Positions 1 to 64,000 of a stretch of DNA of 64,000 bases are shown here, piece after piece (the first letter of the stretch is position 1; each line of letters opens with the position of its first letter). This stretch comes from Runella defluvii. GTDB taxonomy: Bacteria > Bacteroidota > Bacteroidia > Cytophagales > Spirosomataceae. Location of the stretch: NCBI RefSeq assembly GCF_014195535.1, contig NZ_JACIBY010000001.1:871748-935747 (forward strand), in the 5' to 3' direction. The notes beneath the pieces were generated by a model that saw only the letters and a list, made by a program, of their open reading frames with translations, was not told where the DNA came from and searched no databases. Made by a program: the position numbers and the translations under genes.

Positions 1-77
1 TCATTATCCAAGCGGGTACCAACTGCTGCTCAGACCAACTTTGCGTACCATTTACGACGCGTAAAATTAAGAAGTAA
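1..77 (+). other. 3' tail of a rightward gene, reading frame unresolved
   Basis: Two frames are open from the left edge of the window. One stops at TAA 62-64 with the tail TIYDA, the other at TAA 75-77 with the tail TRKIKK. The third frame runs to about 151 but crosses an intergenic palindrome, so it is unlikely to be real. Too little is visible to name a protein or to choose between the first two frames. The palindrome and terminator that follow fit a gene end here. Confidence 0.25.
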
Positions 78-105
78 TTGTGCATCGGAGTTTGCTCAAT
101 TATGT

Positions 106-129
106 GTTGGGGTTGCTCACAACCCCAAC
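106..129. repeat. Intergenic palindrome, GGTTG-CTCA-CAACC family
   Basis: A near-perfect dyad: GTTGGGGTTG, a 4-nt loop CTCA, then CAACCCCAAC. The same core, GGTTGTGAGCAACC on one strand, recurs in gaps near 21.5, 32.2, 44.6, 44.7 and 60.8 kb. It lies just 3' of the gene ending at 64 or 77. Confidence 0.7.
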
Positions 130-179
130 GAGCATCCGATTAATAAAAGATAGTTTTCATAACGTTGAGTAAGAAGAAA

Positions 180-212
180 AAACAGCCCGTCAGCATTGCC
201 GACGGGCTGTTT
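180..212. terminator. Bidirectional hairpin terminator
   Basis: Stem AAACAGCCCGTC (180-191) pairs with GACGGGCTGTTT (201-212) around a 9-nt loop. A-rich and T-rich flanks let it act in both directions, between the rightward gene ending near 64-77 and the leftward DUF6132 gene. Confidence 0.75.
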
Positions 213-242
213 CGTATAAAAACTAATCTGAAAATAATAAAT

Positions 243-449
243 TTATGACGCTTTGGGTTTCAATAAAGACTGTACTAAATCAGCCCCCAAGTAGCCCAGC
301 AAGGTACCATAAGGGACCATGGTTTGCCACTGAGATTTGATAGGGCATGTACCAGTGACGCAGCCAATTTCTTTCCAATACAAATAGCCGCCCACAGCGC
401 CAATGCCCGCGCCAATCCATGCCCAGTTGAGGTTACTTAACTTCTTCAT
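243..449 (-). CDS. DUF6132 family small membrane protein
   Basis: About 68 residues starting MKKLSNLNWAW. It has a glycine-rich membrane segment (IGAGIGAVGGYLYW), a short loop with two cysteines (GCVTGTCP), and a second hydrophobic stretch before a lysine-ending tail. This pattern matches the DUF6132 family, whose function is unknown. I chose the internal ATG at 449 because it begins with a typical membrane-protein start. It overlaps the end of the upstream DUF2892 gene by 17 bp, so the two are probably translationally coupled. The rhodanese upstream suggests a sulfur-related role (inference). Confidence 0.7.
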   Translation of the reverse strand: MKKLSNLNWAWIGAGIGAVGGYLYWKEIGCVTGTCPIKSQWQTMVPYGTLLGYLGADLVQSLLKPKAS

Positions 450-672
450 AAACGGTTTCTTCGTGAATTGGAGTTTTGGATTGACGGTAATTGGGAGAAG
501 CGCATCCATTCGACCCACAACAACCGACATTTAGCGCAGCTTGGAGGGCAAACAATCCCCCCATAAGACCCAACAACGGCTGGTGGTCGGCAAAGGCCGA
601 GTAAATGAGCCAAAGCCCCATGCCCATGCGTAACATCCGCATTATATCCCAATTTCTAAGTATTGCAGGCAT
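433..672 (-). CDS. DUF2892 (YgaP-like transmembrane) domain protein
   Basis: About 79 residues starting MPAILRNWDIMRMLRMGMG. Two hydrophobic helices (GLWLIYSAFA and GLMGGLFALQAAL) are followed by a Cys-rich segment, NVGCCGSNGCA. This is the DUF2892 layout. In E. coli YgaP the same membrane module is fused behind a rhodanese domain; here the rhodanese is a separate gene 76 bp upstream. The likely role is a membrane partner for sulfane-sulfur handling (inference from context). The start at 672 is preferred over an upstream ATG at 720 because it matches the family's start. Confidence 0.75.
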   Translation of the reverse strand: MPAILRNWDIMRMLRMGMGLWLIYSAFADHQPLLGLMGGLFALQAALNVGCCGSNGCASPNYRQSKTPIHEETVYEEVK

Positions 673-748
673 TTGATTTTTTTTGTTAAAATGTGTATTT
701 GAACTTTTTGCCCTTTGCAAATTTGCTCCTTGCCTTTTGCCAACTTGC

Positions 749-1075
749 CTAATAAGGCCAACTCATCATGCCGCCCGAGAGGTTATAGACTTTTTCAAAG
801 CCCATATCACCCATCAATTGGCATGCCTGACCGCTGCGATTACCACTACGGCAATAAACAAAATACGTTTTACTTTTGTCCAATTTAGCAATGTTTTGTT
901 GAAAATCCATTCTCATTAGGTCGATGTTCACCGCACCTTTGATGGCTCCTGAACGCACTTCAGCGGCTGTTCTTACGTCGATTATTGCGGCGTTGGGTGT
1001 TTCTGATAGTAATTGTTTGAACGTAGCTGCGTTTACGTTTTCGTAATTTTTCTTGGTTTTAAAAAAGCTAAACAT
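749..1075 (-). CDS. Rhodanese-like domain protein (sulfurtransferase)
   Basis: 108 residues forming a single rhodanese domain with no signal peptide, so probably cytoplasmic. The active-site loop is CRSGNRSG with the nucleophile Cys75. The upstream family motif IIDVRTAAEVRSGAI and the downstream NLSGGMMSW are both present. Rhodaneses carry sulfane sulfur as a cysteine persulfide between donors and acceptors such as cyanide or thiols. It is first in a leftward cluster with DUF2892 and DUF6132 proteins and probably works with them; the true substrate cannot be read from sequence. Confidence 0.9.
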   Translation of the reverse strand: MFSFFKTKKNYENVNAATFKQLLSETPNAAIIDVRTAAEVRSGAIKGAVNIDLMRMDFQQNIAKLDKSKTYFVYCRSGNRSGQACQLMGDMGFEKVYNLSGGMMSWPY

Positions 1076-1224
1076 GGCTTTGAGGTGTTTAAGATTGTGA
1101 ATGTATGGTACAAAGGTCAGGAAGAAAACAGCCTAAAAGCGTGATATTTGTTACACATGAGTAGAAATCGTACTAAAATAAACTTAGAGCAATGTTAAAC
1201 TCGAATGAAAAAAACACAAACCCC

Positions 1225-2184
1225 ATGAAATCCGCCTTATCTTTGCGTTTTGTTTTTGGTCTTATAGCTCTCTTTTTCAGTTGTACTATGTCGCGTTCTC
1301 AAACCGTCATTCCTCTTTGGCCCGATGGACAAATTCCCAATGACCTAAAAAATCGTAACATTCAGGAAAAAATCGAAGTCGGAAATGACGGAGTTTTGCG
1401 CATTAGCAACATTGTGCTACCCACGCTGTCGGTCTATATGCCCGAAAAGCCGACGGGGGCGGCTGTGGTCATTTGCCCAGGCGGTGGTTATCGCATTGAA
1501 GCCTCTGGCCACGAGGGAGTGGATGTGGCGCAGTGGTTTAATAGTTTTGGGGTAACGGCGTTTGTGCTAAAATACCGCTTGCCCGACGATGCACTTTGGG
1601 CCAACAAACACGAAGTAGCGCTCCAAGATGCGTTCAAAGCCATGCAATTGGTGCGTAGCAATGCTACCAAATACAAAGTTGACCCCAATCGCATTGGCAT
1701 CATGGGCTTTTCGGCAGGAGGGCATTTGGCCTCAACGGTAAGTACGCATTGGCAATCAGCGCCTTCGATGACAGGGTTGAAAAACCTTCCCAACGCCGAA
1801 ATTTGTAAACCTAACTTTTCGATTTTGATTTACCCCGTGATTAGTTCGGGACCTTTCAAACACGCAGGTTCGTTTGAGTTGTTGTTGGGTAAAAACCCGT
1901 CTGCCGAACAAATGGACTATTACTCTAGCGAAAAGCAAGTGACCGAAAAAACACCGCCTACGCTTTTGGTACATGCCACCGACGACAAAGGTGTACCCGT
2001 AGAAAACAGTTTGATGTACTACGATGCCCTAAGAAAGCTTAAAATTCCTGCTTCTATTTTGGTATATGAAAACGGCGGGCATGGCTTTGGTTTGGGGAAA
2101 AAGCAAAAAGGCTCGGTCAAACATTGGCCCGACGGCTGCCAAGCGTGGATGGAAGGAATGGGGCTGCTCGAACCGAAAAATTAG
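1225..2184 (+). CDS. Secreted alpha/beta hydrolase, acetyl-xylan-esterase-like
   Basis: About 319 residues. The ATG at 1225 gives MKSALSLRF followed by a hydrophobic signal sequence; an ATG at 1192 would add 11 residues in front. The fold shows an oxyanion segment PGGGY, the nucleophile elbow GFSAGG with its Ser, the acid HATDDKGVP and the His in NGGHGFG. This layout fits BD-FAE/Axe-type esterases that remove acetyl groups from plant polysaccharides or similar esters in the periplasm. The substrate is not determined. The gene stands alone, divergent from the rhodanese cluster. Confidence 0.8.
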   Translation: MKSALSLRFVFGLIALFFSCTMSRSQTVIPLWPDGQIPNDLKNRNIQEKIEVGNDGVLRISNIVLPTLSVYMPEKPTGAAVVICPGGGYRIEASGHEGVDVAQWFNSFGVTAFVLKYRLPDDALWANKHEVALQDAFKAMQLVRSNATKYKVDPNRIGIMGFSAGGHLASTVSTHWQSAPSMTGLKNLPNAEICKPNFSILIYPVISSGPFKHAGSFELLLGKNPSAEQMDYYSSEKQVTEKTPPTLLVHATDDKGVPVENSLMYYDALRKLKIPASILVYENGGHGFGLGKKQKGSVKHWPDGCQAWMEGMGLLEPKN

Positions 2185-2271
2185 AATTAATGCACTCTAT
2201 TTTTGATAAAGTGTGACTTTTATAGCCCTTCCTGCAACTAATACTTCAAAACACATTAAGCCTTTATTGTT

Positions 2272-2787
2272 GTGGCAAAAGTTTCGTTGCAGGAAGAATT
2301 TTTACGGCTAATAACTACCCAGCAAAAGCTAATTCATAGCCTTTGCAGCCTTTATTTTTCCCAAAGCGAAGACCGAAAAGACATGTTTCAGGAAATCGTT
2401 CTTCAGCTTTGGAAGTCATTTCCTTCGTTTAAACACCAGTCGAAAGAATCCACTTGGATTTATCGAATTGCGCTTAATACCATCTTTACGAAGCTGCGAA
2501 AGGATAAGTCGCGCCCAAAAAACGAGCCTTATTCGGACGATGTGTATCAGATTTCAGAGACAACAAGTTCACTCGAACTAACGCAGGCTACCCAAGAACT
2601 TTACGGGGCGATTGAGCAACTTTCCGATTTGGATAAGGCCATCATTACGCTTTATTTGGAAGAACACAGCTACGACGAAATCGCCAGTATTTTGACCTTG
2701 AGCCGCACCAATGTCAGTACCAGAATCAATCGAATTAAAGCAAAACTCGAACGAATTTTAAAAACCAATGGCCATGAATTTAGATGA
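2272..2787 (+). CDS. ECF-type RNA polymerase sigma factor
   Basis: 171 residues with a GTG start. Region 2 is seen as QSEDRKDMFQEIVLQLWKSF and STWIYRIALNT; region 4 as LDKAIITLYLEEHSYDEIASILTLSRTNVSTRINRIK, an HTH that would read the -35 element. The sequence fits the Bacteroidota ECF group that usually sits beside a small membrane anti-sigma-like gene. Here the next frame starts inside its 3' end (2774 against a stop at 2787), so they are coupled. The target promoters are not known. Confidence 0.85.
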   Translation: MAKVSLQEEFLRLITTQQKLIHSLCSLYFSQSEDRKDMFQEIVLQLWKSFPSFKHQSKESTWIYRIALNTIFTKLRKDKSRPKNEPYSDDVYQISETTSSLELTQATQELYGAIEQLSDLDKAIITLYLEEHSYDEIASILTLSRTNVSTRINRIKAKLERILKTNGHEFR

Positions 2788-2971
2788 ATTAAAACCGCTG
2801 TGGGAGTCTTACAAAACGCAGGTAAACGACCAGTCGGAGTGGAGTGCTGCGGAGCTTTCGCGACTCATCCAACCCCGTCCTGCACCAGTGCTTTGGTACC
2901 AAAGAGTCCAGCGGCCTTTGCTCCATTTTTGCGTAAGCTGTTTTCTGATGGGCATTACTTCTGGTTGTTAA
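2774..2971 (+). CDS. Short protein after the sigma factor, possible anti-sigma fragment
   Basis: About 65 residues starting MNLDELKPLWESYK. It ends in a hydrophobic segment (LLHFCVSCFLMGITSGC) that reads as a single membrane helix. The start overlaps the sigma factor's 3' end, the usual layout for a sigma/anti-sigma pair. It stops only 19 bp before lgt. Either this is a natural mini-protein or a larger membrane partner truncated just after its first helix; I saw no continuation in another frame before lgt. An alternative ATG lies at 2768. Confidence 0.5.
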   Translation: MNLDELKPLWESYKTQVNDQSEWSAAELSRLIQPRPAPVLWYQRVQRPLLHFCVSCFLMGITSGC

Positions 2972-2990
2972 ACTCATAACCCTTTTTCAC

Positions 2991-3836
2991 ATGTTGGCAT
3001 ATATCATTTGGGATATTCATCCCAACCTCATCACTATTGACTTTTTGGGAAAGACTTTCCCGATTCATTGGTACAGTTTGTTGTTTGCTTTTAGCTTTTT
3101 GGTAGGAAAATCGCTGATTACCTTCATTTTTCAAGCTGAGAAAGTGGATACTGCCAAAGCTGATTCGTTATTGGTTTATGTGGCAGTTGCTACCGTCATC
3201 GGTGCTCGTTTGGGGCATTATTTATTCTACGAATGGGAGCTTCTTTTTTCCCAACCCAAGGAATGGTTGTTGTCGTTGGTGAGCCTGCCTTTCTTCGGCT
3301 TGGCCAGCCACGGGGCTATTATCTCCATTGTGTTGGCCTTGATTCTTTACAGTCGGAAGGCGGGTAACCCTTCATTTTTATGGTTGGCCGATCGGATTGT
3401 CATTGCGGTTGCGTTAGGAGGGGTGTTGATTCGAACTGGAAATTTGTTCAATTCCGAAATTTATGGCAAACCTACCGACGTGCCTTGGGGATTTGTTTTT
3501 GTCCACGAAACCGACTTTCGTTTATTGCCTCTCGTTCCCCGTCATCCTACCCAACTCTACGAAGCCTTTTTCTGCCTATTTTTATTCGCATTGACTTTGT
3601 ATTTGTGGAAACAAAAAAGGAAAGTGCTGCCAGAAGGAACCATTTTAGGGTTGTTTTTGATGTTGCTTTTTGGCTTTCGTTTTATGGTTGAATTTCTTAA
3701 AAATCCGCAGGAAAGTTTTGAAAATGAGATGGTTATAAATATGGGTCAATGGCTCAGTTTACCTGCTATTTTGATGGGGTTCCTTGTTCTGGTCTATGCC
3801 CAAAAGCGAAGAGTCACTGCTGTGTCGGATGAGTAG
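2991..3836 (+). CDS. lgt: Prolipoprotein diacylglyceryl transferase
   Basis: 281 residues, polytopic inner-membrane enzyme. It moves diacylglycerol from phosphatidylglycerol onto the lipobox Cys of prolipoproteins, the first step of lipoprotein maturation. Visible family marks are FPIHWYSLLFAFSFLVGK at the N-terminus, GARLGHYLFYEW, the signature-like stretch GNLFNSEIYGKPTDVPWG and HPTQLYEAF. Length fits the family. It sits 19 bp after the short sigma-partner gene and ends before a strong bidirectional hairpin. Confidence 0.93.
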   Translation: MLAYIIWDIHPNLITIDFLGKTFPIHWYSLLFAFSFLVGKSLITFIFQAEKVDTAKADSLLVYVAVATVIGARLGHYLFYEWELLFSQPKEWLLSLVSLPFFGLASHGAIISIVLALILYSRKAGNPSFLWLADRIVIAVALGGVLIRTGNLFNSEIYGKPTDVPWGFVFVHETDFRLLPLVPRHPTQLYEAFFCLFLFALTLYLWKQKRKVLPEGTILGLFLMLLFGFRFMVEFLKNPQESFENEMVINMGQWLSLPAILMGFLVLVYAQKRRVTAVSDE

Positions 3837-3870
3837 TAAAGCAATTGTAGGTTGAGTCAAGGCAACAAAA

Positions 3871-3898
3871 AAAGCCCCGACCTTGCGGTCGAGGCTTT
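3871..3898. terminator. Bidirectional terminator between lgt and the giant secreted protein
   Basis: Perfect 12-bp stem AAAGCCCCGACC / GGTCGAGGCTTT (one G-U type mismatch when read strictly) around loop TTGC, with A and T runs outside. It lies between two convergent genes. Confidence 0.75.
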
Positions 3899-3923
3899 TG
3901 ATGATACTGTTCTTAGGTCACTT

Positions 3924-6900
3924 TTACGGTAGCTTCACTACTTTAAGCGTAGCGTGCTTGTCCGAAGTAGAAACTTTCAAAAGATAAACGCCCGTTTCGA
4001 GCTTGTTGGTTTCCATCTCTTCCAAGTGAGCGTGAGTTTCAGCCACAAACGAGCGACTTAACACTTCACGGCCTGTGATGTCCGTCAAGCTGGTTTGCAC
4101 CGATTGACCTTTGCTATTTTGCACTTTTAAGCGAAGAACGTTTGAGATTGGGTTAGGCATCACCGTTGCGAAAGTCCCGTTATCGGTTATTTGTTGCCCG
4201 CTCTCCGCCACTCTCGCTGCTCCTACGCCTACCCCATCTTTCGATTGGATACGGAACCAATATTCTTGGTAAGCAAGCACGTTGCCTTGGGCCTTACGCG
4301 TAGCAGGGTAAATACTTCCCCAGCCTTTCATATCCCAATAGCGAATACCTAACTTATACAACCCTTTTGGTAAACCTGCGTCATACACGTTTTGGCCGCT
4401 TCCATTGTCTTGGTAGAATCCATAGGCAGGGTGGTTTTGGGCATAAAGTTCGGTCCAGCCCTCGCGGTTGGCGTACATGAAATAAGGGGCGTTGTTTTCG
4501 TGGGTGTTAAACGAACGAACCACGCCCATTTCGGGAGTTGCTAACATATCAAACGTCAATGAGCCATCAGTTCCCAAACCACAAGCTTCCACATTGATGG
4601 TCCAGTAGCGGGGCGCGATTTTGTTGGCATTCTCCACAAAATACAAAGTCGGGTTTTGCTGCGTACTTTGTTCCAATTCTGGACCGCCGTCACGGGTGAT
4701 AAACTGGCTCGTCCATGCTGAACGGTCGTTGGTTTTAACGGCCGATTTTGACTCACCAATGTTAATGAGTGTCACCACAAAAGCATTCCAGTACACGTCG
4801 ATTCGTGCGCTTTCGGCACTTTGGCATCCTCCTTCAAAGATACATTTCGCCCAGTAGGTTTGTTTGGTTACATTATTAAAAGAAACCTCAAAGCTTGGCG
4901 TATTTACGCCTGTGTTCCAAGACGTAGTGCTTCCCGCTGGGCAGTTGGCCGATATAGTTACGGACGTTCCCATACACACAATCTGCTGAGAGGCAGTCAC
5001 TACAGGGGCAATCTGAGTAGGCGACACTGTAAAGGTGACTACGTTACTTTTCTCGCTTACACAGCCGTTTTCGGTTTGACAACGGGCATAATAAGAAGTA
5101 GTTTCGGTAGGAACTGTGGTAGGTAAGTTGGGCAATGCGATGTTTGTAGTAGCATTGTACCAAATGGTTTTTAAGCTACCACAAGTTGACTGACCACTGA
5201 AGCTTGCCGAAGAATTGCAACTTCCTGTAGCAGATAAGGATGCTGTAGGAGCGGCTGGGATGGTCACTAATTTTAAGCGCATTACGCCAGATTCGCTTTC
5301 GACGCAAGAGCCAATTCCACCAGCTTGTCGGCAACGGACGCGGTAGTTGTGAAACTGATTGTCGAGTAATGCTTGTGGGATTCCTGTGCTATATTCGCTA
5401 CCATCTACCGAATAGAGAATGATTTCTCCAGCACCGCAAGTAGCGTTAAACGTCAACGTATTGGCTGACGAACTACAGACTTCTTTCGTCTCACCTGCGG
5501 CTACAGTTACACCATCGACTAGCAAAGACACATTTTGTGGAACAGCAGCGCGGTAGTTGATGGTCAAGGTGTAGGCTCCTGTCACGGTTGTTGTGCAAGT
5601 CACGTCCGAGCACGCGGCTTGGTAGCGGTAGGGTTGGTTGTTGGAAGGTTGAGACGTTGGAGCTGTGGTTGACCAATCGCTCCATGCTCCGCTGCCCGCC
5701 TGAACGCGCCAAAACGTTGCACCCGAAACGCAAGATGTCGAAACTGAAAACTGCAAACTGTTAACTGGATTACTGTCAGCGTCACAAAGTTCGAGCGTTT
5801 TACCTTCTTCCAATGGAATGCCCACGTAAGAGATAGCCACGGAAGGTTTGGTATTTACTTTAATCGTGCCAGCACGATTCGCCACGGCGCAGCTATTACC
5901 CGTAGTCACGATGCTGTAATTTGAGCTGCCGCTGTTGGTAGGTGTACCACTAATGGTAAGTACGTTTCCACTGAGCAAGCTTGTAATGCCGTCGGGTAAA
6001 CCAGTTACCGTAGTGTTTGTCGCTCCACCACCTAACGTGTAGGTAATGGGTACCATAGGGGTATTGATACAAACAGTTTGGTTTTCTGTAGCCGTGGCTG
6101 AAGTAAGCGTCAACGTATGCGCTGGAGAAATTGTCATAGAGCCAATTGCACTAACTGTTATGCAATTGTTTCCCGTTGTCACGATAGTGTAGTTAAAACT
6201 ACCACTTTGCGTAGGTGTTCCAGTAATTGTTAGGACTTTGCCAACAACGTTTGCAGTCACTCCGTTTGGTAAACCATTTACGGTTGCTCCTGTTGCTCCA
6301 CCATCAAATCCGTAGGTAATGTCCGTAATTGGCGTATTTACACAGACAGTTTGAGCGGTAGTTGTAGGAACGGAGGTAAGGTTAATAACGTGATTAGGGT
6401 TAACAACGATGGTGCCCGAGCCACTGGCTGTAGTACAACTATTTCCTGAAGTCAAAATGGAGTAGTTAAAAGAGCCACTAACAGATGGTGTACCATTAAT
6501 GGTTAATACGCCTGCTGTAACAGCGCCAGTGACTCCTGTTGGAAGGCCAGAAACGGTGGCATTGGTTGCTCCTCCACCAACTGAGTACGTAATGGCTGTG
6601 ATGCCATTATCAATACAAAGTGTTTGATTAGAAGTAGCTGTGGCCGAAGTAAGCGTCAATGTATGAACTGGATTGACAGTAATAGTTCCAGTAGCAGTGA
6701 CTGCTGGCGAACAACCTCCTGAAGTAGTTACGGTATAATTGAACGGACTACCCACGGCAGTGGTTGGACTCCCACTGATGGTGAAGACACCTGCATTAAA
6801 ACTTCCCGTTACGCCGTCAGGGAGACCTGAAACGGTCGCACCCGTTCCACCGCCACCGATGGCGTAGGTAATGGGTGTGATGGCAGTTGTGGCACAAACT

Positions 6901-9900
6901 GTTTGCACATTGCTACCTACTGCCGACGAAAGGGCAATCGTTGGGTCGGCGCAAAGGTTTAATCCAATCAGAATTGGGTCGTGGTCCGATGAGCGGAAAA
7001 CATCATTGCTGTACAAACTTGACTGCTGTCCAGTTGTTTTATTTTCAGTGTTGTAGTCCAAAGATGTAGGTTCGTCGGCATTGATGTGCCATTTTTCGGC
7101 ACCTGTTACTTGGCTTGTAATGGAAGCATTACCTACAGCATGGTCAAGCGAACCAAATTCCCCTCCAAACAAATAAGAATAAGATGTTGGACTTAATAAA
7201 TTGGTGTATCCACCCGTAGCAAGAGCTGTCATTGGGTCTTCTTTGGCATAGGCATTAAAGTCACCAATGAGTAAATAATCGGGGTCGTTGGTGCTTGTTG
7301 GTTTTGTTGCTAACCAAGCTAGTAAATCTTGAGCTTGACGAGTACGAGTGCCATTGGAGAAGCCCTGCCCGTCGTTGGCATCGGCATCGTTTGCTCCACC
7401 CGAGCTAGAGCCTTTTGATTTAAAGTGGTTGATAACCAACGTAAAAACGGCGCCGTTTGATTTTTGACGAATGGTTTGGGCCAAAGAACTGCGCCCCACA
7501 GGAACGTATGAGCCTAAGCCGTAGTTGAGTGGAATGGCTGCTGTCCCTAATAATTCTACTGCCGCAGGTTTGTAAATCATTCCAACCGTAATTTGGTCAG
7601 TTGAAATATCGCCAGAGCGAACAAAGTCATACGTACCACTGGCTGTGGCAGCATTGAGTCCGTTGACAAGGTCTTGGATTGCACTAGCTGCTCCTGCGCC
7701 ATCATCTTCTAATTCCATCAAACCTACTACATCGGCACCGCCTGTCACAATACCGTTGATGATTTTAGCCCGTTGACGGTTGAATTCATTGAGGTTATCA
7801 GCACCGCGAGAGGTAGGAAAACCACCCCCAGCACCGTTACCATTGAAATAGTTAAGGATATTGGCACTTCCTACTTTGAGTGTTGCTGCGCCTAATGATG
7901 GCGGCGTGGCAGGGCGAGTATTGGTAGCAATAAAGTTGGGACTAGTGAGGGTTTGGATACGATATCCTTCAAAACGGTGGTCGAGGACACCCGCAAGTTC
8001 TTCGACTTCGTCGCCCGTACGAAGGGTATTAGAAGCACTCAATGGATTACCGCCTCTCCCAAAAATAATGGGGTCGGGATAAGAGCCGCTGCGGCCGTCG
8101 TCTAAAATGACAATACGTTTGGCGTTTTCAGCTTCGTGTGTGGCGTAGCCTGCCGTACTTGGCGTGTTGAACTGCGTATATTGGTCAAGACGGGCATCGG
8201 TGCCAGGTTGGTTGTTGCCTCCGCCCGATGAAAGCGTTAACTGACCGTATTGACCAAGTGTATAATTGTCAGTAACGGCTAGGTTTCCTGATGCCGCTTT
8301 TACTATTACCCGCATCCCTTCGTATCGTTCCCAATCAGAAGTATTAGCGATGGGTAACTGTACATTTTGGGGCGTGGGAAGTGGGTTGCCCGAGCTTACA
8401 ATAGAAATAATGGGGCTGGTTAATTGGGTCAAACTACTTGAAGCACCTGAGGCATATTCTGCTACAGTACCTGATACACAAACTAGGTCACCTACATTTA
8501 CATCAACGATAGCGGCTCCACTTCCTTCAAAAACAAAGATACCCTCAGCGGTGGCAGGATTTCCATCTTGGTCTGCATCTTCTTCTTGCACGTAGAAACC
8601 ACCTAAGCGAGTAACCCCTCCTGTGTTTTGAAAATCACCCACAACTATCCCACGAATAACTTGCGTACCCGAAAATGAAGTGGTAACTCCTGTTCCCTGA
8701 ATGGTAGAAATTAAGGTTGGCGTGGCGCAGTTAACGTCATCGTTGGTGATGGTTCCAAGACCTTGGGCATCACTTACATTGGCTCCTGTAACAGTGGTGA
8801 TGTTGACAAAGAATGTCTCGTTCGACTCGGGGTCTGTATCTCCGTTAATAGTGACTGAGAATGTTTTAGTCGTTTCGCCTTGGGCAATGGTTTGTGCTGT
8901 TAGCGCATTGCTGACATAGTCATTATTAGCAACAGTCGCTGTATTATCGGCGGTTGCAATGTCAAAAGTAACTCCACCTGCGGGTGCTGGGGAAGAAAGC
9001 GTCACCGTAAATGTCATGGTAGTCGTTCCAACATTCCCTTCAGTAACTGTTACGTCATTGATAGAAAGGTTAGGGACCACTACTGCCGCATCGTCATATG
9101 GAGCAAAGGCTATTCCTCTGAAAACAGTGCTGGAAGATGCTGTTGCAAGAGTTGACATCGATGAACTAGCCCCGGTGTCAACCCCCTTTACAATCTTATT
9201 GGCGCTTGTTTCGGTTGTTGTTGCATATAAAATAGGGTTAGTTCCCGACCAATCTACCACTAGACCTCTTACATTCACAGTCGATATGACATAACTGAGT
9301 GACCAAGTTCCTGAATTATTAACCCATTTTTGAATTCCACCACCGCTAGAAGTGTTTCTATCATCTGCCAAATAAATAGTGTTACCATCGGGACTGATAG
9401 CAAAACCATACGGACTCGGGCCAGATGTAGTTGGGAATCCACTTAAAGCAGTCGTTGTGTTGCCTGTAGCTTGCGGAGTACCACTTCCGACAGAACTTAC
9501 CCCTAAAAATACACCAGATGCAGAGGTTATGTACAATTGATTATTAAAAATACCAATATTTCTAACGTTGGTGGGAGTTGATGAAAGCTGTGTTGAAGTC
9601 GTGCTTCCCAAAGTCGTGTATCTTGTTCCTGCCCCAGCTGTAGAATTGGCATTTCCAGATGTCCAAAACTTAGTTCCATCTGTGGTAGCTATAGACCGAG
9701 GAGCTCCCGAGGTCGATGTATTACCACCGTATGCGTCAGTTAGAGCAGTAGTTGTATTTATAGTACCATCGTATTTGACTAATGCAATAGTCCTATTTAC
9801 TAATGTAGAGGCTGTTTGTGTAATATTGGAAGTATAGGGAGGAGTCGCATCATATCCAATAATTGCAAGGTATTTAAAATCAGTAGAACGGTTTATCATT

Positions 9901-10208
9901 CCCTCCGATGCTGCGGTTCCAGTCAGAATTAATCTTTTATTCGCTCCATTAGTAGTTGTTGGTAATGAAACCGCCTGTACAAATGAACCACTTGTAGAGT
10001 ATTCATCTAAAAATACTGGATTACCCGTATTAGCAAGGGTACTACTACCATCCCCAACTCTCAGTACTACAATATTATTCTTTGTAAATGAAGCTTGAGA
10101 AAATGCGGTTACTTGAGTAATAAACATAAAGAGGAGGAGAAAACTTAGTTTCTCCAAAAAGGTTTTTGAATACCTTCGCCTAAAAAAATGATGTAGAATT
10201 TGAGCCAT
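3924..10208 (-). CDS. Giant T9SS-secreted multidomain protein with nuclease (EEP) domain
   Basis: About 2094 residues from the ATG at 10208 (MAQILHHFF), which places a signal sequence (LSFLLLFMFITQVTAFSQA) in the right position; an ATG at 10274 would extend it. Order: a propeller-like region; a Calx-beta domain near residues 380-490 (TVTEGN to GTITNDD); an OB-like region; an endonuclease/exonuclease/phosphatase domain near 775-1085 with GSANILNYFN, LMELEDD, LIGDFNAYA, LDHAVGN and SSDHDPI; four Ig-like repeats of about 90 residues, each with ITY..GGGAT..SGLP; Cys-containing regions; and a T9SS sorting domain (MPNPISNVL to LKVVKLP). It resembles ExeM/NucH-type extracellular nucleases. A role in extracellular DNA use is inferred. 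Confidence 0.85.
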   Translation of the reverse strand: MAQILHHFFRRRYSKTFLEKLSFLLLFMFITQVTAFSQASFTKNNIVVLRVGDGSSTLANTGNPVFLDEYSTSGSFVQAVSLPTTTNGANKRLILTGTAASEGMINRSTDFKYLAIIGYDATPPYTSNITQTASTLVNRTIALVKYDGTINTTTALTDAYGGNTSTSGAPRSIATTDGTKFWTSGNANSTAGAGTRYTTLGSTTSTQLSSTPTNVRNIGIFNNQLYITSASGVFLGVSSVGSGTPQATGNTTTALSGFPTTSGPSPYGFAISPDGNTIYLADDRNTSSGGGIQKWVNNSGTWSLSYVISTVNVRGLVVDWSGTNPILYATTTETSANKIVKGVDTGASSSMSTLATASSSTVFRGIAFAPYDDAAVVVPNLSINDVTVTEGNVGTTTMTFTVTLSSPAPAGGVTFDIATADNTATVANNDYVSNALTAQTIAQGETTKTFSVTINGDTDPESNETFFVNITTVTGANVSDAQGLGTITNDDVNCATPTLISTIQGTGVTTSFSGTQVIRGIVVGDFQNTGGVTRLGGFYVQEEDADQDGNPATAEGIFVFEGSGAAIVDVNVGDLVCVSGTVAEYASGASSSLTQLTSPIISIVSSGNPLPTPQNVQLPIANTSDWERYEGMRVIVKAASGNLAVTDNYTLGQYGQLTLSSGGGNNQPGTDARLDQYTQFNTPSTAGYATHEAENAKRIVILDDGRSGSYPDPIIFGRGGNPLSASNTLRTGDEVEELAGVLDHRFEGYRIQTLTSPNFIATNTRPATPPSLGAATLKVGSANILNYFNGNGAGGGFPTSRGADNLNEFNRQRAKIINGIVTGGADVVGLMELEDDGAGAASAIQDLVNGLNAATASGTYDFVRSGDISTDQITVGMIYKPAAVELLGTAAIPLNYGLGSYVPVGRSSLAQTIRQKSNGAVFTLVINHFKSKGSSSGGANDADANDGQGFSNGTRTRQAQDLLAWLATKPTSTNDPDYLLIGDFNAYAKEDPMTALATGGYTNLLSPTSYSYLFGGEFGSLDHAVGNASITSQVTGAEKWHINADEPTSLDYNTENKTTGQQSSLYSNDVFRSSDHDPILIGLNLCADPTIALSSAVGSNVQTVCATTAITPITYAIGGGGTGATVSGLPDGVTGSFNAGVFTISGSPTTAVGSPFNYTVTTSGGCSPAVTATGTITVNPVHTLTLTSATATSNQTLCIDNGITAITYSVGGGATNATVSGLPTGVTGAVTAGVLTINGTPSVSGSFNYSILTSGNSCTTASGSGTIVVNPNHVINLTSVPTTTAQTVCVNTPITDITYGFDGGATGATVNGLPNGVTANVVGKVLTITGTPTQSGSFNYTIVTTGNNCITVSAIGSMTISPAHTLTLTSATATENQTVCINTPMVPITYTLGGGATNTTVTGLPDGITSLLSGNVLTISGTPTNSGSSNYSIVTTGNSCAVANRAGTIKVNTKPSVAISYVGIPLEEGKTLELCDADSNPVNSLQFSVSTSCVSGATFWRVQAGSGAWSDWSTTAPTSQPSNNQPYRYQAACSDVTCTTTVTGAYTLTINYRAAVPQNVSLLVDGVTVAAGETKEVCSSSANTLTFNATCGAGEIILYSVDGSEYSTGIPQALLDNQFHNYRVRCRQAGGIGSCVESESGVMRLKLVTIPAAPTASLSATGSCNSSASFSGQSTCGSLKTIWYNATTNIALPNLPTTVPTETTSYYARCQTENGCVSEKSNVVTFTVSPTQIAPVVTASQQIVCMGTSVTISANCPAGSTTSWNTGVNTPSFEVSFNNVTKQTYWAKCIFEGGCQSAESARIDVYWNAFVVTLINIGESKSAVKTNDRSAWTSQFITRDGGPELEQSTQQNPTLYFVENANKIAPRYWTINVEACGLGTDGSLTFDMLATPEMGVVRSFNTHENNAPYFMYANREGWTELYAQNHPAYGFYQDNGSGQNVYDAGLPKGLYKLGIRYWDMKGWGSIYPATRKAQGNVLAYQEYWFRIQSKDGVGVGAARVAESGQQITDNGTFATVMPNPISNVLRLKVQNSKGQSVQTSLTDITGREVLSRSFVAETHAHLEEMETNKLETGVYLLKVSTSDKHATLKVVKLP

Positions 10209-10773
10209 GGAAATTAGTTTGATTTGTGTTGATATTGTAATTTGGATTAAAAGTATTGTTGATTTTCTTACCATAACAAGCCACGAAATTACCCACTACT
10301 ACATTACCAAAATGTTATATTTGGGATAGCGACCTGTCTAGGTAACATCCCAAATATACAACAGGTTGTGCGTAATTTTCAGATATATACGTAGCATATT
10401 TGTAAAAAAGTGCCCAAAAGGAAGTATTAATTTGTTCCTTTTATTTACTGTTCTTTGAAAAAATCAACCATTTGTAGAAATATGAATATTGGCAAAAGGT
10501 GTGCTTTTTGCTGTAAGGCGATTTTTACTGCTGTATGTATGTTTAATTAGAAGAAAATATATTCCGTTTGTTGTTGTAATCTTTTGATTATCAGTAGAAA
10601 TACGTAAGTATTTTTTCGTAATTAGTGAAAATAAAAACGGGCTGTTAAGTAAAAAAACGCATTTTTTATTTCCCGTATTTCCACTCTAAAAACTTAGGAG
10701 GTTATCAGTGACCTTTGCAGAGAGAATTCTCAATGTTTATTTCCTTTCACCTTTAACTCTTTTGTCAACGAGT
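10209..10773. promoter_or_regulatory. 565-bp intergenic region with divergent promoter elements
   Basis: AT-rich region between the leftward giant secreted protein and the rightward split gene. It holds a dyad at 10316-10358 (separate entry). A second -7-like element, GACCTTTG at 10710-10717, lies about 55 bp before the ATG at 10774 and would place transcription start inside the apparent upstream GTG extension, supporting the ATG at 10774. I saw no coding sequence here. Confidence 0.4.
10316..10358. promoter_or_regulatory. Dyad carrying two divergent TATATTTG -7 elements
   Basis: Perfect 12-bp inverted repeat TATATTTGGGAT (10316-10327) and ATCCCAAATATA (10347-10358), with inner arms ACCT and AGGT. 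Each outer arm contains TATATTTG, an exact match to the TAnnTTTG promoter element of Bacteroidota, facing outwards-in on opposite strands. The minus-strand copy is about 140 bp before the ATG of the giant secreted protein. It could be a promoter pair, an operator, or both. Confidence 0.45.
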
Positions 10774-11418
10774 ATGGAAACAATTCGATTAGGAAATGCT
10801 GCAACCTTGGATGATCAGGTATTTAACTCATTGGTTAAAAAAGTGACCGACATCCTCAAACTAGAAATTTTGCAAGAGCTTCAGGTGCGCTCTCAGCCAA
10901 CTGTATTTAAAATGAAAAAAGGGGCTAGTAAAGCGGGGACGGCAGTTGCAAACCGCATCGCTAAAATGCCCGCAAATCGTAAAGCGGCTTTTGAAACGCG
11001 CGTAAAAACAACCAACCTAATGGCACCTGAGCTGCACAGCTTTGCTGTTTTAAAGGGAGTTGATTTGCGGGCTACGAAAATTGCCTCAGCGCAGTTAAAC
11101 CTCAAAAGCGAGTTTGCCTTTGTCAATACGACTTTCAATGAGGCGTATTATCAGAAGTTTACGGAAAAGTACCTTGGAGTGCAGTTATTGGGCAATGTGG
11201 GTGGAGCAGTGGTCAACAAATCACTGCGGTTTAATGTTCATTCGGTTAAATGTGTGGACGAGACAAATCCTGAATGGCCTGGAAGTGATGAAATTGCCAT
11301 GGGTGGTGTTGCCCTCGACGACGCCAAAAAAGAATCTATCATCAGTGAAATTTTTGTGGGCGGAGATTTTGACGATGGCGACGTAAAATCGTACAATCCT
11401 GCCAAAACCATTAAGTAG
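10774..11418 (+). pseudogene. 5' part of a gene interrupted by IS630: unknown glycine-zipper protein
   Basis: 214 residues starting METIRLGNAATLDDQVF and ending at a TAG that is created inside the element's terminal repeat (11416-11418). No family was recognised. The N-terminal region is helical and basic (FKMKKGASKAGTAVANRIAKM), followed by a mixed region and an acidic stretch (GGDFDDGDVKSYN). No signal peptide is seen with this start. Joining base 11412 to base 12472 (removal of one TA copy plus the element) gives an unbroken 358-residue frame reading ..PAKTIK-QFALTSAG.. into the 3' part. The remaining 214-residue product lacks the glycine zipper. Confidence 0.75.
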
Positions 11419-11429
11419 TTAAGTAAAAG
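11414..11429. repeat. IS630 terminal inverted repeat, left
   Basis: AGTAGTTAAGTAAAAG. It contains the stop codon of the transposase (complement of 11419-11421) and creates the TAG that truncates the host gene. Confidence 0.85.
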
Positions 11430-12246
11430 TAATGGTGTATTTGATTTTTATGTTATGAATAATTTTTGTGATAGCCTTTTTGAGTGCTTCTTCCGAGATA
11501 TAATCCTCAATTTTGAGCCAAAGATGTTTTATATGATGCCATAGTGTTTCGATTAAATTGAGTTCTGAACAATAAGGTGGTAAGAACTGAAAGAATAGAT
11601 TTTGTTCTTGCCATCGTTTAATTTTTTTCTTGACTTGGGCTGACTTGTGGAAAGCAGCGTTGTCAATGACAACCACTGTTTTGAGTTTGGGAGGGTATTG
11701 CAAGAGAAAATCATCCACGTAAGCGATGAATAAATCACTATCCATGCTGCCTTTGCACTCATAGGCCTGCAAAGTATTATCGGTTTGAAAAAAACCTGCT
11801 ACTGTCATCACACTACCCCGTTGCGAAGGTAAACAAGCCTTAGCTTCTTTTGGTAACCAAGCATAGATTCCGTTAGGGTTGCGGTTAAACCCTGCCTCAT
11901 CATAAAACCACAAGGCAATCTTACCTGCTTGATGCTCTTGGCGTAAAAGCTTGATTTCCTGCTTGAAAAACGCAAACATTACTTCATCTCGCTGTGATTG
12001 TAAACTTTTTCGTACTCGTCTCCATGAAAACTCTTTGGCTTTCAAGATGCGTACAATAGTGTACTTACTGATTTTCTTGCCCAGCACTTTAATCCAATCA
12101 AAACAACATAAAGCAATATTTACTACCCCTTGACTCGCATCTGATACTATCTTTTTTTTTCTTCTTCTGTCAAAATAGATGGCCGACCACTTCGCGGCAA
12201 ATCTTCTAAACCCGATAGTTTTTTTTCTCCCCAACGGCTCAACCAA
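11419..12246 (-). CDS. IS630 transposase, catalytic part (orfB)
   Basis: DDE transposase half of the IS630 enzyme. Catalytic motifs: FYDEAGFNRNPNG with the first Asp, VVVIDNAAFHKS with the second Asp, and SELNLIETLWHHIK with the Glu; PPYCSELN before it is typical. The apparent ATG start at 12246 is not its natural start. The frame joins orfA through an A9 run on the minus strand (12152-12160 as T9 on plus): a -1 shift converts EEEKKR-stop into EEKKKIVSDASQ. The fused product would be about 336 residues, normal for IS630. Confidence 0.88.
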   Translation of the reverse strand: MVEPLGRKKTIGFRRFAAKWSAIYFDRRRKKKIVSDASQGVVNIALCCFDWIKVLGKKISKYTIVRILKAKEFSWRRVRKSLQSQRDEVMFAFFKQEIKLLRQEHQAGKIALWFYDEAGFNRNPNGIYAWLPKEAKACLPSQRGSVMTVAGFFQTDNTLQAYECKGSMDSDLFIAYVDDFLLQYPPKLKTVVVIDNAAFHKSAQVKKKIKRWQEQNLFFQFLPPYCSELNLIETLWHHIKHLWLKIEDYISEEALKKAITKIIHNIKIKYTITFT

Positions 12247-12428
12247 CTGCTTACAGTATCTAATTTTACATCGAATAACTCCGCAATAGTCATGCGGTCT
12301 TTGCCCCTATGACTCCAAAGTAACGCTTGGCTTCGCTGACGTATGCGGTGGTTAGGGCTTTCTCGTACCAGATTTTCCAATGAAGCCTCTTCTGCTTCAC
12401 TCAACTTGATATATTTTTTCGGTCTCAT
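12147..12428 (-). CDS. IS630 transposase, DNA-binding part (orfA)
   Basis: 93 residues starting MRPKKYIKLSEAEEASL. It holds a helix-turn-helix domain (MTIAELFDVKLDTVSSWLSRWGEKK) followed by the GLEDLPRSGRPSILTEEE linker found in IS630 and Tc1/mariner transposases. The frame ends just after an A9 stretch that forms a slippery site; -1 slippage there leads into the catalytic frame. Both halves look undamaged, so the element may be active. Confidence 0.85.
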   Translation of the reverse strand: MRPKKYIKLSEAEEASLENLVRESPNHRIRQRSQALLWSHRGKDRMTIAELFDVKLDTVSSWLSRWGEKKLSGLEDLPRSGRPSILTEEEKKR

Positions 12429-12454
12429 TTTGCAAAAATAGTAAAACCCGAAAA

Positions 12455-12470
12455 CTTATGCTCAACTACT
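12455..12470. repeat. IS630 terminal inverted repeat, right
   Basis: CTTATGCTCAACTACT, the complement of AGTAGTTGAGCATAAG, next to the right TA copy at 12471-12472. Confidence 0.85.
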
Positions 12471-12472
12471 TA

Positions 12473-12909
12473 AGCAATTTGCCCTTACTTCAGCAGGGAC
12501 ATTTCCCAAAAGCTTTGCGGTGTTTTTAGCACTTTCAGAAAAAGACGGCGGTGGTTTTGCGAGTTTTATCAAAGACCTTTACGATGCTATCAAAGACAAA
12601 CTCCAATTGGTTTTTACGGCCGTAGGTGGTGCCATCGGGACGGCAGTCGGTGCTGCGATTGGTGGCACCGTTGGTGGACCCATTGGCATCGTAGTTGGGG
12701 CAGCGGTAGGGTTTATTTTGGGCGCCTTGGTGGAGTGGATTGTTGGACTTATTCAAGATGATACTTTTGCGCCTCAAGTGGCGATTGCCGAGTTTGGAAG
12801 CATCAATGCTACTTTTAACGGTAGCGCTAACTCGCCCATTCAAACGTTGAACTACATCGACCACGGAGGCCACTATCAACTGCGCTATAGTTGGCAAATC
12901 GCGAGCTAA
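12473..12909 (+). pseudogene. 3' part of the split gene: glycine-zipper membrane segment
   Basis: The frame continues the 214-residue 5' part once the IS element is removed. It encodes about 145 residues: QFALTSAGTFPKSF, a helical region (FIKDLYDAIKDKLQLVFTA), then a long glycine zipper of GxxxG steps (VGGAIGTAVGAAIGG, TVGGPIGIVVGAAVG, FILGALVEWIVG), then a beta-rich tail ending YQLRYSWQIAS. Glycine zippers pack membrane helices and occur in channel-forming and membrane-inserting proteins, but no function can be assigned. In its present state it has no natural start codon; a GTG at 12520 could allow a 129-residue product. Confidence 0.7.
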
Positions 12910-12937
12910 GTGAACAGTCAGAGGCTTAATGTCATTT

Positions 12938-12974
12938 GTGTCCCGACATACTTTACTGTCGGGACACTTTTTTT
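12938..12974. terminator. Strong hairpin terminator
   Basis: Perfect 11-bp stem GTGTCCCGACA / TGTCGGGACAC around an 8-nt loop, followed by a T7 run. It ends the rightward split gene; the DUF2200 gene ends on the opposite strand at 12975. Confidence 0.85.
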
Positions 12975-13325
12975 CTATTTCCGTAGAATTTTCTCCATCG
13001 TTTTGCCCTTCGCCAGTTCATCTACGAGTTTGTCCAAATAACGGATTTGTTGCATCAAAGGATCTTCAATGTCCTCGATGCGGTATCCGCAAATGACCCC
13101 CGTAATTTTGTTAGCATTGGGGTTTATCAGAGGGGCTTGCGCAAAAAACGTTTCAAAATCGGTGCGTTCATCTATCACTTTTTGGAGGGCAGTTTCGTCG
13201 TAGCCCGTTAGCCACAAAATCACTTGGTGCAACTCCTCTTTGGTGCGTCCTTTTTTCTCAACTTTCTGAACATAATGCGGATAAACGCCCGCAAAAGCCA
13301 TTTTATAAACTCGGGTATTGTTCAT
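12975..13325 (-). CDS. DUF2200 family protein
   Basis: 116 residues. The sequence MNNTRVYKMAFAGVYPHYVQKVEKKGRT and the stretch VILWLTGYDETALQKVID match the DUF2200 family, small cytoplasmic proteins of unknown role found in many bacteria. No signal peptide or membrane helix. It begins 3 bp after the stop of the S9 peptidase gene, so the two are probably co-transcribed, although no functional link is evident. Confidence 0.85.
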   Translation of the reverse strand: MNNTRVYKMAFAGVYPHYVQKVEKKGRTKEELHQVILWLTGYDETALQKVIDERTDFETFFAQAPLINPNANKITGVICGYRIEDIEDPLMQQIRYLDKLVDELAKGKTMEKILRK

Positions 13326-13328
13326 TTT

Positions 13329-15230
13329 TTATAAAGTTTCCTTCAACCATCGATAAAATTCATTTTGCCAAACTTGGGCATTTTGGGCGCGGAGTACCCA
13401 GTGATTTTCTTCGGGCAGCACCACCAATCGACTTTTGATACCCCTCAACTGCGCTGCTTGAAATGCTTGCAAGCCTTGTTCGAGGGGAACTCGGTAGTCT
13501 TTTTCACCGTGAAAAATCAAGATAGGCGTGTTCCATTTAGCGACAAAATTGCTGGGTGAAAATTGGCTATAAGATTTTTGAGCTGCCGCATTTTTGGTGT
13601 CCCAGTACGGACCACCGTAGTCAAAATTGGGAAACCAAAGCTCTTCGGTAGAGCCGTACATGCTGCGAAAATCAAAAATACCATCGTGGGCAATGAAGGT
13701 TTTGAAGCGATTGTTGTGCATACCTGCGAGCATAAATGCGGAGTAGCCTCCGTAACTCGCCCCCACGCAGCCCAACCGATTTTTATCGACAAAAGGCTCT
13801 TTGCTTACGTTGTCAATCGCTGCCAAATAATCTTGCATCACAATGCCGCCGTGGTCTTTGCTGATTTGTTCGTTCCATTTCGTACCGTGGCCAGGCATAC
13901 CGCGTCGGTTGGGAGCTACGACGATGTACCCGTTGGACGCCATGAGTTGAAAATTCCAGCGAAACGAATAAAACTGCGTCAGGGCGCTTTGTGGGCCACC
14001 TTGACAGTAAAGCAAGGCAGGGTATTTTTTGTTTTTGTCAAAATTTGGCGGATAAATCACCCATACCAACATGCTTTTCCCGTCCACGGTTTTGACAAAT
14101 CGGCGTTCGGTTTTGCACATTCCGAGGTTTGCGTAGGTGGCGTCGTTGACGTGCGTGAGTTGGGTCATGGTGCCGCTAGCAATATCCACGGTATATAATT
14201 CGCTGGCGTGATTCATGTCCGCGCGGCTTACGACCAAGGTTTTTCCGCTTTGACCAATGATTCCATTTACGTCAAAATCCCCCTTGGTGATTTGCGTAAT
14301 GATGGGCATCATTTTGGTCAAGCCAGGATAGGTTACCTGAAACAACTGCGACGTGCCGTTGGTAGCGGCGGTAAAGAACAAGCTACGCCCATCTTCGCTC
14401 CACTTAAAACCGTCCACGTGTAGGTCGTCGCGCTGGGCAGTAAGGTTCATTTTGGTCGTGCCGTTGCTTACAATAATGTCTTGTTTATCAGACTCATAGC
14501 CGTCGCGTTTCATTTGTAGCCACGCGAGTTGCCCTTGTTGGTTAAAGGCAGGCTGAAGGTCGTACCCTTTGTTGTCTTCGGTGAGGTTGGTCGTGCTGCC
14601 CGTGGCTAAATCGTACGCATATAAATCGGTATTGGTGCTGATAGCGTAGGCCGTTCCAAATTTTTTCTTGGTCACATATACGATCTTTTTCCCATCGTGG
14701 CTCCACACAAAATCTTCATCACCGCCGTCGGGTTTGAGCGGGCAATCGTGGGGCTCGCCTTCCATGAGGTCTTTGGCGGCTCCGCCTCCTGTAGGCGTGA
14801 GCATCACGTGCCCAAACTTCCCATCTTCCCATTCGTCCCAGTGGCGGTAATTGAGTTGGTCATAAATCAGGACGTTACTTTTTGAAAGCTGAGGGTAAGC
14901 ATCTTTGCCCGTCACTTTCATCACTTTTACTTCTTCACTGCTGATTTTGAACTTTCCATCGGGCGAAATTTTAGGATTAACGAGCAGGTCGTCCACGTTG
15001 GTAATGAGTGAGGCATTTCCGCCGCCGATGGGGATAACGTACGTTTTGCTACTACTTTTGTTTTCGTCGATATTGGGCGTACTGACGCTATAAACGACTG
15101 ATTTACCGTCTTTAGAAATGCCTTTACCACTTACCCGCCCCAACTTCCAGAGTTGTTCGGGCGTTAATAGCGTTTGGGCTTGGGCCGTTAAGCCCATGAA
15201 AAGTAGCCCAAGGAAGCCTAGATTTTTCAT
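13329..15230 (-). CDS. Secreted S9-family prolyl oligopeptidase-like peptidase
   Basis: About 633 residues from the ATG at 15230, which gives MKNLGFLGLLFMGLTAQAQ, a clean signal peptide; an upstream ATG at 15323 is less likely. The N-terminal half has repeated beta-propeller strands (SPDGK, SHDGKKIVYVT, SEDGRSLFFTA). The C-terminal hydrolase domain has the nucleophile in GASYGGYSAF, the acid in HGEKDYRVP and the His in EENHWVL. This is the dipeptidyl-peptidase/acylaminoacyl-peptidase type, acting on short peptides in the periplasm. It is followed by DUF2200. Confidence 0.9.
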   Translation of the reverse strand: MKNLGFLGLLFMGLTAQAQTLLTPEQLWKLGRVSGKGISKDGKSVVYSVSTPNIDENKSSSKTYVIPIGGGNASLITNVDDLLVNPKISPDGKFKISSEEVKVMKVTGKDAYPQLSKSNVLIYDQLNYRHWDEWEDGKFGHVMLTPTGGGAAKDLMEGEPHDCPLKPDGGDEDFVWSHDGKKIVYVTKKKFGTAYAISTNTDLYAYDLATGSTTNLTEDNKGYDLQPAFNQQGQLAWLQMKRDGYESDKQDIIVSNGTTKMNLTAQRDDLHVDGFKWSEDGRSLFFTAATNGTSQLFQVTYPGLTKMMPIITQITKGDFDVNGIIGQSGKTLVVSRADMNHASELYTVDIASGTMTQLTHVNDATYANLGMCKTERRFVKTVDGKSMLVWVIYPPNFDKNKKYPALLYCQGGPQSALTQFYSFRWNFQLMASNGYIVVAPNRRGMPGHGTKWNEQISKDHGGIVMQDYLAAIDNVSKEPFVDKNRLGCVGASYGGYSAFMLAGMHNNRFKTFIAHDGIFDFRSMYGSTEELWFPNFDYGGPYWDTKNAAAQKSYSQFSPSNFVAKWNTPILIFHGEKDYRVPLEQGLQAFQAAQLRGIKSRLVVLPEENHWVLRAQNAQVWQNEFYRWLKETL

Positions 15231-15350
15231 GCTGATTTTCAGGATAGTGTTTAACAACCAAAGATAGAGAGGGAAAACATAAAGCCCAAAAAAGCTGTAG
15301 TGGTGTAAAATAATAGTAGTCATACTATCTTTACAGAAAATATCAATGAA

Positions 15351-16205
15351 ATGAATCGTACACTTGTCAGTTTTGATTGGGCTTTAAAACGACTTCTCAG
15401 GCAAAAAGCAAACTTTGCCATACTTGAAGGTTTTTTGAGTGTGTTGCTCAAACGAAACATCATCATTATCAATTTGTTAGAAAGTGAATCTAATGCAAAT
15501 GATGATGAACAGAAAATCAATCGCGTAGATATGTTGGTTGAAAATGAGCAAAAAGAACGCCTTATCATCGAACTTCAATATAGCAAAGAATTTGACTACT
15601 TTCAGCGAATGCTCTTTGCTACCTCAAAGCACTTAACCGAAACACTACAAAAAGGGAAACCCTATCAGGATATTAAGAAAGTGTTTTCTATTAATTTGAT
15701 TTACTTTGACTTAGGATACGGTACCGATTATGTGTACCACGGTAAAACTGAGTTTAGAGGTGTTCATCAAAATGATGTATTAGCATTGTCTGCCAAACAA
15801 AAAGAGTTGTTTCAAAAAGAAGATGTCTATGCCATTTATCCCGAGTACTATGTCATCAAAATCAACAATTTTGACGATGTAGCGCGCGACAGCCTTGACG
15901 AATGGATTTATTATTTCAAAAACAATGAAGTAAAAGATGAGTTTAAAGCCCAAGGTTTGGCGGAGGTAAAAGCCCAGTTACAACTTGATGAACTCTCTGA
16001 ACAAGAGCAACAAGCCTACGAAAAACACGAAAAAATGTTGCTCTCAGAACGGGGAATCATCTCCACTGCTCGTATCGAAGGCAAAGCCGAAGGTGAACAA
16101 CAAGCCCGTATCGAAATGGCAAAAAAAATGAAAGAGAAAGGTTATGACTCTGAAACCATTTCTGAAATGACTGGTTTGTCAACAGATGTAGTAAATATGC
16201 TTTAG
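15351..16205 (+). CDS. Rpn-family PD-(D/E)XK nuclease / putative transposase
   Basis: 284 residues. The N-terminus MNRTLVSFDWALKRLLRQKANF is typical of the family. The nuclease core shows RVDMLVENEQKERLIIELQ, an Asp followed by E-x-Q, as in the PD-(D/E)XK fold. The C-terminal tail, after a charged helical linker (IEGKAEGEQQARIEMAKKMKEKG), ends in a short HTH-like segment SETISEMTGLSTDVVNML. Rpn proteins are recA-independent recombination-promoting nucleases in E. coli; these genes are often called transposases in annotation. It is intact, with no inverted repeats seen around it. Confidence 0.85.
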   Translation: MNRTLVSFDWALKRLLRQKANFAILEGFLSVLLKRNIIIINLLESESNANDDEQKINRVDMLVENEQKERLIIELQYSKEFDYFQRMLFATSKHLTETLQKGKPYQDIKKVFSINLIYFDLGYGTDYVYHGKTEFRGVHQNDVLALSAKQKELFQKEDVYAIYPEYYVIKINNFDDVARDSLDEWIYYFKNNEVKDEFKAQGLAEVKAQLQLDELSEQEQQAYEKHEKMLLSERGIISTARIEGKAEGEQQARIEMAKKMKEKGYDSETISEMTGLSTDVVNML

Positions 16206-16414
16206 GTGTAAAAGTGTATTGATTTGAGAGAATTTGTGCCAATCATAAGAAGTATTGGTAAAACAACACCAATAAATACATAAAACAATCTATTAGGACA
16301 TTAGGCCTTAAGTGACCTATTCAATGATTTTTTTTGAATTCACAAATAGTGTTGGTAAAAGTACTAGAATTAGAGCGAAAGAAAATTTTGAATAGTGAAG
16401 TTCTTGTCAATTTC

Positions 16415-16939
16415 CTACTTATTTAAATTTGTAGAATCAGTTTTTACTGTATTTTCAAAATGTGTATTTGGCTTACTACCACCTCTTAATATTTCAACTA
16501 AGTCAATTTTAGCCGCTCTAATGATAAATGGTAAAAGTAAAGCAATTAGAATTGTCCATAAAAATGAAGCAACTATATTTTGCCAAATCCCACTCCAAAA
16601 ACTTGGAACATGAACTTCTTTTAAAATCTGGATTTTTAAATCTTTTTTATGTTCTTCAATTAAAGCGTTGAAAAAATCATTGACCATTTCTACTGCATCA
16701 CGCTTAAAGTGATCTATATGCTGAGATTCTTGAAGACTTACAAATTTCTTAACTTCAGCGGGGCTTGGATGCTTCCCATTGTTTTTGGCAATATATTCTC
16801 TTATGAATGCTCTTTTAGATTCTTTATAGAAACAGTATGCAATTTTCCCAACCAACCCGTCAGACTCCAGCTTTTCATAAATAGGATTATACACTGTTTG
16901 ATGTTGATTTCTAGACTGCTGGCTTCTTGTATTACTCAT
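16415..16939 (-). CDS. Unknown membrane-anchored protein
   Basis: 174 residues, not recognised. A polar, charged N-terminal region (residues 1-115) is followed by one strong membrane helix (IVASFLWTILIALLLPFII) and a short polar tail. Base composition is clearly more AT-rich than the flanking genes. It overlaps the upstream small gene by 8 bp, indicating a two-gene operon. The setting next to an Rpn nuclease and the composition suggest recently acquired DNA (inference). Confidence 0.6.
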   Translation of the reverse strand: MSNTRSQQSRNQHQTVYNPIYEKLESDGLVGKIAYCFYKESKRAFIREYIAKNNGKHPSPAEVKKFVSLQESQHIDHFKRDAVEMVNDFFNALIEEHKKDLKIQILKEVHVPSFWSGIWQNIVASFLWTILIALLLPFIIRAAKIDLVEILRGGSKPNTHFENTVKTDSTNLNK

Positions 16940-17174
16940 TGTTAATATGTTTCGATTTCACTCTCTCCCAAGTTTCGTTTATAGTATTTTCATCCAAGAC
17001 TATTGCATTTAAAGATTTTATACGGAAGAGTATTAAAATGTAATCCCAAATGCTTAATTTAACTTTCGAATGGTTTTTATTTGTATTCTTGACAATTCTT
17101 TCATTCGCATTTTCAATGTCGTCAGAGGTAAACTCCATTAACTCTAAATCGTTACTCTTGTTTAAAGTTTTCAT
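16932..17174 (-). CDS. Small unknown protein, first of an AT-rich pair
   Basis: 80 residues starting MKTLNKSNDLELMEF. Mostly polar and acidic, with one moderately hydrophobic stretch (SIWDYILILFRI) that is too short to be a clear membrane helix. No family recognised. It is translationally coupled to the next gene through an 8-bp overlap. It shares the AT-rich codon use of its partner. Confidence 0.5.
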   Translation of the reverse strand: MKTLNKSNDLELMEFTSDDIENANERIVKNTNKNHSKVKLSIWDYILILFRIKSLNAIVLDENTINETWERVKSKHINNE

Positions 17175-17545
17175 AAAATTTATATTTTAAAATAAAACGA
17201 CATTCAGCATAAAAAAGCGCCCTAAACATGAAATAATGAATGATAAGTATGTGAAAAGTCCCTCTATTTAGAGTTATTAAACAGAATAAAAGTTAGAGCT
17301 TGTACAAATTTACGAATATTCAGCATTGCATATCTGAAAAATTTTATTGTGACAATGTTATTAATTACAGTCTACAATGCAATTAAAGAAAATCTTATCC
17401 AAATTTCCAAAAACTGGCAAAAAAACCTTCGAAAAGTTATCAAATGGCTAACCTAAGTACTCAAAGACCTGCTTAGACCTCCCCAAACCATAAAAAAGCG
17501 GAGTCGTCAAACTCCGCTTTTTGGTAAGTACTATTTTTGATTTTA
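17175..17545. other. AT-rich intergenic region with terminator at its right end
   Basis: 371 bp without a convincing gene. It should contain the promoter of the leftward AT-rich pair. A strong hairpin at 17493-17522 closes the leftward GH65 gene. Nothing else was recognised. Confidence 0.6.
17493..17522 (-). terminator. Hairpin terminator of the GH65 gene
   Basis: Perfect 12-bp stem AAAAAGCGGAGT / ACTCCGCTTTTT around a 6-nt loop, with the A run serving as the T run on the minus strand. It lies 24 bp beyond the GH65 stop. Confidence 0.85.
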
Positions 17546-19873
17546 TTACCCTTTCACAACCTCCGTTGCTTGTGCCGCTACGGTAATTTCTGTTCCATTA
17601 ATGGCCAAACTCAACGCCTGTGATGAAAGGTTTTCTACTTCCACTTCGCCTGGGCGAACGGCGACGCGAACCACTTGCCCACGGAAACCAATTCTAAAGG
17701 AATAACCTTTCCATTGCTCAGGCAAAAAGGGCGTAAAGGCCAATTTCCCGTCTTTGATACGCATTCCCCCAAAACCCTTGACCACCGACATCCACGTCCC
17801 CGCCATACTGGTGATGTGTAGGCCGTCTTCGGTGTCGTTGTTGTAATCGTCGAGGTCGAGGCGTGAGGTACGAAGGTACATTTCGTACGCTTTTTCGTTG
17901 TAACCCAATTTCGCGGCCTGAATCACGTGTACGCAAGGCGACAACGATGACTCGTGTACGGTCATGGGTTCGTAGAAATCAAAATTGCGGCGGATGGTTT
18001 CGGTATCAAACTCTTCTTCAAAGAAATAAAGCCCCTGCAATACGTCAGCTTGTTTGATAAAACAGCTCCGCAAAATGCGGTCCCACGACCATTTTTGGTT
18101 GATAGGACGGTGTTCTTTGATGTCTTCGACGGTCAAAAGTTCTTTGTCCAAAAATCCGTCTTGCTGCAAAAACACTTGTCGCTCGGCATCGTAAGGATAG
18201 TACATATTGTCCACAATGTGCTGCCATTTGGTCAATTCCTCCTCACTCAATGTACCCAACACCGCAGGCTGCACCCCACTGTCAGCTGCCTGCAAACTAT
18301 TGACCGCTGACAACGTATAACGCAAACACCAAGCCGCGAGGTAGTTGGTGTACCAGTTGTTGTTGACGTTGTTTTCGTATTCGTTAGGGCCAGTTATGCC
18401 CAGCATCACGTATTTTTTCTTGTCTGCCGACCAGTTGACGCGTTGTGCCCAAAAACGAGCAATTCCGACTAATACATCTAGGCCATACTCGGCTAAATAA
18501 GATTCATCGCCCGTGTGGCGGATGTAATCGTGGATAGCGTAGGCAATCGCGCCGTTGCGGTGAATTTCCTCAAACGTAATTTCCCATTCGTTGTGGCATT
18601 CTTCGCCCGTCATGGTCACCATCGGATACAACGCAGCCCCGTTGTTGAAGCCCAGCATTGCGGCGTTTTCGATGGCTTTTTGGAGATGCTTGTGGCGGTA
18701 AACCAACAAGTTACGCGCTACTTTTTGGTCGGCCGTAGCGAGGTAAAACGGCAAGCAGTACGCCTCCGTATCCCAGTAGGTACTGCCGCCGTATTTTTCG
18801 CCCGTAAAGCCTTTCGGGCCAATATTAAGGCGGGCGTCTTCGCCTGTGTAGGTTTGTTCAAGTTGGAAAATATTGAAACGAATCCCTTGCTGCGCCGCAT
18901 CAGTACGACTGTCCGAATCACCCTCAATAATAATGTCGTTCTGAGCCCAACGTTCGGCCCATGCTTGGGCGTGTTCGGCTTTCATTTGCTTAAAACCTTT
19001 GGCCGAAATGCGCGCGATATAGGCTTTGGCGTTGGGGAGAAGGTCTTCAAGTGCGTGGTTCAACGAAGCCAAGTTAACGGCATATTTGTACAACGTAATC
19101 TCTTCGTTGGCTTTGGCTTTTAGCTCAATTTTGCACGCAACATATTTCGCAGACTTAACAGGTTTGCTTTGAAAATCAACACTTTCTCCGTTTACGAGAA
19201 TGTCGATTTTCATTCCTGTACATACGTTGAACAACTCCGTTTTGAACGGGGTGTCTTTCGTACGCATCTCAAGATAAGCTTCCCCGAAGGCCGTTTCTTT
19301 ATGGATTTCGTCCCAAAATTTCTCGCCGTAATTGGAGTCTTTGTTGCTAATATCGCCATCGAGCGAGGGCGTCAGGGTGATGGTGCCGTCAAAATTGAGC
19401 GGCGTCACCGAATAGCGAATCGCTCCTGCTTCGTCATCAACGATGCTGCAAAAACGTTGGGCGTGAACACGTACCTGTTTGCCGCTCGCGAAGGTAGCCA
19501 CAAAAGTACGCTCCAAAATACCCTCTTTCATGTTGAGCACGCGCGAGTAATCCGAAACGGTGCAGGTTGCCAAATCGAGCGTTTCTCCCTCGATGTCAAC
19601 GTTGATGCCAATCCAATTACAAGCATTGAGTACTTTGGCAAAATAGCGCGGATAGCCGTTTTTCCACCAACCTACGCGGGTTTTATCGGGATAAAAAACG
19701 CCCGCTACGTAGTTTCCGAGTAGTGTTTTGCCCGAAAATTGTTCTTCAAAGTTGCCCCGTTGGCCCATGCGGCCGTTGCCAAGGCTGGTAAGACTTTCGG
19801 TGATTTCGTTGTATTCAGGATAAAATCCTTCCTCAATAATGCACCAAGGGTCGTGTTTTATGTAATTTTTCAT
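17546..19873 (-). CDS. Glycoside hydrolase family 65 disaccharide phosphorylase
   Basis: About 775 residues from the ATG at 19873 (MKNYIKHDPWCIIEEGFYPEY). GH65 enzymes such as maltose, trehalose or kojibiose phosphorylase split alpha-glucosides with phosphate, giving beta-glucose 1-phosphate. Seen here: the N-terminal TESLTSLGNGRMGQRGNFEE, the central STYWDTEAYCLPFYLA, GEECHNEWEITFEEIHRNG, and TGPNEYENNVNNNWY, which holds the catalytic Glu near residue 495. No signal peptide, so cytoplasmic. The exact substrate cannot be told. It lies 121 bp after the tolC-like gene and may be read through from that operon. Confidence 0.9.
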   Translation of the reverse strand: MKNYIKHDPWCIIEEGFYPEYNEITESLTSLGNGRMGQRGNFEEQFSGKTLLGNYVAGVFYPDKTRVGWWKNGYPRYFAKVLNACNWIGINVDIEGETLDLATCTVSDYSRVLNMKEGILERTFVATFASGKQVRVHAQRFCSIVDDEAGAIRYSVTPLNFDGTITLTPSLDGDISNKDSNYGEKFWDEIHKETAFGEAYLEMRTKDTPFKTELFNVCTGMKIDILVNGESVDFQSKPVKSAKYVACKIELKAKANEEITLYKYAVNLASLNHALEDLLPNAKAYIARISAKGFKQMKAEHAQAWAERWAQNDIIIEGDSDSRTDAAQQGIRFNIFQLEQTYTGEDARLNIGPKGFTGEKYGGSTYWDTEAYCLPFYLATADQKVARNLLVYRHKHLQKAIENAAMLGFNNGAALYPMVTMTGEECHNEWEITFEEIHRNGAIAYAIHDYIRHTGDESYLAEYGLDVLVGIARFWAQRVNWSADKKKYVMLGITGPNEYENNVNNNWYTNYLAAWCLRYTLSAVNSLQAADSGVQPAVLGTLSEEELTKWQHIVDNMYYPYDAERQVFLQQDGFLDKELLTVEDIKEHRPINQKWSWDRILRSCFIKQADVLQGLYFFEEEFDTETIRRNFDFYEPMTVHESSLSPCVHVIQAAKLGYNEKAYEMYLRTSRLDLDDYNNDTEDGLHITSMAGTWMSVVKGFGGMRIKDGKLAFTPFLPEQWKGYSFRIGFRGQVVRVAVRPGEVEVENLSSQALSLAINGTEITVAAQATEVVKG

Positions 19874-19994
19874 CGTTAGAAGAGCCCCACCCACTAGGGA
19901 AAGTGTTTAATCAGACCCCAAAATTAGGCATTTCGAGCGAGGGTTTTTATAACGATTTTTTCAATAATTAATGGCTAGTTAACTTTTTGGACGT

Positions 19995-21419
19995 TTACCA
20001 TTCACTCAAACCCGCTGAAAACAACAGGGTTGCCTTCGCTTTTTCGTACTTCGATTTCATGGATTCGAGCTTTACTTTCAGTTCATTGAGTTTCGACTCG
20101 CGCATGTTTAGCTGAAGCAATTGGGTTTCTCCAATGGCAAACCGCTGCTCATCGGCCCGTAATACTTGTGCTTGGCGTTCAATGGCAATTTGCTGGTTTT
20201 GAATCTGTTTTTCGAGGTTCAGCACTTCGTTGTACGATGCCTGGACGTCGTTGTTGATTTCGCGACGAACTTGCTGGAGTTCGAGGTTATTTTGAGCTTG
20301 TTTGATGCGGATAGTTTCGAGCTTACCGCGTTCTTTACGAAATAGCAACGGCATCGAAAAGTCAACGTTCAGTTTGTAAAAAGCAGGAAACGGCCCTGTA
20401 TTGGGTATTTCGAGCCCCGTGATAAAGCGGTGGGTATAGTTGAGCGACGACAGCCCAATGTCGAATTTGGGTTTGAGCATTTCGCGACCTAAACGCTCGT
20501 CAATACGTAATTGCTGGGTTTTAATGTCCAACTTTTGAATTTCGGGATGTTTTTGTCGGGAAATGTCCAATAGTTGTGTAAGCGTATTGCTATCAATGCG
20601 TTGGGCAGGACTAAGCTGAGGAACGGCATTGTTGGGTAACTCACGCGGGCCATTGTTGTCGTCCCACAAATAATTTGACAGAATGAGTCGGGCATTTTGA
20701 AAATCTACCAAGGCTTGGTCGAGCATAATTCGTCGGTCGAGGAGCGTAACTTGGGCATCGGCGGTATCCACCGCGGGTAAGTCGCCTTGCGCTACGCGTT
20801 TTTTGACCAAATCGTACCGTTGTACGGCCAAGTCGTGAAATTCTTGGACGAGGGCGTAGTTTCGGTACGCAAAGTACCACGTCCAGTATTCTTTGGCGGC
20901 CGAAAGTATCAATTTATTGACCAACTTAACGCGTTCTACTTCGGCCATGTTTTGAAACAAACGGGCGTTTTGGAGGGTTGCACGGCGTTCGTCGATAACA
21001 AATCGCTGCAAAACAGGAACGGTGAAACCTACGTAACTGAGCCCATCGAGTGGGGTGCGAATATCGGTTCCAAGTACATCGCCAACGTTCCGTTCAAAAC
21101 CCGCTTTTACATCAATTCCCCCCCAATAAAGTGGTACTTTGAGTTGGTTGTCCCAAAAGTTAAAATAAGCTTTGTTGTCAAAATATTTACGGTCGAAGCT
21201 GGCTTCGAGTTTTGGGTCAAAGCCTCCTTTGGCCATCAGCAACTCAGCTTTGGCTTGGTCGGAAAGGTTACTGGCTTGCCGCAATACGGGGTGGTTTTTG
21301 GTCACCAACTCATAAAAATCGCGGTAAGAAAACACCTTGCCTGTGTCGGTCTGTGCCCATGTAGGTAAAAAAACCACGCAGCAAAGAAGGACGACAAATA
21401 ACTGTATGACGAATTTCAT
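19995..21419 (-). CDS. TolC-family outer-membrane efflux/secretion channel
   Basis: About 474 residues from the ATG at 21419 (MKFVIQLFVVLLCCVVFLPTWAQ), a good signal peptide; an in-frame ATG at 21446 is an alternative. Two coiled, heptad-rich regions (ERVKLVNKLILSAAKEYW and DVQASYNEVLNLEKQIQNQQ) and the FTVPVLQ.F segment are typical of the TolC/OEP fold. It would form the outer-membrane exit duct for the HlyD and ABC proteins encoded just upstream. A 32-bp tandem repeat separates it from the hlyD-like gene. Confidence 0.88.
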   Translation of the reverse strand: MKFVIQLFVVLLCCVVFLPTWAQTDTGKVFSYRDFYELVTKNHPVLRQASNLSDQAKAELLMAKGGFDPKLEASFDRKYFDNKAYFNFWDNQLKVPLYWGGIDVKAGFERNVGDVLGTDIRTPLDGLSYVGFTVPVLQRFVIDERRATLQNARLFQNMAEVERVKLVNKLILSAAKEYWTWYFAYRNYALVQEFHDLAVQRYDLVKKRVAQGDLPAVDTADAQVTLLDRRIMLDQALVDFQNARLILSNYLWDDNNGPRELPNNAVPQLSPAQRIDSNTLTQLLDISRQKHPEIQKLDIKTQQLRIDERLGREMLKPKFDIGLSSLNYTHRFITGLEIPNTGPFPAFYKLNVDFSMPLLFRKERGKLETIRIKQAQNNLELQQVRREINNDVQASYNEVLNLEKQIQNQQIAIERQAQVLRADEQRFAIGETQLLQLNMRESKLNELKVKLESMKSKYEKAKATLLFSAGLSEW

Positions 21420-21494
21420 CGATGTACACTTTTTATTTTTTTTCATTCCGACTAAGGAAAAAGGTTGTCCGTGTGGGAATTTAGCTTGCAGTTT

Positions 21495-21652
21495 CGTCGG
21501 GTTGTGAGCAACCCGACGCACACTTTTGTTGATTTATGAGCAACCCGACGCACACTTTTGTTGATTTATGAGCAACCCAACGCACGCATTTGTTGATTTA
21601 TGAGCAACCCGACGCACGCATTTGTTGATTTATGAGCAACCCAACGCACGTA
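21495..21652. repeat. 32-bp tandem repeat headed by GGTTGTGAGCAACC palindrome
   Basis: A palindrome CGTCGGGTTG-TGAG-CAACCCGACG at 21495-21518 is followed by copies of a 32-bp unit starting GAGCAACC at 21506, 21538, 21570, 21602 and a partial copy at 21634. Units differ at single positions (CCCGACG/CCCAACG, CACAC/CACGC). No ORF. It lies between the hlyD-like stop and the tolC-like start. Confidence 0.85.
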
Positions 21653-21702
21653 AATTTGCCCTTTGCGAATTTGCCCTTTGCTCTCTTGCTCTTTGCCCCT
21701 TT

Positions 21703-23064
21703 TTATTTTTTCTCCTTCTCTTCCGCAGGCAAAATATCGCTGAGGTAGTCAGGCGGGAAACCGTTGAGTTGGCGCCATACTTCCCACCAAATCGGGACGT
21801 CTTTGAGCATCACAAAACCGTTCACTCCCGAACCAATCCGTAGTTGGTCGGGCCATTTGTCGTTTTCGTTGCCTTCGTGGTCCGACTTGATAAGGAGGCG
21901 GTATTCGCCGTTTTTACTGTTGACGCGGTCAACAATGGCGACTGTTCCGCCAAAAGTTCCGACCGAAGTACCAGGCCAGCCCGAAAACTGCAACGCAGGC
22001 CATCCGTCAAATTCCAGTCGTACGTGGCGTCCAGGTTTGATGAGCGACAAATCCATGGCTTTTATGTACAATTCTACGGCCAAATCGGGTTTGTCGGGTT
22101 GCAGCGTAACAATGGATTCGCCCTCTTTAATGGTTTCTCCAATACCCGCTTTGAGGGTTTTGATAATGTAGCCATCTTGCGGGGCGTGAACAACGTACTG
22201 TTCACGACGGATACGGATATTTTCGTATTTGTTTTTGAGTTTAGACAACTCAGATTCTCCGTCGGCGAGGCTTGACAAAGCTGAACTACGGTCTGAGAAG
22301 GATTTGGCAATATCTTTTTGGTAATCAACTTGAACCGAACTAAGTTCGATGCGTGCGTTGATGAGCTCATTGCGCGAAATGGCCAATTTCTGGCTTTGGG
22401 ACGTTACTTTTGCTTGGTCTTCTTGAAACTTCACCCGACGACTCTCTAAGTCCACCAGCGAAATCGTTCCATCTTTGTACATGGCTTCGCCGCGTTCGAG
22501 TCGCTCTTTGGTAATGTCAAAACCACGATTTATGGCGATAAAATCTGCACTGTCACTTTTTACTTTTAGGCGGGCTTGAAGCAATTTGTTGCGCGTTTTT
22601 TCAAGGCTCAATTGTAGCCCTTGACGTAAGGACGAAATTTGAGAGTCAGTGGCTTGAATTTTGGCATTGTAAGCATTGATGGCCGCTTGTTTGGCCTCAA
22701 TTTGCTCCTGCGTTCTGACGAGTACTTGGGGGTCAAAATAATCGTCTTTGATTTCGGAAATCGTTAAAAGGGTATCTCCTTTTTTAACATAATCACCTTC
22801 CCGAACGTACCAATGCTGGATTTGTCCAGCTACGGCGTTTTGGATGTTTTGTGGGCGGTCTTTGGGGGTAAGTGCCGTGACGTAGCCCTTTCCGTTGATG
22901 TTTTGTTGCCACGGCAAAAACATCACTAGAATTAAAACAATGACAATACCCAAAATCCAGCGATACACAATCCGTGCTGTTTTGGGGGAATGGAGGGTAT
23001 GAAGTGAATTGACTTCGTTTTCGATGGCAGGTACATTGACCCGCTGTTTTGATATATTGAGCAT
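21703..23064 (-). CDS. HlyD-family periplasmic adaptor
   Basis: About 453 residues from the ATG at 23064 (MLNISKQRVNVPAIE). One N-terminal membrane helix (WILGIVIVLILVMFLPW), a lipoyl-like half (GQIQHWYVREGDYVKKGDTLLTI), a long coiled-coil hairpin (residues about 110-270), the second lipoyl half (YVVHAPQDGYIIKTLKAGIGETIKEGESIV) and a beta-barrel region. This is the membrane-fusion protein of a type I secretion system, linking the ABC protein to TolC. The start is 4 bp after the ABC gene stop, so tightly co-transcribed. Confidence 0.92.
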   Translation of the reverse strand: MLNISKQRVNVPAIENEVNSLHTLHSPKTARIVYRWILGIVIVLILVMFLPWQQNINGKGYVTALTPKDRPQNIQNAVAGQIQHWYVREGDYVKKGDTLLTISEIKDDYFDPQVLVRTQEQIEAKQAAINAYNAKIQATDSQISSLRQGLQLSLEKTRNKLLQARLKVKSDSADFIAINRGFDITKERLERGEAMYKDGTISLVDLESRRVKFQEDQAKVTSQSQKLAISRNELINARIELSSVQVDYQKDIAKSFSDRSSALSSLADGESELSKLKNKYENIRIRREQYVVHAPQDGYIIKTLKAGIGETIKEGESIVTLQPDKPDLAVELYIKAMDLSLIKPGRHVRLEFDGWPALQFSGWPGTSVGTFGGTVAIVDRVNSKNGEYRLLIKSDHEGNENDKWPDQLRIGSGVNGFVMLKDVPIWWEVWRQLNGFPPDYLSDILPAEEKEKK

Positions 23065-23068
23065 GGTC

Positions 23069-25264
23069 TTAGTTTTCGAGCGTTGCAACGTGCTTTAATA
23101 CAGTTTTGTAGGGGCCTTCGGCAATAATTTGGCCTTCTTCCAAGACCACAACACGATCACAGGCTCCCATGAATGCAGGGTCGTTGGAAAGCACCACAAG
23201 CGTCCAATCATGAGCAGGGTCAGTCAAGAACTCAATGATTCGGATGCGTTCGCTGCGTTCGATTTGTCGAAGAGCATCGGTATATAAGAGTAATTTAGGC
23301 TGAGTGAGCAAACAACGAGCAAGGGCTATTTTGGTGACAAAACTCAACGAAAAATGACGCCCTCCCGAAATGATGGAGGTGGCAAGTCCATCGGGCAATT
23401 GGGCAATTTCTTCCGTAAGGTGTAATTTTTCTAAGGCATCTTTGACGCGTTCCAACGTAATTCCTGCCCGCCCCATGGTCAAATTTTCGAGGATAGTACC
23501 GTCAAAAATTTCTTGGTTGGGAAAGTTCATGCTCAGGTAATTGCGGAGGGTAGTGATGTCTAAGTCACGCATAGAAACGCCATTGTAGATAAGACTGCCT
23601 TCATACTCAGTAAGTATGCCAGAAAGCAATTTTAGAAGGGTATGTTTTCCCGAACCGTTTTGTCCTGTCAAACAAACCCGCTCACCAGGTTGAATATCCA
23701 TCGAAATGTCTTTGATAGCAGGGTGGGACGCATCTGGATAAGCATAACTTAAATGGCGTGTTTTAAGCTCAAGTCCTTTGGGAAACTGAGTGGCCGAAAA
23801 GCGAAAACCACCTTCTTTTTCTAACGTTAAATCCGAAACGTACCCCAATTTATCGACGGCAGTAAGAAGGTCAAAAACCACATCAATACTTAGAAGTAAT
23901 TTTTCAACGGCTCCCGTCAACAACACAATCACGATTTCGGAAGCCACAAATTGCCCCAACGAAATTTGGCGGTTGACAAGCAGGTAGGTACCCAAAATCA
24001 ACAAACCACCAATGACAACGACCTTAAATGCCAACGAATAGTAATAAAACCCTTGTAAGATTTTAAAGTGTTTGTTGCGATACGTGAGGTAATTGGTCAC
24101 GAGCCCGTCCATGCGCTGAATGGGGAGGTGGGTTGAGCCTGCGGTTTTAAACGAAAATAACGTGCTGGCCATTCCTTCGAGCCATGCCACAACGCGGTAT
24201 TTGTATTTTGATTCTTTGATGCTAGTTTCCAGTCCTTTACGGCCATTGATGCGAATGATGGCCAAGAAAATAAGGATGACAAATAAGCTAAAAGCAATAA
24301 AGAAGGGGTGATAAAATGAAAGTAAAAGTAAACCAAAAATGATTTGTAATAAAGCAGCACTAAGCTCAATCAAAAACTTGGGAAGCGATTTTTGGATGGT
24401 CAACACGTCAAAAAAACGGTTCATAAGCTCCGTAGGATTGTCCTGACGTAGGGCTTCGTATTTCAAACGCGGTACACGATAAGTGAACTCAAAGGCAGCT
24501 TTGGCAAAAATTCGCATTTGGAGGGTTTCTACCAGCGACACTTGAATGATTTGCATGATACCGCTTCCAATAAGACCCAAAACGACCAAGCCCATCAGCA
24601 CATAAACCGAGCTAAATACCGAACCACTTGAAACCAAACTAAAGATGGCTTGCACGCCCAAGGGCAACACAAGGCTGATGAGCCCCACGACGACGGCATA
24701 AAAATAAATGTAACCAATGTCCTTGCGTTCGTTACGCAACAGACGTATCAACCGCTGAACGGGACTGAGAATTTCGTTCTCGGTTTGACTTAGCGTGCTG
24801 TCGTCGCTGACCAAAGGTTGCATCGGAAAAGCCGTGATGTACAGTACTTGGCCATTTTTGGACGTGTCGGACTGGTTTTCAAACACCAGCGGAGATAATA
24901 CCTCTGCTGTTGTATGACGGGGGCGATTTTCGATGATGGGGCTCCAGAGAATGGGAGTTCCTTGGTCATCTTTACCCACAATCACGGGTGTTAGACCCAA
25001 ATTATGTTTTTCAAAATAAAGAACGGGATGGGTCGCCGATTCAATAAATGGAACAAACTGATTCTTTGGTAAACAATTAACGACCAAGGTGAGGTTGTTG
25101 TGCCGTGCGCTTCGGTGAAGGTCTTCAATAAACCGATGGATGTCGGTTCCTGAATACGAAGAGGTTTGCTCGACTTGATCGTAAGTCGTTCGGTGGGTTA
25201 CAACGGGTTGCCCAGTCGAAATGGCAAGTTGTTCTACAATTTGCCTTATATACTGCGAATTCAT
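23069..25264 (-). CDS. ABC exporter (permease + NBD) with degenerate ATPase motifs
   Basis: About 731 residues from the ATG at 25264 (MNSQYIRQIVEQ). An N-terminal soluble region (about 1-180) with no C39 peptidase Cys-His pattern evident is followed by a six-helix membrane domain (about 185-480) and an NBD. The NBD departs from consensus: Walker A reads GQNGSGKH with His in place of Ser/Thr, the signature is ISGGRHFS rather than LSGGQ, Walker B is LLLYTDAL without the usual DE pair, and the H-loop His is Asn (LSNDPAF). ATP hydrolysis may be weak or lost. It is first in an operon with HlyD and TolC proteins; the cargo is unknown. Confidence 0.88.
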   Translation of the reverse strand: MNSQYIRQIVEQLAISTGQPVVTHRTTYDQVEQTSSYSGTDIHRFIEDLHRSARHNNLTLVVNCLPKNQFVPFIESATHPVLYFEKHNLGLTPVIVGKDDQGTPILWSPIIENRPRHTTAEVLSPLVFENQSDTSKNGQVLYITAFPMQPLVSDDSTLSQTENEILSPVQRLIRLLRNERKDIGYIYFYAVVVGLISLVLPLGVQAIFSLVSSGSVFSSVYVLMGLVVLGLIGSGIMQIIQVSLVETLQMRIFAKAAFEFTYRVPRLKYEALRQDNPTELMNRFFDVLTIQKSLPKFLIELSAALLQIIFGLLLLSFYHPFFIAFSLFVILIFLAIIRINGRKGLETSIKESKYKYRVVAWLEGMASTLFSFKTAGSTHLPIQRMDGLVTNYLTYRNKHFKILQGFYYYSLAFKVVVIGGLLILGTYLLVNRQISLGQFVASEIVIVLLTGAVEKLLLSIDVVFDLLTAVDKLGYVSDLTLEKEGGFRFSATQFPKGLELKTRHLSYAYPDASHPAIKDISMDIQPGERVCLTGQNGSGKHTLLKLLSGILTEYEGSLIYNGVSMRDLDITTLRNYLSMNFPNQEIFDGTILENLTMGRAGITLERVKDALEKLHLTEEIAQLPDGLATSIISGGRHFSLSFVTKIALARCLLTQPKLLLYTDALRQIERSERIRIIEFLTDPAHDWTLVVLSNDPAFMGACDRVVVLEEGQIIAEGPYKTVLKHVATLEN

Positions 25265-25388
25265 GCGGTTTCTTGGATGGGTTGATAGTTGAAAAAGCAA
25301 TAGACCGTTATATTTGTTCCAATATTAATTAATTCTAACTCAATTCTAATATAGGTCTATTTTGGCAAACAAAGACGAAAATAGGACA

Positions 25389-26138
25389 ATGAGGCATGTA
25401 CATTTTGCTTTTCGTATGACCATTTTGTTAAGAAGTTGTTCTTTACTAAACTGGACTTTGGTAGGCATGGTTTTGACTTTTGGGATAAATTCTTGTACCT
25501 CTCCCTGCGACGATTGCGAAACCACTGTGAAAGGTAGTGATTTTTTTCCACTGGAAGTAGGGCGATTTGTGGAATATGACGTAAACGAAGAAGAAGTAGC
25601 CCTTGGACGCCCTGCGGTGGTTCGGACGTTTCAATGGAAAGAACAGGTGGCAGAAAGTTATCTTGACCCTGCGGGAGAGAAAGTGTATCGCATTGCTCGT
25701 TTTCGCCGAACACTGGAAGGTCAACCGTGGACGCCAGATTCGACGTTTACAGTACGGTTAAAAATTGATTATGCTGTCCGCAACGAAAGTGGGCGTGACT
25801 ACGTAAAAATGGTATTTCCTCCTTCCGAAAAACGTTCGTGGAATGGAAACAGTTACAACAATTTGGGGGAAGATGAGTATGTACTAAAAGATGTAAACAA
25901 AGCGTTGAAAATAGCAGGAACTGCCTTTGACCGAACGGTAACGGTGGTTCAGCAAAACGACTCGACGCTGGTGAATCAAGATAAACGGATAGAAACATAC
26001 GCAGCGGGCGTAGGGCTGGTTTATCGGGAACGTATTAATGTGCAATTTTGCTCATCCACCCCTTCTTGCATCGGTAAGGCACAAATAGACTTTGGAACAC
26101 GGCAGTTTGTACGTTTCAAGCGCACAGGTATGGAGTAG
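25389..26138 (+). CDS. Putative lipoprotein of unknown function
   Basis: About 249 residues if the ATG at 25389 is used; ATGs at 25416 and 25467 are also possible, and a longer TTG frame is unlikely. A hydrophobic segment ends in INSCTSPCDDC, a lipobox-like site with an atypical Asn at -2. The mature part is beta-rich and polar (FFPLEVGRFVEYDV at its start), with two more cysteines near the end. No family recognised. It is divergent from the secretion operon, and could be exported or surface-exposed. Confidence 0.6.
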   Translation: MRHVHFAFRMTILLRSCSLLNWTLVGMVLTFGINSCTSPCDDCETTVKGSDFFPLEVGRFVEYDVNEEEVALGRPAVVRTFQWKEQVAESYLDPAGEKVYRIARFRRTLEGQPWTPDSTFTVRLKIDYAVRNESGRDYVKMVFPPSEKRSWNGNSYNNLGEDEYVLKDVNKALKIAGTAFDRTVTVVQQNDSTLVNQDKRIETYAAGVGLVYRERINVQFCSSTPSCIGKAQIDFGTRQFVRFKRTGME

Positions 26139-26264
26139 GTGTGCTGATGTGGGGAGGGTTACAAACGTGGGGAGGGTTGCTCATAACACGACGAGAGAAT
26201 GTCGAATTTGGATTTATATGCGGTATTTACTAGACAAAGAATAAATAGATAAAAACATATACAA

Positions 26265-27932
26265 ATGACTGGTAATCAGAGAGGTAAATGGCTTTTTGTG
26301 GCGATGTTCACTTGGCTTTTTATGTGGAGTGGGATGGTACAGGCGCAGACCGCCAAGTACTTGGTTTTATTAAAAGACAAAACAGGAACCCCCTTTACGA
26401 CCGACAAACCCACGGCCTATCTGAGTCAGCGCTCGGTGGATCGTCGTTCGCGGCAAGGGATTGCGTTGACGTCGAGAGATTTGCCAGTCAATCCTAGTTA
26501 TGTATCTCAAATTCGCCAAACGGGTGCCAAGGTTTGGTACACATCTCGTTGGTTGAATGCTGTATTGGTTGAGGCTAATTCGACACAATTGGCAGCCATT
26601 CGGGCGTTGTCGTCGGTGAAAGGGGTTGAGTTTAACCGCGCCCTTCGTACGGCTCGTTTGTCTGCTGAAAAACAAACCAATGCCACGCAACAAAAATTTG
26701 GAATGGACGCTTTCAATTACGGAGCTTCGCTTAGCCAAATTCAAATGTTGGGTGCCGATGCGATGCACGACCAAGGCTACAATGGCAAAGGAATGCTGGT
26801 AGCGATTTTGGATGCTGGTTTCTTAAATTCCAATACAAATCCTGCGTTGAGTCCATTGTTTTCCGACAAACGAGTGGTAGTTACTTACGATTTTGTAGCG
26901 AATGAAACCAGTGTTTACGAAGACCATTCGCACGGAAACAATGTGTTTAGTATCATGGCTAGCTTTAAAGAAAATAGCCTGATTGGCCCAGCTTACGGCG
27001 CTTCTTACGCACTTCTTCGTACCGAAGACGACAACAGCGAGTCGCGCTTGGAGGAGGCCAATTGGCTCATTGCGGCTGAGTACGCCGACAGTTTGGGTGT
27101 CGATGTCATCAATACGTCATTGGGGTACAATCAATTCGACAACGAAGCCGATGATTATACCTATGCCGACATGAACGGTAAAACGACGCTCATTACGCGG
27201 GCCGCTGATTGGGCCGCAGCAACAGGCATGATAGTGGTGGCCTCGGCTGGCAACGAAGGGGCAAGTGCGTGGAAATACATTTCGGCCCCTGCCGATGCTG
27301 ACTCCGTGTTGGCCGTGGGTGCGGTTGGAAGCACCAAAGCGTTGGCTTCGTTTAGTTCCATTGGTCCTTCAGCCGACGGACGCGTGAAACCTGATGTGTG
27401 CGCGCAAGGAGCTTTAACGGTACTTTCCAATCAGGCAGGTACGGTAACAGCGGGCAATGGAACGTCATATTCGGCTCCGTTGATTGCGGGCTTGGTGACG
27501 GCTTTTTGGCAATCGCAACCGCAACTCACGGCCATGCAAGTCATTGATTGTATTCGTCGGGCAGGAGATCGTTTTTCCAGCCCAACCCCTCAATTTGGCT
27601 ACGGCATCCCTACTTTTGCGGCGGCGACTGAGGTGGCACGGGCCAAATATTTACCCATGGGAGTGGGTGGAAATAAGCCAACGGAAGCTATTGTGTTTCC
27701 AAATCCATTGGGGAATGCCAATGCGTTGCAGATTCAATGGGGAGCAGAATTTACGGGGAAAAAAGTGGAAGTTGCACTGACAGACGTGGCGGGGCGAGTA
27801 TGGTTACAGCAGTCGGTCATGGCCAATGAACCATCAAGTAAACTGACACTACCGATGGCAATGCCTCAAGGGAGTTATGTATTAAAAATGAACGATAACG
27901 AACGCGTACGGGTTTTGAAAGTAATCAAATAA
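26265..27932 (+). CDS. Secreted S8 subtilisin-like serine peptidase with T9SS sorting domain
   Basis: 555 residues. Signal peptide at 1-28 (ending MVQAQ), an I9-like prodomain region with QRSVDRRSRQGI near 55-65, then the catalytic domain: Asp183 in ILDAGF, His223 in EDHSHGNNV, oxyanion Asn330 in ASAGNEG and Ser401 in NGTSYSAP. A C-terminal type A sorting domain (VFPNPLGNANAL to VRVLKVIK) directs it through the type IX system to the cell surface or medium. It probably degrades extracellular protein. Confidence 0.92.
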   Translation: MTGNQRGKWLFVAMFTWLFMWSGMVQAQTAKYLVLLKDKTGTPFTTDKPTAYLSQRSVDRRSRQGIALTSRDLPVNPSYVSQIRQTGAKVWYTSRWLNAVLVEANSTQLAAIRALSSVKGVEFNRALRTARLSAEKQTNATQQKFGMDAFNYGASLSQIQMLGADAMHDQGYNGKGMLVAILDAGFLNSNTNPALSPLFSDKRVVVTYDFVANETSVYEDHSHGNNVFSIMASFKENSLIGPAYGASYALLRTEDDNSESRLEEANWLIAAEYADSLGVDVINTSLGYNQFDNEADDYTYADMNGKTTLITRAADWAAATGMIVVASAGNEGASAWKYISAPADADSVLAVGAVGSTKALASFSSIGPSADGRVKPDVCAQGALTVLSNQAGTVTAGNGTSYSAPLIAGLVTAFWQSQPQLTAMQVIDCIRRAGDRFSSPTPQFGYGIPTFAAATEVARAKYLPMGVGGNKPTEAIVFPNPLGNANALQIQWGAEFTGKKVEVALTDVAGRVWLQQSVMANEPSSKLTLPMAMPQGSYVLKMNDNERVRVLKVIK

Positions 27933-27945
27933 GAAAAAAGTTTAC

Positions 27946-28644
27946 ATGAAACCACACATTAAAATCGACATCGTTTCGGACGTTGTTTGTCCGTGGTGCT
28001 ACATCGGAAAGCGCCGTTTGGAAAAAGCAGTTGACCAACTCAAAGACGATTATACGTTTGAAATCAGCTATTTGCCGTTTCAGCTTTCACCCGATACGCC
28101 GCTGGAAGGAGAAAATATGAAGGAACGACTTTCGGCGAAATTTGGCGGAGAAGAGCGTTTTTATGAATTGACCAACCAAGTGTCGAACGTGGCGGCGGGC
28201 GAAGGACTAGAGTTTGATTTGTTGAACCAACAAATTTCACCCAACACGCACGGTTTGCACCGTTTGGTTTGGTTTGCCCAGCAAAAAGGCAAACAATTAG
28301 CGCTGGTAGAGGCATTCTTTAAGGCTTATTTTGAAAACCGTGTTAACCTGGCCAATGTCGAAAACGTAGTAGCTGTGGCGCAGTCGGTGGGGTTAGATGC
28401 CGAAGAAGTGCGTCAATTTATTGCTTCTGAAAAGGGCTCAGAAGAAGTGGACCAACTTCTTTACCAAAACCGTTTGATGGGCGTAAGCGGCGTGCCGTAT
28501 TATATCATCAACGACAAATACGCGGTGTCGGGCGCGCAGCCAACGGATTTGTTTTTGCAGGCATTGCCAGATATTGCCGTCAAAGCTCCCATTCAAGCGC
28601 CAACGCAAGGAGAAGCATGTGATCTCGAAACGGGTGTATGCTAA
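27946..28644 (+). CDS. DsbA-family oxidoreductase, FrnE-like
   Basis: 232 residues. The thioredoxin-fold active site CPWC lies at residues 15-18 in DVVCPWCYIGKRRLE, and the cis-Pro loop is GVSGVPYYIINDKYAVSGAQ. No signal peptide, matching cytoplasmic FrnE/YwbO-type 2-hydroxychromene isomerase-like oxidoreductases rather than periplasmic DsbA. It starts 13 bp after the subtilase gene and its stop overlaps the MFS start (TAATG), so it is coupled to the transporter gene. Confidence 0.92.
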   Translation: MKPHIKIDIVSDVVCPWCYIGKRRLEKAVDQLKDDYTFEISYLPFQLSPDTPLEGENMKERLSAKFGGEERFYELTNQVSNVAAGEGLEFDLLNQQISPNTHGLHRLVWFAQQKGKQLALVEAFFKAYFENRVNLANVENVVAVAQSVGLDAEEVRQFIASEKGSEEVDQLLYQNRLMGVSGVPYYIINDKYAVSGAQPTDLFLQALPDIAVKAPIQAPTQGEACDLETGVC

Positions 28645-29762
28645 TGCCGCCTTTTCGCATTATTTCGTTTGCGTTGTTGCTGGTCACGTTGGCCGTCAAT
28701 ATCTCGATGCCACTTTTTCGGGTATATGCGGCTGAAGCGGGTCTCAACAACGGCCAAACCGCTTTAGTCTTGGCAGCGTACATCACAGGTATGCTGCCTT
28801 GTTACGTTTTTTTAGGGGGTATTTCCGACCGAATCGGGCGAAAACCTGTGCTAATTGTCAGCGTTTTTTGTTCTTTTTTAGCCACCCTCGTCATTACTAT
28901 TTCGCCCAATGTAACGGCTTTGGTATTTGCTCGGATGCTGCAAGGGGTTGCTTTGGCATTGAGCATGGGCACTGGAACGGCTTATTTAACCGAAGTTCTG
29001 TACCCCGATAAAAATGCGCCAACCAAAGCCGCTAATTTGGCTTCGCTTTCTACGGCCATTGGTTTTAGTGGAGGCGCACTTGCCACAACCTTGTATTTGC
29101 TCGTTGATTTTCAGCTTGTTCCGCCTACTTATTATTTACTTTTAGGAATTACTTTTATTGGGCTTGTTCTTCTTTTTACGTTGCCCAACCCCAAACCCAT
29201 TGGTGGCAATATTCTTCGGCTTCCGTATTTTCCCAAAGGCTCTTTCCCCGTCAACATGGCCATTGCGATTTGTTGGGCGGCAACGGGCACGGTCATTGCC
29301 ATTATTCCAACCCAACTGGCTAAATTTAACCTGACGCCTTACGCGGGCTTTTGCTTGGTATTAATCAATTGGACGGGGGCTTTCTTACAACCTTTTATTC
29401 GCAAAAACGATCCCAAACAATCCGTGCGCATCGGTTATGTACTGGTACCGTTGGGCTTTGGACTGGTGGAGTTGGGCAGTCATTTGGGGCAATTGTGGGT
29501 GATTTTGAGTGGAACGACACTCATTGGCTTGGCGGCCTACGGCTTTTCGTACGTCGGAGGATTGGCTTTGATTGCTAATTACGGCGGGGTTCAGCGGGCA
29601 AGGGCCGTGTCAGGCTACATGTTTATGGGTTACATTGGCTTCGGAATTCCCGCTATTTTTCTTGGCTACTTGTCTGACCACGTCGGCATTGTCAATGCCT
29701 TGTTGGTGTTTGAAGTGGCGATTTTGATACTCACAGCCTATTTACTTCGTATTTTTCGGTAG
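28644..29762 (+). CDS. MFS transporter
   Basis: About 372 residues with 11-12 hydrophobic helices. The loop 2-3 MFS signature appears as GGISDRIGRKPVLI, and a related GYLSDHVG appears in the second half. The start ATG shares bases with the stop of the DsbA-like gene (TAATG), although an ATG at 28638 is also in frame. The substrate is unknown; coupling to a FrnE-like protein could suggest small-molecule efflux, but that is only a guess. Confidence 0.88.
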   Translation: MPPFRIISFALLLVTLAVNISMPLFRVYAAEAGLNNGQTALVLAAYITGMLPCYVFLGGISDRIGRKPVLIVSVFCSFLATLVITISPNVTALVFARMLQGVALALSMGTGTAYLTEVLYPDKNAPTKAANLASLSTAIGFSGGALATTLYLLVDFQLVPPTYYLLLGITFIGLVLLFTLPNPKPIGGNILRLPYFPKGSFPVNMAIAICWAATGTVIAIIPTQLAKFNLTPYAGFCLVLINWTGAFLQPFIRKNDPKQSVRIGYVLVPLGFGLVELGSHLGQLWVILSGTTLIGLAAYGFSYVGGLALIANYGGVQRARAVSGYMFMGYIGFGIPAIFLGYLSDHVGIVNALLVFEVAILILTAYLLRIFR

Positions 29763-29804
29763 CCGTTCCGCCAGTTGACACCGCATCAACTGGCAGAATC
29801 AAGG

Positions 29805-30170
29805 TTATTTGGCAGGATAACCCGCATCGTACCACGCTTTGAAAACTGCTAATTCGGTCGTACTTAACTTAGTGCCTTCGGGCATGGATTTCTTTACATA
29901 AACTTCATTATAAATCGTCGAAATTTTCCCTTTGATGGTAGTTGTATAATCGGTTGGATCGTACAACCAGTCGCGATAATTACTTTTTCCAGAGGCATGA
30001 CAGCTTGCGCAATACGTATCAAAAATAGGCTTCGCTGTGGCATGCTCAAAAGCTACTTTGGTCGTAGAAGTGTCTGTGGCTGGGTCAACCGATGAAGTTG
30101 AACAGGCTGGTAATAGACTCACTCCTACGAGCGACAAACAAACTAACATTTGACGGCTGAGACGATTCAT
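29805..30170 (-). CDS. Small c-type cytochrome-like lipoprotein
   Basis: 121 residues. Signal peptide with lipobox LLPAC (lipid Cys23), then one haem motif CASCH at residues 54-58 in FDTYCASCHASG and a candidate axial Met in KKSMPEGT. The C-terminal AVFKAWYDAGYPAK resembles the tail of planctomycete-type cytochrome C domains. It would be anchored in the periplasm and carry one electron. The partner is unknown; it stands alone, converging on the MFS gene. Confidence 0.85.
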   Translation of the reverse strand: MNRLSRQMLVCLSLVGVSLLPACSTSSVDPATDTSTTKVAFEHATAKPIFDTYCASCHASGKSNYRDWLYDPTDYTTTIKGKISTIYNEVYVKKSMPEGTKLSTTELAVFKAWYDAGYPAK

Positions 30171-30385
30171 GGTTTGTATTCAAATTTGTTCGATAAATAA
30201 AGAGGAGGTAAACTCAATTAAGAATACGTGATTTTCTCGCAGAGCGTTGCAAAGAAGCCATTCACAGGAAGAGACAGAGACGCATAAAAAGGGGAGAAAA
30301 CAAAAAAGTAGCGGCAGCCATAGGGGGGAGGCTGCGCTGAGTTGTCATGGATTTGAAGGTCTTAAAAACAACCTTACTTACAGCT

Positions 30386-30922
30386 ATGAAACTTTTAAGC
30401 ATGCTCCTGCTAACAGGGGCGTTGGGTACTTTTTGTGCCGACGAAACGCCCTCAAAACTCCATTTTCCCGAGCCTCCGCGCACTTCAAACCATTTGTTCT
30501 ACATTCAACGGAGCAACAACATTAATACCGTCATGTACGAGGCGAATGTGGATTCGGACAAAAAATTGGATGATGAAAGCCCGATGAACGTATATTGGAT
30601 ACGGTACGCCGACCGTGGGCAACGCGAAGATCTCTCAACGCTTCAGTGGCAGCTAGCTTATGGCTACAAACACCATTCAACTTCTAGTGCCAACACCTAT
30701 GAAATTTCCTTGAATGCGTTTAAGAAACGTCAAATTTGGGTGACGTATCAAGAAAATAATCCCGTGGCTATGACCCACATCAATGGCCGTAAAGTGCTGT
30801 TACAGAAAGTGTTTGTGCAGTTAGCTAACAATGCGTTTATTCCAAAAGTAAAGTACGTAGAGCTTTTTGGGGTTGAAAGTGATAACCGTACCAAAGCGTA
30901 CGAACGCATTGATATTCAGTGA
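30386..30922 (+). CDS. DUF4833 domain protein
   Basis: About 178 residues from the ATG at 30386, which gives MKLLSMLLLTGALGTFCADE, a signal peptide. The core HLFYIQRSNNINTVMYEANV, the stretch NVYWIRYADRGQRE, and YISLNAFK-like strands fit DUF4833, a family of exported proteins of unknown function common in Bacteroidota. It precedes the sterol desaturase gene by 41 bp and may share its transcript. Confidence 0.8.
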   Translation: MKLLSMLLLTGALGTFCADETPSKLHFPEPPRTSNHLFYIQRSNNINTVMYEANVDSDKKLDDESPMNVYWIRYADRGQREDLSTLQWQLAYGYKHHSTSSANTYEISLNAFKKRQIWVTYQENNPVAMTHINGRKVLLQKVFVQLANNAFIPKVKYVELFGVESDNRTKAYERIDIQ

Positions 30923-30963
30923 TTTCTTGATTGATATTCTTCATTTTTTAATTTGACATTCTA

Positions 30964-31791
30964 ATGCTTTTTTTATTGCAGTTTGAACAAGACGTGCAGC
31001 CGCTATTGCTGTATGCTGCCCCCATTATTTTTATTTTTGTCGCCCTTGAATACTGGTTTTTACGCCACGACCCGCACCATCATTACGACGCGGATGATTT
31101 GAAAGCGTCGGTCGGAATTGGGGTGGGTGCTTTGGTTATCAATGGATTATTGAAAGCGCTTACGGTCGGTTTGATTTTGTTTTGTTATGAACTTGTGCCG
31201 TGGCGCATCCCGAATACCTGGTGGGCGTGGGTATTGGGATACTTGGGCATTGATTTTTGTAATTACTTAGCTCATTACATTGCGCACAAACAACGGATTT
31301 GGTGGGCTACCCACGTGACACACCACTCGTCGGAACACCTAAATTTGTCCACTTCGTTTCGAAATTCATGGACGCAGCACATAAAAATTATCTTTTTCCT
31401 GCCCGTTTGGCTATCAGGCATTCATCCCGTTATTACGTTTATGTGTTACCAAATCGACTTATTGTATCAGTTTTGGCTACACACAGAAGTCATCACCAAG
31501 TTGCCTCGCTGGTTTGAGTATATTTTTGTCACGCCGTCGCACCATCGAGTGCATCACGGCAAAAATGATGCTTACCTTGACAAAAATTTTGGAACTACCT
31601 TTATTCTTTGGGATCGATTGTTTGGTACGTTTCAAGAAGAAACCGAACGACCTATTTACGGACTAACGAAGCCCGTAACTTCCAACAATGTGGTCTATCT
31701 TAATTTTCACGAGTGGAGAGACATTGTTAGGGATGTTCGGAAGGCCAAAAGCTGGCGAGAAGTAACGGGTATTTTGTTTGGGCCGCCTTAA
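30964..31791 (+). CDS. Sterol desaturase / fatty acid hydroxylase superfamily protein
   Basis: 275 residues, membrane enzyme with four helices. The di-iron histidine clusters are seen as HYIAHKQRIWWATHVTHHSS, HTEV and SHHRVHHGKND. The family includes sterol C-5/C-4 desaturases and lipid hydroxylases; in Bacteroidota these often act on membrane lipids or carotenoids. The exact substrate cannot be inferred. Confidence 0.9.
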   Translation: MLFLLQFEQDVQPLLLYAAPIIFIFVALEYWFLRHDPHHHYDADDLKASVGIGVGALVINGLLKALTVGLILFCYELVPWRIPNTWWAWVLGYLGIDFCNYLAHYIAHKQRIWWATHVTHHSSEHLNLSTSFRNSWTQHIKIIFFLPVWLSGIHPVITFMCYQIDLLYQFWLHTEVITKLPRWFEYIFVTPSHHRVHHGKNDAYLDKNFGTTFILWDRLFGTFQEETERPIYGLTKPVTSNNVVYLNFHEWRDIVRDVRKAKSWREVTGILFGPP

Positions 31792-31880
31792 TATTTTGGT
31801 ATATAAAAGCAAATTAAAGCCTTAAATCGTCTTTCTTTGTAGATTCATTGGTGCGTTTTTCAACCAAAATTTCAAAAAAG

Positions 31881-32177
31881 ATGGATTTATTAAAAACTCA
31901 AATAGGGCGTTTGCGGGTTATTGGTTTCATAGAAGGCGTTTCGTTTTTGCTTATCTTGTTCATAACCATGCCATTAAAGTATTATGCCGAGATGCCAGGC
32001 CCCAACAAAGTGATTGGCATGGTACACGGTTTGCTGTTTGTGTTGTACGTATTGGCGGTTGTGCAGTGTAAAATTGAGTACAACTGGCCCCTAAAAAAAA
32101 CGGCGTTGGCCTTGCTTGCTTCTATTGTTCCTTTTGGTACTTTTTGGGCCGACGCGAAGTTGTTTCGTCAGGTATAA
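31881..32177 (+). CDS. DUF3817 family membrane protein
   Basis: 98 residues with the ATG at 31881 (MDLLKTQIGRLRVIGFIEGVSFL). Three hydrophobic helices; the motif IGMVHGLLFVLYV and the segment VPFGTFWADAKL are DUF3817 marks. The function is unknown. A GTG upstream would add 11 residues and is less likely. It ends before a strong terminator. Confidence 0.85.
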   Translation: MDLLKTQIGRLRVIGFIEGVSFLLILFITMPLKYYAEMPGPNKVIGMVHGLLFVLYVLAVVQCKIEYNWPLKKTALALLASIVPFGTFWADAKLFRQV

Positions 32178-32191
32178 TATTTACGATAACA

Positions 32192-32223
32192 AAAGCCCCC
32201 GTTCACCTAAGAACGGGGGCTTT
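32192..32223. terminator. Strong bidirectional terminator
   Basis: Perfect 13-bp stem AAAGCCCCCGTTC / GAACGGGGGCTTT around the 6-nt loop ACCTAA. It lies between the convergent DUF3817 and metK genes. Confidence 0.9.
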
Positions 32224-32231
32224 AATATGTA

Positions 32232-32253
32232 TTTCGGTTGTGAGCAACCGAAA
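32232..32253. repeat. Intergenic palindrome, GGTTGTGAGCAACC family
   Basis: TTTCGGTTG-TGAG-CAACCGAAA, a perfect dyad between the terminator and the metK stop. It is followed by a half copy (AACCGAAAGCACC). Confidence 0.8.
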
Positions 32254-32283
32254 CCACCTAATGACTAACCGAAAGCACCTAGC

Positions 32284-33573
32284 TTACAAACCAAAAGCAG
32301 CTTTTACGGCGTCAACGTAATCGAGTTTTTCCCAAGTGAAAAGTTCTACTTCTACTTCCGCCACTTGACCTGCGTTTTTGAATACTTTCGTTACTACTTG
32401 CGACTCGCGACCCATGTGGCCATAAGCGGCTGTTTCTGAGTAAATTGGGTTGCGGAGTTTCAGGCGTTGCTCAATCGCGTATGGACGCATATCGAATACG
32501 CTTTCTACGATTTTAGCAATTTCTCCGTCGTTCAATTTTTTGCCATTTTCGCCTTTTACTTTCGATGTTCCGTAGGTATTTACGTACAAACCGCAAGGTT
32601 TAGCTACTCCGATAGCGTATGAAATTTGAACCAATACTTCGTCGCAAACGCCTGCTGCTACCAAGTTTTTGGCAATGTGGCGCGTTGCATACGCTGCTGA
32701 GCGGTCCACTTTTGAAGGATCTTTACCTGAGAATGCACCACCACCGTGGGCGCCTTTACCACCGTAGGTATCAACGATGATTTTACGACCTGTCAAACCA
32801 GTGTCACCGTGAGGGCCACCGATTACGAACTTACCCGTTGGGTTGATGTGGTACGTAATTTGGTCGTTAAACAACTTGCGCAATGAAGGCTTCAACTTAG
32901 CTTTTACGCGTGGAATTACGTAGGTAATGATGTCTCTGCGAATTTGTGCCAACATCGTTTCGTCATCGCCAAAATCATCGTGCTGCGTTGACACTACGAT
33001 GGTGTCAATACGGATAGGCTTGTTGGTGTCAGAGTATTCGATTGTTACCTGCGACTTTGCATCAGGACGAAGGTACTTGATACGCTTGTTTTCGCGGCGG
33101 ATAGCGGCAAGTTCTTCCAATATCTTGTGCGACAAGTCCAACGCCAAAGGCATAAAGTTGTCGGTTTCGCGCGTTGCGTAGCCAAACATCATCCCTTGGT
33201 CACCCGCACCTTGCGCATTTGCCTTACTTTCAAAATCATCTGCTGCTTGACGGTCAACGCCTTGGTTGATGTCGGCTGATTGTTCGTGAATGGCTGAAAG
33301 AACACCGCAAGAGTGCGCTTCAAACATATACTCAGCTTTGGTATAGCCGATTTTGGCAATTACTTCACGTGCAATTTGCTGCACATCGAGGTATGTTTTG
33401 CTGTTTACCTCACCTGCCAGAACTACTTGGCCAGTGGTAACGAGCGTTTCACAGGCTACTTTTGACGTAGGGTCAAACGCCATAAAGTGGTCAATAAGGG
33501 CGTCCGAAATTTGGTCGGCGACTTTGTCGGGGTGGCCTTCCGATACCGATTCTGAAGTGAATAAATAAGGCAT
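32284..33573 (-). CDS. metK: S-adenosylmethionine synthetase
   Basis: 429 residues, cytoplasmic. It makes S-adenosylmethionine from methionine and ATP. The family motifs are present: [17 protein letters not shown] at the N-terminus, [16 protein letters not shown] in the middle and [16 protein letters not shown] for phosphate binding. Length is somewhat above the E. coli enzyme, as usual in Bacteroidota. It is transcribed alone, with a promoter-like element upstream. Confidence 0.97.
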
Positions 33574-33635
33574 TCTTCTATTGTATGATTTACGAAGTAT
33601 GAATTACGATTTGTGTGTCGTTGAATTTTAGAGAG

Positions 33636-33643
33636 CAAAAATA
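33636..33643 (-). promoter_or_regulatory. Putative metK promoter -7 element
   Basis: On the minus strand the sequence is TATTTTTG, an exact fit to the TAnnTTTG element of Bacteroidota, about 63 bp before the metK ATG. No clear TTG -33 element was seen at the usual spacing. Confidence 0.35.
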
Positions 33644-33742
33644 GGTTATTTTCAGAGATAAAGAAAAAAGAACGAACTTTGTGTCCCCGCAAGGGAGTGT
33701 TTTTGGGGATTAATTATTTTACGTACCAATTTTTGGTTAGCA

Positions 33743-34738
33743 ATGGTAAAAATTGACAATATAGAATTAGGAGAGTTTCCATTGTTGTTGGCGCCGATGG
33801 AAGATGTGTCTGATCCGCCGTTTCGGGCGGTGTGTAAAGAAGGTGGCGCTGATTTGATGTACACGGAGTTTGTTTCGTCGGAAGGTTTGATTCGCGATGC
33901 GGCTAAAAGTGTGCAAAAGCTAGATATTTTTGAATACGAACGTCCTATCGGGATTCAGCTTTTTGGAAGCGACATCGAAACCATGGGTGAATGTACCAAA
34001 ATCGCGACCAAAGCAGGTCCCGATTTGATTGACATTAACTACGGCTGTCCTGTAAAACAAGTCGCTTGTCGCGGGGCAGGTGCGGCGTTGCTGCAAGACA
34101 TTCCCAAAATGGTTAAAATGACCGAAGCGGTGGTCAAGGCGACCCACTTGCCCGTGACGGTTAAAACCCGTTTGGGCTGGGACGAATCCACCAAAAACAT
34201 TGAAGATGTAGCCGAACGCTTGCAAGACATTGGCATCAAGGCATTGACGGTACACGGGCGCACGCGTGTTCAAATGTATAAAGGCGATGCCGATTGGACG
34301 CTCATTGGCAAAATCAAGGATAATCCACGCATCAAAATTCCAATTTTTGGGAACGGTGACATTGATAGCCCCGAAAAAGCCATCGAATACCGTAACCGCT
34401 TTGGTGTGGATGGCATCATGATTGGACGCGCAAGCATCGGTTATCCTTGGATTTTTAACGAAATCAAACATTTCATCAAAACGGGCGAGCACTTAGCGCC
34501 ACCTACTACCGCCGAACGGGTACGCGTGTGCAGAAAACACCTCGATTTTTCGATTCAATGGAAGGGTGAACGTACGGGGATTTTGGAAATGCGCCGCCAC
34601 TATGCTACTTATTTTAAGGGCTTGAACAATTTTAAACCCTACCGAATGCGTTTAGTGGAAACCCTCGACTACGCTCATATTCTAGAGATTTTGGATGAAG
34701 TAACCGACATCTACGCCCTAGAAAAAGTGGAAGCGTAA
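33743..34738 (+). CDS. dusB: tRNA-dihydrouridine synthase (DusB type)
   Basis: 331 residues, FMN-dependent enzyme that reduces uridines in tRNA to dihydrouridine. N-terminal APMEDVSDPPFRAVCKEGGADLMYTEFVSSEGL, the GIQLFGSD and DINYGCPVKQVACRGAGAALL segment with the catalytic Cys, KTRLGWDE, TVHGRTRVQMYKGDADW and GNGDI all match the Dus family. DusB is the subtype best fitted. It precedes a small secreted protein by 24 bp. Confidence 0.93.
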   Translation: MVKIDNIELGEFPLLLAPMEDVSDPPFRAVCKEGGADLMYTEFVSSEGLIRDAAKSVQKLDIFEYERPIGIQLFGSDIETMGECTKIATKAGPDLIDINYGCPVKQVACRGAGAALLQDIPKMVKMTEAVVKATHLPVTVKTRLGWDESTKNIEDVAERLQDIGIKALTVHGRTRVQMYKGDADWTLIGKIKDNPRIKIPIFGNGDIDSPEKAIEYRNRFGVDGIMIGRASIGYPWIFNEIKHFIKTGEHLAPPTTAERVRVCRKHLDFSIQWKGERTGILEMRRHYATYFKGLNNFKPYRMRLVETLDYAHILEILDEVTDIYALEKVEA

Positions 34739-34762
34739 GGGATTCATCAAACCTTTTGAATT

Positions 34763-35215
34763 ATGCGTACTCACTGGTTAAGTAGTTGCCTTGTGTTGTT
34801 GATAACAACCTTGGCAGTGGCTCAAAAAAACACCCAAGGTATTTCGGGACAAGTACTTTGGAAGGCAGGAAATTTTATGCCTACCATTGGTACCAAAGCG
34901 TCAGTTCCTAAGGCAGTGCCCGTGGTGAGAGAGGTGTATATTTATGCTTTGACGAATGATAAACAGGTAGATGCGGGTGAAGATGCGGGTTTTTATCAAA
35001 AAGTGAATTCAAAACTTGTGCGAAAAGTAAAAACCGATAAAAAAGGGCGTTTTTCAGTGACGCTGCCAGTGGGCTACTATTCGGTGTTTACCAAAGAAGA
35101 AAAAGGGCTTTATGCCAATCTATTTGACGATGCTATGAATATTAACCCCGTCCAAGTTCAAAAACGTCGCTGGACAAAAATGGATGTGGTGGTTGATTAT
35201 CAGGCGGTTTATTAA
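34763..35215 (+). CDS. Small secreted protein, carboxypeptidase-regulatory-like
   Basis: 150 residues. A signal peptide (MRTHWLSSCLVLLITTLAVAQ) is followed by GISGQVLWKAGNFMP and the beta-sandwich pattern KVKTDKKGRFSVTLPVGYYSVFTKEE, typical of carboxypeptidase-regulatory-like domains. It seems to be a single exported domain of this kind, of unknown role. Confidence 0.65.
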   Translation: MRTHWLSSCLVLLITTLAVAQKNTQGISGQVLWKAGNFMPTIGTKASVPKAVPVVREVYIYALTNDKQVDAGEDAGFYQKVNSKLVRKVKTDKKGRFSVTLPVGYYSVFTKEEKGLYANLFDDAMNINPVQVQKRRWTKMDVVVDYQAVY

Positions 35216-35218
35216 AAG

Positions 35219-35285
35219 AACCTCCCGAAAGTTTTAACCTCCCGAAAGTTCAAACCTCCCGAAAGTTTTGAACTTTCGGGAGGTT
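35219..35285. terminator. Bidirectional hairpin made from three tandem arm copies
   Basis: The arm AACCTCCCGAAAGTT occurs three times in tandem (about 35219-35267); only the last copy has a complementary arm, AACTTTCGGGAGGTT (35271-35285), giving a 15-bp perfect stem with loop TTG. T-rich sequence follows. It lies between convergent genes. Confidence 0.8.
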
Positions 35286-35293
35286 CTCTTTTT

Positions 35294-38200
35294 CTACTCC
35301 TTCACTACCTTCACTGAAGATTCTACCTTACCGTTTCGCTTATACGATAAGATATACGTACCAGCGGGAAGCTCTTGGGTCGATACTTCCACTTCGTTTG
35401 CGTTGCCATTGAGGGTAACCGTTTTGACCAACTTGCCTTGAATGGTATGAAGTTCGAGCTGCGATTTGTCGGTCAAGCTCCTTGATTTGAGCAAGTTATC
35501 CAACTTTACTTTCATCACATTTTCAAACGGATTGGGCATTACTTTTAGCAATGATGGTTCCAATTCTTTTTCTTCTTCAAGGGCAGGAGTTACCTCAACG
35601 GCGGCTTCTCGTGCAGCAGCATTAGAAGGGTCTGACAAGAGGTTGGCAGGTAGCATTTGGGCACAATTCCCCGCAGTTCCCATACCCGGCGTTACTGTGA
35701 TGGTACGACAGGCTTTGGCTACGCACTCACAAGGGCCATTGCCGTTGTCGGCATAAACAGTCAAACAGACATTGTACGTACCTGCACTGAGGTAAGTGTG
35801 TGAGAAGGTAGCACTGTTTGACCAGTTACCATCACCAAAATCCCAATGGTAGGCGGAGATAGGGTACGTACTTGCACTTCCTGTTGAATTAAACAATACT
35901 TGTAAGCCCGTAGCTGCATAACTGATACATGGCGTGACGGTGCATACACATTTTGCTACCACAATTTGGTACGTAAGTGTTTGTTTTCCGCAGCCATTGT
36001 CGTAAGTGAGTGTAACCGTGTAAGTGCCTGGGTTAGCATAAGCGTGGCTTGGGTTAAGCGCTGTAGAGGTGAATCCATCGCCAAAGTTCCAAAGTACATT
36101 TTGAACAGGACAATCGCTTGTTACCAATCGCAACGTTACAGGCAATCCTAAACAGGCCGTTTTGGGAACAGTAATGGCAGGGGTACAGCAACATTTTTTC
36201 GACTCGGTTTTGGTGCAAGTAGTACCATTGGCAAACGTAATGTTGTAAGTAACAACCACATTGCCGCTCGAAGTCGCTTTGAAACACGCATCAACAGTCG
36301 TAGAGTCGCAAGTACCCGTTGGGGTAAAGGTATAAGTTGACGTTCCTACGTAGCTTGTCGGTGCGGGGTTGCAGGCCCATGCCAAGTTCGTAAACGTGCC
36401 GTTGGTCAAAGTTACCTTGATTTGTTTTACGGGACACGCGACTTTCAATTTGCTACAACACAGTTTGTCGGTCTGGACAATTTGGGTTTTTTCGCAACAA
36501 TTTACCGCCGCCGCATCGATGGAAACGCAGGCCAAATTAGACTCACTTGGGGTGAGGTTTACGTCGGTATTGGCGTTGTTGATGTACATCAAGGCAGCTG
36601 CTGTTGCGGCAAAGGTGTTGCAAGCTTTTTGGGTGTTTTGTGCCGTGGCACTTACCAAGGCTCTGAAGTCGTATTGCTGCGTAGCGGTTGGCATAAAACT
36701 ACTGCCAAAATTCGCTTTTACATTACGAGCACTGAGCGCTGCGGCTGTCCAAGTGGTGGTATTACACCCCCCAGGAGAATACGAAAGGTCAGGAAGGCAA
36801 ATGTTGACCGAATTGGCGTAGGTGGACGAAGCACTCAGTGGCGTTGCACCCACAAAATTTTGGTGCAAAACATCAAACTGACTACCACGGCTTACCGCTC
36901 GGTTGAGCATCAAATAATCCGTCGTTACGTTGTCGCGGGGGAGCATGTCAAAGAATAACAGGTTTTTGAGCGCAGCTCCTGTTTTGGTCAATCCCAAGCG
37001 ATATATCACGTTTGTATTTGGATTGGTGACTGCGGAGGTAGCGAAGGTTGCGCCATTGTCTTTGCTTACTTTTTTATCCAACGTAAAGCCAAAAACCGCG
37101 TTTGTTGTCAAATACTCAGTATTAGAAGTAGCTAATACTGCCGACAAATTGGAATGAACTCTAAAGAAGTTAGGAATAACCCCAACGGCAGCATTGTTGA
37201 GGACTTTTACGTCAAATTCGATGAAGTAAAAAGGTACTCCCGCCGTGCCGTATTGGCCGCAGTTGGGGTAATAGACATTGGCACAGCTAGTACCGATGGT
37301 TGGGATGTTCCAACGCAGGTTATTTCCTGCGTGAGCGGTAGAAACGCCCGTCCAGGCAGTAGTTCCAACGGGAATGCCCGAGCCTGCCGTACATACTGGA
37401 CTGTAATTGCTGGAAGTATAGTAGGTTTCGTTTCCGACGTACTGCAAATTTGCGTTTAACAAATCATTGATGTATGTGCCCGATAGCACAGCTGTTCCGA
37501 TGTTTTGAACTCGTAAACGATACCGCAACACTTGCCCTTGATTATAGGTCGTTTGTTTGTTACAAATTTCTTTGAAAGCACAAACGTTGGTTGTTGGTGG
37601 ATAAATCGCGATGGTATTACAAGAAGTACGAACCGTCGTAGGATTAGGCATGGGATACCTCAAGCTCGCACAGTTTAAGATATTGTTCGAAGCTAGGGAG
37701 TTAATGGTAAAGTTGATGCGGTACGAAACGCAAGCCCCAACGGCGAGGGTGCCATTGTTTTGAAAATAAATGGCGGGGTTAGTCCCTAGCGTGGCAGTGT
37801 AAGTTTGTGTCGAAGTGGCATTGACCAAAACGTTAGCAGAGTTAACATTGACAGTGACAGGGTTAGCCGCAGTTCCTGTTACCTGAATGCTCGTGACCGT
37901 AATGCCCGTCGGGATGTTGTCATACACATTGAAGCTGGTGAGCGGAGAGGTGCCATTGTTACAGACAACGATGTTGTAATAGCCTGCGCAGCCAATGGCA
38001 TTGCCCGATACATAGGAATATTTGCTGATTTGTCCAGAGGTAACGGGCGCTGATTTGGTAACGCAAATTTGGAGCGAATCGGCGTGTTTGCCGCAATTGG
38101 GAGAGGTGGGCTTGCCCAAATCCCCCGTTAACACCGCTTTATTCGTGCGACTGGTGCTGACGGCAAAACCAGGATAATAGATTTTGATTTTGGCTTGCCG

Positions 38201-38986
38201 CTGGAAATAATTTTGTGTAGCGTCGAGCGTCCCTAAGCCCGTCCAAGTAATATTGGTGCCCGAAGCAGTGATAGTGCCCGTAGCGGGAGCAATGGGCGCA
38301 CCGCTGATAAATACGGCACCTGCTGGCATTCGATCCACGATGGAGGCATTTTCCAAATTGAGGAAACCGTACAATCCCGTGTTTTTGTAAACCGAGACAA
38401 TGTATTCAACGGTGTCGCTCAACGTTGCCCATTGGCATGTGCCGCCCGTGTAGGCCAGTCCGCTGGGTACTTTATAGACTTTCCACGGGTCGGTGGCTTG
38501 GGCGGTGGTACTTACGTAGCCTGTACAAAGGTCAGCGCCTGTGGAGGTTCGTAAGCAAGCGCGGTTGCGGGCGGTTTCACCGTTACAGGTCGTTCCAGCG
38601 GGAAACTTTACGTTGATTTGAAAAGACCCCGAACAAGTTGAAGCCGTAGCGGGTATCTGATACGAAACTTGGGTACCTCCCACAACGGTTGTTTGAGATA
38701 CGCTTGGCGTACCACATACGGCCGTCGCAATGACGTTGTCAACCACCAACGGGCTAGGTACTACATCCGTGATGGTTGTAGCAGGTGAACCCGCAGGAAT
38801 GGTGTAAAAAATCGTGTAGGTAAAACCTACTCCCGTAGGAGTCGTCGAATTGCTAACCACTTTTTTCAAGAAGTAACCACCAAGGTTGGCTTCTTGAGAG
38901 GTGGTTGTGTTTTGGGCAATGGCACCTATGGATAGGCACCAAAACAACAAAATCCTCCACCAATGTGTAGTAAATGGTTGTCTCAT
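35294..38986 (-). CDS. Large T9SS-secreted adhesin-like protein with DUF11-type and PKD domains
   Basis: 1230 residues. Signal peptide (WRILLFWCLSIGAIAQ), then a long stretch of conserved-repeat (DUF11-like) beta modules with many Cys, a run of Cys-rich segments (CCEKTQIVQTDKLCCSKLKVACPVKQ), two PKD domains (VLWNFGDGFTSTALNPSHAY and AYHWDFGDGNWSN), and a C-terminal sorting domain (LKVMPNPFENVMKVKL to SSVKVVKE). It is probably anchored at the surface or released, with an adhesive or structural role (inference). Confidence 0.85.
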   Translation of the reverse strand: MRQPFTTHWWRILLFWCLSIGAIAQNTTTSQEANLGGYFLKKVVSNSTTPTGVGFTYTIFYTIPAGSPATTITDVVPSPLVVDNVIATAVCGTPSVSQTTVVGGTQVSYQIPATASTCSGSFQINVKFPAGTTCNGETARNRACLRTSTGADLCTGYVSTTAQATDPWKVYKVPSGLAYTGGTCQWATLSDTVEYIVSVYKNTGLYGFLNLENASIVDRMPAGAVFISGAPIAPATGTITASGTNITWTGLGTLDATQNYFQRQAKIKIYYPGFAVSTSRTNKAVLTGDLGKPTSPNCGKHADSLQICVTKSAPVTSGQISKYSYVSGNAIGCAGYYNIVVCNNGTSPLTSFNVYDNIPTGITVTSIQVTGTAANPVTVNVNSANVLVNATSTQTYTATLGTNPAIYFQNNGTLAVGACVSYRINFTINSLASNNILNCASLRYPMPNPTTVRTSCNTIAIYPPTTNVCAFKEICNKQTTYNQGQVLRYRLRVQNIGTAVLSGTYINDLLNANLQYVGNETYYTSSNYSPVCTAGSGIPVGTTAWTGVSTAHAGNNLRWNIPTIGTSCANVYYPNCGQYGTAGVPFYFIEFDVKVLNNAAVGVIPNFFRVHSNLSAVLATSNTEYLTTNAVFGFTLDKKVSKDNGATFATSAVTNPNTNVIYRLGLTKTGAALKNLLFFDMLPRDNVTTDYLMLNRAVSRGSQFDVLHQNFVGATPLSASSTYANSVNICLPDLSYSPGGCNTTTWTAAALSARNVKANFGSSFMPTATQQYDFRALVSATAQNTQKACNTFAATAAALMYINNANTDVNLTPSESNLACVSIDAAAVNCCEKTQIVQTDKLCCSKLKVACPVKQIKVTLTNGTFTNLAWACNPAPTSYVGTSTYTFTPTGTCDSTTVDACFKATSSGNVVVTYNITFANGTTCTKTESKKCCCTPAITVPKTACLGLPVTLRLVTSDCPVQNVLWNFGDGFTSTALNPSHAYANPGTYTVTLTYDNGCGKQTLTYQIVVAKCVCTVTPCISYAATGLQVLFNSTGSASTYPISAYHWDFGDGNWSNSATFSHTYLSAGTYNVCLTVYADNGNGPCECVAKACRTITVTPGMGTAGNCAQMLPANLLSDPSNAAAREAAVEVTPALEEEKELEPSLLKVMPNPFENVMKVKLDNLLKSRSLTDKSQLELHTIQGKLVKTVTLNGNANEVEVSTQELPAGTYILSYKRNGKVESSVKVVKE

Positions 38987-39210
38987 AGAAGTAAGTAAGA
39001 AGAGTAAGAAATAGAAAAAATTAATGCGTTTTTAACGCAAGTGTTGAAGTATATCAACGGAGAAATAGAAGCAAAAATAATGCCGTTTCCTACGAGAGCG
39101 TAGGAAAAATGCACATCTAAAAAGGAATACTATTGTTTTGGAAACATGCCCATTAATTGAGTGCTAATGAGCATGTTAGTAAAAGTATTATCAAAAATTG
39201 TGCCACATTT

Positions 39211-40302
39211 TTATTGCAACGCATACAAGGCAAAGGAAGCTAGCCAGTGCTCGCCGCCGTAGCCACCGTTAGTGATTTGGGGTAGGGTAGTATTGATAAA
39301 ATGTTGAGATGCTTTGAGCATAGTTGCCCGACGAGGGTCGGTTTTGGGGAGAGCTTCAACAATGCCTTTCAAACACCAAGCCCGACTCAACGAAAGCCCA
39401 TCTAAGTGAACAATCTGCATGTCGTTTCGGTCGCTTACGACGGGGAGTTTGAGGATGTTTTGCAAACCAGCGGCAGGCATAAAGCCATTGAACCACTTGG
39501 TGAATGCAGCGGGCGTTAAGATACGTCGCATTAGGTCTGCTACTTCCAAACTCGGGGATAAAAAATCGGAACCATCGGGTTCTTGGATGGCAGGTGCTTG
39601 GGTATTGTTTAGATAAAAATACTTGGCTTTTTCGACGATTTTGGCCTCAAAAGCGGCATTTTTAACCGTACGAGCGTAGTCAAGGGCAAACACCAGACCG
39701 AAAGCAGTATTGGGATGAACGCCCGTGCGGTTGGGGTAGGTTTGTTTGGGTAAAAATGCCGTCCAAAGTTCCACCACTTGCTGAGTGAGCGGACGTAAAT
39801 GCTGGTGCCATTGGCGGCCCTGCGGGTCGTCCCACGTGGCCAACTCTTCGTCGAGTTTGAGCAACCAAGCCCAGCCGTAGGTACGTTCAAACGTCCGCGA
39901 AAACTTGTATTTGGTAAAATACTCCGCTTCGGTTCTCATTTTATCGGGCTGAAAACTATCGTCCAGTATTTTTCGTATTTCCACCTCTTCGGGAAGTCCT
40001 TTGAAGGTTTTAAGGAGCCGAACTAGCATCCAATGCCCGTGTACGGAAGAGTGCCAATCCAAACAACCATAAAAAGCAGGGTGCAGTTGCTTGGGCGTGA
40101 GTTTGGCGTCATTCTCGGCTTCGATGGTGTGCCCCGTTTTGTTGGGATATTCAGTATGGATACAATGCAGCGGTAATTTGGCCAAAAAAGAAGCGCCAGC
40201 GGACGTAAGGCGCCATTGGTCATTTTCTTTGACAAGGTAGGTGTTTTGGGCAAAGAGCACGGTGAATGGAAAAAAGAGTAAAAAATAAAAGCTATTTCTC
40301 AT
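39211..40302 (-). CDS. DUF2891 family exported protein
   Basis: About 363 residues from the ATG at 40302 (MRNSFYFLLFFPFTVLFAQ), giving a signal peptide. The core HPAFYGCLDWHSSVHGHWMLVRLL, PNRTGVHPNTAFGL and the tail GGYGGEHWLASFALYAL match DUF2891, a family with an alpha-helical toroid-like architecture and unknown activity. The His-rich first motif could bind a metal or form an active site. It is divergent from the membrane protein gene. Confidence 0.85.
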   Translation of the reverse strand: MRNSFYFLLFFPFTVLFAQNTYLVKENDQWRLTSAGASFLAKLPLHCIHTEYPNKTGHTIEAENDAKLTPKQLHPAFYGCLDWHSSVHGHWMLVRLLKTFKGLPEEVEIRKILDDSFQPDKMRTEAEYFTKYKFSRTFERTYGWAWLLKLDEELATWDDPQGRQWHQHLRPLTQQVVELWTAFLPKQTYPNRTGVHPNTAFGLVFALDYARTVKNAAFEAKIVEKAKYFYLNNTQAPAIQEPDGSDFLSPSLEVADLMRRILTPAAFTKWFNGFMPAAGLQNILKLPVVSDRNDMQIVHLDGLSLSRAWCLKGIVEALPKTDPRRATMLKASQHFINTTLPQITNGGYGGEHWLASFALYALQ

Positions 40303-40408
40303 TTTGTTGATAATGAAGTAGTTAAGGTTGGTTGGGGTACATTTTGAGGGGCAAAACACTAAAATCGCCTACGAACTTACTAATTTTAAGCGTTTTTCGA
40401 CCTTACGC

Positions 40409-42202
40409 ATGACTTTTTTCAATCTTTCTATCCAAAAACGCTTCTTAGTTTCGCTGTGTTTGTTACCGCTGGTGATATACGTGGTTTTTTTTGAAGCCAT
40501 TGCATTGAATGCCAACTACGTGGCATACGACGATATTCACGTGCTTCAAATTGTTGAACAATGGCAGAATGCAGCATCCTGGCGCGAAAAATTGAACTGG
40601 TTGACCATCGGTTTTCCCGAACACCGCATCGTGTTTACGCGTTTGGTGGTGCTCTTGTCGTACTGGCTGACAGGAAGTGTCAATTTTAAAACGTTGATGG
40701 TCCTCAGTAATTTACTTTGGGTTGGCCAATTGGGGATATTGTTTAAAGTTTTTCGAAAACTCAATCTCTCTTTTGCGTATTTCATCCCTTTGTGTTGGAT
40801 TGTCCTCAACGTGCATTCGTTTGAAAATATCTTTTGGGGAACAAGTTCGCTCGGAAATTTTGGCTTACTCTTTTTTACCATGATGGCTGCGTATGGATAC
40901 ACACAGTTGTCGCCCAAGTACAGTTGGGTAGGGATTTTGTTCTCAATTTTTGCCACATTTTCGTACGGGAATGGCCTGTTGACTTTTCTAATTGGAGGAA
41001 CAATCCTGGCCTTGTCGAACCGTTGGAAGGAGATGAAGCTCACTTTAGGGGCATTTGTGCTAACGATGGGACTATATGCACTCACCCATTCGCACGCGTC
41101 TCCAAGTTCACTTGATTTGACAAAAGCGGAAAACTATTTACAAGCAATCATTTGTTTTTTAGCGTTTATTGGGTCTTCGGTAAATTTTGATGCTTACAGT
41201 CCCTCCACGTTGGCCCAATGGCTTTCAGTCGTTTTTGGGGGAGTACTGTTGACAGTAAATGTCTGGGCTTTGTTACGACATACGACCATCGCCAAAGGTC
41301 AGACGATAGTCAGACCTGACGTCGCCAACCCAGAAACTACAACAACTCAGACGATAGTCAGACCTGACATCGCCAACCCAACCCTGTCTTTATTCAAAAA
41401 ATACACGATTACCTTAAGACTAAACAAAGTGCAGTGGTTTGCGCTATACATGCTGTTATTTGTGTGTTTGACCTCTTTGGGCGTCGTTTACAAACGGGCC
41501 GAATGGGATGGGTTATATGGTATGTTCAAAGGGCGCTATCGGATGTACCCCACTTGGATGTTGATTTTGACGTATTTGTTGGTGTTGGATTGGAATCGGG
41601 AAAAAATAACTCAGAAGTGGTTGGCTATTGGAATGGGAATTGTAGTGATTTTCAATGCTTTGGTGTTGTATTATGCCATTGCACCTGCGGTCAACAACCG
41701 CCGAATGGCAGTAGCGCAGGAGTTTAATTCGATGTACAATGCCGATTTGTTGGGGCTAAAAATGTTCGATTTAACGGGGGCTGACTTTCTCCGATTGCAG
41801 AAACTGTACCAGCCGTCCTTGTTTTTTAGACAATACGAAAAACAGTGGACAGCTTCGACAGATTCACTTTCAACGAACGGAAATTTTAAGGTTGATTCGG
41901 TTTTTTGGAGCAACAAAAACCTGAATGTTTACTATCACCGCGATTTTATTCGGCCTGTCAAAAACATGGATGATGGGGCTTTTGTTGTTCTGAAATCCGC
42001 GTCGCACGTTTACATGGCGGCGGGGATGCAGCAGGCACTTCCGTTGAAAACATTTCTCCGAAGAGGCTGGTATTGGGACAGGGGATTTATGGCCACTTTT
42101 GTTCCTGGGGCGGTCGTAAAAGGCAACTATCGGATGTATGTGCTACTGCGTCAGAACGGTGTTTCAGAATTGCTTGATACAGAGGAACAAGTCACGTTTT
42201 AG
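40409..42202 (+). CDS. Multi-spanning membrane protein of unknown function
   Basis: About 597 residues from the ATG at 40409 (MTFFNLSIQKRF). About ten hydrophobic helices, with a conserved-looking periplasmic motif early on (YVAYDDIHVLQIVEQW). The shape resembles GT-C/DUF-type polytopic glycosyltransferases, but no defining motif was confirmed. Between helices there is a hydrophilic loop that contains a duplicated peptide, QTIVRPD(V/I)ANP, coded by a repeated DNA element (separate entry). Its stop overlaps the convergent AGE gene by 3 bp. Confidence 0.7.
   Translation: MTFFNLSIQKRFLVSLCLLPLVIYVVFFEAIALNANYVAYDDIHVLQIVEQWQNAASWREKLNWLTIGFPEHRIVFTRLVVLLSYWLTGSVNFKTLMVLSNLLWVGQLGILFKVFRKLNLSFAYFIPLCWIVLNVHSFENIFWGTSSLGNFGLLFFTMMAAYGYTQLSPKYSWVGILFSIFATFSYGNGLLTFLIGGTILALSNRWKEMKLTLGAFVLTMGLYALTHSHASPSSLDLTKAENYLQAIICFLAFIGSSVNFDAYSPSTLAQWLSVVFGGVLLTVNVWALLRHTTIAKGQTIVRPDVANPETTTTQTIVRPDIANPTLSLFKKYTITLRLNKVQWFALYMLLFVCLTSLGVVYKRAEWDGLYGMFKGRYRMYPTWMLILTYLLVLDWNREKITQKWLAIGMGIVVIFNALVLYYAIAPAVNNRRMAVAQEFNSMYNADLLGLKMFDLTGADFLRLQKLYQPSLFFRQYEKQWTASTDSLSTNGNFKVDSVFWSNKNLNVYYHRDFIRPVKNMDDGAFVVLKSASHVYMAAGMQQALPLKTFLRRGWYWDRGFMATFVPGAVVKGNYRMYVLLRQNGVSELLDTEEQVTF
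41299..41380 (+). repeat. In-frame duplicated 34-bp palindromic element inside a CDS
   Basis: Two copies at 41299-41332 and 41347-41380, differing at a single base (GTCGCC or ATCGCC). Each holds GTCAG-AC-CTGAC, a small dyad. The spacing is 48 bp, so the reading frame is kept. It encodes QTIVRPDVANP and QTIVRPDIANP within a polar loop. Confidence 0.85.
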
Positions 42203-43365
42203 GTACCAATAGTTGCCAGTAACTCGGAAGAGGCCAGCAGGTTTTTGATGGGGGCAAAGGCATTTTTGTTAGAAGCCGCTTTGAGGGGAATCAGCGGTTC
42301 TCCGTGCCGACTCACCACGCCTACCCATTCGCCTTCAGGAGAAGGGTCAGGGAAATGTTGCCACACATAATCATTTACCCGTTGCCATTGCTTCAGAAGG
42401 CTACGGTCTTGCAAAACTTGATACGCTCGTAACAATGCCGTGCAGGCTTCTAATTGCACCCAAGCGTATTTATAGTAAGCGTCGGGTTCGCTGGCGGGTA
42501 GGCTTTTAACGTCCAACCAATGATAATAACCACCGTAGGCTTCGTCCCAAGTAGTTTCGGCTAAGTAAGCAATGTGCTGGGCCAACTGCCTGCGAATTTG
42601 CCGTTTGTTGAGGGAATAAGTCAGTTCGTAAAAAGAATTAAAGGCTTCAAAAACCCGTCCAGCGTGGATTCTTCGCCCCAACAAGCAATCGGAGTATCCG
42701 CCTTCTGAAAACACATTTTCTAGTAAAATATCGGCGCGAGGTTCCCAAAAATGTTTCATCAATTCATTTAAAAGGGCTTCTCCTCGTTCGCGAAACGCTT
42801 TTTCAGAAAGGCAGTTTTTGGCCGCCATTAATGCACGGGCAAGGGCGCTTAGTTCCCCAATTTGTTTTAAATGACGTCCGCTGATGGGCTCGTCGATGTA
42901 TTTTTGAAGTCGTTTTTCGCGCTTACGAACTGCTTTTATCAACGATTTTTTGGCAGCTTCGGCATAGACTTCATCTTCGGTAATGTCGTACAAAATGCCC
43001 CACGCGGCGCAGGCAGCGGCTTCCACTTGGGTGTCTTTCACCTCGGCCACACCCCGCCCCGTAATATCCACCGACTCCCACCAATTTTCTTTGGTATCGG
43101 TGGCGTATTGGAGCAAAAAATCGGCGCCTTGGCGGGCGTACTCCAGAAAAGCAGGTCGGGGTTCGGTTTGGTGTAACTTTGCAAAAGCCCACGCTTGCTG
43201 CCCGTGCCAAGCCATCCATTTGTCGGTCGATAGAACCTCTCCTTTGTTGGAAAGTACGCAAAAATACCCACCATTGACACGGTCGATGGCGAAGTCGAGC
43301 CAAAACGGAACGACTCGTTGCAAAAGGTCTTCGCGGTATTGTTGGGCGTACAAAAGCAAATTCAT
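42199..43365 (-). CDS. N-acylglucosamine 2-epimerase (AGE) family protein
   Basis: 388 residues, cytoplasmic alpha/alpha toroid enzyme. N-terminal FWLDFAIDRVNGGYFCVLSNKG, KWMAWHGQQAWAFAKLH and the His-containing YGGYYHWLDVKSLP and KYAWVQLEACTAL segments match AGE/cellobiose 2-epimerase relatives, which epimerise or isomerise sugars at C2. The substrate (N-acetylglucosamine, cellobiose or mannose-type) is undetermined. The gene stop overlaps that of the opposite-strand membrane protein by 3 bp. Confidence 0.87.
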   Translation of the reverse strand: MNLLLYAQQYREDLLQRVVPFWLDFAIDRVNGGYFCVLSNKGEVLSTDKWMAWHGQQAWAFAKLHQTEPRPAFLEYARQGADFLLQYATDTKENWWESVDITGRGVAEVKDTQVEAAACAAWGILYDITEDEVYAEAAKKSLIKAVRKREKRLQKYIDEPISGRHLKQIGELSALARALMAAKNCLSEKAFRERGEALLNELMKHFWEPRADILLENVFSEGGYSDCLLGRRIHAGRVFEAFNSFYELTYSLNKRQIRRQLAQHIAYLAETTWDEAYGGYYHWLDVKSLPASEPDAYYKYAWVQLEACTALLRAYQVLQDRSLLKQWQRVNDYVWQHFPDPSPEGEWVGVVSRHGEPLIPLKAASNKNAFAPIKNLLASSELLATIGT

Positions 43366-43434
43366 GCCGCAAAAATAGATTTTTTTTTACCTTTGTTATG
43401 TACCCAAACCTTCCCAAAAGGCTAGAATTTCATC

Positions 43435-43962
43435 ATGTATTTTATAGAATCTATTCGTTTGCGGCTAATTCCGCTCACTACCCAGCAGTTACAACTACAC
43501 GCTAGTGACTACTTAGGATTACAAAAATCGCTAGGTCTTTCTCCCCGCCCCATGAAAATGGAAGAAGAGTTTCAGTCAGAATTCGACGATGCCTTGGCCA
43601 ATTACTGGTTGCCCGAAACGGCGGCAAACGTGGCCAATTATCAGTGGTTTACCAATTGGCTCATTGTTGAAAAGGAAAGCAATTCGGTGGCGGGAGGAAT
43701 TGGGGTGGCAGGGATGCCCAATGACAACGGCGAAACCGAAATGGGCTACGGCCTAGACGAAGATTTTCGGGGGAAAGGCATTGCAACCGAGGCGGTTGAG
43801 TGCTTGATGAAGTGGGTGTTCAAACATCCAGCAGCCCATGCCCTTACTGCCCAAACGCCCATTCGACTGCCGCTTTCTCAAAGGGTATTGGTCAAGGCGG
43901 GTTTCTCCCAAGTACAGGAAGAAAATGGCATCATTTTGTGGCGAAAAGCCAAGGTAAGCTAG
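43435..43962 (+). CDS. GNAT-family N-acetyltransferase
   Basis: 175 residues. The acetyl-CoA binding segment GYGLDEDFRGKGIATEAV and the fold strands around SVAGGIGVAGM match the RimJ/RimL-like GNAT branch. Substrate unknown. It ends 44 bp before the FKBP gene and could share its transcript. Confidence 0.85.
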   Translation: MYFIESIRLRLIPLTTQQLQLHASDYLGLQKSLGLSPRPMKMEEEFQSEFDDALANYWLPETAANVANYQWFTNWLIVEKESNSVAGGIGVAGMPNDNGETEMGYGLDEDFRGKGIATEAVECLMKWVFKHPAAHALTAQTPIRLPLSQRVLVKAGFSQVQEENGIILWRKAKVS

Positions 43963-44006
43963 TTTACGCCCTTAAAAAGCAGTACGTTTGCAAAAAATTT
44001 AAACCA

Positions 44007-44519
44007 ATGAAAATAGCAGCTAATCAAGTCGTAGCGTTGGCCTACGAGCTTAGTATTATGAACGATACCGACGAGTGGCAGATGGTAGAAACCGTCGGTG
44101 AAGACCAACCTATGTACTTCATTCAAGGAATGAGTGGCTTGCCAGAAAGTTTTGAAGATAAAATCAACGGGCTTGCCGTGGGTGAGTCGTTTGATTTTAC
44201 GCTTTCTCCTGAGGAAGGATACGGCGATTATGACATGGAAGCCGTTGCCGAACTACCGATTGATATTTTCAAGGTGGACGGTGAGGTTCAAGAAGATATG
44301 CTTCAAGTGGGCAATATGATTCCAATGACCAATGAAGATGGACATCGTTTGATGGGCCAAGTAGTAGAAGTAAATCGTGAGTTTGTGTTGATGGATTTTA
44401 ACCACCCATTGGCAGGCCGTAAGATGCACTTCAAAGGCTCAGTGATTAATGTTCGTCCTGCTACGGCCGAAGAACTAGACCACGGTCACGTTCATGGTGA
44501 GGGTGGGGTAGAACACTAA
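44007..44519 (+). CDS. SlyD-like FKBP-type peptidyl-prolyl isomerase
   Basis: 170 residues from the ATG at 44007 (MKIAANQVVALAYEL). The FKBP core with the inserted flap (GMSGLPESFEDKINGLAVGESFDFTLSPEEGYGDYD) and DFNHPLAGRKMHFKG match the SlyD group. The His-rich tail (HGHVHGEGGVEH) is typical of SlyD and can bind metal. It speeds prolyl isomerisation and acts as a chaperone in the cytoplasm. Confidence 0.93.
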   Translation: MKIAANQVVALAYELSIMNDTDEWQMVETVGEDQPMYFIQGMSGLPESFEDKINGLAVGESFDFTLSPEEGYGDYDMEAVAELPIDIFKVDGEVQEDMLQVGNMIPMTNEDGHRLMGQVVEVNREFVLMDFNHPLAGRKMHFKGSVINVRPATAEELDHGHVHGEGGVEH

Positions 44520-44521
44520 AT

Positions 44522-44721
44522 GAGTGTCGAATGTTGAGTGCAGAATGTCGAATTTGAATAATTATTCGACACTCTGCATTCTGCCCTCGACACTACTTCT
44601 CGTCGGGTTGTGAGCAACCCTCTTCACGAGCACTCGACACTCTGCATTCTACCCTCTACACTACTTCTCGTCGGGTTGTGAGCAACCCTCTACACAGGCA
44701 TTCGACATTCTGCACTCTAAA
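44522..44721. repeat. Intergenic repeat block with two GGTTGTGAGCAACC palindromes
   Basis: An 11-bp perfect inverted repeat (GAGTGTCGAAT at 44522-44532, ATTCGACACTC at 44564-44574) opens the block. A unit of about 68 bp then occurs twice, each with the segment TTCTCGTCGGGTTGTGAGCA (44597 and 44665) and with CGACACTCTGCATTCT. Degenerate forms of TTCGACACT fill the rest. No coding sequence is evident. Confidence 0.8.
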
Positions 44722-44728
44722 TTCGACA

Positions 44729-45778
44729 CTAGATTAGCGGTTCTTGCTGGCTTAGACAGTGGAAGCTGCCGAGGCCCCAAACGATTTCTGTGGAGTCGAT
44801 GCCGATAACTTTGCGGTCGGTAAAACATTGACTCAAAATATCCAATGCTTTTTGGTCGTTGGCGCAGCGGAATGTGGGTACAATAACTGCCGCATTGCTA
44901 ATGTAAAAATTGGCGTACGACGCAGGCAAACGCAAATCTTCACTGTACAAAGGCGTTGGCATGGGCAACTCAACGATGTTAAGTTGCTTTCCATTGAGCA
45001 AACGCATCTGCTTCAACTCGTGGATATTTTCTTGTAAAATCTCGTAGTTATCGTCCGATTTGTTCTCTTCAACAATCGCTACCACCGTATCTTCATTGAC
45101 AAAGCGCACGGTGTCGTCGATGTGCCCGTCGGTATCATCTCCTACGATGCCATCGCCCACCCAAAGGATTTGTTCCACGCCGTAATAATCGCACAAGTAC
45201 TTTTCAATTTGCGCTTGATTTAGGTGCGGATTGCGGTTTTCGTTGAGCAAACAAGCCCTGCTGGTCAATAACGTTCCTTTTCCATTGAACTCTACCGAGC
45301 CACCTTCCATGATGATGCCAGGCGTGACGTAGTCTAGGCCCAAATAATGAGCAATCGCTACGGGAATTAGGTCGTCGTTGTTGAACGGTGGATATTTTCC
45401 TCCCCAAGCATTGTAACCCCAATTGACCACCAGACGTTTTTGGGTTTCAGGATTAATCAAAATACCAGGCCCGTGGTCGCGGCACCAAGAGTCGTTGGTG
45501 GCGTGGAGCGGAAGTTCAATTTGATTGAGGTCGATTCCAGCCCCAAGCAAATGAAGTTTTATCGTTTGTTGAACCGTTTCGTTGTGCGCATTGATACACA
45601 CCTTTTCGCCCTCGCTGATGGCCTTAATAAATTCCAAATAGGCAGGAAGCATTTTAGGCTGACGCTCGTACGTCCAAGAGGCTTCGGTATGAGGGAAACT
45701 CAACCAAGTAGCGCGGTGTGGATGCCATTCGGCAGGAAAGAAAAAGCCCTGTTCTTTGGGCGTAGATGAAATTGACAT
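44729..45778 (-). CDS. Agmatine deiminase family protein
   Basis: 349 residues, pentein fold. N-terminal FFFPAEWHPHRATWLSFPH, ATNDSWCRDHGP, the GGSVEFNGKGTLLTS segment, GDDTDGHIDDTVRF and the catalytic Cys341 in GSFHCLSQQEP match agmatine deiminase/peptidyl-arginine deiminase (Porphyromonas-type). It probably converts agmatine to N-carbamoylputrescine; a partner amidohydrolase was not seen in this window. Confidence 0.93.
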   Translation of the reverse strand: MSISSTPKEQGFFFPAEWHPHRATWLSFPHTEASWTYERQPKMLPAYLEFIKAISEGEKVCINAHNETVQQTIKLHLLGAGIDLNQIELPLHATNDSWCRDHGPGILINPETQKRLVVNWGYNAWGGKYPPFNNDDLIPVAIAHYLGLDYVTPGIIMEGGSVEFNGKGTLLTSRACLLNENRNPHLNQAQIEKYLCDYYGVEQILWVGDGIVGDDTDGHIDDTVRFVNEDTVVAIVEENKSDDNYEILQENIHELKQMRLLNGKQLNIVELPMPTPLYSEDLRLPASYANFYISNAAVIVPTFRCANDQKALDILSQCFTDRKVIGIDSTEIVWGLGSFHCLSQQEPLI

Positions 45779-45925
45779 GATGCTTTGAAGTCTATTAAGC
45801 AGTTTTGCAGCTACAAAAATAGGGAGAAATGTAGATTGTTTTACGACCCGCGTGTAGGTTCGTTTCGTAAAGTCTGTGTATCTTTCGTTGAAATTTTTCC
45901 TTCTTCACCTCAACAAAATAAACGT

Positions 45926-46456
45926 ATGCGTACTTATCGATTGATTATTTTACTGGTATTTGTAAGCTTGGCTAGCTTTGCTCAAAAGAAATTCCCCTAC
46001 ATCAAAAGTGGGGGAGGGATGTTTGAAGTGCCTGAAGCAGAGCCGATTGTTGACCCTAAGATGAAGTACAAAGTGTTGTACGAAATTTCAAAAGGGGCTG
46101 ATAAACCCGACTCTGTAAACAGTACCTTGGATAAGTTGGCTCGCTTGGTAAACCTGCATTTGTCGGCAGGAATTCCGAAGCAAAATTTAGATGTGGTGGC
46201 GGTGATACACTTTTTGGGTACGCCGCTGATTTTGAGCGATGAAGCTTACAAAAAGAAATTTGGAGTGCCGAATCCTAACACGGCATTAATCAATGAACTT
46301 GCGGCAAACGGCGTCAAGCTTTACATCTGCGGTCAGTCGCTATATATGCGTAAATTGGAAAAAGAACCACGCAACCCTGCGATTCGTGTCACGTTGTCGG
46401 CCATGGTGTTAATGACTACGCTCCAATCGAAGGGATATGTGCCTATTATTCCGTAG
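45926..46456 (+). CDS. Exported DsrE-family-like protein
   Basis: 176 residues from the ATG at 45926, giving the signal peptide MRTYRLIILLVFVSLASFAQ. The DsrE/DsrF-like fold is seen in YKVLYEISKGADKPDSVNSTLDKLARLVNL, VAVIHFLGTPLILSDEAY and ANGVKLYICGQSLYMRK with a conserved-type Cys. DsrE proteins handle sulfur carriers; secreted forms are common in Bacteroidota but their role is unclear. Confidence 0.8.
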   Translation: MRTYRLIILLVFVSLASFAQKKFPYIKSGGGMFEVPEAEPIVDPKMKYKVLYEISKGADKPDSVNSTLDKLARLVNLHLSAGIPKQNLDVVAVIHFLGTPLILSDEAYKKKFGVPNPNTALINELAANGVKLYICGQSLYMRKLEKEPRNPAIRVTLSAMVLMTTLQSKGYVPIIP

Positions 46457-46461
46457 CATTT

Positions 46462-46530
46462 TGAACCATATAAGACATAGAAGGGATTATAAGAAAAACT
46501 TATATGCGCTTATATGTCTTATATGGTTCA
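46462..46530. terminator. Long hairpin between convergent genes
   Basis: Perfect 18-bp inverted repeat TGAACCATATAAGACATA (46462-46479) and its complement (46513-46530) around a 33-nt loop that has its own small AT hairpin. It lies 5 bp after the DsrE gene stop and 7 bp from the RfbC-like stop. Confidence 0.75.
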
Positions 46531-46537
46531 ACAAAAA

Positions 46538-47113
46538 CTAAGAGAAATACCCCTTAAATGTCAAGCCATTGATAAGCCCCTGTAACGATGGCGCGTTGGC
46601 GGCTAAATCACTCAAAATAGGATTTTCAATGCCCCAGTTGAGTTCAAGTTCGGGGTCGTTCCAGCGGCAGCGCCAGTTGTCATCCGCGCCGTAGTCGGGA
46701 TAGGCTTCCGAAACCGCCTGTACGTGGATAGACGGCGTAAAAAAGTACCATCCATGCAGCATTCCAACGGGGAAAACAAGCGCGGCGGGGTCTTCGCCAA
46801 ACAATTCAAACAAGGCAGATTTGTGCTGCGTAGGCGAGCCAGGCCGCAAGTCGCGCAAGCCCAATAAACAGTGCCCTTCGAGAAGACAAAAGTACTCATC
46901 GTGGCGGACGTGGAAGTGCATTCCCCGAAAAACATTCGCTTCTGATTTTACGGCGCTCCATTGTACGGGTTTGAGCACCGTACCCCAGTGATCTTGAAAA
47001 ATTTCGGTAAACGACCCACGATGGTCTTTATGCTCGTCTAACGACACCAAGCGAACTTGGTGAAGCTCCACGCCGTCGATTTGTGCGGATTTTATAAGCT
47101 GAGTAGTATTCAT
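46538..47113 (-). CDS. dTDP-4-dehydrorhamnose 3,5-epimerase-like cupin
   Basis: 191 residues from the ATG at 47113 (MNTTQLIKSAQIDGVELHQV). The RmlC-type cupin pattern is seen: DHRGSFTEIFQDHWG, VFRGMHFHVRHDEYFCLLEGHCLLGLRDLR and FPVGMLHGWYFFTPS. The family makes dTDP-L-rhamnose precursors. Other rml genes are not present in this window, and the catalytic His/Tyr pair was not strictly verified, so it may be a sugar epimerase relative. Confidence 0.8.
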   Translation of the reverse strand: MNTTQLIKSAQIDGVELHQVRLVSLDEHKDHRGSFTEIFQDHWGTVLKPVQWSAVKSEANVFRGMHFHVRHDEYFCLLEGHCLLGLRDLRPGSPTQHKSALFELFGEDPAALVFPVGMLHGWYFFTPSIHVQAVSEAYPDYGADDNWRCRWNDPELELNWGIENPILSDLAANAPSLQGLINGLTFKGYFS

Positions 47114-47230
47114 GGTACAATGCGGTTTTGGGCGAAAGTACCACGAGGCAATGAATAAAAAACTGAGGGAAGTCAGGGCTTTGATTTTATCCGCCTTCAA
47201 TTACAGAACCAGTTTCTCACATGACTAATC

Positions 47231-47401
47231 ACTCCTAAAACCCCATGCCGCATCGGCGCCCCGACTTTAGGCTGGGGGTAAAAGGAATTAGGCAACTCAA
47301 CGAGGCTTTAGCCCTGACTTTTCCATATTAAAGTGCTAAAAAGTCAGGGCTAAAGTCCTAGATTAAGCTCTTGTTTACAGACCCCAGGGGGTTTTAGGAC
47401 T
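47231..47401. repeat. Nested inverted-repeat element, MITE-like
   Basis: Outer arms ACTCCTAAAACCCC (47231-47244) and GGGGTTTTAGGACT (47388-47401) match at 13 of 14 positions. An inner perfect 17-bp pair, CTTTAGCCCTGACTTTT (47306-47322) and its complement (47339-47355), sits within. It fills most of the 349-bp gap between the RfbC-like gene and the GMC gene. The inner arm resembles GTCAGGGCTA motifs of the array at 53.1-53.9 kb. Confidence 0.7.
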
Positions 47402-47462
47402 CACATATCGTTGATAATGTCCAGTTTAATTTTGCACAATTACCTATAGGCGACAAAAAAGA

Positions 47463-49181
47463 TTACAAATTCTTCGCTTTCATTTGTTTTACGGCATAGT
47501 CAGCGGCGCGAGCAGTGAGTGCCATGTAAGTGAGCGACGGGTTTTGAGTAGCGGTAGAAGTCATACACGCGCCGTCTGTAACAAACACGTTTTTGCAAGC
47601 GTGCAGTTGATTCCAATTGTTCAAAAGCGATGTCTTAGGGTCTTTCCCCATCCGAACGCCACCCATTTCGTGGATGTCAAGTCCTGGTGCTTTGTTCGGT
47701 ACATCGTGGGTTTGGATGTTTTTGAAACCTGCTTTGGTAAACATTTCTGTCAACTGCTCGTGGTAGTCTTTCACCATCTTTTCGTCGTTGTCGTCGTAGC
47801 TCACCGAAATCCTCAACTGCGGTATTCCCCACTTATCTTTGAGGTTGGGGTCTAGGGCTACGAAATTGGTTTCTTTCGGAATGGTTTCGCCCATCATGTG
47901 CGAGCCCACCCGCCAATTGCCATATTTTTTCTCAGCCAATGACGTTTTTAACTCTTCACCCATGCCTGAGCGATCGTTGAAGGTAATACGGCTGGAATTA
48001 AAGCCCGCAGCGTAGCCGCGTAAAAAGTCGGTTTCTTGTTTAAGTAAGTTACGGAACCGAGGAATGTAGCTACTATTGGGGCGGATTCCCTCGGAGGTGG
48101 TATCAAGGAAGCCTTCATACTCGCCCGAAATGCTTGTGCGGTAGTTGTGGAAAGCAATGTACTTGCCCATTAGCCCATTGTCGTTGCCCAAGCCTTGGGG
48201 GAAGCGATGAGAAGTAGAGTTGAGCAAAATCAAGTTGGTGTTGAGCGCGGCGGCATTCACAAAAATGATTTTTGCATAATACTCTATTGCTTCGTTGGTC
48301 TTGGCGTCAATGACACGTACGCCTGCGGCCTTACCTAGTTTTTCGTCATAGATAATTGAGTGAACCACCGAGTCAGGTTTGAGGGTCATCTTCCCTGATT
48401 TCATAGCCCACGGAATCGTCGTGGCGTTGCTGCTAAAATACCCTCCGTACGGGCAGCCACGTTGGCAAAGCGCGCGGTTTTGGCATTGAGCACGTCCTTG
48501 TTGGAAGTGAATCGGGTTCGGTTTTGTCAAGTGAGCGCAACGACCAATGATGATGGGGCGAGTGCCTCCGTAATGTTTGGCCATTTGTTGCCCAAAGTAT
48601 TTTTCCACGCACGATTGCTCATGAGGGGGTAAAAACTCGCCGTCGGGAAGCTGCGGAAGACCGTCTTTGTTGCCCGAAATTCCCGCAAATTTTTCAACGT
48701 AACTGTACCAAGGCGCAATTTCGTTGTAGTTAATAGGCCACTCCACGGCAAAACCATCTCGCGCGGGGCCTTCAAAATCAAATTGTGACCAACGTTGGGT
48801 TTGGCGAGCCCACAGCAGCGATTTTCCCCCTACTTGGTAGCCCCGAATCCAGTCGAAGGGCTTTTCTTGCACGTAAGGGTGTTCGGCGTCTTTGACAAAA
48901 AAATGCGCGGCATCTTCGTTGAAAGCATAGCATTTGCTCACGATAGGGTTGGCGTCTTTGACCTCCTTTGGCATTTGATTCAAGTGAGGAAACTCCCACG
49001 GACGCATCATGGTCGTTGGGTAGTCGGTGACGTGTTGCACATTGCGACCGCGTTCTAACACAAGGGTGCGTAAGCCTTTGCCCGTGAGCTCTTTGGCCGC
49101 CCAACCTCCACTGATACCAGAGCCAACGACAATGGCATCAAATGTACGGTCTTTGATGGAATCTATTGAGAAATAAGACAT
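47463..49181 (-). CDS. GMC-family FAD-dependent dehydrogenase, large subunit
   Basis: About 572 residues from the ATG at 49181 (MSYFSIDSIKDRTFDAIVVGSG). FAD-binding GSGISGGWAAKEL, GRNVQHV, and the C-terminal GMC_C region (HEMGGVRMGKDPKTSLLNNW, VFVTDGACMTSTATQNPSLTYMALTAR) are clear. A Cys-rich stretch (CQNRALCQRGCPYGG) could hold an Fe-S-like site, as in gluconate/fructose/glucoside-3-dehydrogenase large subunits. It oxidises sugars or polyols with the small subunit encoded upstream (49284-49796), 102 bp away. Confidence 0.9.
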   Translation of the reverse strand: MSYFSIDSIKDRTFDAIVVGSGISGGWAAKELTGKGLRTLVLERGRNVQHVTDYPTTMMRPWEFPHLNQMPKEVKDANPIVSKCYAFNEDAAHFFVKDAEHPYVQEKPFDWIRGYQVGGKSLLWARQTQRWSQFDFEGPARDGFAVEWPINYNEIAPWYSYVEKFAGISGNKDGLPQLPDGEFLPPHEQSCVEKYFGQQMAKHYGGTRPIIIGRCAHLTKPNPIHFQQGRAQCQNRALCQRGCPYGGYFSSNATTIPWAMKSGKMTLKPDSVVHSIIYDEKLGKAAGVRVIDAKTNEAIEYYAKIIFVNAAALNTNLILLNSTSHRFPQGLGNDNGLMGKYIAFHNYRTSISGEYEGFLDTTSEGIRPNSSYIPRFRNLLKQETDFLRGYAAGFNSSRITFNDRSGMGEELKTSLAEKKYGNWRVGSHMMGETIPKETNFVALDPNLKDKWGIPQLRISVSYDDNDEKMVKDYHEQLTEMFTKAGFKNIQTHDVPNKAPGLDIHEMGGVRMGKDPKTSLLNNWNQLHACKNVFVTDGACMTSTATQNPSLTYMALTARAADYAVKQMKAKNL

Positions 49182-49283
49182 TTGTAAGTTTGCAGTTTTG
49201 AGGTTGAATTGCGTCAGAGACGCTGTGCCACTGTTGACCCAAATCATAGTTTGGGCCAAGCTTAATCAAGATTAAGTTCTATG

Positions 49284-49796
49284 CTATTTCTTGACAGGAA
49301 CACAACCGTGGTAAAATCCAGGTGCCATGTTGTATTTCTGAATGTTGACCATGACGTATTCGGAGTTTTGGTAGCCCTGAATCGTCAAGTTTTTAATCAT
49401 ACTTACAAACGGCTTGGTATCTGCGTTGTCGGCCAGTTTTTTGAGAAGCTCAAGGCGTTGTTTTCCGTCACAAGCAGCAAAAGACTTGCTGTATGCTTGT
49501 TGAGCGGCTGAATTGGTGTCAGCTAATCCTTTTTTGAGATTTTTTTGCGCATTTTCGCCGTAGCAATCATTGATCATCCGAAGCGCAAATTGATGCACTT
49601 TCAGCGATTTTGCGCCTGGCGTTGAAGTTTCAGGAATGATGGTTTCAACGATTTCGGCGAGGGTATCTTCCTCTGCCATTGTGAGTAGGGTAGGCCCTTT
49701 TACCGTTTCGGGAGTCCATGCTTGCGCCCAGCTTGGCAGACTCATCAATCCTCCAACGGCCGCCGTTAGGCTTTTTAGGGCAGAACGTCTTTGCAT
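49284..49796 (-). CDS. Gluconate 2-dehydrogenase subunit 3 family protein
   Basis: 170 residues. A twin-arginine-like start (MQRRSALKSLTAAVGGLM) and signal peptide up to SWAQA are followed by the family core TLAEIVETIIPETSTPGAKSLKVHQFALRMINDCY. In GMC dehydrogenases this small subunit carries the Tat signal and helps export the cofactor-loaded large subunit, which has no signal of its own. It is upstream of the GMC gene in a leftward operon and 63 bp after the lacI-type gene. Confidence 0.9.
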   Translation of the reverse strand: MQRRSALKSLTAAVGGLMSLPSWAQAWTPETVKGPTLLTMAEEDTLAEIVETIIPETSTPGAKSLKVHQFALRMINDCYGENAQKNLKKGLADTNSAAQQAYSKSFAACDGKQRLELLKKLADNADTKPFVSMIKNLTIQGYQNSEYVMVNIQKYNMAPGFYHGCVPVKK

Positions 49797-49859
49797 AATA
49801 ACGTTTGGTTAGTTTTATTTCTACAAAGAAATGAAACGACATTTGATACCTATCAAAAC

Positions 49860-50894
49860 TCATTTTTTTCGCCCTTCTACCATCGACGACTCCCTAATCA
49901 TCAGTTGGGTACTGAGTACAATCGTTTCGGCAACAACGGGTTGGTCGTTTTCAAGCTGTTTGAGCAAAAGCCGAACGACTTGCGCACCCATTTCTTGAAT
50001 GGGCTGGTTGACACTGGTGAGCGATGGCGAAAGATAAATGCAGGTGGGGTCGTTGTTGAAACTCACAATGGCCACGTCCTCAGGAATCCGAATTCCTTTT
50101 TGTTTAAAAGCATACATGGTTGCAAACGCAATGCGGTCGGTCATGGTCAGAATCCCGTCGGGTGGGGTGGGCAAGCTCATCATGTTGAGTGCCTGCATCA
50201 TGGTGTTTTCTTGGGTAAAATCGTTGTAAAAAACGTAGCGCTCGTTGTAGGGCAGGCCGTAGTGTTCGAGTGCGTCTTTAAAGCCTCGCAAACGCTCGTT
50301 GCTGATAAGTAAGTGCGGCGGGCCTGCCATGCAGCCAAGGCGTTGGCAACCGTTTTCGATGAGGTGTTGGGTTGCCTTAAAAGCTGCTTCGTGGTTGTCA
50401 ACGATGACCCGCGAGGCGTCGATGTCGGTTGAATAACGGTCAAAAATTACGAGGGGTACATTTTTTCGCTGCAAACGGTAAATGTGTTCAAAATCGCTCG
50501 TGTCGCGCGCCAACGACATAATCACCCCTTCAACTTGGCTGTGGAGCAGGTTTTGAATCTGAGCGACTTCCCGTAAATACGATTCGTTGGTTTGGCATAC
50601 CACCACACTGTAGCCCGCTTGCATGGCTGCCTCTTCGATGCTGTTGAGCATTGATGCAAAAAAATGATAACTCAACGTCGGTAAAATCAACCCAATGGTT
50701 TTGGTGCGGCTTTTGACCAGGTTTTTTGCCAACTGATTGGGTTGGTAGTCCATGTCTTCGGCCAACTGCAACACCGCCTGTCGGGTTTCGGGGTGTATCT
50801 CGGGCATCCCGCGCAAAGCGCGTGACACGGTGGAGGCAGATAGATTGAGGGCGTTAGCAATGTCTTTGATCGTGACGGCCGTATTTTTATTCAT
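49860..50894 (-). CDS. LacI-family transcriptional regulator
   Basis: 344 residues from the ATG at 50894 (MNKNTAVTIKDIANAL). The N-terminal HTH (residues 8-30, IANALNLSASTVSRALRG), the hinge region (YQPNQLAKNLVKSRTKTIGLILP) and a periplasmic-binding-protein-like sensor domain are all present. It probably represses the neighbouring dehydrogenase and GH88 genes until a sugar ligand binds. A perfect operator-like palindrome at 51047-51062 lies in its promoter region, suggesting autoregulation. Confidence 0.93.
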   Translation of the reverse strand: MNKNTAVTIKDIANALNLSASTVSRALRGMPEIHPETRQAVLQLAEDMDYQPNQLAKNLVKSRTKTIGLILPTLSYHFFASMLNSIEEAAMQAGYSVVVCQTNESYLREVAQIQNLLHSQVEGVIMSLARDTSDFEHIYRLQRKNVPLVIFDRYSTDIDASRVIVDNHEAAFKATQHLIENGCQRLGCMAGPPHLLISNERLRGFKDALEHYGLPYNERYVFYNDFTQENTMMQALNMMSLPTPPDGILTMTDRIAFATMYAFKQKGIRIPEDVAIVSFNNDPTCIYLSPSLTSVNQPIQEMGAQVVRLLLKQLENDQPVVAETIVLSTQLMIRESSMVEGRKK

Positions 50895-51034
50895 TGGGTT
50901 TAGAGAAATATAATTTTTACAATATGCCACCCATTTTGGGTCCAAAAACCGAGGGACTTCGGGAAATGATACAGTTGGTAGCTTTAGTTGAAATATTTGA
51001 TTTTTTTAAGTTTAAAATAGGTGTTGCAGAAAAA

Positions 51035-51062
51035 CCGCAAACGTAACCGCAAACGTTTGCGG
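51035..51062. promoter_or_regulatory. LacI-type operator with adjacent half-site
   Basis: CCGCAAACGTTTGCGG at 51047-51062 is a perfect 16-bp palindrome with the central CG of LacI-family operators. The half-site CCGCAAACGT also occurs at 51035-51044. A TATTTTTG -7 element for the lacI gene lies just beyond (minus strand, 51074-51081), so binding would block it. It lies in the region between the regulator and GH88. Confidence 0.8.
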
Positions 51063-51269
51063 ATGATATTGCGCAAAAATATGTTCAATTTTTGCGTTAT
51101 TTCTTTTAGAAATGTGAATTTACTTATACTTTTAACATAAAGAAAGACAAAATAGCCCTTTTATTTGCATAGATGATAAATGTAGGATAATCTCGTTGAA
51201 TGGCTATAATTTGTATTTTTTCAATAAATTCGTTATCCCTTTTTACGTTTTAATAAATCCATTACTTGA

Positions 51270-52436
51270 ATGAAGAAAATCATTACCTGTGTTATGACTG
51301 TGCTGGCATTGTCGGCATGGGGGCAGTCCAAAATTGATGTAAAAAAAGAGTTTGAGTTTGCGGCCAAGCAGTACGAAGGAATGTTAGCATCTCACCCCGA
51401 CATTACGAAGTTTCCCCAATCGACCAACCCCGACGGAACCCCACGCGACATGAAGTCGAGCTGGTGGTGTAGCGGATTCTTTGGAGGTTCTTTGTGGTAT
51501 ATTTATGAATTTAACAAAGCGCCTCAGTGGAAAGAAGCAGCCCACAAATGGACGATGGCCGTCGAACAAGAGCAGTACAACAAAGGTACGCACGATTTGG
51601 GCTTTATGATTTATTGCCCGTTTGGCAACGGCTATCGCTTGACTAAAAATGAAGCCTACAAACCCGTAATGCTGACGGGTGCGCAGTCGTTGGCGACACG
51701 TTTTGACCCCAAAGTAGGGCTGATCAAGTCGTGGAATAGCTTCAAAGGTGGGTACAATTACCCCGTGATTATTGACAACATGATGAACTTGGAGTTCTTG
51801 TTTTGGGCGGCGAAAGAGTCGGGCAACAAGGACTTGTATAACTTGTGTATCACGCACGCCGATAACACCATGAAACACCATTACCGCCCCGACCACAGCG
51901 CGTATCACGTTATCTGTTACGGGCCAAACGGTGAAGTATTGGCCAAGAAAAACCACCAGGGCGCGTTTGACGAGTCGTCGTGGTCGCGGGGGCAATCGTG
52001 GGGAATGTACGGCTACACGGTCATGTACCGCGAAACCAAAGACCAAAAATACCTCGACCATGCGCGTAATATCGCCGATTATTTGTTGAGCCACCCCAAC
52101 ATGCCTGCCGACAAAGTGCCGTACTGGGACTACAACAAACCAGGGGAAGAGCGCGATGCTTCAGCAGGGGCGATTTTAGCGTCGGGCTTGTTGGAGTTGA
52201 GTACTTACGGAGGCAAAAATGCCAAAAATTACTACAACACGGCCGTCACAATTTTAGAAAGCTTGTCGAAGCCACCTTACAAAGCAGAGTTGGGCAAAAA
52301 CAATCACTTCATTTTGCAACACAGCGTAGGACACAAGCTAGGTAATTCGGAGATAGATGTGCCTTTGGTATATGCTGATTACTATTACTTGGAAGGATTG
52401 CTCCGTTACCAAGCCTTGAACAAGAAGAAAAAATAG
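51270..52436 (+). CDS. Glycoside hydrolase family 88/105 unsaturated glycuronyl hydrolase
   Basis: 388 residues. Signal peptide (MKKIITCVMTVLALSAWGQ) followed by an alpha/alpha toroid. Catalytic-type Asp109 in THDLGFMIYCPFG and Asp169 in VIIDNMMNLEFLFWAAKESG, and WSRGQSWGMYGYTVMYRET, match GH88. These enzymes remove unsaturated uronic acid residues left by polysaccharide lyases. The gene starts a rightward transcript downstream of the LacI operator; a sigma gene follows 13 bp later. Confidence 0.92.
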   Translation: MKKIITCVMTVLALSAWGQSKIDVKKEFEFAAKQYEGMLASHPDITKFPQSTNPDGTPRDMKSSWWCSGFFGGSLWYIYEFNKAPQWKEAAHKWTMAVEQEQYNKGTHDLGFMIYCPFGNGYRLTKNEAYKPVMLTGAQSLATRFDPKVGLIKSWNSFKGGYNYPVIIDNMMNLEFLFWAAKESGNKDLYNLCITHADNTMKHHYRPDHSAYHVICYGPNGEVLAKKNHQGAFDESSWSRGQSWGMYGYTVMYRETKDQKYLDHARNIADYLLSHPNMPADKVPYWDYNKPGEERDASAGAILASGLLELSTYGGKNAKNYYNTAVTILESLSKPPYKAELGKNNHFILQHSVGHKLGNSEIDVPLVYADYYYLEGLLRYQALNKKKK

Positions 52437-52449
52437 ACGTACGTTCTAC

Positions 52450-53058
52450 ATGAAGCCAATAGAAACCTCATCGTCACAAGTGGATAGTCAGCTATGGTCC
52501 CAGTTGCAAAATGGGAGCGAATGGGCGTTGGGAAGGCTCGTCAAAAAATATTTCAATCCTTTACAAAACTACGGGTGCAAGTTTGTGCAATCCGAAGATT
52601 TTGTAAAGGATTGTGTCCAAGAGGTATTCATTGAAGTGTGGCAACGCCGCGAACGCCTCAGCACTCCCGTGAGTGTCAGGGCGTATTTGTTGAGTTCGGT
52701 ACGAAAAAAAGTGCTGAGGGAAGGCTTTCGGCAACGAATTTTGAAGGATGAACAACACGAAATCGACACCATCTTGGATTGGCATTCACAAGAGCTTCCG
52801 CACGAATGGGCGATTATTGAACAGGAAAACGTTGAATTGTTGACACAGAAAATCACGATTCTATTGGATAAACTGCCCAAAAGGCAGCGGGAGGTTATCT
52901 ATTTGCAGTTTTATCAAAACCTGAATCGAGACGAAATTGCGCAGATAATGGAGATAAACCCACAGTCGGTTTCCAATTTGGTACAGTCAGCGTTGAAAGT
53001 ATTTCGTACCCATTGGCAAGTGATTCAGGTGTTGTTGGGGGTAATTTTATTCCATTGA
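52450..53058 (+). CDS. ECF sigma factor (FecI-like), SusC/D-associated
   Basis: 202 residues. Region 2: CVQEVFIEVWQRRERLSTPVSVRAYLLSSVRKKVLR; region 4: LDKLPKRQREVIYLQFYQNLNRDEIAQIMEINPQSVSNLVQSALKVFR. It is the FecI-type Bacteroidota ECF factor. Normally the FecR partner follows immediately; here it is 1.47 kb away because a repeat array and a transposase lie between. The 13-bp gap to GH88 suggests co-transcription with that enzyme. It should activate the SusC/D genes. Confidence 0.92.
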   Translation: MKPIETSSSQVDSQLWSQLQNGSEWALGRLVKKYFNPLQNYGCKFVQSEDFVKDCVQEVFIEVWQRRERLSTPVSVRAYLLSSVRKKVLREGFRQRILKDEQHEIDTILDWHSQELPHEWAIIEQENVELLTQKITILLDKLPKRQREVIYLQFYQNLNRDEIAQIMEINPQSVSNLVQSALKVFRTHWQVIQVLLGVILFH

Positions 53059-53073
53059 CAGTTTGTAAGATGT

Positions 53074-53946
53074 CAGGGCTAGGCCCCTAGATTGTCAATT
53101 GTGTTGCGATTTTCTACGAAGATTTAGGGGGCTACGCCCCTGAAAACGAGGAAAAATATGAACGAAATTAGGGGCGTAGCCCCGCAATCTTAATAGAACG
53201 CGAGGCAAAAAAAATAAACAAAAAAGGGGCGTTAGCCCTGCAATCTTCGTAGCAAATATGCCAAGGCTACGCCCCTAGCGTGTCAATAGGGTTGCGATTT
53301 TCTACAAAGATTTAGGGGGCTACGCCCCTGAAAACGAGGAGGAAATATGAACGAAATTAGGGGCGTAGCCCTGCAATCTTCGTAGAAAGCGCGGCAAAAA
53401 AATAAACAAAAAAGGGGCGTTAGCCCTGCAATCTTCGTAGCAAATATGTCAGGGTTAACGCCCCTAACGTGTCAATTGGGTTTCGATTTTCTACGAAGAT
53501 TTAGGGGGCTACGCCCCTGAAAACAAGGAGGAAATATAAACAAAAAAGGGGCGTTAGCCCTGCAATCTTCGTAGCAAATATGTCAGGGCTAATGCCCCTA
53601 GCGTGTCAATAGGGTTTCGATTTTCTACGAAGATTTAGGGGGCTACGCCCCTGAAAACGAGGAAAAATATGAACGAAATTAGGGGCGCAGCCCCGCAATC
53701 TTCGTAGCAAATATGTCAGGGCTAACGCCCCTAGATTGTCAATTGGTTTGCGATTTCTACGAAGATTTAGGGGGCTACGCCCCTGAAAACGAGGATGAAA
53801 TATGAACGAAATTAGGGGCGTTAGCCCCGCAATCTTCGTAGAACGCGAGGCAAAAAAATAAAAAAGGGGCGTAGCCCTGCAATCTTCGTAGAACGCGCGG
53901 CAATAAAAATAAACAAAAAAGGGGCGTTAGCCCTGCAATCTTCGTA
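53074..53946. repeat. Array of long palindromic repeat units
   Basis: At least five units begin with TTTCTACGAAGATTTAGGGG at 53111, 53299, 53488, 53622 and 53754 (spacing 188, 189, 134 and 132 bp; single-base variants occur). The best unit (53755-53843) pairs TTCTACGAAGATT with AATCTTCGTAGAA and an inner GGGGCTACGCCCC with GGGGCGTTAGCCCC. Between units lie smaller palindromes of the type AGGGCTAACGCCCCT. The array starts about 15 bp after the sigma stop and runs up to the transposase start. It has no fixed repeat/spacer layout, so it is not a CRISPR. Confidence 0.9.
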
Positions 53947-54408
53947 ATGGCAAATACATATACGCAATTGTATATTCAGTTTGTTTTTTCCGTGCAAGGA
54001 CGGCAAAACCTCATTAAAGAATCAATCAGAGATGAATTGGAGAAGGTCATGTGCGGCATTGTTACTAACCAGAAATGCAAAACATACGCTATTTATTGTA
54101 ACCCTGATCACACTCACATTTTTGTAGGAATGCACCCAACTGTTTCTCCTTCTAAATTGATGGAACAGGTTAAATCAGGTTCATCAAAGTGGTTGAACGA
54201 TAAAAAAAACATTGTTGGAAAATTTGCTTGGCAAGATGGATATGGAGCTTTTACCTATTCCAAATCACAAATTGACAATGTTGTAAAGTACATCCTAAAC
54301 CAGCCAGAACACCACAAAAAACAGTCATTTAGAGAGGAATATCTATTGTTTCTTGAAAAGTTTGGGGTGGATTATGACCCTAGATATGTATTTGAATGGT
54401 ATGATTAG
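53947..54408 (+). CDS. IS200/RAYT-type Y1 transposase (TnpA)
   Basis: 153 residues of the Y1 HUH superfamily: the metal-binding His pair in CNPDHTHIFVGM (His55/His57), the nucleophile Tyr115 and Gln119 in VVKYILNQPEHHKK, and the preceding WQDGYGAFTYSKSQ. It cuts single-stranded DNA at hairpins. It is complete, and the ATG follows the last array unit directly (AATCTTCGTA-ATG). Related TnpA-REP (RAYT) enzymes mobilise REP palindromes. No TnpB gene is present. Confidence 0.9.
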   Translation: MANTYTQLYIQFVFSVQGRQNLIKESIRDELEKVMCGIVTNQKCKTYAIYCNPDHTHIFVGMHPTVSPSKLMEQVKSGSSKWLNDKKNIVGKFAWQDGYGAFTYSKSQIDNVVKYILNQPEHHKKQSFREEYLLFLEKFGVDYDPRYVFEWYD

Positions 54409-54529
54409 ATATACCCCTTTGGGCTACATCCATCCCGATACCTTTGTAAACCTTGTAAAAAAAATGAAGAAGAAAGGAGTATATTGGTTGGTTTAGCGCC
54501 ATCTGATAGAAAAACATGCCTATTACCCA

Positions 54530-55612
54530 ATGAATTATTACCGCTCGTATCAGTTAGAAGACTTTGCCCGCGACGAATCGTTTCGTCAGTGGGTGCTGGA
54601 ACACGAGCCTAATAATACCCAATTTTGGCAACAGTGGCTTGCCGAAAACCCCGACTGCCGCGAAAAAGTCCATTTGGCGAAGGCGTTTTTGTTGGCCTTA
54701 GAAGAAAATGAAACCAACTTGCCAGAGTTGGAATTAGACGCCATTACAGAGCAGATTCTCCAAGCCCCTCCGCAAACTTCGTCTCCGTTTTGGCAGTTTC
54801 CGCTGTTCCAATGGGCGGCTTCTATCATCCTGCTTTTGGGCGTGGGGTGGGGTACATATTCTTATTTTCGACCTAGCACCTTGGCGCTTCATGACAGCAA
54901 AACGGTCGTAGCTTTCAAAGATGATTATCTCGAACAGACCAATCAAACCGACCGCGTTCAGAAAATTTCGTTGCAAGATGGAAGTACGATTTCGCTCTAT
55001 CCCAAGAGCCGAATTCGGTACCCACAGCCTTTTCGTGCCCAACTGCGCGAGGTCTATTTAGAAGGGAAAGCTTTTTTTGACATTACGAAAAATCCCCAGC
55101 AGCCGTTTTGGGTTTATACCGACTATATTTCTACCCAAGTACTAGGGACGAGCTTTATGGTTCAAGCATTTTCGGAGGCCGATGAGGCCAAAGTGGTGGT
55201 GAAAACAGGGCGGGTATCGGTTTATACCCGAAAAGACCTAGAAAAAGCCACAACAACCCAACAAGCGGTGAAAGCGGGAGTGGTGCTTACCCCTAACCAG
55301 CAAGTAGCTTTTTCGATACCCGAAAAACGCTTTTTGAAATCGATTGTGGAAGCGCCCGCCGCAGTTGTACAGACACCCGTTAGTAGCTATTCGTTTGAGG
55401 AAACGCCTGTTAGCCAGGTGTTTGATTTGATAGAAAAAACCTACGGCATCTCCGTGATTTATGATGCCAAAGTCCTCGAAAATTGCTTCCTGACGGCTAC
55501 ACTTTCCGACGAGTCGCTGTTTGATAAACTTGACCTTATCTGCAAAATCACGCATTCGACCTACGAAATCGTTGATGCTCAAATCATTATCCATAGCCGA
55601 GGGTGTAAATAG
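54530..55612 (+). CDS. FecR-family anti-sigma factor
   Basis: 360 residues. An N-terminal cytoplasmic sigma-binding region, one membrane helix near 100 (WAASIILLLGVGWGTYSYF), and the periplasmic FecR domain (KISLQDGSTISLYPKSRIRYP, EVYLEGKAFFDITKNPQQPF, VLGTSFMVQAF) followed by a C-terminal domain (SYSFEETPVSQVFDLIEKTYG). It transmits the signal from the SusC STN domain to the sigma factor. It lies 1.47 kb from its sigma partner and 80 bp before susC. Confidence 0.93.
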   Translation: MNYYRSYQLEDFARDESFRQWVLEHEPNNTQFWQQWLAENPDCREKVHLAKAFLLALEENETNLPELELDAITEQILQAPPQTSSPFWQFPLFQWAASIILLLGVGWGTYSYFRPSTLALHDSKTVVAFKDDYLEQTNQTDRVQKISLQDGSTISLYPKSRIRYPQPFRAQLREVYLEGKAFFDITKNPQQPFWVYTDYISTQVLGTSFMVQAFSEADEAKVVVKTGRVSVYTRKDLEKATTTQQAVKAGVVLTPNQQVAFSIPEKRFLKSIVEAPAAVVQTPVSSYSFEETPVSQVFDLIEKTYGISVIYDAKVLENCFLTATLSDESLFDKLDLICKITHSTYEIVDAQIIIHSRGCK

Positions 55613-55692
55613 TATTTTTTTAAAAAAAAATTTTAAAAAAGCAGTATTTTAGGCTTCGGTTCGCCATCCATGATAAAACCACATATTTCATC

Positions 55693-58600
55693 ATGGATAA
55701 AATCTACAACAAACCCAATTTCTGCTGGACGCTCATGAGGATTTCATTGACACAGCTGCTGATTGCAATCCTGTTCATGGGAGTATCTCACGCCCACGAC
55801 GCAAGCGCTCAGGAAGCCCTGGAGCAAAAAGTAACCGTAAAGCTTGCCAACGAGGACTTAAAAACTGCGCTAGGCACCCTTCAACGAGCGACCAACGTGC
55901 GCTTTATCTACAATCCGCGAGAAATTAAAGTATCTCAAAGAATCAATGTAGATGCCAAAAACGAAAAGCTGAAAGAAGTGCTTGAACAAGTGCTCAATCC
56001 GCTTAAAATTGGCTACGAAGTGAAAGGCAAGCAAATTGCTCTCTTCAAAAAAGAAGTAAGCCTGCTGCCCATTCCGCAGCAAACGCCCAGTTTATTAACG
56101 ACCCAAGTGCTCGACCAAGGGGTAACGGGAAAAATCACGGACGATAAAGGCGAAGTGCTTGTAGGTGTAAGCGTACAAGTAAAAGGCACAACCCGTGGCG
56201 CTACGACGGATGCCAACGGAGGCTATCGTTTGTCGGTGCCTGACGGGAAATCAGTGTTGGTTTTTTCTTATATTGGGTATATCAAACAAGAGATTGTGGT
56301 TGGTAATCAGAGTATTATCAACGTTAAATTGTCAGCTGACGACAAAAGTTTAGAAGAGGTTGTCGTGGTAGGTTATGGTGTTCAGAAAAAAGTAAACATG
56401 ACGGGTGCCGTTTCGACCATTGATTCAAAAGCGATTGAAAACCGCCCTTCGAGCAACTTGGCAACTGCCATGCAAGGAACGTCACCTGGGTTGATTATTC
56501 AACGTACGACAGGGCAGCCTGGTAGTGAAGGTGTCAGCATTCAGATTCGGGGAGCAACGACGGCCAACGGTAGCGTGGATCCTTTGATGATTTTGGACGG
56601 GGTGGCCGTGCCTATTTCGACACTCCAAACCATGAACCCCAACGACGTTGAAAATATCAGTGTCTTGAAAGATGCCGCTGCCGCGGCTATCTACGGTGCA
56701 CAAGCAGCGGGTGGGGTGATTTTGGTGACGACCAAAAAAGGAAAATCGGGGAAAGTTACATTCGACTATTTGTCGCAATATGGAACCGATTGGTCAATCA
56801 ACGTACCTAGTCGGATGTCGCTGTTGGAAGAAGCGGAGTTTTCTAACCTCGCCCGCAAAAACTCAGGCAGTGGCCCAGAGTACTCAGATTTTGATTTGGA
56901 GCAGATTCGCAACAACGTTCCGTATGTTGTTAACCCTGCGGATACTTCCACTTACTTGTTTTACAACCAAGAGCCGTTGACCAACCAAGTATTGAGAAAA
57001 TACACCTCAATGCAAACCCATAACCTGACAGTACGTGGCGGAACCGACAAGCTCAATTTTATGCTTTCGGGTGGTTTTTACGGTAAAAATGGGGTATTTA
57101 AAGTGGGGCCTGATAACAACGAACGTTATAACCTTCGCCTCAATTTAGGAGCAAAATTGACCGAAAAACTCTCACTCGATGCGCGAGTTGCTTATACAGG
57201 TGAACGTACCAAAACTCCCGCAGCCGATGTAAACGGGGGCGGCTTGTTGTACCAAATCTACCGTTTGCGTACTCGTACACCGTTTTTTACACCTGAAGGT
57301 CGTTACAACGGAGCGGGTTCGGCCGCTACTGCCTATGCCACCATGGAAGCAGGAGGGTACAACAACCTTTTCAAAAACTTCTTCGATGGAACATTTACCC
57401 TTCAGCACAGCGGTTTGGTCAAAGGCTTGAATCTTCGTGCGGTGGTAGGAACGCAGTACCGTCGTGGCGATAGAAACCGTTTCAACCGTACCGTTCCACT
57501 TTGGGGACGTTCACGGATTTTGAGCTACCTCAACCAAGTCAATTCGTACGAAATCACCAACGAGTTGACCAAAAATACCAACATTCAGTTGCTGGCTAAC
57601 TACGATTTCAAAATCGGGGCGAAGCACAATTTTGGCCTTTTTGCGGGTTATCAGTGGGAGTCGTACCGCTACAGTCAGGTCTTCAACCGTGCTAGTAACT
57701 TAGTGAGCAACGACCTTCCTACCCTCAACTTAGGCGACGAAAAAACGAAAGTCAACAGTCAGGCAATTGCTACGAACGCGTTTCAGTCTATTTTTGGACG
57801 TTTTAATTACAATTACGCCGACAAATACCTAGTAGAGGCCACGCTTCGTCAGGACGAAAGCTCGAAGTTGGCACCAGGAAGCCGCGTGAAAGTTTTCCCA
57901 TCGGCATCGTTGGGTTGGAATGTACACCGCGAGTCTTGGTTTGGAAATAGCCTCAGCTTTATTTCTGAATTGAAACTCCGCGCTTCTTGGGGCCGCCTTG
58001 GTGGTGCGTTGGGTAACACCATTGGCAACTACGACTACCTCAACCAACTTTCGCAAGGGTCGGCGTTGGTCTTGGGTGATTCTCGGGCTACGTATATTTT
58101 CCAAAACGCCATTCCTTCGGCCAACCTTTCTTGGGAAACCATTGAAACTACCAACGGAGGCGCTGATTTGGGCTTCTTCCAAAACAAACTTCAAATCACG
58201 GCAGACTACTACGTAAAATACAACCGCAACATGCTTACAGCACAGTTGTTGCCATCGACGATTGGTATCAACACCCCTCGTAAAAACAACGGTGAGCTAA
58301 AATCGTGGGGATGGGAGTTAGAGGCGCGTTACCGTGGTACGGTTGGCAAAGAGTTTAACTACAATGTGTCGTTCAATTTGTCGGACAATAACAACAAACT
58401 CATTAGCTTCTCGGGGCGTAATATCGTCGGAATGGGAACCAACGGAACCATTGAAAATTACCCACTTAACTCTATTTGGGGGTACCAAACGGCGGGTTAT
58501 TTCCAAACAGCTGACGAAGTAAAATCTTGGGCGTTTCAGGATAGCCGCGCAGGTGCTGGCGACGTAAAATACATCGACCAAAACGGTGATAGCCGCTTAA

Positions 58601-59142
58601 CCGTTGGACGTGGAACCACCGAAGATTACGGCGATATGGTTTTCTTAGGAACCACCAACCCACGCTATTTGTACGGCGCCACCTTTGGTTTCCAATGGAA
58701 AGGACTTGACTTTTCGGCCTTCTTCCAAGGCGTAGGAAAACGTAGCTACCGCCCAGTTACAGAGTCTATTGCGCCTTTGTTGGTGACTTGGAAACAAGCC
58801 CTCGGCATCCACCGCGACTATTGGACACCAGAAAACCCCAATGCCACCTACCCTCGTCCGTTTATCGGAGCTACCCACAACTATTTGTCGTCGGATAAAT
58901 GGGTCTTGAACGCACGTTATACCCGCTTGAAAAACATTCAAGTAGGATATACCTTGCCAAGCCGCTGGACGGAACGCCTCAAAGTATCACGCGCTCGTTT
59001 CTTCTTCTCTGGCCAAGACTTGTTTACCATCTCAGGTTTAGGAGTTTTCCAAGGATACTACGATCCTGAAACCCGCGACAACGTAGAAAACGACTATCCT
59101 TTCTTTGCTACGGCTTCGGTGGGTTTAAACCTCTCGTTTTAA
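55693..59142 (+). CDS. SusC/RagA-family TonB-linked outer-membrane transporter with STN domain
   Basis: 1149 residues. A signal peptide; an STN (secretin/TonB N-terminal) domain near 45-125 (KVTVKLANEDLKTALGTLQ); a carboxypeptidase-like beta-sandwich (GVTGKITDDKGEVLVGVSVQ); the plug (VVVGYGVQKKVNMTGAVSTI); and a long barrel ending SVGLNLSF. It imports oligosaccharides with SusD as lid. The STN domain means it also signals to FecR. It leads a susC-susD pair with 45 bp between the genes. Confidence 0.95.
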   Translation: MDKIYNKPNFCWTLMRISLTQLLIAILFMGVSHAHDASAQEALEQKVTVKLANEDLKTALGTLQRATNVRFIYNPREIKVSQRINVDAKNEKLKEVLEQVLNPLKIGYEVKGKQIALFKKEVSLLPIPQQTPSLLTTQVLDQGVTGKITDDKGEVLVGVSVQVKGTTRGATTDANGGYRLSVPDGKSVLVFSYIGYIKQEIVVGNQSIINVKLSADDKSLEEVVVVGYGVQKKVNMTGAVSTIDSKAIENRPSSNLATAMQGTSPGLIIQRTTGQPGSEGVSIQIRGATTANGSVDPLMILDGVAVPISTLQTMNPNDVENISVLKDAAAAAIYGAQAAGGVILVTTKKGKSGKVTFDYLSQYGTDWSINVPSRMSLLEEAEFSNLARKNSGSGPEYSDFDLEQIRNNVPYVVNPADTSTYLFYNQEPLTNQVLRKYTSMQTHNLTVRGGTDKLNFMLSGGFYGKNGVFKVGPDNNERYNLRLNLGAKLTEKLSLDARVAYTGERTKTPAADVNGGGLLYQIYRLRTRTPFFTPEGRYNGAGSAATAYATMEAGGYNNLFKNFFDGTFTLQHSGLVKGLNLRAVVGTQYRRGDRNRFNRTVPLWGRSRILSYLNQVNSYEITNELTKNTNIQLLANYDFKIGAKHNFGLFAGYQWESYRYSQVFNRASNLVSNDLPTLNLGDEKTKVNSQAIATNAFQSIFGRFNYNYADKYLVEATLRQDESSKLAPGSRVKVFPSASLGWNVHRESWFGNSLSFISELKLRASWGRLGGALGNTIGNYDYLNQLSQGSALVLGDSRATYIFQNAIPSANLSWETIETTNGGADLGFFQNKLQITADYYVKYNRNMLTAQLLPSTIGINTPRKNNGELKSWGWELEARYRGTVGKEFNYNVSFNLSDNNNKLISFSGRNIVGMGTNGTIENYPLNSIWGYQTAGYFQTADEVKSWAFQDSRAGAGDVKYIDQNGDSRLTVGRGTTEDYGDMVFLGTTNPRYLYGATFGFQWKGLDFSAFFQGVGKRSYRPVTESIAPLLVTWKQALGIHRDYWTPENPNATYPRPFIGATHNYLSSDKWVLNARYTRLKNIQVGYTLPSRWTERLKVSRARFFFSGQDLFTISGLGVFQGYYDPETRDNVENDYPFFATASVGLNLSF

Positions 59143-59187
59143 GCATTGTACTTCAAACAAAGGTGGTATCTATTAAATTGAAACAAC

Positions 59188-60819
59188 ATGAACAAGACAT
59201 ATTCATTTCTTACCAAAAAAGTAGCAATAGCGGCGGTATGCGGGCTGACTTTCCTCTCTGCCTGTGACGTTACCCGCCTTCCCGAAACGTCGATTAGTGA
59301 CGAAACCTTTTGGCGCTCGGAAGCCGACTTGAAGGCTGCGGCCAACTACTTGTACACATTTTTGCCTGCCTTCAACAACGAAGATAACTGGTCGGACGAT
59401 GCCACGGGATTGACCGTTAGCAATATTAGCGATGGTACACGTTTGGCACCTGCCACCGACGGTAACTACAGCACCCCGTATCGTTTGATTCGGGCGGCTA
59501 ACAACATCGTCGAAAAAGCACCTCGTGCGAGTTTGGCGGCGGCCATTCAAGACCGCTACGTGGGCGAAGCTCGCTTCTTCCGCGCGATGGGGTACTACGA
59601 TTTGTTGCGCAAGTACGGAAGTGTGCCATTGGTTTTGAAGACATTGACGGACGAGTCGGCCGAGTTGAAAGAGCCTGCGGCTACCCGTGACCAAGTCATC
59701 GAGCAGATTTACCAAGACTTGGATTTTGCGGCTTCTAAACTTCCGACCCCTACCGTGTTAGGAACGGCAGACTATGGCCGCATTTCTAATACAGGGGCGT
59801 TGGCCTTCAAAGCACGCGTAGCATTGTTTGAAGGAACTCGCGCTAAATTTCACAAGTACGGCGACCCCAACAAACACTTGACGTTGGCTTACAACGCGGC
59901 GAAAGCGGTGATTGACAGCAAACAACACGATTTATACACGGGCGGGTACTTCAACTTGTTCCAGTACGCGGGTGAAGGCCGTGCCAACCGCGAAAATATC
60001 ATTGTAAGACAATACGGGGTATCACAGACCGACCGCGTAGTGACGCATACTTACTTCCGTGGAACGGTTGAAAACGGAAACCTAAACCCTACCAAAAGCC
60101 TGATTGATTCGTACTTGATGAAAGACGGCTTGCCAACGTCGAAATCGCCGCTTTATACGGCTCCTACGACAACGGTAGAAGTTTACCAAAACCGTGATAC
60201 GCGCATGAGCGATACGTACATGAAGCGCGGTGACTCGTGGATTGCTACGTTTCCTGTGTTCAACGTGCCGAGTTTGGTGTTTGCCAAAACAGGGTTTACG
60301 TTCCGTAAATATTCGGACATCAACGATTGGAACAACCAAGCATCAACGATGGACTACATGATTTTGCGCTACGCTGAAGTGTTGTTGATTTATGCCGAAG
60401 CTCGCTTTGAGTTGGACGAAAAAATCAGCGATGCAGATTTGGAATTGAGCCTCAACCGTACCCGCGCCAGAGGCGGTTTGCCAAAATTGACCAACGAGTT
60501 TGTGACAAAAAATGGATTGAACATGCGTGATGAAATCCGTCGCGAGCGTCGTGTGGAATTGGCGCAAGAAAGTCACCGTTACTGGGATTTAAACCGTTGG
60601 AAAATGGCAGAAACCGAAATGCCAAAACCAATTTTAGGAAATTATTTCTTTAAAACAGAGTTTGGAACGACGGTTCAAGTAAACTTAACCCCCGATAACT
60701 ATATCCAAGTGCAAGCGGCAAGTTTCCGTAAGTTTGACCCTGCCAAAGATTATTTGTGGCCGTTGCCGATCAACGAGTTGGCATTGAACCCATCTCTAAA
60801 ACAAAACCCAGGCTGGTAG
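59188..60819 (+). CDS. SusD/RagB-family outer-membrane lipoprotein
   Basis: 543 residues. The lipobox FLSAC follows a signal sequence (MNKTYSFLTKKVAIAAVCGLT). The TPR-like helical fold is seen in VGEARFFRAMGYYDLLRKYGSVPLV, MILRYAEVLLIYAEARFELD and the C-terminal LWPLPINELALNPSLKQNPGW, all SusD marks. It binds oligosaccharide and caps the SusC barrel. No particular substrate is shown by the sequence, although the GH88 gene upstream hints at uronate-containing glycans. Confidence 0.95.
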   Translation: MNKTYSFLTKKVAIAAVCGLTFLSACDVTRLPETSISDETFWRSEADLKAAANYLYTFLPAFNNEDNWSDDATGLTVSNISDGTRLAPATDGNYSTPYRLIRAANNIVEKAPRASLAAAIQDRYVGEARFFRAMGYYDLLRKYGSVPLVLKTLTDESAELKEPAATRDQVIEQIYQDLDFAASKLPTPTVLGTADYGRISNTGALAFKARVALFEGTRAKFHKYGDPNKHLTLAYNAAKAVIDSKQHDLYTGGYFNLFQYAGEGRANRENIIVRQYGVSQTDRVVTHTYFRGTVENGNLNPTKSLIDSYLMKDGLPTSKSPLYTAPTTTVEVYQNRDTRMSDTYMKRGDSWIATFPVFNVPSLVFAKTGFTFRKYSDINDWNNQASTMDYMILRYAEVLLIYAEARFELDEKISDADLELSLNRTRARGGLPKLTNEFVTKNGLNMRDEIRRERRVELAQESHRYWDLNRWKMAETEMPKPILGNYFFKTEFGTTVQVNLTPDNYIQVQAASFRKFDPAKDYLWPLPINELALNPSLKQNPGW

Positions 60820-60830
60820 CCAAGTGGTGA

Positions 60831-60877
60831 GGGTTGCTCACAACCCGACTCACTGTGTGGAAGGTTGCTCACAACCT
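60831..60877. repeat. Two copies of the GGTTG-CTCA-CAACC palindrome
   Basis: GGGTTGCTCACAACCC at 60831-60846 and AGGTTGCTCACAACCT at 60862-60877, directly after the susD stop. They belong to the dispersed palindrome family of this window. Confidence 0.85.
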
Positions 60878-60901
60878 GACTAATGCGCTTGATTCGTGTG
60901 T

Positions 60902-60936
60902 AAAGCCCTCTCAGCAAATGATGTTGGGAGGGCTTT
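60902..60936 (+). terminator. Terminator of the susC-susD transcript
   Basis: Stem AAAGCCCTCTCA (60902-60913) and TGGGAGGGCTTT (60925-60936) with one G-U pair and an 11-nt loop, followed by T-rich sequence. It lies between susD and the convergent small gene. Confidence 0.75.
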
Positions 60937-60962
60937 TGATTGATACGTTTATCAAATTTCTA

Positions 60963-61412
60963 CTAGCCGTGAGCAATTTGTATGTCCCGCACCAACAAAC
61001 TACGGTCAAAATGGAATTGAATAAAGCTGACCGCCCCGTAGCCGATAAGTTGATAAAGTAGGAAGAGCGATGCGAAAAATAGTTCTACTTTTTTGTCATT
61101 TTTGAAGCTTGTAGTAAAATGAAAAAGTAAAAGCGCAAAGACAAACGCCAGGATTCTTAAAAAATTGTCCCAGCCACTGACCAATTGAATCTCCACGCGG
61201 TCGGTGGCTTTTAGGTGAAAATCGTGTTTTTTCTTGAAAAACCCCCACGATTGAACCACCACGTGGACATACTGTTCGCGCTGGACCAGGTCATATTCGA
61301 TAAATTCGTGGTTTTGAAGCGTTCCAATTTCGATGCCGTCCAAGTAGACTGTAAGAGGAAAAAGGTTCATCCACCAGTGGGTGCGGCGCGTAATAATAAA
61401 ATGGGTTTTCAT
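60963..61412 (-). CDS. Small membrane protein of unknown function
   Basis: 149 residues. An N-terminal soluble region with a beta-sandwich-like pattern (PLTVYLDGIEIGTLQNHEF and VHVVVQSWGFFKKKHDF) is followed by two membrane helices (FLRILAFVFALLLFHF and LFFASLFLLYQLIGYG). Not a family I recognise with certainty. It is convergent with the sus operon and apparently monocistronic. Confidence 0.6.
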   Translation of the reverse strand: MKTHFIITRRTHWWMNLFPLTVYLDGIEIGTLQNHEFIEYDLVQREQYVHVVVQSWGFFKKKHDFHLKATDRVEIQLVSGWDNFLRILAFVFALLLFHFTTSFKNDKKVELFFASLFLLYQLIGYGAVSFIQFHFDRSLLVRDIQIAHG

Positions 61413-61518
61413 CGATGGCTGAATTTTATCGTAAAAATTATCAGATAACTAAGTTAGGAAATTACCTGCTTCATCTTGAAGTAATGACGAAAATCTTTTT
61501 CACCTTTTGTACATCCCT

Positions 61519-62394
61519 ATGAAATCTATCTTTTCCTCCGCACGCTTGGTTGCTTACCTATTGTTGATTCCAGTGGTTTCCCAATTCTCCTTTACAACGC
61601 CAACGGCCAAAGAAAAAGAAAACTGGATTAATCTTTTCAACGGCAAAGACATTAAAAATTGGACGGTCAAAATCCACCACCACGAGACGGGCGACAACTT
61701 TGGCGAAACCTTTCGAGTGGAGGATGGCATCATAAAAGTGCGTTACGACAAGTACGATAAATTCAACGAACGCTACGGACATTTGTACTTCAATACGCCC
61801 TATTCGTACTATCATTTGTCGATGGAGTACCGCTTTACGGGCATTTGGCGCGAAGACGCTCCCGATTATACGAAACTCAACAGCGGAGTGATGTTTCATT
61901 CGCAAGACCCCCGCACCATGCCCAAAGAACAAGATTGGCCGATTTCGGTAGAAATGCAGTTTTTGGCTGGGCTAGGCGACGGTAAACCTCGTCCCACGGG
62001 CAACATGTGTTCGCCTGGCACGGACGTTATTTTTAAAGGGGTGAAAGACCCACGTCACTGCATCAATTCGACCTCTAAAACGTACCCAAAAGAAGAATGG
62101 GTAAAAGCCGATTTGATTGTGTTGGGTGATTCGTTGGTGCAACATTTTATCAACGGTGAAAAAGTCTTGGAATACGCAAAACCCCAAATTGGAGGTGGAG
62201 TGGCCAACCGTTTTGACCCTGCCCAAAAAATTGACGGAAAGCCCCTCAAAGAAGGCTTTATCGCCCTCCAAAGCGAAGGACAAGAGATAGACTTTCGTAA
62301 CATCAAACTCCTTAATTTGGAAGGTTGCAAAGACCCTAAATCAAAGGCTTACCGCAGTTATTTTGTCAAGAATAACCCTGCTTTGTGCCGTTAA
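61519..62394 (+). CDS. DUF1080 (3-keto-disaccharide hydrolase type) secreted protein
   Basis: About 291 residues from the ATG at 61519 (MKSIFSSARLVAYLLLIPVV), which gives a signal peptide. The DUF1080 jelly-roll core is seen in NWINLFNGKDIKNWTVKI, GHLYFNTPYSYYHLSMEYRF, LNSGVMFHSQDP and IALQSEGQEIDFRNIKLLNL. Members of this family hydrolyse 3-keto-glycosides in oxidative glycoside breakdown. That role would fit the GMC/Gluconate_2-dh3 pair about 12 kb upstream (inference). Confidence 0.88.
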   Translation: MKSIFSSARLVAYLLLIPVVSQFSFTTPTAKEKENWINLFNGKDIKNWTVKIHHHETGDNFGETFRVEDGIIKVRYDKYDKFNERYGHLYFNTPYSYYHLSMEYRFTGIWREDAPDYTKLNSGVMFHSQDPRTMPKEQDWPISVEMQFLAGLGDGKPRPTGNMCSPGTDVIFKGVKDPRHCINSTSKTYPKEEWVKADLIVLGDSLVQHFINGEKVLEYAKPQIGGGVANRFDPAQKIDGKPLKEGFIALQSEGQEIDFRNIKLLNLEGCKDPKSKAYRSYFVKNNPALCR

Positions 62395-62406
62395 CTCCCT
62401 TTTCGT

Positions 62407-63186
62407 ATGAAGCGCATTTGGATTTTCTTTGGTTTAATGAGTTTTTCTTGGGCGGTATCGGCGCAACAGTCGCCCAGCCCAGGATTGTTGTATAGGTATA
62501 TTTCAATCACTCAAGGAGGCAGCAATCCCGATGCAAATCGTGTAGAATTACGTTCTGACATAGATACCAGTTGGACCCGTTGGAAAGAGCGCGGGTATAG
62601 CTTTGGTTTCAACCCTGTGCTGACCCCCATGTACACGACTGTGAACGGGATTCTTTCAACCCCCTACATGATTCAAGTGCGTGGAAATACCGAAGAGCGA
62701 AACAAAAAACGCTGGGGATACCATGTCTTTGAGGGCTATGCCAAAGACGATAAGTCGCGGATAACGATGCTGGTCAATAAGCACATCGAGGAAGAACGTC
62801 CTGTGGCAGAGTTGTATTACTACGGAACGGCCTATAATCATTCCGAACAAGCATACAATTGGTTTAAAATTGGCTCGGATGTTCGACAACATTCATTCCT
62901 TTTTGGCCGCGACAAAGCCATTTTTTACGGTTCTCTTCGCCTGACCAACGCATTTACACTAGGCAATATCGGCAAGGAAGATTTACTGAACGAGAAGCCA
63001 CAAGGCGACGACGAAAATGTATATCAATCGGACGCTAAATACGTAAATTTCAAAGAGTTGAAAGGAAGTGGCGATGGTACAATGTTTTATGACAAAGACA
63101 ACAAAATCGTAGTCATAAAGATTGATGGTAAATGGATGAAACTCAACGTGGAACCATTGCCTGCGGGGGTTGAATACAAGTTTTAA
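62407..63186 (+). CDS. Secreted protein of unknown function downstream of DUF1080
   Basis: 259 residues. Signal peptide MKRIWIFFGLMSFSWAVSAQ, then a mostly beta-rich mature part without a family I can name. It contains repeated-looking aromatic and glycine segments (YSFGFNPVLTPMYTT, LFGRDKAIFYGS). The gene begins 12 bp after the DUF1080 stop, so they form one transcript and probably one pathway. Confidence 0.55.
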   Translation: MKRIWIFFGLMSFSWAVSAQQSPSPGLLYRYISITQGGSNPDANRVELRSDIDTSWTRWKERGYSFGFNPVLTPMYTTVNGILSTPYMIQVRGNTEERNKKRWGYHVFEGYAKDDKSRITMLVNKHIEEERPVAELYYYGTAYNHSEQAYNWFKIGSDVRQHSFLFGRDKAIFYGSLRLTNAFTLGNIGKEDLLNEKPQGDDENVYQSDAKYVNFKELKGSGDGTMFYDKDNKIVVIKIDGKWMKLNVEPLPAGVEYKF

Positions 63187-63232
63187 GTAGTTGATTATAA
63201 ATACGTTGTTTACTAAGTTTCTTTATAATTTA

Positions 63233-63311
63233 CCCGCAGATTTACGCTGATTCTAAAACCGCAGATAACCGCAGATTTTGGGTGATTAATTCGGCTAATG
63301 AGCTTATCTGC
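63233..63311. repeat. CCGCAGAT intergenic repeats with hairpin arms
   Basis: CCGCAGAT occurs at about 63234, 63259 and 63269. GCAGATAA (63261-63268) is complementary to TTATCTGC (63304-63311). Similar CGCAGAT-rich repeats are common in Bacteroidota intergenic DNA. No gene is present in the surrounding 184 bp. Confidence 0.55.
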
Positions 63312-63370
63312 TGTTGCGCCTCTACCGAGGCTTCTTTGAATTATTCTAAAATTTTTGATTGAATACTTAT

Positions 63371-64000
63371 ATGAAATTGCTTGTTTCTTTCTGTTTGTGT
63401 TTCCCGCTCGTGTTTACAGGATGGGCGCAGCGCTTGCAACGCTACCAACACGAAACTTTTCCCCAAATCGACTCCGTCATCAACGTCCCCTACGGCGAAG
63501 CGCGAAACGTTAAAGGTGAAAACGAAAAACTCTTGCTCGACGTTTACAGCCCCCATGGCGACACGCTCCGCAAGCGTCCGTTGGTGGTGTTTGTGCACGG
63601 AGGAGGGTTTACGGGAGGAGATAAAAAGGTAGGGTATCCGCTGTTGTTCAGCTATGGATTAGCCAAAAGAGGCTACGTCTGTGGTTCTATCAACTATCGG
63701 CTGGGTGTGGAAGAACCCAAAAACGATAAAAGCTATTTTGAAGCCATGTACCGCGCGGTGCAAGACACCAAAGCCGCCATTCGTTTTTTTAGAAAAAATG
63801 CCGAGCAGTACGGAATCGACACGTCCCAAATTTACCTCATGGGAGGCTCGGCGGGAGCCATGACTGCCCTGCACGCGGCGTATTTGGACGCGAAAGAAGT
63901 GCCTGCCTACGTCAATACCGAGCGCTGGGGAATGCTGGAAGGCAATAGTGGCAACGCAGGGTATTCGTCGAAAGTAAAAGCCATCATCAATTGCTGGGGA
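63371..64000 (+). CDS. Secreted alpha/beta hydrolase (carboxylesterase-like), 3' truncated by window end
   Basis: 210 residues are visible from the ATG at 63371 (MKLLVSFCLCFPLVFTGWAQ), a signal peptide. The oxyanion motif VFVHGGGF and the nucleophile elbow LMGGSAGAMTALHAAY with the Ser are clear; the acid and His lie beyond the window. It belongs to the BD-FAE/carboxylesterase group acting on acyl or phenolic esters. It follows the DUF1080 pair and may serve the same polysaccharide degradation. Confidence 0.8.
   Translation, partial: MKLLVSFCLCFPLVFTGWAQRLQRYQHETFPQIDSVINVPYGEARNVKGENEKLLLDVYSPHGDTLRKRPLVVFVHGGGFTGGDKKVGYPLLFSYGLAKRGYVCGSINYRLGVEEPKNDKSYFEAMYRAVQDTKAAIRFFRKNAEQYGIDTSQIYLMGGSAGAMTALHAAYLDAKEVPAYVNTERWGMLEGNSGNAGYSSKVKAIINCWG

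Follow-up and report, generated by a model that had tools for sequence, protein, structure and literature searches.

The window, a 64,000-nt stretch of Runella defluvii DNA, contains genes for an ECF sigma factor and a FecR-like anti-sigma factor, with a hairpin array and a transposase gene between them. The features of the locus are as follows.

52450..53058, + strand: ECF sigma factor, FecI-like (PF08281/PF04542), left neighbor of the insertion, 97-98% identical in genomes G002 and G005
53070..53946, no strand assigned: hairpin array of ~0.88 kb (repeat, motif-count and folding evidence)
53947..54408, + strand: Y1/HUH transposase, 153 aa, TnpA-Y1 subclass 1.2-like (PF01797, motifs and fold)
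54530..55612, + strand: FecR-like anti-sigma factor (PF04773/PF16344), right neighbor of the insertion (gap comparison)

A gene for a TonB-dependent, SusC-like receptor lies downstream of the FecR-like gene. The first-pass annotation of this DNA proposed that the array and transposase had been inserted between the sigma factor and FecR, leaving a gap of about 1.47 kb, and pointed to relatives as the place to look for the empty site. The insertion was confirmed. The sigma-FecR gap is 1475 nt in the window versus 105, 105, 105, 105, 105, 110 and 112 nt in the seven same-genus genomes with an orthologous FecR that is 60-65% identical; all seven have the short gap and none has the window distance. 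Three closer relatives carry the insertion at this site in altered states. G002 has an array and a gene with an in-frame stop (gap of 1851 nt), G007 has an array remnant and an internally deleted gene (376 nt), and G005 has a 23-nt scar that matches the first 23 nt of the window's gene exactly (160 nt). Comparing G002:C9:119282 with the window revealed no clean empty site. The simplest reading is that the insertion predates the split of the window genome, G002, G007 and G005, and is intact only in the window's genome.

The array contains five copies of a 114-nt repeat at 53083-53840 (spacings of 188, 189, 134 and 133), and tandem arrays span 53070-53946. The 14-nt palindrome GGGGCTACGCCCCT occurs 11 times in the whole window (≤2 mismatches), always within 53075-53878, where 0.19 occurrences are expected. 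Folding the single strand 53070-53946 gave -210.1 kcal/mol, compared to -113.9 ± 4.55 kcal/mol for 20 shuffles (z = -21). Such an array is well outside what chance would give. Inverted pairs of units have arms of 30-33 nt that are 79-83% complementary, and a single unit consists of a 13-nt hairpin, with a 5-bp stem and a 3-nt loop, followed by a 13-nt tail of 9 nt and then NTAG. The earlier description of five palindromes with stems of about 30 bp filling 0.87 kb thus holds for the fivefold repeat and the extent of the array, but its 30-bp stems are inverted pairs of smaller units. The array was also said to run straight into the start codon of the transposase, and it does: the last unit ends ...GCAATCTTCGTA-ATG, with the start codon replacing the final G of NTAG (TA-ATG).

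We searched for units with a covariance model (R1) of 100 units. These were 112 candidates minus 15 dropped by eye, plus three units from the window, and the set reflects the author's choice; the dropped candidates were mostly chance-like in appearance, and a few were near-duplicates or atypical. R1 found 13 matches in the window, three units of which are among its training rows. All 13 lie in the array, eight on the + strand and five on the - strand, and are listed here with the last unit.

53109..53147, - strand: unit, R1 24.9 bits
53164..53201, + strand: unit, R1 31.4 bits
53220..53257, + strand: unit with 4-nt loop, R1 24.2 bits (training row, shifted by one)
53297..53335, - strand: unit, R1 26.7 bits
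53353..53390, + strand: unit, R1 32.6 bits (training row, shifted by one)
53408..53445, + strand: unit with 4-nt loop, R1 24.2 bits
53486..53524, - strand: unit, R1 24.9 bits
53542..53579, + strand: unit with 4-nt loop, R1 24.2 bits
53620..53658, - strand: unit, R1 24.9 bits
53675..53712, + strand: unit, R1 32.7 bits
53752..53790, - strand: unit, R1 22.5 bits
53809..53846, + strand: unit with 4-nt loop, R1 22.1 bits
53859..53896, + strand: unit, R1 31.5 bits
53914..53951, + strand: last unit, identified by sequence (row 1 of alignment A2; no R1 match at E≤1)

A further repeat, an imperfect hairpin of the AGGGCTAACGCCCCT type, alternates with the units at 53067-53724 in five copies (spacings of 188, 188, 134 and 133). 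R1 gave no match to this repeat in the window array.

The 153-aa ORF at 53947-54408 matches PF01797 (E = 1.7e-27) and contains the motifs DHTH, WQ and YILNQPEHH, confirming the earlier call of a complete HUH/Y1 transposase. The protein has the TnpA fold, its best structural matches are IS200/IS605 TnpA, and its gene is under strong purifying selection. Copy number is low, with two homologue matches in the window's genome that are 51% identical to each other. The available portion of Quentin et al. 2018 gives DH[IV]H, WQ and Y...Q..HH as the motifs of TnpA-Y1 subclass 1.2, which it lists without REPs (PMC6006769). The sequence Y...Q..HH at the catalytic tyrosine appears in the window enzyme as YILNQPEHH and in 79 of 79 intact homologues, a count biased by a search pattern that included HH. 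WQ is present in the window enzyme and in all 79 homologues, and DHxH is present in 75; the window has T where the published motif has I or V. The window enzyme fits subclass 1.2, which it resembles, so far as the available text of PMC6006769 describes it, in its length of ~150 aa, its low copy number and its occurrence in Bacteroidota. Unlike the subclass as published there, the gene sits among hairpin units here and in most relatives tested.

The first-pass annotation had called the enzyme RAYT-like and suggested a comparison with RAYT groups and IS200 TnpA. A classical RAYT/REP system, in which a class 2 REP transposase accompanies GTAG-footed REPs, is very unlikely on this comparison. The motifs and fold side with IS200/IS605 TnpA: YILNQ, within Y...Q..HH, replaces Y...NP, and the best structural matches are the IS200/IS605 enzymes. 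The hairpins lack GT[AG]G at their foot, and TAG instead peaks at offset 10 beyond the stem. We rejected membership in RAYT/TnpA-REP (class 2) on these grounds.

We examined the unit around ~80 homologues taken from named records, a good many of which are metagenome assemblies. Hairpins are ~12 times denser within 800 nt of the gene than more than 2 kb away, although the far regions are unmatched for coding content. Of 652 readings of near hairpins on the two strands, 139 have TAG starting at offset 10 past the stem; no other offset between 0 and 25 has more than 14. A search with the tail alone gave 82 sites less than 1 kb from the gene, of which 42 have a fully paired 5-bp hairpin placed exactly as expected and 61 have four or five pairs; fully paired hairpins occur at 1 of 15 sites between 1 kb and 2 kb and 0 of 17 beyond 2 kb. 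Stem sequences vary between loci and sometimes within one (GCTCC, GCCCC, GCCTC, GTCCC, ACCCC, GGGGC and others), but pairing is kept. The five stem pairs covary strongly in alignment A2, and all five change on both sides, a result that is partly circular in that rows were chosen for pairing. No clear covariation linked NTAG to other unit positions, as a guide/cleavage relationship would; the weak signals fit lineage effects.

The units also have a preferred arrangement. Among 147 units with TAG at 9-11, 53 upstream units face forward and 25 backward, and 41 downstream units face backward and 28 forward. The gene tends to lie between inverted unit copies. At 15 of 81 loci, 7-13 nt separate the end of the nearest hairpin from the start codon; on the downstream side, 28 counts have a hairpin beginning 4-9 nt past the stop codon. 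The pattern test found no unit at 14 of 80 loci (79 named plus the window). This architecture is shared between Bacteroidota families and was also seen in two metagenome-assembled, possibly misbinned contigs, one from Ignavibacteriota and one from Chloroflexota.

We asked if the unit follows the enzyme. At E≤0.05, R1 detected units in 27 of 29 further loci, or 24 of 26 once three that share sequence with training loci are removed. A homologue search returned 32 matches, two without a locus. Omitting the window's own locus and two pieces of a frameshifted copy left 17 of the genus's 20 clade-A loci; units were found at 13 of them, none sharing sequence with the training set, and R1 had no match at the other four (L022, L026, L038 and L039). 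The absence of REP-like sequences listed for subclass 1.2 therefore does not hold at these loci. Units beside subclass 1.2-like enzymes contradict a published observation rather than a sequence motif.

Control loci lacked units. R1 matched none of 19 FecR paralogue loci from the genus (77 kb) and none of 10 loci of a divergent enzyme clade that is 30-38% identical to the window's enzyme (34 kb). Enzymes of the divergent clade (clade B) have N termini such as MPY[IV]KVWIHFVW or MAFVKIWIHAVW; clades A and B were separated by eye on N-terminal sequence, and the enzyme tree does not include clade B. Hairpins with TTTA or TAAA loops take the place of units at divergent-clade flanks in L027, L034, L035, L042, L044 and L047, and were not seen at L043, L045 or L046. 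In L042 they are inverted, with CTCCAGC-TTTA-GCTGGAG upstream and CTCCAGC-TAAA-GCTGGAG downstream. On a Bernardetia plasmid, units adjoin a homologue annotated as an IS200/IS605 transposase; no units accompany the less closely related homologue (37% identical) of a Persicobacter plasmid.

The same association was found across 149 genomes of the class. Where the homologue scores E<1e-60, at least 41 of 43 genomes contain units; the figure is at least 6 of 10 for 1e-60 to 1e-55, at least 7 of 36 for weaker homologues and at least 5 of 60 for genomes with none. These are lower bounds from at most 45 or 150 candidates scored per genome, and a strong match denotes clade A only by E-value. Six of the 53 genomes with a strong homologue had no units among the candidates scored, and units were present in five genomes that lack any homologue. 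Over 66 loci, the distance between enzymes is correlated with the distance between unit tails (Mantel r=0.31, p=0.0002) and between hairpins (r=0.21, p=0.001). It is also correlated with how much the loci differ in GC (r=0.19, p=0.0008); GC and tail are not correlated. The Fisher values (e.g. 4e-19) and Mantel values overstate the evidence, as the genomes are related and have a history in common. The association between unit and enzyme is real and not due to chance. The window's closest enzyme relatives outside the genus, which are 80-84% identical and come from Bacteroidales, Chitinophagales and Psychroflexus, carry units with the ATCTTCGTAG tail or near variants. Enzyme and unit hence appear to travel together.

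Units are also found away from Y1 genes. The first-pass annotation raised the possibility of further copies in the genome; the exact window unit occurs only at this locus, but units of the family form at least 62 further clusters. In total, R1 gave at least 121 matches (E≤1) in at least 64 clusters in the window's genome. Among the 64 clusters listed, two are at Y1 genes, 23 are within 150 bp of the terminal repeat AGGTTRAACGCATT (0-1 mismatch) and 39 are at neither. The second homologue (51% identical) has its own array with a different stem. Seven of eight complete AGGTTRAACGCATT elements have 9-bp target duplications, four of them exact, and these elements were therefore probably moved by a DDE-type transposase.

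The clusters at AGGTTRAACGCATT repeats and the 9-bp duplications would suit a model in which the units are parts of MITEs that a DDE transposase mobilizes, and the Y1 gene only happened to insert where units were plentiful. So would the G017 elements, which carry other outer inverted repeats. We regard this model as highly improbable. The region 52900-54600 has no AGGTTRAACGCATT repeat (≤2 mismatches), 20 of 21 unit-bearing loci of G015, G066, G107, G073 and G160 lack it (a comparison that covered only that repeat), and the unit tracks the enzyme clade across genomes and hosts. We rejected MITE transposition as the main cause of the window array because the repeat is present at 23 of 64 clusters but not there.

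Several other unit-bearing elements were noted. A MITE family of 128-228 bp with the terminal repeat YAGGTTRAACGCATT has an inverted unit pair inside (L197, L199, L203, L205, L210, L212, L221 and L222) and a 9-bp target duplication in 7 of 8 cases. L223, L224, L226 and L228 of genome G017 carry hairpin units between outer inverted repeats like GACTGTTTAAATTT. The first three of these are almost the same in appearance, with the same model scores in L225 and L227. These elements are apparently another MITE that took up units. L263, L264, L265 and L279 are tandem unit arrays without a nearby Y1 gene. Their stems are near-uniform within each array and differ between arrays (GTCTC, GCCTC, GCATC and GCTTC), as if each had been homogenized on its own.

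Some arrays lie far from either Y1 gene, and in all five that we compared, the sister genomes differ in the number of units. The counts in G000/G005/G002 are 6/2/1, 6/1/3, 4/2/0, 3/1/0 and 2/1/6, where both zeros come from flanks that aligned only in part, and a run of N falls within the first array of G000. The unit at the single-unit site L270 is also present in G005, which has at least 21 units at E≤0.01 yet no homologue that we could find. G007 has at least one unit in its genome, and a homologue elsewhere (L022) without detected units. We considered array size as a gauge of enzyme activity and discarded it, since size in the three sister genomes does not follow enzyme intactness. G002 is larger at one array. 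Its enzyme at the window's site has a stop codon, though the genome has other homologues.

A decayed IS200/IS605 insertion sequence, with end hairpins multiplied by tandem duplication into functionless units, would explain the class 1 enzyme, the hairpins near both gene ends in part of the loci, and the decay in relatives (the in-frame stop in G002, internal deletion in G007 and scar in G005). We consider this explanation unlikely. Near-identical mobile copies, an IS200/IS605 trait, are absent from the window's genome, where the two copies are 51% identical. The strong purifying selection also argues against decay, as does the recurrence of the unit architecture across Bacteroidota families and, barring misbinning, the metagenome-assembled Ignavibacteriota and Chloroflexota contigs.

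A role for the hairpins in RNA alone, controlling the transposase mRNA or the sigma/FecR pair and not serving as DNA substrates, is more doubtful still. In the 15 of 81 loci where 7-13 nt lie between the last hairpin and the start codon, that hairpin could block translation. However, hairpins are also found just behind the gene, starting 4-9 nt past the stop codon (28 counts), some units and arrays are distant from it, and a search of 12 loci gave no Rfam family that reached its gathering score on the units, the only hit being a tRNA in L120. The earlier suggestion that the array alters expression of the sigma/FecR pair is unsupported.

We think that the array and gene probably form a REPtron-like locus in a group not known to have one, with a cognate unit made of a hairpin, 9 nt and NTAG that the enzyme would bind, cut and move. 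The unit is best read as the REP equivalent of TnpA-Y1 subclass 1.2. We computed the unit architecture, the pairing kept despite sequence change, the association with one clade, the co-divergence and the differing array sizes of sister genomes; we infer that the enzyme binds or moves the unit and that the locus works like a REPtron, though its enzyme is not a RAYT.

IS608 and ISDra2 TnpA bind folded hairpins and cut at element ends. By analogy, the window enzyme may bind the folded hairpin on single-stranded DNA, with the linker and NTAG setting the cutting geometry. If the stem is read mostly as structure, its sequence could drift with pairing kept. Joining between units would allow arrays to grow, shrink and be replaced, and might now and then carry the gene and units to a new host. 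At loci where the last hairpin stops 7-13 nt short of the start codon, it may also reduce translation of the enzyme. The locus differs from IS200/IS605 elements (IS608, ISDra2) in that its units are inverted and multiplied into arrays and in that copies of the locus in the window's genome are few and divergent.

REP/RAYT REPtrons and REPINs, as presented in the available parts of PMC3116915 and PMC8266576, likewise have a low-copy Y1 gene beside inverted hairpin repeats, tandem clusters near the gene and a repeat type for each gene. The locus described here differs from them in its class 1 enzyme, in NTAG positioned 9 nt past the 3' foot versus GTAG at the 5' foot, and in stems that vary in sequence with pairing kept. 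GTAG- and CGTC-tagged palindromes are also short hairpins with a conserved end motif, but here the motif is spaced from the stem; the available text of PMC3733652 places GTAG repeats in Proteobacteria, Cyanobacteria, Chloroflexi and PVC, and CGTC repeats, which lack a transposase, also in Bacteroidetes. We found no description of subclass 1.2 hairpins beyond PMC6006769, PMC3733652, PMC8266576 and PMC3116915, though most subscription journals were outside our coverage and novelty is unproven. Five unit sequences were sought in paper texts, and the matches listed were all unrelated by title.

If the REPtron-like reading is right, a transposase subclass described without a REP partner has one, with a geometry unlike that of known REPs. 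The natural series of stems, with changing sequence and conserved pairing, could be used at once to ask which features a Y1 enzyme recognizes, and swap experiments become possible between the two enzyme clades, whose hairpins differ. The unit could also explain unnamed hairpin repeats in Bacteroidota genomes.

The insertion at this site may have been replaced in one lineage. The G000 and G002 enzymes at this site are sisters in the tree (support 99/84), but their dS is 1.72, compared to 0.36 for the sigma factor and 0.28 for FecR, making the enzyme about fivefold more diverged. In the first 72 nt of the gene, 61 of 68 aligned positions are identical to the remnant in G007, the more distant genome, versus 58 of 72 to G002. 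Over just 72 and 23 nt, respectively, the window version is nearer to the G007 remnant and to the G005 scar than to G002. The simplest reading of these sequences is that the array and gene were replaced in the G002 lineage. Array-directed homing is a bolder version of this replacement. It would hold that subclass 1.2 has a repeat superfamily spanning Bacteroidota and two or more further phyla, that its enzymes recognize the geometry of the repeat (stem, 9 nt, NTAG) rather than the stem sequence, and that arrays are landing pads where an incoming enzyme-plus-array recombines into the resident array. We offer this proposal tentatively, as a possibility with the odds against it; the G000 and G002 enzymes, far more diverged at the same site than sigma and FecR are, would fit it.

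A minor observation concerns the interval between the transposase and FecR genes. By eye, TTTG-17 nt-TACCTTTG at 54418-54446 resembles the Bacteroidota -33/-7 promoter, and FecR may have its own promoter downstream of the insertion.
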